From contig CAITEO010000087.1 in the NCBI GenBank assembly GCA_903891505.1, positions 1 to 33,457 of the forward strand: DNA of 33,457 bases, given 5' to 3'. Position numbers and translations under genes: made by a program. This DNA is from an uncultured Candidatus Woesearchaeota archaeon. Its GTDB lineage: Archaea > Nanobdellota > Nanobdellia > Woesearchaeales > 21-14-0-10-32-9. The notes under the pieces are model-generated. The model saw nothing but the letters and a program-made list of their open reading frames with translations. It had not been told where the DNA came from and did not search any database. Positions 1 to 33,457 of the stretch are shown one piece after another (position 1 is the first letter of the stretch; every line of letters starts with the position of its first letter).

Positions 1-45
1 AGAAGAAGAACAGAAAAAAACAGAAAAAATTCAATAAATGTTTCT

Positions 46-1521
46 TCACTCCATGAAGTAGTACGTGAGTAATCGAACTCCTGCGCCTGTTCCCCATTTT
101 GGATTATATTCTTTTCCTTCTTTGAGGTATGCTGTCGCTGCAATATCGATGTGTGCGAGCTTTGCTTTGTCGACGAATTTCGATAAGAATACACCACCGA
201 CGATTGTTCCTGCAATCCTATCTTGTTTTTTTGAGATGTTTGCAAGATCAGATGCATCTCCATCTACCATGTCTTGGTATTCTTCGTGGAATGGGAACAT
301 CCATACTCGATCGTAGCTTGCGTCTCCTGCAAGAACTAGTTTTTCTCCAAGTTCTTTGTTGTTCGTTACAAGTCCTGCTGTGTAGTATCCGAGTGCAACA
401 ACAACTGCCCCTGTGAGCGTTGCAAGGTCTATTATTTCATCCGCTTTGCATTTTTTCTCTGCATACGTTATTGCATCAGCAAGTATTAATCGTCCTTCAG
501 CGTCTGTGTTCATAACTTCAACTGTTTTGCCGTTGTACATTTTTATTATATCACCTGGCTTGTATGCTTCGCCATTAATCATATTTTCGCACGTAGGAAT
601 TAGTCCGATTATGTTTTTCTTAAGTCCGAGGTCTGATGCTGTTTTTATTGTTCCAATTACTGCTACTGCGCCTGCCATGTCGCATTTCATCTCTTCCATC
701 GCGCCATAAGGTTTGACGTGCAATCCACCTGAATCGAACGCGATTCCTTTTCCAACTATTGCGGTTGTTTTTTCTTTTCCGCCGCCGTTGTATTCAAGTA
801 TTATTAGTCTTGGCTCGTGTACGCTTCCTTTACCGACGCTAAGTATTCCATTCATTCCTTCTTTTTCAAGAAGTTTCTTACCGAGAACTGTAACTTTTAC
901 ATTCTTCGATTTTAATTTTAGGGCTTCTCGTTCGATTTGTTCAGGCGTCATGTACTCTGCTGGTTCGTTCACAAGCGCTCTTGTGTAGTTTGTGTTTTCA
1001 GAGATTATTCTTCCAGAGGCAATTCCTTTTTCAAATTCTTTTTTATCTCCTTGCCAAGATATAACTACTGCGTCTATTTTCTTTATCTTAGGTTTTGATA
1101 AGTACTTGTCAAAGACATACTCTGATAAAACAAGTCCTTCTGAAAATGATCGTCCAATTTCAATTGGGGAGAATAATTTTGCACCCGCAATCATCTCAAC
1201 AATGTTCGTCGTTGCGCCTTGAATATTTGCAGCTTGCATGTATCTAACTATTCTCGATGCAGCGCGTCTTATTTTCTCAAGCGTCAGCTCGCTCTTCTTT
1301 CCAAGAGACAAAACAAGAACTTTGTCGTACGTCGAGTTTGTAATCTTTGTTACATACGCACTTCCGAAGTCTGATTTGAATGTTTCGCGCTTGGTTGCTT
1401 TCTTTAGTTCCGAATCAAGCACCGGATTTTGATTTGCATACGCCTCTTGTTCTTCAGCAAATAGTCCAAGAGCAAGTAGCTCCTGCTTTGTATCCAACCC
1501 TAATTCGACTATTATCTTCAT
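46..1521 (-). CDS. pepA: Leucyl aminopeptidase, M17 family
   Basis: 491 aa; M17 motifs VGKGIAFDSGGLHVKP, KCDMAGA and NTDAEGRL. Confidence 0.95.
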   Translation of the reverse strand: MKIIVELGLDTKQELLALGLFAEEQEAYANQNPVLDSELKKATKRETFKSDFGSAYVTKITNSTYDKVLVLSLGKKSELTLEKIRRAASRIVRYMQAANIQGATTNIVEMIAGAKLFSPIEIGRSFSEGLVLSEYVFDKYLSKPKIKKIDAVVISWQGDKKEFEKGIASGRIISENTNYTRALVNEPAEYMTPEQIEREALKLKSKNVKVTVLGKKLLEKEGMNGILSVGKGSVHEPRLIILEYNGGGKEKTTAIVGKGIAFDSGGLHVKPYGAMEEMKCDMAGAVAVIGTIKTASDLGLKKNIIGLIPTCENMINGEAYKPGDIIKMYNGKTVEVMNTDAEGRLILADAITYAEKKCKADEIIDLATLTGAVVVALGYYTAGLVTNNKELGEKLVLAGDASYDRVWMFPFHEEYQDMVDGDASDLANISKKQDRIAGTIVGGVFLSKFVDKAKLAHIDIAATAYLKEGKEYNPKWGTGAGVRLLTYYFME

Positions 1522-1608
1522 GTTTTTTACCTCTTGACATTACTAAAAATAAACTGCTACAATATATTGCTTTCTATTTCTACTCATTAATTCGTATTTT
1601 TTCTTTTC

Positions 1609-2082
1609 CTATAACAAATCCTCAAGTATTTCCTTTGCGTGTCCTGCAGGTTTGACTTTAGGATAAATCTTTAGTATCTTTCCAGTCTCGTCGATGATGA
1701 ATGTTGTTCTTGCGATGCCCATCATTATTTTTCCGTACAGGTTCTTCTTCGTCCATGTTCCGTACTTCTCAAGCACGTCGTGCTTTGGATCTGAGAGCAG
1801 CGTGAATGGAAGCGAGTGTTTCTCCGCAAACTTCTTGTGGCTCTCGGTTGTATCCGCGCTAACTCCAAGTACAATCATTCCTGCGCGTTTGAACTGGTAG
1901 AAGTTATCCCTGATGCTGCACGCTTCAACTGTGCACCCTGGTGTATTGTCCTTCGGGTAAAAATACAAAACAATCTTCTTTCCTTTGTACATCTTAAGTG
2001 TGTGCTTCTTGCCCTCCTGATCTAGTAGTTCGAAGTCGGGTGCCAAATCGCCCACGTTTAATTTTTCTTTTGATTTTGCCAT
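1609..2082 (-). CDS. bcp: Peroxiredoxin, Bcp/PrxQ-like
   Basis: 157 aa; GDLAPDFELLDQEGK ... FYPKDNTPGCTVEACSIRD. Confidence 0.93.
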   Translation of the reverse strand: MAKSKEKLNVGDLAPDFELLDQEGKKHTLKMYKGKKIVLYFYPKDNTPGCTVEACSIRDNFYQFKRAGMIVLGVSADTTESHKKFAEKHSLPFTLLSDPKHDVLEKYGTWTKKNLYGKIMMGIARTTFIIDETGKILKIYPKVKPAGHAKEILEDLL

Positions 2083-2108
2083 TTTTTCATCTCGTTTAAA
2101 TTATATTT

Positions 2109-2894
2109 TCATCTCTTCTTGTTATTTATTATCTTCATTAATTTTTTATGTAAAACTGGATTAGCAGCGACAACTTCTATTTTACCTTCCATGTTGACTC
2201 TTTCTCCAGATAAATTAGTTAACACGCACCCTGCTTCGCCCATTATAATTGCTGGTGCTGCGACATCCCAGATGTGTCCTCCGACTGCTGGAAAATATGC
2301 GGCATGTGCTCTTCCCGCTGCGACAAGAGCCATATCATATCCTGAGCCACCATATTCTGCGAACCAGGATCTTTTATTCTTCAACGCCACAAATAATTTC
2401 CTTGTCTTTTCCTGTAATTTTCCATCAGGTTCAAAAGAGCCTAAAATCCTCATGTGTTCAAGATCAGATTTATCAGAACAGTGAATCTTTTTTCCGTTCA
2501 ACGTAGCGCCTTTTTCTTTCTGTGCAAAATAGAATTCTTCTAGCTTAGGGAAGTATGCCGCGCCCGCGATTACTTCTTTTCGTTTTGCAATAGCAACAAG
2601 CACACCATATATTGGTATCGCTCTTGAAAAGTTCCACGTTCCGTCGAGCGGATCTATTATCCAGACATATTCTGCGCTAGTGTTGTAATCAGAACTCTCT
2701 TCAGAAATTATGCCATCATCAGGAAAATGTTTTTTTATAGCTGTAATAATTATCTTCTCGCTCGCAAGATCAGCCTCCGTGACAACCGCAGCTTCATGAT
2801 CTTTAGTATACTTAACTCCTATTTTTCCAAAATACTTCAGCGTTTCTTTCCCCGCAGCAAGCGTTATTTTCTTCAGTAGTTCTTCTCGTTTCAT
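2109..2894 (-). CDS. Inositol monophosphatase-family phosphatase
   Basis: 261 aa; IISEESS, WIIDPLDGTWNFSRAIPIYGV, GGHIWDVAAPAIIMGEAG motifs. Confidence 0.92.
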   Translation of the reverse strand: MKREELLKKITLAAGKETLKYFGKIGVKYTKDHEAAVVTEADLASEKIIITAIKKHFPDDGIISEESSDYNTSAEYVWIIDPLDGTWNFSRAIPIYGVLVAIAKRKEVIAGAAYFPKLEEFYFAQKEKGATLNGKKIHCSDKSDLEHMRILGSFEPDGKLQEKTRKLFVALKNKRSWFAEYGGSGYDMALVAAGRAHAAYFPAVGGHIWDVAAPAIIMGEAGCVLTNLSGERVNMEGKIEVVAANPVLHKKLMKIINNKKR

Positions 2895-2980
2895 TGTTTT
2901 CAGACCCGCATTAATATATCTAAACTAACTAATTATTATTTATAATGCTTGTGAAACCACTAGACAACTCTCGACGTGAA

Positions 2981-2988
2981 GTATATAA
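2981..2988 (+). promoter_or_regulatory. TATA box for the LAGLIDADG ORF
   Basis: tatataaa about 27 bp upstream of ATG at 3011, consistent with a leaderless archaeal promoter. Confidence 0.55.
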
Positions 2989-3010
2989 ATGCGCCTTTAT
3001 TCACCACACT

Positions 3011-3844
3011 ATGATTTCTGCAGAAGAATACAAAACAAAATATGAAGAAAAAGAAAATAGAATAAATGCATTTAATGAATTTTGTAAGTTGAAGAATGAA
3101 GGTGCGACAAAAAGAAAACTGGTGCTAAATATAAATAGAAAGTATTGTATAAACGCAGGAACTATTTACTCATGGACTTATAGAAATAATTCTCCCTACA
3201 TAGTCAGAGTAAAAGTTTGTCCTGAATTATTTTATGTTATAGGTGCTATTCTTGGAGATGGATGCATCTATCAATGGAGACACATTTATAGAATAAACTT
3301 GGTTGGAGATGAAGCGTTTACGCGTAAATATGCAAATAAACTATCTGTGTGCCTAAACCGACCAGTTAAGAATTATTTCAAAAGAAACAGAAATTATTGG
3401 TTCGTTAATAGAACAAACGTAGAACTTTTCTTTATGATTAAAACAATTAGAACAAATCTAGACAGTTTATTAGAGCTGTTCAAACAGGGCAACACTAAAG
3501 AAAATTGTTTACAATTCTTAGAGGGATTCTTTGATGCTGAAGGTTGTGTAAAAATAATCAAAGAGCCAACTATTAGAAAAACACCAAAAGTTTGCCTAGA
3601 TATATACAACACTAATTACGCATTCCTTGAATTGTGCAGAAATATACTTTCTGAATATCTCAATATAACTACTAGGTACTCTGTTCAAAACCCGTCAGAC
3701 AAAGACGAATATGAAAGGAAAGTAGCCTATCATTTGAGAATATACAAAAAAGAATATGTGAAAATTTTCCTTGAGAACATCGACACAACAAAGCTAAAAA
3801 AAGAAAAAATAAACTATGTTAAAACATGGCTCGAATTAAAGTGA
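3011..3844 (+). CDS. Free-standing LAGLIDADG homing endonuclease-like protein
   Basis: Two LAGLIDADG-type motifs: FYVIGAILGDGCIY and FLEGFFDAEGCVKI. Start taken at MISAEEY (3011) because of the TATA spacing; the supplied ORF starts at 2945. Confidence 0.85.
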   Translation: MISAEEYKTKYEEKENRINAFNEFCKLKNEGATKRKLVLNINRKYCINAGTIYSWTYRNNSPYIVRVKVCPELFYVIGAILGDGCIYQWRHIYRINLVGDEAFTRKYANKLSVCLNRPVKNYFKRNRNYWFVNRTNVELFFMIKTIRTNLDSLLELFKQGNTKENCLQFLEGFFDAEGCVKIIKEPTIRKTPKVCLDIYNTNYAFLELCRNILSEYLNITTRYSVQNPSDKDEYERKVAYHLRIYKKEYVKIFLENIDTTKLKKEKINYVKTWLELK

Positions 3845-4681
3845 ACCTTTTAGCGCCTTCTCGTAATTCTTCTCAACAACATCCCAATTTATGATGTTGA
3901 AGAAATTATTTATGTACTCAATCTTTCTGTTGTTATATAGGATATAAAAACTATGCTCCCATAAATCCAATGTCAATATAGGAATCTTTCCAACACTTAG
4001 TGAATTATCTTGATTTGGAAGGTTTATTATTTCTAGTTTTCCTTTGTTTAGAACAAGCCAAGTCCATCCAGAGCCAAATAAGCCTTTAGCGCTGTTCGTG
4101 AATGCTTCCTTGAATTTTTCATAGCCCCCAAACTCTTTATTTATAGCATCCAGCAATTTGCCTGATGGTTTAGTATCTTTTTTTAGTATTGTCCAAAAGA
4201 AGTTATGATTCAAAACTCCTCCTCCGTGGTTCTTAACTTGGAGCCTTATGTCTTCAGGAACTACATTCAGGTTTGCGAGGAGCGCGCCTAGTTCTAATTT
4301 GTATAACTCTGGATGCTTATCAAGCGCCAAGTTCAGATTATCGACGTAAGTTTGATGATGTTTGTCATGGTGCAATCTAACTGTTGCTTCGTCCATGTAT
4401 GGCTCGAGTGCGTTGTATGCATATGGCAATGCAGGTAGCACGTGTTTCTTAGTACTTGTTGCAACAACCGCAGGTACACTCGCTTGCCCTTTTGTTGTTG
4501 TACTTGTTTGCTTTGCAGGAGCAACCACTTTCGTTGGCACTGCTTTTGCTGGTGCCACTTTAACTGGTGTTGCTTTAACTGGTGTTGTTTTAACTGGTGT
4601 TGTTTTAACTGGTGTTGCTTTGACTATTTTTGTCTCTTTTTTCATTGGTTTCATCTGTTTCGTTTCTTTTTTCATTTTCAT
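3836..4681 (-). CDS. sodA: Fe/Mn superoxide dismutase with N-terminal Lys/Pro/Thr/Ala repeat extension
   Basis: LPALPYAYNALEPYMDEATVRLHHDKHHQTYVDNLN ... NHNFFWTIL ... GSGWTWLV ... LTLDLWEHSFYI; about 80 aa TPVK-rich N-terminus. Confidence 0.93.
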   Translation of the reverse strand: MKMKKETKQMKPMKKETKIVKATPVKTTPVKTTPVKATPVKVAPAKAVPTKVVAPAKQTSTTTKGQASVPAVVATSTKKHVLPALPYAYNALEPYMDEATVRLHHDKHHQTYVDNLNLALDKHPELYKLELGALLANLNVVPEDIRLQVKNHGGGVLNHNFFWTILKKDTKPSGKLLDAINKEFGGYEKFKEAFTNSAKGLFGSGWTWLVLNKGKLEIINLPNQDNSLSVGKIPILTLDLWEHSFYILYNNRKIEYINNFFNIINWDVVEKNYEKALKGSL

Positions 4682-4712
4682 TCACCTTTGTTCTCTCTTC
4701 CCGACAGTTATT

Positions 4713-5732
4713 TTATTTTCTTTTCCATTTCAACAATCCCTCGTCGATGAGCTGTGGAATTCTTTGCTCCTCAATTGAAGGGGGTAATTTTATTCCAAGC
4801 GCTTTGTAGTTTTCTGGTATGAATCTGCATTCTTCAAGCTCTGGATCATCAAGTTTTATTTCACCATGCAACTCAACTAAATACGCGGATAACTTCACGA
4901 TTGCATCGTCGAATACTGCTTTTGATTCTGTATCTCCAAGTTTTCGTATTATTTTTGCGTCGCAGTGTACTTCTTCATCTATTTCTCGAAGGAGCGCTTC
5001 TTCTTCTGTTTCTCCAGCTTCAGGTTTTCCGCCAAGTCCCGTCCAGATATCTTTTCCTTTCTTTCTAACCATGAGTAATTCATCATTCTTGATTACAATC
5101 GCGATGACTTTGTGGATTACTGGAAGGCTGTTTGATTTAGATTGATTAGAAAGTTTTTCTATTTCATCCAGCAACACTGGAATTTCTTCTGTTCTATCTT
5201 CTTCATAGTGTAATTTGTTGTGTTCTATGATTATTTTTGCTCCGAGTTCTTTCTTGAACCTTTTCGAGTTTTCAACTGAAACGAATGGATCGTTATCAGA
5301 CCCTATGTAAACAACGTTGTTTGTCTTTGATTTTATTTTTCCGAAGTCAATCTTTGTCGTTATCCATGGCTTTGCTATCTTCCTGGATTCTTCGCCAGAC
5401 TCCTGATCCGCATATGTTTCTTCCAACAAATCCATCCATCCTGCGACGAGGAACAATCCTTTTATTTTCTTTAGCTTTGATTTCTCAAGGAATCGAAGTG
5501 TTGCCTGACATCCTATGCTATGCGCTATGAATATTGTCTCTTCATTCGCATCCTTCGCAATTTCTGCTATTTTCTTCACCCAAGCACTTATTTTGGGTTC
5601 TTCTGGATTCGGCATGTTTGGTTTTATGACAATGTATCCTCTTTTCACAAGTTCCTTCTCAAGCCAAACAAACCATCCTAGTTCTGGCTTTCCATCCCAT
5701 CCATGAATTATTATCGCAGTTTTCATTCTCAT
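4713..5732 (-). CDS. Alpha/beta hydrolase (RBBP9/YdeN-like) fused to Nudix hydrolase
   Basis: N-terminal IIIHGWDGKPELGWFVWL ... FIAHSIGCQATLRF; C-terminal Nudix box GGKPEAGETEEEALLREIDEEV. Confidence 0.85.
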   Translation of the reverse strand: MRMKTAIIIHGWDGKPELGWFVWLEKELVKRGYIVIKPNMPNPEEPKISAWVKKIAEIAKDANEETIFIAHSIGCQATLRFLEKSKLKKIKGLFLVAGWMDLLEETYADQESGEESRKIAKPWITTKIDFGKIKSKTNNVVYIGSDNDPFVSVENSKRFKKELGAKIIIEHNKLHYEEDRTEEIPVLLDEIEKLSNQSKSNSLPVIHKVIAIVIKNDELLMVRKKGKDIWTGLGGKPEAGETEEEALLREIDEEVHCDAKIIRKLGDTESKAVFDDAIVKLSAYLVELHGEIKLDDPELEECRFIPENYKALGIKLPPSIEEQRIPQLIDEGLLKWKRK

Positions 5733-5736
5733 TTCC

Positions 5737-6264
5737 TCATTTCTTCAACACAAGTTTCGTTTCAGGAATTACTGCCCCATTTCTCATCCTGAATTTCTTA
5801 TTTTTTATTACTTTCCCCGTTTCTATAAATCCTAGTCTATTGTAGAATCCTATCGCTTTTTCATTGTAAATCGCTACTTTGACTATGGTTTTGCTTTTAT
5901 TATTGAAAAAAAGACATGTTCTTTTCCAGAGCAGTTTTCCTATTCCAGTTCCATGGTATTCTGGGAGAATGTAAATCGCTGTGAGTTCATTTGTTTTTGA
6001 ATCTTTTAATGCTCTGCAGAATCCTATCACTTTATTCTTGTACTTTGCAACAAGACAGAGCTCATTTTTCGGCTGATTTCTAATTCTTTCAGCTCTTTTT
6101 TCCAGCTCTTCTTTTGTTAATCTTTTTTTGAATTTATAATGAATATCAGACACAGTTATGTGATATTTCCTGTTAGGATACGTGTCGAGCCAAGTAAGGT
6201 ATAATACTTTAGTTATATCTCTTATATCGCTTGGTTTAGCTTTTACAATAGTGACCCCTTTCAT
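5737..6264 (-). CDS. GNAT-family N-acetyltransferase
   Basis: AIYILPEYHGTGIGKLLWKRTCLFF ... VAIYNEKAIGFYNRLGF. Start trimmed to MKGVTIV, which overlaps the upstream stop by 4 nt. Confidence 0.85.
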   Translation of the reverse strand: MKGVTIVKAKPSDIRDITKVLYLTWLDTYPNRKYHITVSDIHYKFKKRLTKEELEKRAERIRNQPKNELCLVAKYKNKVIGFCRALKDSKTNELTAIYILPEYHGTGIGKLLWKRTCLFFNNKSKTIVKVAIYNEKAIGFYNRLGFIETGKVIKNKKFRMRNGAVIPETKLVLKK

Positions 6265-7133
6265 TTCAATCCCTCGTAATACTTCTTCATGAGCAATGCA
6301 TCTTGTTCTATGTTTGGACTCTCGCATACGACGACTCCTTTGATTTTGAATTCTTTCCATACTTTTAGGAGTTCTCGCCATTTGAAATCAGATTCCTCCA
6401 AAAATAAGTGGTTTCTCTCTCCTTTTGCAGTGTAATTGATTCCTGACATATGAATGTGCATATTGTCAAGACCTCGCTTCCCGAGTCCATTTTCAACCAT
6501 CGATAACAATTCATGAAATTCTTCAGTTGTGTTATTTTTCCCGCCTGTGCGTGCATGTAAATGCGCGAAGTCAATGCATGGAAGTACTTGTTCATTCGCC
6601 TGACTAAGCGCGATGAGTTCTTTCATATCTCCAAACTGGGTTGCTTTTCCTGTTGTCTCAGGTCGAATCCATATTTTGTTCCCAGAATCGTTCAATTCAT
6701 CAGTTATCTTCTTTAATTGTCCTTGGACTTTTGAGAACACTGCGCTTTGTTCATCTTTCAAGTAGAATGCTGCGTGAAATGTTACACTCCAACCCCCTGC
6801 GAGTCTCGTCATTTTTGCCGCGTCAAGTATTCTTCCCCTGCTCGCACCGATTTTTTCTTTTTCAACCGCATTTAAATTAATATAATATGATCCATGCGCC
6901 GTTAAAGTTACATCATTTTTTTGTCGAACGTCATTAACTATTGCTGCGCTTTGTTCGTTTAAGTTGACGTTGTGAACGAACTCTAGCTCCATGCATTCAA
7001 GCCCCAAGTTTCTAACTGCTTGAACGCCCTCTGGTGTTTTCGCACCAGCCTCATGTGCAACTATTGGTATTCCTGCAGTTCCAAATCTAAGCTTGTCTGG
7101 TTTCTCTACTTTTATTTTTGAAAAATCAATCAT
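6261..7133 (-). CDS. Endonuclease IV / AP endonuclease family 2-like TIM barrel protein
   Basis: RFGTAGIP ... LTAHGSYYINLN ... VTFHAAFY ... IRPETTGK ... CIDFAHLHARTGG ... MHIHMSGINYTAKGERNHL. Confidence 0.8.
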   Translation of the reverse strand: MIDFSKIKVEKPDKLRFGTAGIPIVAHEAGAKTPEGVQAVRNLGLECMELEFVHNVNLNEQSAAIVNDVRQKNDVTLTAHGSYYINLNAVEKEKIGASRGRILDAAKMTRLAGGWSVTFHAAFYLKDEQSAVFSKVQGQLKKITDELNDSGNKIWIRPETTGKATQFGDMKELIALSQANEQVLPCIDFAHLHARTGGKNNTTEEFHELLSMVENGLGKRGLDNMHIHMSGINYTAKGERNHLFLEESDFKWRELLKVWKEFKIKGVVVCESPNIEQDALLMKKYYEGLK

Positions 7134-7561
7134 TAGTTCACCGTGTATTTTTTGAATTGTTCTATGTATTCTATCATGCTCGACAAAAATTCGTCAGGAT
7201 TCGTTTTTATCGCGTCGCTTAATTCTTTTTGTGAAAACCACTTTATTTCAGCAACTTCTTTTTCTTGAATTGCAAATTTTGACTCTGGTAAGTCAATAGT
7301 CCCTATAAACCATTGTGTGAAATGATTATGTTTTCCTTCGACTTTGGTTTTCGGCCCAAGAGTTATCTTGAGATCTGTTATTCCAAGTTCTTCCATTGTT
7401 TCTTTGATGATATTATCTTTGTATGATTCTTTTGCCTCAACTGTACCTGCCACTGCAGGACCCCATTTTCCAGGATGATGTGTTTTTGTATATGCTCGTC
7501 TTGCAAGCAACACATCACCTTTTGAATTCATAAGCCAAAGTGCAGAGACTCTATACCACAA
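7133..7561 (-). CDS. Nudix hydrolase
   Basis: Nudix box GTVEAKESYKDNIIKETMEELGI. Confidence 0.85.
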   Translation of the reverse strand: MWYRVSALWLMNSKGDVLLARRAYTKTHHPGKWGPAVAGTVEAKESYKDNIIKETMEELGITDLKITLGPKTKVEGKHNHFTQWFIGTIDLPESKFAIQEKEVAEIKWFSQKELSDAIKTNPDEFLSSMIEYIEQFKKYTVN

Positions 7562-7659
7562 TTTTTTTGATCTACTATATCTCTTTCTTCTACTCCGATT
7601 TTATTATCTTTTTCATCCACAACAATTATTTTCATTATTTCACCATTGTAAACTTCATT

Positions 7660-7740
7660 CAAAATCTCCTTCCTGACACCCCGTAGGGGGCGACCCCCGT
7701 CAGGGCGCGCAAAAGATGTTTGCTGCGCACGGAGATTTTG
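7660..7740. repeat. Multi-hairpin intergenic element 1
   Basis: Outer stem caaaatctcc (7660-7669) / ggagattttg (7731-7740); hairpin cctgac...gtcagg (7672-7704) with core accccgtagggggcgaccccc; hairpin gcgcgcaaaagatgtttgctgcgc (7705-7728). Confidence 0.85.
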
Positions 7741-7747
7741 TTTCTTT

Positions 7748-8320
7748 CTATTCTTTCACCTTCAAGACTCGTTGTTCTTCAACTCGTTTCAATGCATCTT
7801 TGAAGAGCGATTCTAGCATCGACATGTATTTTTCATTGCTCAGTTCGACAACATCAAATTCTTCAAATACACTATCTATTTCTCGTCTTATTTTCACTAT
7901 TTTTTCTTCGCTTTCTTTTTCGCTCGCCATCTTTTCTGCTTCAAGTATTGTTCCGAGGTAATCGTGTTTTGTTAAATCGATTCTGAATTCACCATACTCG
8001 TATGTCCAGCATTCTGATTTGAAGTAAACACATTTAGTATAACCGAGCTGCTGCATTATTTTTGCAAACGTTGGAACTTCTTTTGTTAAAATCTCCATTT
8101 CGTATTCGTCTCTTGCTGCGTCCTTGTATGTTCCTATCTTGAGTGTTACGGTTGTTTTGTCGTTCCCTTCTTCCCATCGAAATCTTAAGTAATTAGGTGA
8201 TTTGTATAGAACTGTGTGAAGTTTCTTGTGCATCACAAGTTTCGCTTTGCTATCGAGCATTTTTTTTAGTTTTGGCACGTCCTTTTCTGCTATCAATGAT
8301 CGTTTTTCAATTTCTTTCAT
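7748..8320 (-). CDS. CYTH-domain (adenylate cyclase class IV / triphosphatase-like) protein
   Basis: N-terminal EIEKRSLI, LRFRWEEGNDKTTVTLKIG, DEYEMEIL, FRIDLTKHDYLGTILEAE. Confidence 0.7.
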   Translation of the reverse strand: MKEIEKRSLIAEKDVPKLKKMLDSKAKLVMHKKLHTVLYKSPNYLRFRWEEGNDKTTVTLKIGTYKDAARDEYEMEILTKEVPTFAKIMQQLGYTKCVYFKSECWTYEYGEFRIDLTKHDYLGTILEAEKMASEKESEEKIVKIRREIDSVFEEFDVVELSNEKYMSMLESLFKDALKRVEEQRVLKVKE

Positions 8321-8349
8321 TATTTCCCCTTGGTCAAAATAGATTTATT

Positions 8350-8432
8350 CTAAAATCACCTATGCTCCACCCCGCAGGGGCCATCCCCCGGAGCATCGCG
8401 TCACTTTTCGTCGACGGCGACGGTGATTTTAG
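8350..8432. repeat. Multi-hairpin intergenic element 2
   Basis: Outer stem ctaaaatcacc (8350-8360) / ggtgattttag (8422-8432); hairpin tgctcc...ggagca (8363-8395); bulged hairpin tcgcgtcacttttcgtcgacggcga (8396-8420). Confidence 0.85.
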
Positions 8433-8445
8433 TACTTCCTTCACT

Positions 8446-9291
8446 TCACATTCCCTCATAGCCTTTTGTTTCGATTTCTTTTATTATTTCTGCGCCGCCG
8501 CTCTTGACTATTTTTCCTTCTTTCATAACGCAGATTCTATCAGGAACAATATAATCTAGCATTCTTTGATAGTGTGTAATTATGACAACGGTCAAATCTT
8601 TCCTCTCTTTCTTCAAAGTGTTTATCGCGTCGCATACTTGTTTTAACGCGTCAACATCAAGCCCTGAATCTGTTTCATCAAGTATCGCAAGTTTTGGTTC
8701 AAGCATTGCCATCTGGAGTATCTCTATTTTTTTCTTCTCGCCGCCAGATAGTCCTTCGTGAATGCTTCTCGACATCATTTCACGTGGAATCTTAAGCAGC
8801 TCTAGATTCTTATTCAAAAGAACTACGTATTCTGATATTCGTATCTGTTTGTTTTTTGGTCGCCGAGAATTCATCGCTGTTCTTATGAAATTAGAGATTG
8901 TTATACCTGGTATCTCAACTGGTTGCTGGAACGAGAGAAATATACCTGCACGTGCTCTATCTTCTACTTTCATCTTCATCACATCTTCTCCTTCGAAGAT
9001 TATTTTTCCAGAAACATTAATTAATGGATAACCTGTTATTGCTTTTGCAAGTGTGCTCTTCCCAGAGCCATTAGGCCCCATTATTACAAGCACTTCTCCT
9101 CGCATTACATCAAGGCTAAGCGAATTCAGTATTTTCTTTCCATCAACAGACGCATTTAATCCTTTTATCTCTAGTAAATTTGGTTTATTTTCTGCTCCTT
9201 TTGTGATGATTGTAGTTTTTGCAGTATTCATGGTTTTATTGTTCCCTTTATTTTCTTTTGTGCTCTCTTTTGTTATGATTCCTTTTGCCAT
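8446..9291 (-). CDS. sufC: Fe-S cluster assembly ATPase SufC
   Basis: MGPNGSGKSTLAKAITGYP ... FLSFQQPVEIPGITISNF ... GLSGGEKKKIEILQMAMLEPKLAILDETDSGLDVDAL. Confidence 0.95.
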   Translation of the reverse strand: MAKGIITKESTKENKGNNKTMNTAKTTIITKGAENKPNLLEIKGLNASVDGKKILNSLSLDVMRGEVLVIMGPNGSGKSTLAKAITGYPLINVSGKIIFEGEDVMKMKVEDRARAGIFLSFQQPVEIPGITISNFIRTAMNSRRPKNKQIRISEYVVLLNKNLELLKIPREMMSRSIHEGLSGGEKKKIEILQMAMLEPKLAILDETDSGLDVDALKQVCDAINTLKKERKDLTVVIITHYQRMLDYIVPDRICVMKEGKIVKSGGAEIIKEIETKGYEGM

Positions 9292-9295
9292 GAAT

Positions 9296-9862
9296 TCACT
9301 TCTTCAATGCTTTTTCGATTGGTTTGCTAATTATGTTTGTATTCGCTGTCTTTGATTTTCCAGTTTTACCTGCTTCATACTCAACTATTCCTTTCTTGAC
9401 TGTTGAGAGTGGGAGCATCGCGCATTTGACTCTTGTCGGTGTGAGACTTAGTCCAATCATGTCGAGTAAATCTTCTCTTGTTATGGCTGCGACTTCTGCA
9501 AGCGTTTTTCCTTTTATTCTATCTAGGAGCAAGGATGTTGATGCCATGCTTATTACGCAGCCTTTGCCATCGAAAAGCGCATCAGTTACTCGTCCAGACT
9601 TATCAAGACGTAAACTTATTTCTACTTGATCTCCGCACAAAGGATTGTGTTCCTCCGTTTTTATATCTGGCTTTAACATTAATCCTTTATTGGTTGGATT
9701 TCTGTAAAGTTCTAGCAACTCTTGTCTATACAAATCATCTGCAACCTTATCAACAGCACCATTAGCAACCTTACTCGCAACTTTATCAACGAGAGCATCT
9801 GCTGATTTGTCTGTCAGTTTTGAATTTTGTTTTTTGTCGTTGCCAGCCAATTTAGTCACCAC
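9296..9862 (-). CDS. sufU: SufU/IscU-like Fe-S scaffold protein with N-terminal extension
   Basis: LYRNPTNKG ... HNPLCGDQVEISL ... FDGKGCVISMASTSLL ... TRVKCAMLPLSTVKKGI. Confidence 0.9.
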   Translation of the reverse strand: MVTKLAGNDKKQNSKLTDKSADALVDKVASKVANGAVDKVADDLYRQELLELYRNPTNKGLMLKPDIKTEEHNPLCGDQVEISLRLDKSGRVTDALFDGKGCVISMASTSLLLDRIKGKTLAEVAAITREDLLDMIGLSLTPTRVKCAMLPLSTVKKGIVEYEAGKTGKSKTANTNIISKPIEKALKK

Positions 9863-11060
9863 TCAGTATTTTTTTTGCAACGTTAAGTGAGTCTATTAGT
9901 TTGTCTACATCTTTCCTGTCGTTGTAGAACGATAAACTAATTCGAAGTGTTGCTGGAATTCCAAGTCTTTGATGAAATGGATGTGCGCAATGTGATCCAG
10001 CACGGATGCACACATTGCTTCTCGCACATATTGTAGCCACATCATGCGGATGCACATCATCGATAAGGAATGCAATGACTGGTCCATGTTTCTGTTTTTT
10101 GTGCCCGATTATTTTAAGGCCGTTAATTTCTCTGAGTTTTTCGAGTGCATAATCCCTTAATTCATTCTCAGATGCAAATAGCTCTGAATAGTTATTATCT
10201 TTAAGATATTTTATCGCAACGCCAGTGCCAATTATTCCTTCGGCGTTTACTGTTCCAGGTTCAAGTCTATCAGGAAGATCAGCCCAGCTACTCTCACTAT
10301 TTGTTACTTTTCGTATCATTCCGCCGCCGAATCTTGTAGGTTCTAGTTGCTCAAGTAATTCTTGTTTTCCATATAATATTCCAACTCCTCCCGGACCATA
10401 TAATTTATGCGCTGAAAAACATGCAAAATCACAATCTAGTTTTTTCACGTCTATTTTTTCATGCGCAACAAGTTGAGTTATATCAAGAACTATTATTGCT
10501 GCTTTGTTCTTCTGCCTTATCACTTTTATAATTTTTTCAACATCAGGCACAATCCCAGTTACATTTGACATTCCAGTAAGTGCAACTATTTTTGTTCTTG
10601 CATCGACGTATTTTTCGGGGTTAATAGTTTCATTTGTTTCGTTGTATTTCGCGACACGAAATTCTGCGCCTAATTCCGTAGCAATTTGCTGCCAAGGAAC
10701 AAAGTTGCTGTGATGCTCAAGTTCGGTTGTCACTATGTTGTTTCCAGGTCCTGTGAATTTCTTAAGGGAATCTGCGAGCATATTGAATGAATCTGTTGCA
10801 TTTCTAGTAAAAATTATCTCTTCGCTTCGAGCGTTGATGAATGCAGCAACATCTGCTCTTGCCTGATCGACAAGTTTTGCAGTGTTCTCAGACGCCACAT
10901 ATATTCCGCTGTGTGCGTTAGAGTTGTCTGTTTCGTAATAATAACTAATCGCATCAATTACTTGTTTCGGCTTTTGTGTTGTAGCTGCGTTGTCTATGTA
11001 CACTTTTCCCGCGAGTGCAGGAAAATCTTTCTTCAATTTTGCACCTGTTTTAATCAACAT
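9852..11060 (-). CDS. sufS: Cysteine desulfurase SufS
   Basis: DFPALAGKVYIDNAATTQKPKQVIDA ... ELEHHSNFVPW ... CFSAHKLYGPGGVGILYG ... CIRAGSHCAHPFHQRLG. Confidence 0.96.
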   Translation of the reverse strand: MLIKTGAKLKKDFPALAGKVYIDNAATTQKPKQVIDAISYYYETDNSNAHSGIYVASENTAKLVDQARADVAAFINARSEEIIFTRNATDSFNMLADSLKKFTGPGNNIVTTELEHHSNFVPWQQIATELGAEFRVAKYNETNETINPEKYVDARTKIVALTGMSNVTGIVPDVEKIIKVIRQKNKAAIIVLDITQLVAHEKIDVKKLDCDFACFSAHKLYGPGGVGILYGKQELLEQLEPTRFGGGMIRKVTNSESSWADLPDRLEPGTVNAEGIIGTGVAIKYLKDNNYSELFASENELRDYALEKLREINGLKIIGHKKQKHGPVIAFLIDDVHPHDVATICARSNVCIRAGSHCAHPFHQRLGIPATLRISLSFYNDRKDVDKLIDSLNVAKKILSGD

Positions 11061-11111
11061 TTAGTTCCTCTCCCTTTGTTGTTCTTTTGAATTTGCACTA
11101 TTAATATCGTT

Positions 11112-11305
11112 GTAAGTTTGCTGTACGCGAGAAAACACCACTGTGTTTCCTGCGCCCAGAAAATCAATAAAGATTTTCTTGGCGCCGCTGTCTTTGACAG
11201 CGTGTCTCGACGGGGGTTGCCCCCTTCGGGGTGCACAAAAAATCCACTGGCTTTTTTGGCACAGGAAACGCTTAACGTTTCCTTGTGGCGAGAAAGCAAA
11301 CTTAC
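11112..11305. repeat. Multi-hairpin intergenic element 3 (large)
   Basis: Outer stem gtaagtttgct (11112-11122) / agcaaacttac (11295-11305). Inside: AAACAC/GTGTTT; GCGCCcAGAAAATC...GATTTTCTtGGCGC (11152-11185); CGCTGTCtttGACAGCG (11186-11202); GC-rich core (11203-11236); AAAAAAtCCactGGcTTTTTT (11237-11257); CACAGGAAACG...CGTTTCCtTGTG (11260-11287). Confidence 0.85.
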
Positions 11306-11331
11306 TTTCGTGTTTCTCATTTCTCTCTTTT

Positions 11332-12168
11332 CTATTCCTCCATCATCTTGCTAACTTTCTGTGATAGCATCGGCAAGAGCATCTCGAGTTTATCAACACT
11401 TAGCGTTTCAAGCGATTTATGAATAAACGCATTTATCATCATCTCTTTCGCGTCAATCTCGCTTATTCCTCTTGATTGCAAGTAAAATAATTTTTCATCA
11501 GCTATCTGCGTTATTGACGAGCTATGATTGCATTTTACGTTGTTATTTAGTATCTCGAGATTTGGAAGCGAAATCGCTTTCGAATCTTTCAATATTAACA
11601 TATCAGATTTCTGCATTCCTTCTGCGTTCTCTGCAAATCGCTCGATTCTCACAAGTCCTGTTAACATCATGTCTGCACTCGAGAGCAAGCCTCTATTGTG
11701 AAGCTCTGATTTTGAATTTTTTCCCTTGTGGATTATTGACACTTTGTGCTCCTGCTTTTGTCCGTTAGCGAGGAACAAATTCATGACTTTAATCGTGCTA
11801 TTCTCCCCAATTTCTATCGTTGTGTTTGTTGATTTGTTTTTTGACCCAACAACTATTTTATGAATTACGACTTCCGCATTCTTTTTTATTATAATTCTTT
11901 TAACAACATTCATCTCATTGTTTGAATCCATTATTTCTAAATAGTTTAGTTTTGAGTTATCATCACATATTATGTCAAGTTCTTTTAGTTTATCGTTCGT
12001 ATTTACAACCGATCTTGTCATTCCTTTCTCGACGTTGATTGTAAGCAATTCTGGTTGCCCTATATTCACATTAAATTTATTTATATCAAATTTATTCTTC
12101 GCCACGCTTTCATTTCTTTCTGAATCTTTTTCGCTGATTTTCTCACGTGGCATCTTCTTGCTCTTCAT
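11332..12168 (-). CDS. sufD: Fe-S cluster assembly protein SufD
   Basis: Follows sufB; SufBD-like C-terminus NNVKCNHSSSITQIADEKLFYLQSRGISEIDAKEMMINAFI. Confidence 0.9.
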   Translation of the reverse strand: MKSKKMPREKISEKDSERNESVAKNKFDINKFNVNIGQPELLTINVEKGMTRSVVNTNDKLKELDIICDDNSKLNYLEIMDSNNEMNVVKRIIIKKNAEVVIHKIVVGSKNKSTNTTIEIGENSTIKVMNLFLANGQKQEHKVSIIHKGKNSKSELHNRGLLSSADMMLTGLVRIERFAENAEGMQKSDMLILKDSKAISLPNLEILNNNVKCNHSSSITQIADEKLFYLQSRGISEIDAKEMMINAFIHKSLETLSVDKLEMLLPMLSQKVSKMMEE

Positions 12169-14678
12169 CCAAGTCCACCTTCAATTTCAAGTTCGATTAA
12201 TTTGTTCATCTCGACAGCGTATTCGAGTGGAAGTTCTTTTATGATTGGTTCTATGAATCCAGATACAATAAGTTGCACTGCTTGCTCTTTGCTAAGTCCA
12301 CGTGTTTGTAAGTAGAATATTTGTTCTTCGCTTATCTTTCCTACTTTTGCTTCGTGCACGAGATTTGAGTCTTTTTCATCTGACACTATGACTGGATATG
12401 CATTGCTCTGACTTATGTTATCAAACATTAGAGAGTCGCAATTAACTGCACAATTTACTCCGAGCGCGCCTTTTTTTACAATTACAAGTCCTCGGTACGC
12501 AACGATTCCACCATCTTTACTTAGACTCTTTGAGGTTACTGTGCTCGATGTGTTCGATGCTAAATGGTAAACTTTCGCGCCAATGTCTTGATTTTGACCC
12601 TGGCCTGCGTATGCTATTGATAGATGAGTTGCCCTAGCGCCTTTGCCTGCAAGAACTGATGCAGGGTAGAGCATTGTAACTCCCGAGCCTAAATTTCCAG
12701 AAACCCATTCCATGATCGCATTTTCTTCGACAACTGCTCGCTTCGTGTTCAAATTGTATGTATTTTTAGACCAATTCTCGACGCTACTATATCTCATGCG
12801 AGCGTTTTTCATGACAAATATTTCAACGCAGCCCGCATGAAGTGAACTGCTGTTGTAAATTGGCGCCGAGCAATTATGGACGGCGACTCCTGAAACAGTG
12901 TATGTGTGATAAGACTCGACTCCAAAATTATACACTTTCGTATTGTAAACATTTCTTTTAGATATTTTTTTTATAGGTACATATGCAAATTTTTTATCCA
13001 CATAAAACATAGCTGCCCTTTTTTTGTTGTTCATCTTCTCCTGAACTTTAATATCAACTATCTTTCCAAATTGTATCATATGCTCCCCAGTAATTCCGAG
13101 TGTGTACATGTCCTGTCTGTTTTCGAGTATCCTTATTCTTTTGTTTATGAAAGCAAATATGCCAAGTCTTAGCAAGATATCTCTTCCTTGCCTGGTAAGT
13201 TTTTCTGATGTTGTGTTTATTCTGAATGATTCTTTAAATCCTGATTTGTGCGCCCTGCAATAATAGTTGCCGTCTCCTCTAAACCAACCTTTTATTATTT
13301 CTAACTGATTTTCATGAGATTCATACATCATCCATGGAAGAACTTGTTTTCTGTTGTTCTTATCTCCAAATTGCTTGAAAAGTCTGGCTAAATCAACAGA
13401 GCACACAACAACAGAGGTTCCATTATTTTTTTTGTGCACCATTTCAAGGATTTTTTTGACATCAAACACGCGTTTAAGGCATAGTTTGACATCCTCAATG
13501 TATTCTTTTTCTTTTGAATTGAATGAAAAATTCAAATAAGAATTAGAACTAACGCTGCCTTCTGCTAAATAATATCCTACTAATCTAAAGAACTCTGGAA
13601 CCAATTCTACATTTATTTTTTTTGTATAACTTTTCCCGCTCGATGTTTTTCTTTCAATTTCGAAAATATGATTTGTATTTTTCTTCACAGTATTGTTTAT
13701 GGGCAGAACTAAATAATCTCCTTTTTTGAAATATACTGGTGCATTCCATCTAGGATTAAATGTTTTATTTCGCTCGTTCTTCCATTTCCTATCAACGTAT
13801 AGAAATGGATGCTCAGGTGTTGAACTTATTGTTTGGGTTGAATCTCCATAGAATTCTATGTCATAAATCTCTCCAGTATATTCGTAGAATTGCAAATCTT
13901 TAGATCCCATAAACTCACCTTCAGATGTGAGTATCTTTTCACCTGATTGTATCTCCTCTATTTTTTTATAGTCAGTATTTGTAGTCACAAGATTTCCTGC
14001 GGTAAAGCACCCTTCGATGTAGTGGCACTCTGCTCCTTCGTCGATTATTATGAGTGTGTGTTCGAATTGCCCCATTCCTTCTGTATTCATCCTAAAGTAT
14101 GCTTGCAAAGGCATCGATACTTTGACTCCTTTAGGGACGTAGATGAATGTTCCACCAGACCATACTGCGCCATGCAATGCTGAGAACTTGTGAAGCGCCG
14201 GTGCAACTCCTGTTGTCATGAAATACTTCTTGACAAGATCAGGATATTTTTTGACTGCAACATCCATATCTTCAAAGATGACTCCTTTTTTTTGCAAATC
14301 TTCTTTTAGATTGTGATAAATTATCTGACTATCATACTGCGCGCCAACGCCAGCGAGTGCTCGTCGTTCAGCTTCTGGAATTCCGAGTTTTTCGAATGTT
14401 TGTTTTATGTTCTCAGGTACTTGCTCCCAAGTGTTCGCATTCGGTTTCGCGTCAGGCACAGAAAAGTAATGTATCTTGCTCAAATCAAGCTTTGATATAT
14501 CAGGCCCCCATGATGGATTTTTCTTATCTAGAAATATTCTGAATGCTGCAAGTCTTTTATCAAGCATCCATTTAGGTTCACGCTTGTACTCCGATATTTT
14601 ACGTACAGTTTCAACGTCGAGTCCTACGTCTGCTTCGAACTTGTTTTTTACATCGTCCGCAACGTTTAAGTCTTTCAT
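12165..14678 (-). CDS. sufB: Fe-S cluster assembly protein SufB, interrupted by an intein
   Basis: Exteins: VPKGVKVSMPLQAYFRMNTEGMGQFEHTLIIIDEGAECHYIEG / CSAPIYNSSSLHAGCVEIFVM ... LQTRGLSKEQAVQLIVSGFIEPI. Confidence 0.96.
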   Translation of the reverse strand: MKDLNVADDVKNKFEADVGLDVETVRKISEYKREPKWMLDKRLAAFRIFLDKKNPSWGPDISKLDLSKIHYFSVPDAKPNANTWEQVPENIKQTFEKLGIPEAERRALAGVGAQYDSQIIYHNLKEDLQKKGVIFEDMDVAVKKYPDLVKKYFMTTGVAPALHKFSALHGAVWSGGTFIYVPKGVKVSMPLQAYFRMNTEGMGQFEHTLIIIDEGAECHYIEGCFTAGNLVTTNTDYKKIEEIQSGEKILTSEGEFMGSKDLQFYEYTGEIYDIEFYGDSTQTISSTPEHPFLYVDRKWKNERNKTFNPRWNAPVYFKKGDYLVLPINNTVKKNTNHIFEIERKTSSGKSYTKKINVELVPEFFRLVGYYLAEGSVSSNSYLNFSFNSKEKEYIEDVKLCLKRVFDVKKILEMVHKKNNGTSVVVCSVDLARLFKQFGDKNNRKQVLPWMMYESHENQLEIIKGWFRGDGNYYCRAHKSGFKESFRINTTSEKLTRQGRDILLRLGIFAFINKRIRILENRQDMYTLGITGEHMIQFGKIVDIKVQEKMNNKKRAAMFYVDKKFAYVPIKKISKRNVYNTKVYNFGVESYHTYTVSGVAVHNCSAPIYNSSSLHAGCVEIFVMKNARMRYSSVENWSKNTYNLNTKRAVVEENAIMEWVSGNLGSGVTMLYPASVLAGKGARATHLSIAYAGQGQNQDIGAKVYHLASNTSSTVTSKSLSKDGGIVAYRGLVIVKKGALGVNCAVNCDSLMFDNISQSNAYPVIVSDEKDSNLVHEAKVGKISEEQIFYLQTRGLSKEQAVQLIVSGFIEPIIKELPLEYAVEMNKLIELEIEGGLG
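12873..14009 (-). mobile_element. Intein (379 aa) with LAGLIDADG homing endonuclease domain inside SufB
   Basis: Starts at C224 (CFTAGNLVTT), ends VHN followed by C+1 (CSAPIY); block B STPEHPF; LAGLIDADG-like FRLVGYYLAEGSV and IIKGWFRGDGNY; C-terminal VESYHTYTVSGVAVHN. Confidence 0.96.
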
Positions 14679-14698
14679 TTTGTGTTTCAGTTAGTTTG

Positions 14699-14837
14699 CA
14701 AATTTACCGTACGCCGCCGTCAGTTTAAGGCGCGTCTCGACAGGGGTTGGTCCCCTAGGGATGCACAAGAAAATACTGCGTATTTTCTTGGCACACGAAA
14801 CGTTTAAGCGTTTCCTTGTGTCGAGAAGGTAAATTTG
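14699..14837. repeat. Multi-hairpin intergenic element 4 (nested)
   Basis: Outer stem caaatttacc (14699-14708) / ggtaaatttg (14828-14837); bulged hairpin acgccgccgtcagtttaaggcgcgt (14711-14735); inner stem TCTCGACA (14735-14742) / TGTCGAGA (14819-14826); hairpin CAAGAAAATACtgcGTATTTTCTTG (14766-14790); hairpin GAAACG...CGTTTC (14797-14814). Confidence 0.85.
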
Positions 14838-14882
14838 TTAGTTCATACTCTTTTTTCTTGTCTTTCGTTTGCTTTATCTCGC

Positions 14883-15428
14883 CTATTTTCTATCCTTTAT
14901 TATCTCGACGACTGCAACAGTTTTGTTGTTCTCATCCTTGATTGGCTTCGCAATTATCTTCTTGTTTTTGCCATGACAGGATTTTTCCTTGAATAGTTGT
15001 TTCCCTGTGAGGAATGCGTGTTCAACTGGACAATTATCGCACTTCTTGCTGCTGTTCCATTTTATTTTTCCTTCCGCGCTATTCCAGCATCTTAACATAT
15101 CATTTCTTGCGAACTTATTTTTCCATATGATTTCGTGGTTCTTATTCTGGATGTTTATGTGCTCATCTACATCGTCAAGTATACTTGTAAATTGCTTAAT
15201 TAGAGGATCGTTTTTCTTAAGCGCGCTCACGATATTAGGTGATGCTGCACTCCATATCTTTGCGCGCCGCTTTATATCGTGACAAACAACTCCGCGGCTC
15301 TCCATTGTTTCAAGGTATTTTACAGCTGTATGTCTCTCAATGCCGAGTCTTGCAGCAACATCTATCGTCTGCAAAGATTCCTTCTTTAATAGAGAAATAA
15401 TGCTCTCCTCTGTTGTTATACGCCCCAT
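14883..15428 (-). CDS. Winged-helix transcriptional regulator with PAS-like Cys-rich C-terminal domain
   Basis: N-terminal HTH (SLQTIDVAARLGIERHTAVKYLETMESRGVV); C-terminal CWN...KKCDNCPVEHAFLTGK...KSCHGKNKKIIAKPIKDENNKTVAVVEII. Confidence 0.75.
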   Translation of the reverse strand: MGRITTEESIISLLKKESLQTIDVAARLGIERHTAVKYLETMESRGVVCHDIKRRAKIWSAASPNIVSALKKNDPLIKQFTSILDDVDEHINIQNKNHEIIWKNKFARNDMLRCWNSAEGKIKWNSSKKCDNCPVEHAFLTGKQLFKEKSCHGKNKKIIAKPIKDENNKTVAVVEIIKDRK

Positions 15429-15465
15429 GGAGTATAAATTACGCTATTTATTTTTAAATCTTGTG

Positions 15466-15482
15466 CTAATGGTTACCATTAG
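15466..15482. promoter_or_regulatory. Inverted-repeat operator candidate upstream of the wHTH regulator
   Basis: CTAATGG-TTA-CCATTAG (7-bp arms), just upstream of a minus-strand TATA-like tttaaaaata that sits about 26 bp from the ATG at 15428. Confidence 0.6.
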
Positions 15483-15486
15483 AACT

Positions 15487-16101
15487 TTAGACGAGTTTTG
15501 GACGAGCTAGAATTTCTTGTTTTTTAGACCCGCCTAATTCTTTTGCTGTTTTTGTATAGTATTTATGATTTCTTAAGAAATTTGGTTGGTCTTCATTGTA
15601 CCATTTTCTTTTTTCTACGCCAAACTCCAAGCGCAACTTTTCAGACATTGTATCGAACTCTTTTGTTCCAATATACCCAACATCGCAATCACACATTATT
15701 CTCTGCAAAATTCCTCTTGGTTTAGTCGGCATTTTTGTCGCAAGAATCAATTTATAAATAATATTTATTTGACTTGATGAATAACCTTGTTTTAAAAGAA
15801 AAAGCGTCGCAAATTTTGCAGATTGCTCTTCATTATCTGTTCTTCCTTTGACATACACAACATCGTGTAACAACGCAGCTGTTTCTAGAAGAAATATATT
15901 TTCTTTGAAGATTCCCTCGTTAACACCATAGAATCTTGCTGCATCACAAACCATAAGTGCGTGTTTGTAATTATGATATGGTAATTTAGGCGCGCGTTTC
16001 TTGACAAACAAATCTATTTGCTTTAGTTTCTCATCATATCCTATTTTTTTGTAAAACTCTAGTAGCTCAATTGTTTTCGAACGCATTTCTTTTATAGTCA
16101 T
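15487..16101 (-). CDS. HD-domain phosphohydrolase-like protein
   Basis: YHNYKHALMVCDAARFYG ... LETAALLHDVVYVKGRTDNEEQSA. Confidence 0.8.
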   Translation of the reverse strand: MTIKEMRSKTIELLEFYKKIGYDEKLKQIDLFVKKRAPKLPYHNYKHALMVCDAARFYGVNEGIFKENIFLLETAALLHDVVYVKGRTDNEEQSAKFATLFLLKQGYSSSQINIIYKLILATKMPTKPRGILQRIMCDCDVGYIGTKEFDTMSEKLRLEFGVEKRKWYNEDQPNFLRNHKYYTKTAKELGGSKKQEILARPKLV

Positions 16102-16188
16102 AACCTAATTTAACAAGATAAATTATATATATCTTACTATATCTATCCTCAATATCAAGAAAATCTGCGATGGTGCGAACACAATAAA

Positions 16189-16542
16189 ATGAGTTACTCA
16201 ACAAAATTCATAGGTAAACAAGTAAAAATAAAAGTGGATAGACCTCTAGGTAGTGCTCACCCTAAATATCCAGATATGATTTACTCTATAAATTATGGTT
16301 TTGTGGAGGGAACAATCGCGCCTGATGGCGAAGAATTAGATGCGTATATACTAGGTGTTTCAAAACCAGTTTCTGAGTTTACTGGAACCTGCATCGCCGT
16401 AATTAAAAGATCTGATGATGATGACGATAAACTGATCGTTGTTCCAACAGAGCCAAACTATGCTCAATATACTGATGAAAAGATTCTAGAGCTGACACAC
16501 TTTCAAGAACAATACTTTAAATCTAAAATACTAAGAAAGTAA
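16189..16542 (+). CDS. Inorganic pyrophosphatase-like protein
   Basis: VKVDRPLGSAHP...IYSINYGFVEGTIAPDGEELDAYILGVSKPV ... TGTCIAVIKRSDDDDDKLIV. Confidence 0.65.
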   Translation: MSYSTKFIGKQVKIKVDRPLGSAHPKYPDMIYSINYGFVEGTIAPDGEELDAYILGVSKPVSEFTGTCIAVIKRSDDDDDKLIVVPTEPNYAQYTDEKILELTHFQEQYFKSKILRK

Positions 16543-16587
16543 AACAACAACTAGACTCAAATATAGCCCAAAGAAAAAACAAAAGAT

Positions 16588-17001
16588 TTATTCGACTGTG
16601 AATTCCCCTGTGTACATGTTCATTGAGCAAGCGATTCTAAAAAGTCCTGCTTTGTCTGGCGAGAATGTTATTACATTGTTGCTCTCTGTTAATGTTTTTT
16701 GTATTCCAAACGATGGTATAACTACAGTTCTTGCGCAGCCATCAACACTTGTCATGTCAAATATTAATTTGACAATCGCTCCTTTCTTGAGCGTTGTTGG
16801 TTCAAAGACATAATTTGCTCCAACTATTTTTACATGAACTTCTTGAATATCTTTAAAATCATTTCCTGATGTTGTTTGCCCTGAAACATTATTTCCCCCT
16901 GTGCTGCAGCCGGCAACAATAATTGAAGCTATTACCAGTAATAAAACAAAAATCTTCCAGGAAATATTTTTCTTTTTCATTATTTTTTTACTCCGCATCA
17001 T
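16588..17001 (-). CDS. Cupredoxin-domain lipoprotein
   Basis: Lipobox-like VAGC; YVFEPTTLKKGAIVKLIFD...GCARTVVIPSFGIQKTL...FSPDKAGLFRIACSMNMYTGEFTV. Confidence 0.78.
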   Translation of the reverse strand: MMRSKKIMKKKNISWKIFVLLLVIASIIVAGCSTGGNNVSGQTTSGNDFKDIQEVHVKIVGANYVFEPTTLKKGAIVKLIFDMTSVDGCARTVVIPSFGIQKTLTESNNVITFSPDKAGLFRIACSMNMYTGEFTVE

Positions 17002-17026
17002 TTAATTAAAAATCTTGTGAATGACT

Positions 17027-17620
17027 CTATCTTCCACTGCCGCAGCCGCATCCTCCACTGCCACCTGAGCCCATTCCACATGTTGGCGCAGGACTTGAAG
17101 CTAAATTCGTATTCTGCGCAGTTATTGCTGCAGTCGTTGTGGCATTAGCTGTTCCATCATCTGTTACAACAAGAATTCCTCTATACATATTCATTGTACA
17201 TGCGACTTTGAACGTTCCTACTTTGTTTGGTGTGAATTCTACTGTGTTGTCTGTGTCTGAAAAATATTTCTGTACGCCAAAATCAGGTATTGTAAATGCC
17301 TTTGAACAGCCAGGCATTGCACTTACATCAGCAACAATTTTAACAGGAACCCCGACCTTTACAACACTCGGTGTTAAGACGTATCCTGAGCCCACAACTT
17401 TTAAGTTGACAATTTGCACATCTCCTTGAACTTGCGATGCCACGCCTAAATTAGCCTGCTGATTATTTTTACCTGAATTAGCATAGCTATTTGCATCGCC
17501 ATTATAATTAGAGGCAACACCTCCTTTTTGCGCGACGATGTTTGTCGCGGCAAACACAAAAATAAATCCAACTATCACTATCGCAATCGCGAGTATTGGT
17601 ATCTTAAAGTAATCTTTCAT
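17027..17620 (-). CDS. Membrane-anchored cupredoxin-domain protein with Cys/Gly-rich C-terminus
   Basis: N-terminal TM; GYVLTPSVVKVGVPVKI...GCSKAFTIPDFGVQKYF...FTPNKVGTFKVACTMNMYRGILVV; tail CGMGSGGSGGCGCGSGR. Confidence 0.78.
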   Translation of the reverse strand: MKDYFKIPILAIAIVIVGFIFVFAATNIVAQKGGVASNYNGDANSYANSGKNNQQANLGVASQVQGDVQIVNLKVVGSGYVLTPSVVKVGVPVKIVADVSAMPGCSKAFTIPDFGVQKYFSDTDNTVEFTPNKVGTFKVACTMNMYRGILVVTDDGTANATTTAAITAQNTNLASSPAPTCGMGSGGSGGCGCGSGR

Positions 17621-17645
17621 TTTTTTATCCTCCTATTATTCTCTT

Positions 17646-17799
17646 ACTCGTATTTTTGTGGCCGCGAGCTATCGAGCTAAACACGCATTAACAAATACGA
17701 GTCTAGCCCAAGAAAATCTGTGAGGATTTTCTGGACACAGAAAACGTGAAACGCTTTCTTGTGTTTTGTTGACTGCATTATTCATTTGCTCGCTGGGCT
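17646..17799. repeat. Multi-hairpin intergenic element 8 (composite)
   Basis: IR ACTCGTATTT (17646-17655) / AAATACGAGT (17693-17702); AGCCCA (17705-17710) / TGGGCT (17794-17799) enclosing AGAAAATC...GATTTTCT and ACACAgaaa...tttcTTGTGT hairpins similar to elements 3 and 4. Confidence 0.65.
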
Positions 17800-17816
17800 T
17801 CAAAAAAATACTTCGT

Positions 17817-18737
17817 TTATCCTCCAAAAAGCACTGATTTTGGCCCGTAAATTACGAGCGCCGTTAGCGCGAACGTTATTATTATGCTAATTGCTGCAAG
17901 CGAGATGAAATCAATATCGCGTTTGACAATCTTCTTATTCTCAACAACTTCTTCAAAGTACATATAAACAAATCCCGCGAGTATTGCAAGGTTTATTACA
18001 ATGTAAAATGGCATGAATATTTTGACGTGGTCTGTGAACATCATCATTGTTATCATCGGACCCATTGTTCCGCCCATGATTCCTGCCATCATTCCTTGCA
18101 TTATTCCCATGTTTCCGCAACTTGTTCCAGATATTATACCTGCAATTGTTCCTATTATCATTCCAACCATCGCGCCAATGAAAAAACCATTTACTGCGCC
18201 ATGAACTGCTCCGATCATCATTCCTGTCTGCATTCCAAGCGTCATTCCTATCATCATTCCAGTCATGCATGTTACATGTCCTTTTTGTGTGTACATGTAC
18301 CACGCGCTTGCAGCAAGTGCAGCGACGCTAATATCTAAGTAGAATAACCAAATTCCGAACTTCGAGAGGAAATTTGGAATTGAATTTAGGAATCCGAAGT
18401 ATGCTATTGCTTGAAGCCCAAATAGTATTAAGAAAATGAAGAGTGAGTACCAGAATACTTTTCGCATCGTTTTGTATTTCTCTTTATTTTCTTTCATATC
18501 TCGAAGTCTCTCTTTGAGATTTTTTCTTTCAAACGGATTGAGCGATGCTCGAAAGCCAAGCGATTCTATGTTTTTTATCAGCTTGTCTGATGAGACAACT
18601 TTTTGATTATACTCTACTTCTATTCCGTCATTCTCGACCGTAAATTCATCAACGCCGTTGATGTTTTTGAATTTACGATTCAAGAGCTTTGTGCAACTTT
18701 CACATTCGATGTCTGGTATGAATATTTTTTCTTTCAT
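17817..18737 (-). CDS. HMA-domain plus Gly/Met-rich multi-pass membrane protein
   Basis: N-terminal HMA-like IPDIECESCTKLLNRKFKNINGVDEF; TM core MTGMMIGMTLGMQTGMMIGAVHGAVNGFFIGAMVGMIIGTIAGIISGTSCGNMGIMQGMMAGIMGGTMGPM. Confidence 0.75.
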   Translation of the reverse strand: MKEKIFIPDIECESCTKLLNRKFKNINGVDEFTVENDGIEVEYNQKVVSSDKLIKNIESLGFRASLNPFERKNLKERLRDMKENKEKYKTMRKVFWYSLFIFLILFGLQAIAYFGFLNSIPNFLSKFGIWLFYLDISVAALAASAWYMYTQKGHVTCMTGMMIGMTLGMQTGMMIGAVHGAVNGFFIGAMVGMIIGTIAGIISGTSCGNMGIMQGMMAGIMGGTMGPMITMMMFTDHVKIFMPFYIVINLAILAGFVYMYFEEVVENKKIVKRDIDFISLAAISIIITFALTALVIYGPKSVLFGG

Positions 18738-18808
18738 GACTTTCCCTCATTTCATATTCGTTATTTATATTTTTTAATTCTATTAGCTTTATTTTAATTT
18801 TTTAATTT

Positions 18809-21049
18809 TTACAACTTTGTGTTCTTGAGCAGTAAACTATTCGTTACAACACTCACACTACTGAGTGCCATTGCTCCACCTGCAATTATTGGCGAGAGTA
18901 ACCATCCTGTGAATGGATAGAGCACGCCTGCTGCAAGTGGAATTCCGAGTATGTTGTAAACTAGCGCCCAGAACATGTTCTGTCTTATTTTCCCCATTGT
19001 TTGCTTGGAGAGTTTTATCGCTCGCGGCACATCTCGAAGATCGTTCTTCATGAGCACTATGTTGCCGCTCTCCATCGCGACATCTGTTCCTGAGCCGAGG
19101 GCGATTCCTATGTCTGCTTGCGCAAGTGCTGGCGCATCATTTATTCCATCTCCAACCATGACGACAACATTCGTTTCTTGTCCATTCTTTCCATTACCCT
19201 TTTGTTGTTGAAGTTTTTTTACATACTCTGCTTTCTTGTTCGGAAGAACTTCCGCGAAAACATTCTCTGGTTTTATTCCCGCAAGAATTGCTATCGCTTT
19301 CGCTGTTCTTTCGTTGTCCCCTGTTATCATGTATACTTCTATCTTCATTTTTTGAAGTTCTAAAACTGCCTCTCTTGATGTTTCTTTGATTGTATCCGCT
19401 ACAGCTATTGCGCCAATTAGTGTTTTGCCAAGAGATAGAAGCATTACTGTTTTTCCTTCTGATTCGAGCGTTTCTATTTCTTGTTTTTGTGATGAATAGT
19501 TGACCTTGATTTTTTGCATCAATCTTTGATTTCCAAAGTAATACTGCTTCGTTCCTATTTTTGCTTCTATTCCATGACCAGATATTGCTTTGAAACCCGT
19601 TACTTTTGAAAGAGATATCTTCTTCTTCGATGCATCGTTAACAATTGCATCCGCAAGTGGATGTTCTGATTGTTTTTCTATCGACGCTACAATTTTCAAT
19701 AGGTCCATCTCAGAAAATTTCTTGTTGAATACCACTATATTTGTAACAACTGGCGTGCCATTCGTGATTGTTCCTGTCTTGTCTAATATTACGTATTTTG
19801 TTTTGTGCGCAGCTTCCAAACTATCTGCTCCTTTGATTAGTATTCCTTTCTTCGCGCCTTTTCCTGTTCCAACTATTATCGCAGTTGGAGTTGCAAGACC
19901 AAGCGCACAAGGACATGCAATTACAAGTACAGCTACGCTTGTTATGAGTGCGAACGAAAGAGTTTTGCCGAATATGAAATACCAGATTCCGAATGTGATT
20001 AGTGCGATTGCAATCACTATTGGAACAAAGTATGCTGAAATAGTATCTGCGAATCTTTGGATTGGTGCTTTCTTTCCTTGCGCATCCTCAATTAACTTTA
20101 TTATACTCGCAAGAGTTGTATTTTCACCAATCTTTGTCGCTTTGAACGTGAAGGCGCCATGCTTGTTGATTGTTCCCCCAATAACAACGTCGCCCTTTTT
20201 CTTTTCACGTGGAATGCTCTCGCCTGTTATCATGCTCTCATCGACAGATGATGTTCCTTCTATTATGATTCCATCGACAGGGATTTTCTCTCCTGGTTTG
20301 ACTATTATTATATCTCCAAGAACGACTTCATCAACAGGAATTGTTATTTCTTTTTTCTTTTTACCAACAAATCTTATAATTGTCGCCATTTTCGGCGCGA
20401 GTTCCATGAGTTTCTTTATGGCGTCGCTCGTTTTTCCTTTTGCTCTCGCTTCAAGGTAGCGTCCTAGCATTACGAACGTGATTAGTATTGCTGATGTTTC
20501 GAAGTACTGCCCAAGACTTGGATTGAAAAGCAAAGCATACACGCTAAATAGATATGCTGCACTTGTTCCAATAGCAACGAGCGTATCCATATTCGCGGAT
20601 TTGTTCTTGAGTGAGACCCATGCACTTCTATATATGTCCCATCCGACGACAAATTGAACAGGAGTTGAAAGTATGAATAGAATTAACATTTCATACGGAA
20701 GAGCAATGCCGAGAGGCATGAATATCATTCCTATAATAAATGCAGGAATTGCGAACATTAATCCTAAGTAGAAATTGTTTTTTATGAGTTGTATTTCTTT
20801 CTTTTGAGTTTCAGCATCATTTTGCGCGTCTTCTTTGCGTGCAATTGCTGCGTCGTATCCTCTGCTTTGTACAACTTTGATTAAGTCCTCTTCTGATAAC
20901 TTTGTTTCGTCGTAGAGCACCATCGCTTTCGCTGTTGCGTAGTTTACATTCGCTTCCTTAACTCCATCTGCTTTTGAAAGTCCTTTGTTTATCAAGAACG
21001 CGCAACTCGCACAGTGCATTCCAGTTATTTTCAAATCAGTTTTCTTCAC
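18809..21049 (-). CDS. copA: Copper-type P1B ATPase
   Basis: [37 protein letters not shown] and [26 protein letters not shown]. Confidence 0.96.
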
Positions 21050-21089
21050 AATTATACCTTTTTAGTTTTTCTTATGTTATTAACCGCCT

Positions 21090-21173
21090 GTTGAGTTGCC
21101 TATGCTCCACCCCGGAGGGGGCGACCCCTGGAGCAACGCGTCGCTATAATACGACGGCGTACGGCAACTCAAC
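21090..21173. repeat. Multi-hairpin intergenic element 5
   Basis: Outer stem gttgagttgcc (21090-21100) / ggcaactcaac (21163-21173); hairpin tgctcc...ggagca with core accccggagggggcgacccct; bulged hairpin acgcgtcgctataatacgacggcgt. Confidence 0.87.
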
Positions 21174-21184
21174 CACGTCAACTC

Positions 21185-21400
21185 TTACTTCGCAATCTTT
21201 ACTTCGTAGCCTTCTGCTTTGATTGCAGCAATCATTTTTTGCTCATCAGCAAGTTTCTCGTCGTATTCAACTATCGCATTTTCTTTTTTCAAATCAACTT
21301 TTGCATCTTTGACTCCTTTAACATCAGTTAATGCTTCTTTGACGAGCATTGTACAACTTGGACAATGCATTCCTTTAATTTTCAGTTCTGTTTTCTTCAC
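21185..21400 (-). CDS. copZ: Heavy-metal-associated domain copper chaperone (CopZ-like)
   Basis: 71 aa HMA domain; IKGMHCPSCTMLVKEALTDVKGVKDAKVD. Confidence 0.9.
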   Translation of the reverse strand: MKKTELKIKGMHCPSCTMLVKEALTDVKGVKDAKVDLKKENAIVEYDEKLADEQKMIAAIKAEGYEVKIAK

Positions 21401-22203
21401 GCTTTCACCTCAGTATTGAAAAAATTACTCTCTACAACGTGCGCCATATCAAGACTTGTATTTGTTTTCTCGAGCACACCAACTATCACTATGTTTCGTC
21501 CAAAGAAACCATCAAGCGTATCTCCAACTTTGTTAAAGAGTTTTTCTTCACGCATCATTTTCGCCTCATCATACCCTAGTATTAATGGATAATAAGTTGC
21601 GTCTCCTTGGAATTGTTTTGTGAATAATGTAAAATTACCCTCAGCAAGAGTTAAGTTTATTTTGTTCTTATCTTGAACATTGTATAGATAAAATAATTTT
21701 GGAACCTTGCCATCTTTTAACTTAACAACGCTCACTCCAGCAAAGCCCCCACTCAAATTTGCATAATCTTCGCTTGATAAATAATGAAAATCATCTGCGA
21801 ACGTTCCTGTCGCTTCAAGTACACCTGAGACTTTGAAAACTGTTCCTTGTTCCTCAATATTATCTCCAATTCTTTTGTACTCTCCTTCTTCTTTCATCAT
21901 TAGTCCTTGTTCGCTACCAAGAACAATAGTTCCTTGCATAGGAACCGCCATTCCCTTCGCTCGATATGCAGATAAATTACTGCTCGGTGCAAGTACAAAC
22001 ATATCTATCGTGCCATCGTCATTATATACTGTTTTTATCTGCATATTTCTGAAAAGATCAAGTTTTGGTGCGGTTATTGGTCTTGCTGTATTCATCATTA
22101 ACTTGGACGATCCTAAGATAAAATACAGCGCGATGACTACTATTATTACTGCTGCTGCAAATACTATTGCTGTTTTTTTGCTTGACAAATAATCACTCGA
22201 CAT
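21397..22203 (-). CDS. Membrane-anchored protein of unknown function in copper cluster
   Basis: 268 aa; single N-terminal TM; overlaps copZ start by 4 nt. Confidence 0.6.
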   Translation of the reverse strand: MSSDYLSSKKTAIVFAAAVIIVVIALYFILGSSKLMMNTARPITAPKLDLFRNMQIKTVYNDDGTIDMFVLAPSSNLSAYRAKGMAVPMQGTIVLGSEQGLMMKEEGEYKRIGDNIEEQGTVFKVSGVLEATGTFADDFHYLSSEDYANLSGGFAGVSVVKLKDGKVPKLFYLYNVQDKNKINLTLAEGNFTLFTKQFQGDATYYPLILGYDEAKMMREEKLFNKVGDTLDGFFGRNIVIVGVLEKTNTSLDMAHVVESNFFNTEVKA

Positions 22204-22293
22204 ATCTAACCACTACTGTAAATATATTGTAACAACGCCTTCACTTAAGGTTATTCATACCCCTTGTAAATTTGAAACCCCTTATAAATAAAC

Positions 22294-22313
22294 ATGTGAA
22301 ACTAGTTTCACAT
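22294..22313. promoter_or_regulatory. Perfect 20-bp palindrome in the divergent intergenic region
   Basis: ATGTGAAACTAGTTTCACAT; between the minus-strand copper genes and the plus-strand 22458 ORF. Confidence 0.65.
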
Positions 22314-22457
22314 TAAAATATTATTCTATAAATCCCTGAATAATAGACGCAGAACCAAAATCTATTCAAAAAGGTTGTGAAAGATGACGCGTATTTAGTA
22401 GTGCTGCATACATCCTTAAGAAAAGATTAAATACAAGCAAATCAGAGATTGTTGTCA

Positions 22458-22934
22458 ATGGGCGACTTGGAACTAACAAATAACATAAACTATGTCCGCA
22501 CAATAGGCAGTAAACTGCTTGATGCGTATAACTACATAGAGACTGATCTTCTTTTAAACATCGGACACCACCCTAAATTGTATTCTGCGGAGATTAGACA
22601 TTATGTGATGCTTGAAACGCTTGGAATAAAAATAGTAAATCTAGCAGATAAGCTCGAGAATGAAATTGTTTTAACAGCTGATGATATTGGTTGCCTAACA
22701 AATCTTTTTCTTGACTCATCGAAGCAACTATATGCTGAGTTGGAATATCTTCTGGATAAAAGTGAGAGAAGCAAACAAAGATATTCTGATCGACACTTAA
22801 CGAAGAAAGAGAGTGTTAGAAAAGCAGTTTACTTCAGACGGACTTCTCGCGTAAGAGAAATCATGAAATCTGTAGAAGAAGGACCATTTCCTGACCACGT
22901 ACTAATTCATCAATCTAGTTATTCACAGAGTTGA
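22458..22934 (+). CDS. Hypothetical protein
   Basis: ATG at 22458 (MGDLELTNN), with TATA-like attaaata about 26 bp upstream; no family recognised. Confidence 0.55.
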   Translation: MGDLELTNNINYVRTIGSKLLDAYNYIETDLLLNIGHHPKLYSAEIRHYVMLETLGIKIVNLADKLENEIVLTADDIGCLTNLFLDSSKQLYAELEYLLDKSERSKQRYSDRHLTKKESVRKAVYFRRTSRVREIMKSVEEGPFPDHVLIHQSSYSQS

Positions 22935-22965
22935 TTATTCAGAAGTTTAAGTTATCTGTCCAGAC

Positions 22966-23481
22966 TTATTGATGCTTCAATATCACGACGTTCGTCATTC
23001 CACGCCTTTTGCGCTCAATTACGCCCTTACCTTCAAGTCTATCTAGTATCCGTGTGATTTTAACTTTTGTAAACTTCGTTTCTTCAACAAGTTGTGATTG
23101 AAAGATTGATCCGTTAGCATCTATCACTCGTTCAACAATCGCGCGCTCATCAGGTTCGAGTTTCCCAAGGAGCTTCTCGTAGTTCTCTTTTGTTATCTTC
23201 TTCGCTTTAACTTGTTCTTTGATTACTTTAACCGTATGAACTTCTCGAACAACTTCATCCTTTGCGAAGAATACAAGATATAATCCAACTATTAGAACAA
23301 ATATCAGTATCCCCAGTCCGACGTTAGTTTGGAACTTTATGTCCCCCCACATCGCGCAGCTAGCTCCGTGGCTGCAATTGTCATTGACAATCTGCGTTAA
23401 TGCATGATTGAATAGCCAGATTAGAACGCCCATAAGAATGGAAATTCCAATTACGATGTATCCTACCTGACGATTCTTCAT
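22966..23481 (-). CDS. Membrane-anchored winged-helix regulator with Cys/His/Met loop between two TM helices
   Basis: Two N-terminal TM segments flanking NDNCSHGASCAMWGD; C-terminal wHTH IFQSQLVEETKFTKVKITRILDRLEGKGVIERKRRGMTNVV. Confidence 0.8.
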   Translation of the reverse strand: MKNRQVGYIVIGISILMGVLIWLFNHALTQIVNDNCSHGASCAMWGDIKFQTNVGLGILIFVLIVGLYLVFFAKDEVVREVHTVKVIKEQVKAKKITKENYEKLLGKLEPDERAIVERVIDANGSIFQSQLVEETKFTKVKITRILDRLEGKGVIERKRRGMTNVVILKHQ

Positions 23482-23550
23482 ACTCTGCGATATCCTCCTC
23501 TTTTTTTAAAGGTTGTGAAATAAAGTAGAATTTCAGAAAAGTACAAACAA

Positions 23551-24177
23551 TCATTTATACTTCTTCGCAACCTTCGCGTAGCTAGGAAGTATTATGACTT
23601 CGCGTTTGAATTTCTCTCGGCTCGCGGGGACTAGTTTGATGTTTCGTGGAACTATCTCAACGTGTTTTATCTCGGAGAATTTCGCTTCTATTTCGACGAC
23701 GAATCTTGCTCGAATCAAATTCTTATCTGAAAAATCAGGTCTAAGTGGAACAGAATGAGCGCGCAAAGAGAAGTATCCTTGAAAGCTAAAGTAATTGTCG
23801 AAGTAGCTCATCGCGAGCTCTCGAAGCGATGCATAAACTGGATGTCTGTATCTAAGTCCGAGGAATTTGCTTTGCGCGATAGCACCATACAATCCATTCA
23901 CTTTGAAAACGCAGAGCACGTGGTCTTCGTCGCGAACAACTGATAGATCCATCAAAAACGCTTCAATCTTATGTTCTTCGAGTACGTAGCAAGCGAACAT
24001 TGCCGCTTCTAGGCAATCGCCTTTCTTCAACCTCAAAACATCAACAACAGATATCCTCTTCCCAGTATTGTACTCGAGCGCATTCACGAACTCCTGAAGT
24101 TTCGCAGGAGTCTTCAATGATTTTATTGTACGACGTTCGTTTGCAGAAAAAATGTCTTTCTTTGTTTCACTTTTCAT
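23551..24177 (-). CDS. Transglutaminase-like domain protein
   Basis: LRLKKGDCLEAAMFACYVLEEHKIEAFLMDL...DEDHVLCVFKVNGLYGAIAQS; start placed at MKSETKK. Confidence 0.65.
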   Translation of the reverse strand: MKSETKKDIFSANERRTIKSLKTPAKLQEFVNALEYNTGKRISVVDVLRLKKGDCLEAAMFACYVLEEHKIEAFLMDLSVVRDEDHVLCVFKVNGLYGAIAQSKFLGLRYRHPVYASLRELAMSYFDNYFSFQGYFSLRAHSVPLRPDFSDKNLIRARFVVEIEAKFSEIKHVEIVPRNIKLVPASREKFKREVIILPSYAKVAKKYK

Positions 24178-24200
24178 TTGATTTCTTTCCTCTAAATATA

Positions 24201-24233
24201 ATCTTAATATCATCTTAATATCATCTTAATATT
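24201..24233. repeat. 11-bp tandem repeat, 3 copies
   Basis: ATCTTAATATC ATCTTAATATC ATCTTAATATT, directly upstream of the transglutaminase-like gene. Confidence 0.85.
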
Positions 24234-24237
24234 ATTC

Positions 24238-24307
24238 ACTCATCCAGTTTTAACCCGCCCAATGCGGGCAAGTGCTGCGCGTTACGCGCAGATAAATCTG
24301 GAAGAGT
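24238..24307. repeat. Multi-hairpin intergenic element 6
   Basis: Outer stem actcatccagtttta (24238-24252) / taaatctggaagagt (24293-24307), 13/15 paired; hairpins CCCGC...GCGGG (24254-24268) and CTGCGCGttaCGCGCAG (24275-24291). Confidence 0.78.
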
Positions 24308-24344
24308 AAAAAATAAAAAATAAAAAATAAAAAACGCGATTAGT

Positions 24345-24779
24345 CTACTTTCTCTTCGCAAGCAATATGAATATGAATATTCCGACAAAGAATGCGAATC
24401 CGTATATGCATGTTGGCAAGAGAAGACTATATGAGCATCCACCCGCCGGGCATGGAAATGATAGTTCTTTGTAGATTGAAACTGCTGCAAATAGTATTCC
24501 TATTATGCTAACGACGAACGTCGATGTCCATAAGCAGTTACTCTTCTTCGCTTTCTCTTTCTTGCCTTCTTTCTTAAAGAGCATTATTGCAGATAATATT
24601 AGCAGTGCTGCAAATAGTATGAATCCGTAGATACATGCTGGCTGGCCGAAAAATTGTGGACATGGCTCTTTTAGTGGACAAACACCATATAATTTTGTGC
24701 TAATTGTTAAGAATCCTGCGAACAGAACTCCTGCTATTGCGAGTATAAACGCAACTAAATATGCTGTTTTGCTTTTCAT
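24345..24779 (-). CDS. Four-TM membrane protein with internally duplicated CP...C...CIYGF motif (VKOR-like at a distance)
   Basis: Half 1: VCPLKEPCPQFFGQPACIYGFILF; half 2: FPCPAGGCSYSLLLPTCIYGFAFF. Confidence 0.55.
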   Translation of the reverse strand: MKSKTAYLVAFILAIAGVLFAGFLTISTKLYGVCPLKEPCPQFFGQPACIYGFILFAALLILSAIMLFKKEGKKEKAKKSNCLWTSTFVVSIIGILFAAVSIYKELSFPCPAGGCSYSLLLPTCIYGFAFFVGIFIFILLAKRK

Positions 24780-24918
24780 TGAAATATTCCTCCAAAACTA
24801 TGAACTAATCACTCTTTCTTGAATTTCCTTTAAATAAATTTCGGATAAAATAGGCTAGTTGCGAGTAAAATAGATAAGAAATTGAAAAGAAGAACAAAAT
24901 AAAAAAATTATTTATAAT

Positions 24919-25398
24919 TCAAACCTTCTTCTTAGCCGTTGCTTCTTTGCCTGGACGTATTATCCATGCAACAATCATTCCACCGACAAGATATACTGCA
25001 AGGTTTTCAAGCGTCCACATTGCAGCAAGACCTGCTGGTAAATTGATTAATAATAGCATGCTTAAGTATCCAGGTATTCCTGCAAGCAAAAACACTAGGA
25101 ATCCGAATGCAAGTCCTTTGTTTACTTTCTTTCCAGGTATTCCCCCCATGAGCACATCGTACACAATCGCGAACAATACTCCACCTATGAAGCTAAAGAG
25201 AAGCGAGAACATAGAAAATGACAATGGTGGTGCTGCGCCAGCACTCGGCATCATTAGTTTGCTCCAAACAGATGCATATTCAGGCATCTTGTAGTAACCC
25301 ATCGCGAGCATCGCCCCAATCATATGAATTACGAATGCAACAATTGCAAATAAAAATCCTGATAATACTACTTTTCCTAACAGTTTTAATTTTCCCAA
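24919..25398 (-). CDS. Hypothetical multi-pass membrane protein
   Basis: 159 aa with several hydrophobic segments. Confidence 0.55.
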   Translation of the reverse strand: MGKLKLLGKVVLSGFLFAIVAFVIHMIGAMLAMGYYKMPEYASVWSKLMMPSAGAAPPLSFSMFSLLFSFIGGVLFAIVYDVLMGGIPGKKVNKGLAFGFLVFLLAGIPGYLSMLLLINLPAGLAAMWTLENLAVYLVGGMIVAWIIRPGKEATAKKKV

Positions 25399-25515
25399 TT
25401 AAAAACACCCCTTATACTATTCTTTCGACTATTTGCGTATTTAAAATTTGTGCTTAATTAATGTCTATTCGCGCCTCAGCGTAAGATTGCCTTCGTTCTC
25501 AACTTTGCGCATCAT

Positions 25516-27081
25516 CTATTCATATCTCAAAGCTTCCACTGGATCCATACGAGATGCACGTATTGCTGGAAGTAATCCTGCAAGCGCTCCGATGAGTGTT
25601 GTGAGCGCAATCACACTAATTACGAGCCACGGCTGAAATGAAATTATGTTTTGTATTGGAACGCCTTGACTTATCGCGATTTGATTTCCGACAATATTCA
25701 TTATTTTCGCAAGGCCGAAACTTATCACGAGACCTATTGCTCCTCCAAGAAATCCGAGGAGTCCTGCTTCGAATATGAACATATTTCTAATTGTTCCCCT
25801 AGTAGCGCCGCATGCACGCAGTATTCCTATCTCGCGAGTTCTTTCGTATGTTGCCATAATCATGTTGTTAATAATTCCAAGCGCGGCAACAAACAAAACT
25901 ATTCCTCCGATTGCACCTATGATTAAACCTATTAAGTTGAATATTTTTTTTATTTGATCAAGCATATCTTTCGCAGTCTGAACTCCGAAGCCTAGTTGCT
26001 TTACGCTCTTTGCAACACTCTCTATGTTTTCTGTTTTATCTACTCTAAGCAATATAGAACTATATCCGTTGCGTGCCAAGTTATCTTGTTTGTCGAGTAT
26101 CAAAGTAGCACTTTGATTAAATCCTGCGGCAGCCAGTTGCTCAGATATGTTTTTATCCCATTCTTTATTCCACTCGTCAAACAATTCGTTTCTAACATTA
26201 TTATCTGGGATCGTCATCAAGCTCTTTATGTATACGCTCTTTTGTTCTGCTTGTTCGCGTCTAAGTTGCTCTTCGAGTTGACTTTGATTTTCTTTCAACT
26301 GTTTCATTTTTTGATCGTCATACTTCCAGTTCTTGCTTGTCATAATTCTTTTTCCGAAGCCCATAGTAATATAATTCTGGCTTTCATCAACTCCCCCCGT
26401 AACAACGCCCACAATTTCTACAGTAACATTGTGTGGTTGGTTCTGAATATTATCAAAGTACTCTTTATTATCTCCTTCTGGTGGTTTGGGAGGATCCGCT
26501 CCCCAATCAACATATTCTTGTGTGTATAAAACGAGTTTTTTCCCGATTATGTCGCCAGGGTTATTTGAGTATCCTAAGTTGCGCAAGAGCTCTGAGCCAA
26601 TTACTATTTTATCCATATCTTCTGGAACTAATGATCTGCCTGCTGCGACAGGAATATTTAGAACTTTAGTTCCTGGTGTGTAAGCGACGATGTTCGCACG
26701 ATATTTTTTATCTGATCCCTCAAGACTGATGCTTTTTACCCACACTCCCGCGATAGGTGTTGCATCAAGTACGTTCAGAATTTGTTTAATTGTTTCAACA
26801 GTAGAATCATTCAACTTATTTGTTGTATCATCGCCATATGTGTCTGTATTAATTAAATTTCCAGAATTTTGTATTTCTGGATTCGCAGACACAGTCATAA
26901 GAGTTAATCCATCTATACTTTCAAGTTGATGTGTTGCTACTTGTTTTGCTCCAAGAACAAGTGATAACATAATTATTATGGAGATTGCACCTATCACTAC
27001 AGCGAATATAGTTAGGAAAGATCGAGATTTTCGTCTCCAAATGTTCTTGAAACCTAGAGCCACATAGTCAAAGAATTTCAT
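25516..27081 (-). CDS. MacB/FtsX-type ABC transporter permease
   Basis: MKFFDYVALGFKNIWRRKSRSFLTIFAVVIGAISII ... MATYERTREIGILRACGATRGTIRNMFIFEAGLLGFLGG ... SRMDPVEALRYE; start trimmed. Confidence 0.9.
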   Translation of the reverse strand: MKFFDYVALGFKNIWRRKSRSFLTIFAVVIGAISIIIMLSLVLGAKQVATHQLESIDGLTLMTVSANPEIQNSGNLINTDTYGDDTTNKLNDSTVETIKQILNVLDATPIAGVWVKSISLEGSDKKYRANIVAYTPGTKVLNIPVAAGRSLVPEDMDKIVIGSELLRNLGYSNNPGDIIGKKLVLYTQEYVDWGADPPKPPEGDNKEYFDNIQNQPHNVTVEIVGVVTGGVDESQNYITMGFGKRIMTSKNWKYDDQKMKQLKENQSQLEEQLRREQAEQKSVYIKSLMTIPDNNVRNELFDEWNKEWDKNISEQLAAAGFNQSATLILDKQDNLARNGYSSILLRVDKTENIESVAKSVKQLGFGVQTAKDMLDQIKKIFNLIGLIIGAIGGIVLFVAALGIINNMIMATYERTREIGILRACGATRGTIRNMFIFEAGLLGFLGGAIGLVISFGLAKIMNIVGNQIAISQGVPIQNIISFQPWLVISVIALTTLIGALAGLLPAIRASRMDPVEALRYE

Positions 27082-27082
27082 C

Positions 27083-27766
27083 TTATGTCGCCCTCCCAAT
27101 TTTTCCATCATGCATTTGAACGACTCTGTCTGCTTCATGCGCGACATTTGGATCGTGGGTTATAACAATAAGAGTTATTTTTTTCTTGCGGTTCATATTT
27201 TTTAGAAGAGCAACTATTTCCTCGCTCTTCTTAGAGTCAAGATTTCCTGTTGGTTCATCTGCAATAATTATTTGCGGATCATTCACGAGCGCACGTGCAA
27301 TGCTAACTCTTTGACGCTCGCCGCCAGAGAGTTGGTTTGGTTTATGATCCATCCGTCCATCAAGACCTACTGATTTTAAACAGTCCTCTGCTTTTTGTCG
27401 TCTAATTTTCGATGATTCGCCTGATAAAATGAGTGGAACCATTACATTTTCAAGCGCTGTGTAAGTTGGAAGTAAATTGAATGATTGAAAAACAAATCCT
27501 ATTTTTTTATTACGGTACTTTGAGAGTTTTCGATCGTTTAACTTATTTATTTCTTCGCCATCAACTATGATTGTTCCAGCGCTTGGTTTATCGAGACCAC
27601 CTATTATGTTTGCAAATGTTGATTTGCCAGAACCAGATGGCCCCATTATCGCAAGAAATTCACCTTCTTTAATGTCAAGATTTACAGAGTCGAGCGCTGC
27701 GAGTGTTTCTTTTCCCATCACGTACGTTCGAGAAACCCCTTTTAGTTGAATTATGCTCATACTCAC
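27083..27766 (-). CDS. MacB/LolD-type ABC transporter ATP-binding protein
   Basis: IMGPSGSGKSTFANIIGGLDKPSAG ... LSGGERQRVSIARALVNDPQIIIADEPTGNLD. Confidence 0.95.
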   Translation of the reverse strand: MSMSIIQLKGVSRTYVMGKETLAALDSVNLDIKEGEFLAIMGPSGSGKSTFANIIGGLDKPSAGTIIVDGEEINKLNDRKLSKYRNKKIGFVFQSFNLLPTYTALENVMVPLILSGESSKIRRQKAEDCLKSVGLDGRMDHKPNQLSGGERQRVSIARALVNDPQIIIADEPTGNLDSKKSEEIVALLKNMNRKKKITLIVITHDPNVAHEADRVVQMHDGKIGRAT

Positions 27767-27825
27767 TCCCTTTGTTTGTTAAACATGGAACATCTTATCT
27801 ATTATTAATATGGAGTTTAATAAAT

Positions 27826-28449
27826 CTATGGATTCTTCCACTCGAATGATTGAGCCATCTCATAAAATATGTTAGAATCCGCGCATCGCTCTTCACACTG
27901 CATACTAAACGCGTACGCTTTATTTCCTTGAAGTGCTCTTAGTTGAGTTATTACAAGTGTTCGATTTTGTATTTTTGTATTTAATACAACTTTAATCGCA
28001 TCAATTCGCCCAAGCCTTGCAGTTTCATTAAATTCTATGACTTGAAGATTGGGCATGGCTGATTTGCTATTCTCTATTTCAGAAAGAGTTATTTCTTTGA
28101 ACGAACGAGTTTCATTCTCTGGAATAAAACCCCCCATCATACTAAACTTTTCAGAGAACGCATCATTAAGATTTCCATTTGGAGGTAGATATATTAATGC
28201 GGAATTATATTCCGTTTCTTTCCAATCTTTTGGTTTTACAATGGAAAAAGTTTTGTGTTCAACTCGCTGAGGGTTAGTTATGTAAACAAATGTTTGCGCA
28301 CGTACATTCTGGTTTCCATTTTGATTTTCAAAAGATGCGTTTTCTTTATTATTTGTTGCTTGTTCTTTTTGGCAACCTGCAACAAAAAGAGAAATAAGAA
28401 AAATAGTACAAAAAATTAAAAGGACTTTTTTATAATCCGTGCGTATCAC
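27826..28449 (-). CDS. Lipoprotein of unknown function
   Basis: Signal peptide with lipobox LFVAGCQK; GTG start directly abutting the PCNA stop codon. Confidence 0.6.
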   Translation of the reverse strand: MIRTDYKKVLLIFCTIFLISLFVAGCQKEQATNNKENASFENQNGNQNVRAQTFVYITNPQRVEHKTFSIVKPKDWKETEYNSALIYLPPNGNLNDAFSEKFSMMGGFIPENETRSFKEITLSEIENSKSAMPNLQVIEFNETARLGRIDAIKVVLNTKIQNRTLVITQLRALQGNKAYAFSMQCEERCADSNIFYEMAQSFEWKNP

Positions 28450-29187
28450 CTAGTCATTATCAACCCTAGGTGCCAAGATGAATGTCAAGCTTAGTTTGTC
28501 AGTTTCCTTGTATTCCAAGGTCAAAGGATAATCGTTCGAAAACTTGAGCGTTGCTTTTGATGCGAGCTTCGAGCCTTGCATCATTTTCTTCAAGTATTCT
28601 ATGCTATACTTGCTCTTCTGGTCAGTTTCTGTTGTTATTTTAACCGAATCATCCTTTAATATTACAACTTCTGCCTTTGTCAAATCACCTGATGCAGATA
28701 TTACGAGTTTGTCTTTTTGAGCGAGGAATGATACGCTCTCGCCTACAATATCCATATCATCTATTGCATCGTTTAGCATCGTACTCTGGAATTCTATTGT
28801 CGCTTTCGCTGTTAGCTGCGGTATCTTTTGTGCTCTCTCTTCAAGATCTATTAGTGGCAAGAAGAATGTTCTAACAGTCTTTTCTTTCAATGTTATCTTA
28901 AGTTTTCCTTCTGCTTTTTCAAGCGTTAAAACATCTGATGGCTTTGCTCGCCTTAGAACTTGTTTTAAATTATTAAGATTTATCGCGATGACTGTGTCCT
29001 CTTTTATTTCGTACTCTGCAAAGCAGCTTGATGGCATTTTGAATATTACCATTGCGACATTCGCCGGATCCATCGCGACGAGTTCGACATAGTCCTTTAG
29101 TATTCTTATTCTTGTTTCTGTAACGAGATCTGATATTATTGAAATACTATCTTTGAGTAATCTTGGTTCTGCTAGTGTTAATTTCAT
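28450..29187 (-). CDS. pcn: DNA polymerase sliding clamp (PCNA)
   Basis: 245 aa; ELVAMDPANVAMVIFKMPSSCFAEYEI ... LNNLKQVLRRAKPSDVLTLE ... KLSLTFILAPRVDND. Confidence 0.95.
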   Translation of the reverse strand: MKLTLAEPRLLKDSISIISDLVTETRIRILKDYVELVAMDPANVAMVIFKMPSSCFAEYEIKEDTVIAINLNNLKQVLRRAKPSDVLTLEKAEGKLKITLKEKTVRTFFLPLIDLEERAQKIPQLTAKATIEFQSTMLNDAIDDMDIVGESVSFLAQKDKLVISASGDLTKAEVVILKDDSVKITTETDQKSKYSIEYLKKMMQGSKLASKATLKFSNDYPLTLEYKETDKLSLTFILAPRVDND

Positions 29188-29354
29188 GATTTACCCCCTG
29201 TAATCAGTACGCTTTACGCCTGTTACTCTCAAGAGAGGAAAAGCAGTTTATATAGTTTGCGCACAATACGCTCACTAATACTTTGAAGAGGCACCATCAC
29301 AAAAAGAAAGCGAAAAACTTATATAATAAAGCATAATACTTATATATGATTATA

Positions 29355-29561
29355 ATGAACACCACAATATCCATATCAAAGGAAACACGCGACCTGCTCT
29401 TAGAGTTCGGGAAAAAATCTGAAAACTATGATGATGTCATAAGGAGAATGCACAACACTCTTCTTCTACAGGAGAAACTCAAAGAATTCGTGGATGAAAA
29501 CGAGTATTCTTCACTTCAAGAAGCAAAAGAATGGACTAAACTAAAATTAAAGTCAAAATGA
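29355..29561 (+). CDS. Antitoxin-like protein paired with RelE-type toxin
   Basis: MNTTISISKETRDLLLEFGKKSENYDDVIRRM; overlaps the downstream toxin start; TATA-like box at about 29320. Confidence 0.72.
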   Translation: MNTTISISKETRDLLLEFGKKSENYDDVIRRMHNTLLLQEKLKEFVDENEYSSLQEAKEWTKLKLKSK

Positions 29562-29899
29562 TCCAAGTAATAGTTCTCAACAAATTAAGAGATGAAATAT
29601 ACAAGACATTCAAAAACGAATCTCTTAAAATATATAATCTAATTGATGATTTGCAAACTAATCCTGAAAAAGGAAAGGTTCTTGGACATGTAGGAAATAT
29701 GAGCATTAGAGAATTAAAATATAGAGACTATAGATTCTATTTTATATTGGACGGACATAAATTGTATCTTTTCACAAAGAATCAAACAGAAGATCTACTA
29801 ATAAGATTTGTAAGGATGTCAAAGAAGAACAATCAGCAAAAAACCATCGATGAAATTAAACAAATTCTTGATAAACTAGGATATGTTGCTTTCAAATAG
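29558..29899 (+). CDS. RelE/ParE-superfamily toxin-like protein
   Basis: IYNLIDDLQTNPEKGKVLGHVGNMSIRELKYRDYRFYFILDGHKLYLF...IRFVRMSKKN. Confidence 0.72.
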   Translation: MIQVIVLNKLRDEIYKTFKNESLKIYNLIDDLQTNPEKGKVLGHVGNMSIRELKYRDYRFYFILDGHKLYLFTKNQTEDLLIRFVRMSKKNNQQKTIDEIKQILDKLGYVAFK

Positions 29900-29935
29900 A
29901 AATACTTTTATATTATAAAAAAAGTTCTGATACGA

Positions 29936-30769
29936 ATGGAAAAGGGGAAAAAGAAAAAACGGTTTAGCATAATCCCTAAAATATTCAAGGGCAAGAGCAA
30001 ACCTGAGGGAAACGTTAAAGCGTCTGGTGTTTATGAGTGCAGTCTATGCGGAAACTACACTGCATTCAAGAAAGGCGAGATGTTTACAAGATGTGAAGAT
30101 TGTATACACGACAATCCAGATACACCAAATGAATGGTATGTAACAAATATTGTTGTACATTTTATATCTAAGAACATGAAGATTGAATTCGAGAAAATAT
30201 CAACTCTTGAAACTAAGCTCGCTGTTTTCATAACTAAATTCGCAGGAACAATGTGGTTCGTCTATATTCATGTAATCTGGTTCGCTTGGTGGATTGCAGC
30301 CAATCAAGGTAGATTCGGTCCAAACTACGTATTCGATCCATTCCCCTATGGTCTTTTAACAATGATAGTTTCGCTCGAAGCTATATTTCTCTCAACACTC
30401 ATCATGATAGGACAAAACATCATGTCTAGGCAATCCGAACTTCGTTCAGAGCTAGACTACGACGTGAATTTGAAGACTGAAAAAGAAGTCGCTGAAATGT
30501 CCGCAACACTTCGTGAAGTAAAAGAAGAGCAAGCTCTAATAAAAGATATGCTTATGGGTCTTAAAGAAGTTAACAGCAAAGATGCTGAGTGGAGAAAGAA
30601 TAGAAACAGACGAAATCGTTGGCGAAAAAAACGCAAAGCACAATCAGCCCTCACCGAAACAGGCATTCGCATGATGGAAGAAATTGATGAGAAGAATAAC
30701 AACAATAACTCTCTCGACGAAACTAATGATGAAAGTACAACTGATGAGAACAATAACAGCGAAGAATAG
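29936..30769 (+). CDS. DUF1003-family membrane protein with N-terminal zinc-ribbon-like domain
   Basis: CSLCGNYTAFKKGEMFTRCEDC; MWFVYIHVIWFAWWIAAN...FDPFPYGLLTMIVSLEAIFLSTLIMIGQN. Confidence 0.82.
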   Translation: MEKGKKKKRFSIIPKIFKGKSKPEGNVKASGVYECSLCGNYTAFKKGEMFTRCEDCIHDNPDTPNEWYVTNIVVHFISKNMKIEFEKISTLETKLAVFITKFAGTMWFVYIHVIWFAWWIAANQGRFGPNYVFDPFPYGLLTMIVSLEAIFLSTLIMIGQNIMSRQSELRSELDYDVNLKTEKEVAEMSATLREVKEEQALIKDMLMGLKEVNSKDAEWRKNRNRRNRWRKKRKAQSALTETGIRMMEEIDEKNNNNNSLDETNDESTTDENNNSEE

Positions 30770-30831
30770 ATTTATTGTTTCTTTTCTCTTGAGTTAAAAA
30801 CACTATATGCTAAATAATATTTATCTAATTC

Positions 30832-30902
30832 TTGTTCTTCTGTGCAACACCCGCCGATGGCGGGCAATGCCGCGCAACGCGCGGTAAAATACAGAAGAAC
30901 AA
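30832..30902. repeat. Multi-hairpin intergenic element 7
   Basis: Outer stem ttgttcttctgt (30832-30843) / acagaagaacaa (30891-30902); hairpins CCCGCCgatGGCGGG (30850-30864) and CCGCGCaacGCGCGG (30870-30884). Confidence 0.87.
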
Positions 30903-30919
30903 AGATAAAAAGAAAAACA

Positions 30920-31357
30920 TTATTTTATTTTGATCTTATTTATGTTCTGAACCGTCAACCACGCTACAGCATTTCCAAATCCGCGCTTGTCGATTTGGAA
31001 CGGCGCGACACGTTCGACATTCTTCAAGAAAACAAGAATGCAATAATTCTTTCCAGAATAAAATTTGCTATTCTCTTTAGAAATACCTATTCGTCGTCCA
31101 TATTTTTTAAGTGTTTCATTTATTTTCCTATCATTCAACTTATCAAAGAACAAAACTTTCTTAGCAACAGCTTTAGCTTCGATTTGTTTTCCAGTCTCTT
31201 TGAAGTAAACAACATCTCCTGCACGAATGTTGTTCCACGGATTTGTTTTATGAACGTACCACCTGGATTCTATCGTTTTTTCGCCATCTAGTATTTTCTC
31301 AAGCAACTTCCATTTTGCTGCAAGGATTGCGACGTGATGTTTCATACACTTCTTCAC
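30920..31357 (-). CDS. ASCH/PUA-like domain protein
   Basis: HVAILAAKWKLLEKILDGEKTIESRWYVHKTNPWNNIRAGDVVYFKETGKQIEAKAVAKKV. Confidence 0.7.
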   Translation of the reverse strand: MKKCMKHHVAILAAKWKLLEKILDGEKTIESRWYVHKTNPWNNIRAGDVVYFKETGKQIEAKAVAKKVLFFDKLNDRKINETLKKYGRRIGISKENSKFYSGKNYCILVFLKNVERVAPFQIDKRGFGNAVAWLTVQNINKIKIK

Positions 31358-31384
31358 ATAGAACTATATTAATATCTTTCGCGC

Positions 31385-32701
31385 TTATACATAAACCCTT
31401 GAGAAATTCTCAAGGATGTGTACATCAGTCTTCTTATATCCAAGCCTGAGTGCGAGTTTCTCTTGGTGTTTCATCATACGAACGTCGCCGTGTGTTGGAA
31501 TTATACACTTCGGCTTGATTAGTTTTATTAGCTCTTCTTGTTCTTCTTCGCTTGCATGACCCGATACATGCAGCTCGTTGTAAACAACAACTCCCCTCGC
31601 TTTAAGCGCGGCGTCAAGTAAATCTTTGTTCGCATAGTTTATCTCATTCGGAATTGTTTTAGACGAGAAAATCACGACATCTCGCTTCTTGAATGGAAAT
31701 ATGTTGGAGTGTGCAAGCCTTGAAAGTATTGCTTTGGGTTCAGCTTGATGACCTGTAACTATAAACATCTTATCAACTGTTTGCGGATGCGCTTGAAAGT
31801 ATTTCTCGAGTGTTGATCCGAATCTTACGAATTCAGCATCTTTTTCGAGGTCAGCAAGACCAGTTATCTTTGCAGCATCAACGTACTTCGCCATCGAGCG
31901 CCCGATGAGAACTGGTTTTCGTCCTATTTTCTTTGAAAGAGCAACGAGCGTTTTTAGTCTTGAAACGTGGCTTGAGAATGTTGTTGTAATTATGTTTCTG
32001 CCACTGAAGTCTTCAGAGAGCAAGAGCTCTTCGAGCATTCCAACTGCTTCCTCTTCCGACGGCGTTTTTCCTTTTCGCTCTGTGTATAAACAATTCATTA
32101 TGAGTGCTTTGACATTTTTTAATTTCCTTAGTGCTTCAAAGTTCGTAACTTGTCCAAGCATTGGCTTGTGATCAAACTTGAAGTCGTTCGCATACACAAC
32201 ACATCCTTCTGGTGTATGCACGACAACAATCGATGTTTGCGGAGTACTATGTGTAACATTGATTAATTCTACTGAGATGTTTTTTGATACTCTGAATCTT
32301 GAATTTATGGGGTGCGTTACAATCTCAGGCATTCTCTTCTTTTTGTCCTCAATTAACGATTTGAGAACTTGCATTGTGAATTCTGTTCCGTGAATTGGAA
32401 CTTTGAGCATATCTGAATAGAATGGAACCGCCCCAACGTGATCGAGGTGTCCGTGTCCTATAATTACTGCTTTCAAAAACTTCATTTCGTCAATTCCGAA
32501 AAGATCAGGGATTGCTTCTTCCCGAATGAGATTAGTTCTAGACATTGATCGTGCAAAGTCTTCATCTTCAGTTATCCTGATATAATTATCGAGGTGTATT
32601 CCAAGATCTATCATGACTGCTTCGCTCTTGTATTTTATCAGGGTACAATTCCTTCCAATCTCGCTGTACCCTCCAATCGGGATGATTTCTATCATACTCA
32701 A
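31385..32701 (-). CDS. rnj: Ribonuclease J-like metallo-beta-lactamase/beta-CASP nuclease
   Basis: IPIGGYSEIGRNCTLIKY ... IIGHGHLDHVGAVPFY ... NVTHSTPQTSIVVV ... VSGHASEEEQEELIKLIKPKCIIPTHGD. Confidence 0.93.
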   Translation of the reverse strand: MSMIEIIPIGGYSEIGRNCTLIKYKSEAVMIDLGIHLDNYIRITEDEDFARSMSRTNLIREEAIPDLFGIDEMKFLKAVIIGHGHLDHVGAVPFYSDMLKVPIHGTEFTMQVLKSLIEDKKKRMPEIVTHPINSRFRVSKNISVELINVTHSTPQTSIVVVHTPEGCVVYANDFKFDHKPMLGQVTNFEALRKLKNVKALIMNCLYTERKGKTPSEEEAVGMLEELLLSEDFSGRNIITTTFSSHVSRLKTLVALSKKIGRKPVLIGRSMAKYVDAAKITGLADLEKDAEFVRFGSTLEKYFQAHPQTVDKMFIVTGHQAEPKAILSRLAHSNIFPFKKRDVVIFSSKTIPNEINYANKDLLDAALKARGVVVYNELHVSGHASEEEQEELIKLIKPKCIIPTHGDVRMMKHQEKLALRLGYKKTDVHILENFSRVYV

Positions 32702-32914
32702 AAGAAATGGAACTTATTATATAAATATTGATAGAAACAGAATAAAAAAGGTGAAGTTTTGTGTTCATCTACTTCCAATTATCTTTCTCGTATTTTGCAG
32801 CATATCTTCACTATATTTTCTGCCTTTCTTCGCAAACATTTCGATTCAAATCAAAATACGATTATTAAGCCGCGAGTATCTCTTTTCCAACGAACAAAAA
32901 AACATTTAAACTAA

Positions 32915-32943
32915 ATATCACTCCATATCACTTAAGGTGATAT
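32915..32943. promoter_or_regulatory. Operator candidate of toxin-antitoxin module
   Basis: ATATCACtccATATCACttaagGTGATAT: a direct repeat plus inverted repeat ending on the antitoxin start codon; TATA-like catttaaact about 30 bp upstream. Confidence 0.65.
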
Positions 32944-33244
32944 GATGACACAAATAAGTTTCAGAGCGGAAATTAACGAATACACGAACAGAGTGCTTGG
33001 AGTGATAAAAGAAAAATACGGCCTAAAGACAAAATCCGAAGCGTTGAACATATTCGCTTTGCAATACGGCGAAAAGTATGTTGAAAAAGAAATCAAGGAA
33101 GAATTAATACGCGAAGTGCAAGAAATTGCTACTAAACACGACAAAAAATATCCGAAAAGAATAATGACGCTCGAAGAGTTAGACAAAATATGTGGATTAA
33201 AATGTTCAACGTCGACATCACCGAAGAGTTTGAAGAAACACTAA
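32942..33244 (+). CDS. Antitoxin-like protein
   Basis: MTQISFRAEINEYTNRVLGVIKEKYGLKTKSEALN (ribbon-helix-helix-like start); overlaps a RelE-like ORF. Confidence 0.7.
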   Translation: MMTQISFRAEINEYTNRVLGVIKEKYGLKTKSEALNIFALQYGEKYVEKEIKEELIREVQEIATKHDKKYPKRIMTLEELDKICGLKCSTSTSPKSLKKH

Positions 33245-33457
33245 AGAAAATCACAAAGAAAAACTCCGCACTAGCCGTCGCCATCAATCGTAAAATCAAA
33301 GAAATTCTCTCAAGGGACAAAACGTCTATAGATTCTTACAAGAACTTAAGATATGACCTCAAAGAATTCAAACGAGTTCACATCACCTGGAATATTATAA
33401 TGATCTTCAGAGTAAACCTGGATGAAAACAAAATTCTTTTTGTCGCAATAAAACACC
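33202..33457 (+). CDS. RelE-like toxin, truncated by window end
   Basis: My translation from 33202: MFNVDITEEFEETLKKITKKNSALAVAINRKIKEILSRDKTSIDSYKNLRYDLKEFKRVHITWNIIMIFRVNLDENKILFVAIKH...; not in supplied ORF track because it runs off the edge. Confidence 0.75.
   Translation, partial: MFNVDITEEFEETLKKITKKNSALAVAINRKIKEILSRDKTSIDSYKNLRYDLKEFKRVHITWNIIMIFRVNLDENKILFVAIKH

Follow-up and report, generated by a model that had tools for sequence, protein, structure and literature searches.

A hairpin-rich spacer in a woesearchaeal suf gene run is one copy of a dispersed, probably mobile family of structured repeats

The window (i.e., the whole 33,457-nucleotide stretch that was analysed) carries a run of suf genes on its minus strand, comprising a SufB with an intein bearing LAGLIDADG homing endonuclease domains (12165–14678; Pfam matches), a SufBD-core protein (11332–12168), a SufS-like aminotransferase (9852–11060), SufU/NifU_N (9296–9862) and an ABC ATPase in the SufC position (8446–9291). 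Between the SufBD-core and SufS genes lies a structured element read on the plus strand (11112–11305; hereafter E3), which splits the gene run as the first-pass annotation had described. Comparison of this spacer in related genomes, proposed in the same annotation, revealed that sufD and sufS overlap or lie only a few nucleotides apart in seven relatives of the same family (G001, G002, G005, G006, G007, G008 and G010). Since the two genes abut in all seven, the spacer and E3 were gained in the focal lineage; the empty site is not alignable base by base, because these relatives are distant (SufS ca. 50% identical).

E3 is enclosed by a perfect 11-bp outer stem (arm A, or P1; 11/11 paired, with 172 nt between the arms), in which the 5′ arm GTAAGTTTGCT (11112–11122) is the perfect complement of the 3′ arm AGCAAACTTAC (11295–11305); the sequence of this stem is unlike that of other copies of the element, with the pairing kept. 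Six hairpins had been annotated inside the stem, and all of them were found in that order (11133–11148, 11152–11185, 11186–11202, the core at 11211–11233, 11236–11258 and 11260–11287). Missing from that list was an inner stem, TCTCG (11205–11209) with CGAGA (11289–11293), which forms arm B (P2) and closes the core together with the two hairpins to its right. Arm C is the hairpin CGCTGTC-ttt-GACAGCG (11186–11202), corresponding to GCCGCCA..TGGCGC or CGCCGTC..GACGACG arms elsewhere, and the conserved core CGGGGGTTGCCCCCTTCGGGGTG (11211–11233) matches the covariance model R1 introduced below with 34.5 bits (E 9.5e-9). Upon RNA folding, the 241-nt region around E3 reached –94.7 kcal/mol on the plus strand, versus –59.5 ± 4.7 kcal/mol for dinucleotide shuffles (z –7.45), and –96.3 kcal/mol on the minus strand (z –7.84), with none of 200 shuffles being as stable.

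Searching with the full E3 sequence yielded 15 matches in its own genome (E3 included), mostly partial, and the core motif CACCCCGNAGGGGNCNANCCC with up to two mismatches occurred 16 times in this 1.03-Mb genome, compared with zero occurrences of a reversed control. Three further copies of the core element are situated on the minus strand of the window, at 7668–7706 (arm B and core; outer stem CAAAATCTCC/GGAGATTTTG; R1 57 bits, E 4.9e-16), 8359–8397 (53.4 bits; outer stem CTAAAATCACC/GGTGATTTTAG) and 21099–21137 (45.7 bits; outer stem GTTGAGTTGCC/GGCAACTCAAC), and a degenerate copy whose arm B encloses a hairpin pair spans 14712–14836 on the same strand. Across all GTDB r220 species genomes, the exact core pattern was present in 68 stretches, 67 of which belong to DPANN archaea, mostly Woesearchaeota (the genomes being labelled Woesearchaeota, Nanoarchaeota/Nanoarchaeia, Pacearchaeota, DPANN or plain "archaeon"). 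The one exact match elsewhere, in a Chloroflexi MAG contig (L082:4795–4817), may be a chance palindrome, contamination or transfer.

R1, a covariance model of the core arm with 39 positions, matched 93 of the 292 genomes of the order Woesearchaeales in a patchy pattern, often with 10 to at least 22 copies per matching genome and with at least 20 in several of them. None of the ten remaining genomes in the focal family contained an R1 copy, no exact core was present in IMG/VR, and the plasmid collection gave no match. The family to which E3 belongs is thus multi-copy, patchily distributed and lineage-restricted. Rfam 15 returned nothing relevant, either for the window at gathering threshold or for 13 loci at E 5, and no description of the core family or of woesearchaeal repeats was found in the papers searched; the family, found in neither source, appears to be previously unnamed.

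Well-preserved copies fold as a three-way junction of arm A, arm B (which bears the core) and arm C. Among 46 copies of genus g40, 456 of the 460 outer-stem cells were paired (shuffled mean 393, maximum 408), and the changes in this stem amounted to 63 double, 4 one-sided and 4 unpaired ones. Likewise, arm B displayed 117 double-change cells, versus 36 ± 5 after shuffling and at most 23 after sliding. Copies therefore keep the three-way junction by paired changes while their sequences diverge. With strand C defined as the complement of CACCCCG (for E3 the plus strand of the window, antisense to suf), the mismatches of arm B on this strand included tandem G·A/A·G in 24–28 of 91 copies and never tandem U·C, with G·U outnumbering A·C. 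These noncanonical pairs, the tandem G·A in particular, point to strand C as the one that is folded. Wobble was scarce in the outer stem (4 G–U and 2 A–C), which gives no indication that the molecule that folds is RNA. Over automatically picked helices, G–U stood to A–C at 35 to 33, a ratio that was uninformative, unlike the count anchored on arm B.

In 47 of 48 copies, the C-run of the core forms all four pairs with the 3′ G-run, three of these copies carrying a compensated C–G to G–C change, whereas uncompensated changes disrupt the energetically favoured GGGGG/CCCCC hairpin in 25 of the 48. For E3 itself, this mildly favours a predicted pairing of the C-run at 11220–11224 with the 3′ G-run at 11228–11231 over the GGGGG/CCCCC hairpin, the support being modest because variation is low. 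Two other features of the core were considered and rejected. A conserved U-N-C-G tetraloop seemed strong at first, but the scan pattern accounted for part of it and genus g40 does not retain it, and an intramolecular G·G–C triplex was suggested by three copies in which G8 had changed to T along with C17–G27 to G17–C27, probably in one event.

The core family exists in two circularly permuted topologies. Variant 1 (the own genome, G046 and G114) is joined to the flanking genome through arm A, with arm C closed as a hairpin, whereas variant 2 (G013, G158, G196, G247 and many GTDB loci) is joined through arm C, its arm A being the closed hairpin, capped by a 3–4-nt loop. Strand C of a variant 1 copy (L008) thus reads CC-GCTC-GCCGCCA-loop-TGGCGC-arm B-TAGG-flank, and that of a variant 2 copy (L043) reads flank-TGGCGC-arm B-AGG-hairpin-CC-GTCT-GCCGCCA-flank, i.e., the same junction words in rotated order. 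By automatic calling, and with G056 left out, genomes in which the topology was callable carried essentially one variant each, suggesting that the permutation switch is old or rare.

The first-pass annotation had further suggested a chain of successive hairpin insertions, and comparison of copies bears this out. Core elements in the same genome occur without extra hairpins (e.g., L005, L008 and L012), with a hairpin pair solely after arm C (L002, L004 and L013) or with one solely inside arm B (L003 and L006), while E3 has extra hairpins at both places, one set separating the core from the 3′ strand of arm B and the other, on the opposite side, separating arm C from the outer stem. On the former side, the hairpins CAAAAAATCCACTGGCTTTTTTG (11236–11258), whose place matches that of the pairs in L003 and L006, and CACAGGAAACG-cttaa-CGTTTCCTTGTG (11260–11287) have pushed the 3′ strand of arm B away. 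On the latter side, the hairpins at 11133–11185 belong to a second family, with the pattern CAAGAAAAYC-n-GRTTTTCTGG followed by AGAAAAYG-n-CRTTTTCTT. Its first hairpin (11152–11185, with one bulged A, reading CCAAGAAAATC..GATTTTCTGG on the minus strand) is one of 24 exact copies in the genome, where the reversed control pattern gave none, and AAACAC-cact-GTGTTT (11133–11148) is its inverted partner. E3 is hence a composite: bulged hairpin pairs of a second family have inserted into it at two positions, both of which also bear such pairs in other copies.

A few further genomes of the order carry this second module in large numbers; the first hairpin of the module was absent from the ten relatives in the focal family. 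Besides lying in intergenic DNA, the module is translated in one and the same frame (SRKSxDFLDAE..) within four unrelated proteins of the own genome, i.e., transaldolase (L240:909–1868), ribosomal protein eL32 (L241:1071–1739), class II RNR (L253:2–1564, minus strand) and tRNA-intron endonuclease (L259:1287–2090); solved transaldolases in the PDB lack this stretch. Several other repeats were encountered alongside. A multi-hairpin spacer at 17621–17816 of the window consists of second-module hairpins with their own enclosing stem and without the GC core. Longer nested-hairpin arrays at L007 and L039 (contigs C86 and C44 of the own genome), with CAATTAAG/CTTAATTTG closing stems and AATAATTC hairpins and likewise without the core, constitute a third repeat type that has the second module in common. 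Different large structured repeats at L269–L288, in other Woesearchaeales genomes (G190, G109, G207 and G043), share a CAAGAAAA/TTTTCTGG hairpin pair, and tandem 15-nt repeats with a unit close to CTTTAACTGGTGTTG are located at 4528–4632 of the window, within an ORF (3836–4681).

Few sites of the core family were shared between the two congeners compared. When 20 loci of G046 were set against 40 of G114 (both genus g40), flanks were common to only about 3 of the 20. One site held in common lies upstream of dnaK, where G046 and G114 both carry the element and G236, G191, G150 and G208 have none. At this site the outer stem is identical between the two species, while arm B (TTCGAC/GTCGAA vs. CGAGCC/GGCGAG) and arm C (GCAACC/GGTTGC vs. 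TCAGCC/GGCTGA) differ and are paired in both. The core family is turning over, with its pairing constrained. Copies showed no bias in orientation relative to genes (23 sense, 27 antisense, 21 divergent and 9 convergent), the ends of 46 copies revealed no target duplication, direct repeats or preferred target, and no gene was found to recur beside core-family copies. Mean identity between copies was 0.54 within genomes vs. 0.45 between genomes, as expected of amplification from a founder.

Taken together, E3 is best explained as an inserted copy of a dispersed, non-autonomous and probably mobile structured repeat of Woesearchaeota, a reading to which we assign a probability of roughly 70%. A search for a mobiliser rejected IS200-type Y1 transposases, reverse transcriptases and TnpB, the families of which do not track the copies: none of the three is present in G046 and G013, which have at least 22 copies each, and Y1_Tnp is absent from the high-copy genomes G013, G043, G046 and G056. 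The own genome does carry two near-identical IS200-type Y1 transposase genes (on contigs C31 and C91 of G000; L265 and L264), one of them cut by a contig end, and neither locus is flanked by core or second-module hairpins.

As to how such a repeat might move, strand C (the plus strand of the window for E3) may be recognised in its folded form, as ssDNA or RNA, by a trans-acting enzyme, and a circular or fold-back intermediate may be opened at an arm tip, that of arm A or that of arm C depending on the lineage, giving rise to the two permutations. Opening at an arm tip would also explain why outer stems are arbitrary yet perfect and why target duplication is missing. That the family represents a new class of archaeal mobile element, i.e., a circular or fold-back single strand with a three-way junction that inserts by opening one arm tip, nevertheless seems unlikely at present; given that no genome clearly mixes the permutations, the opening of a circle at one or the other arm may date far back, or the idea may be wrong. 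If such a class did exist, it would be marked by circularly permuted copies, arbitrary perfectly paired ends, no target duplication and other hairpin repeats inserting in turn.

Other explanations were also weighed. The family could be a dispersed structured RNA or a self-cleaving ribozyme, permuted like the hammerhead or twister types and acting when strand C is transcribed. In favour of this speak a three-way junction whose core is conserved and whose paired arms vary, the existence of two permutations, and tandem G·A plus a U-N-C-G-like loop on one strand of many copies. We nonetheless consider this improbable, since Rfam holds no match, the outer stem has few G–U pairs, the loop owes part of its regularity to the search pattern and is not retained in genus g40, and orientation to genes is not conserved. 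Slightly less probable still is that the perfect arms arise without selection or mobility, as replication corrects quasi-palindromes by template switching. Such correction would copy one arm onto the other and thereby produce the observed preponderance of double over one-sided changes (63 vs. 4), and the hairpins are indeed nested. However, the unpaired runs of the core stay conserved between families of the order, movement or repeated gain is required to account for the patchy distribution and the sites not shared, and the two strands of arm A lie 90–170 nt apart. Template-switch copying between arms, rather than selection, could still partly account for the excess of double changes in copies of the family.

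Least probable of all is a cis-acting role for E3 as attenuator, insulator or mRNA-processing element that would set sufBD versus sufSUC expression, insulation or attenuation of the two suf halves being a possibility that the first-pass annotation had raised: E3 does lie inside a co-directional gene run, both of its strands fold strongly and the genes that it parts abut in relatives, but its family is found in any gene context and either orientation, the strand that is probably folded is antisense to suf, the core holds nothing suf-specific, and where a suf attenuator or riboswitch should keep its position and orientation upstream of sufS, seven relatives have no sufD–sufS spacer and the family has no orientation bias. 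E3 is one copy of a dispersed family and probably not a suf-operon-specific switch; any effect on suf expression would be incidental, and the family as such does not imply suf regulation.

Small DPANN genomes are usually called streamlined. About one-third of the sampled genomes of one archaeal order nevertheless carry this structured repeat family, the number reaching 20 copies or more in some genomes of ca. 1 Mb, and annotators should not take such hairpin spacers for operon-specific switches. The two permutations and the nested insertions moreover provide a concrete handle on how folded repeats may spread without an obvious transposase.

By analogy, the core family may work like REP/BIME, ERIC/BOX or Rickettsia palindromic element (RPE) repeats, although neither the transposase of REPs nor the target duplication of MITEs was found. 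Similar to REP/BIME sequences and REPINs, the core family and E3 consist of short imperfect hairpins scattered between genes as inverted pairs, present in many copies and both orientations and with compensated changes; many-copy, mostly intergenic palindromic hairpins are indeed seen for both the core (16 copies) and the second module (24 copies). The closest match to REP/BIME is the second module of E3, with its bulged hairpin pairs in opposite orientation, while the core family differs by its three-way junction, conserved GC core, own outer stem and two permutations. REPs are tagged by a GTAG or CGTC tetranucleotide at one end (PMC3733652). In many permuted core-family copies, TAGG and CCGTC flank arm A, varying between copies and not located at the element end, and no linked REP-associated Y1 transposase was found. 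Neither DPANN nor Woesearchaeota is mentioned in a survey of bacterial and archaeal REPs from 2025 (PMC12306157).

With ERIC, BOX and other prokaryotic MITEs, the core family shares a non-coding, modular and intergenic nature, occurrence in either orientation and inverted-repeat ends, the outer stem of 10–16 bp in most variant 1 copies serving as terminal inverted repeat. It differs in that the ends of 46 copies revealed no target-site duplication, the terminal repeats vary by copy, and no recurrent neighbouring gene or parent insertion sequence sharing these repeats was identified. Integron attC sites work as one folded strand, their structure being conserved more than their sequence. The core family resembles them in its probably folded single strand and in keeping structure over sequence, but occurs as single dispersed copies instead of cassette arrays, and its conserved part is the inner core instead of the outer boxes. 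Finally, the second module alone behaves like RPEs, which insert into unrelated proteins always in the same frame (as summarised in PMC10969869). Differing from RPEs in its archaeal host, its sequence and its nesting inside another repeat, the in-frame module in four unrelated proteins extends the RPE phenomenon to archaea.
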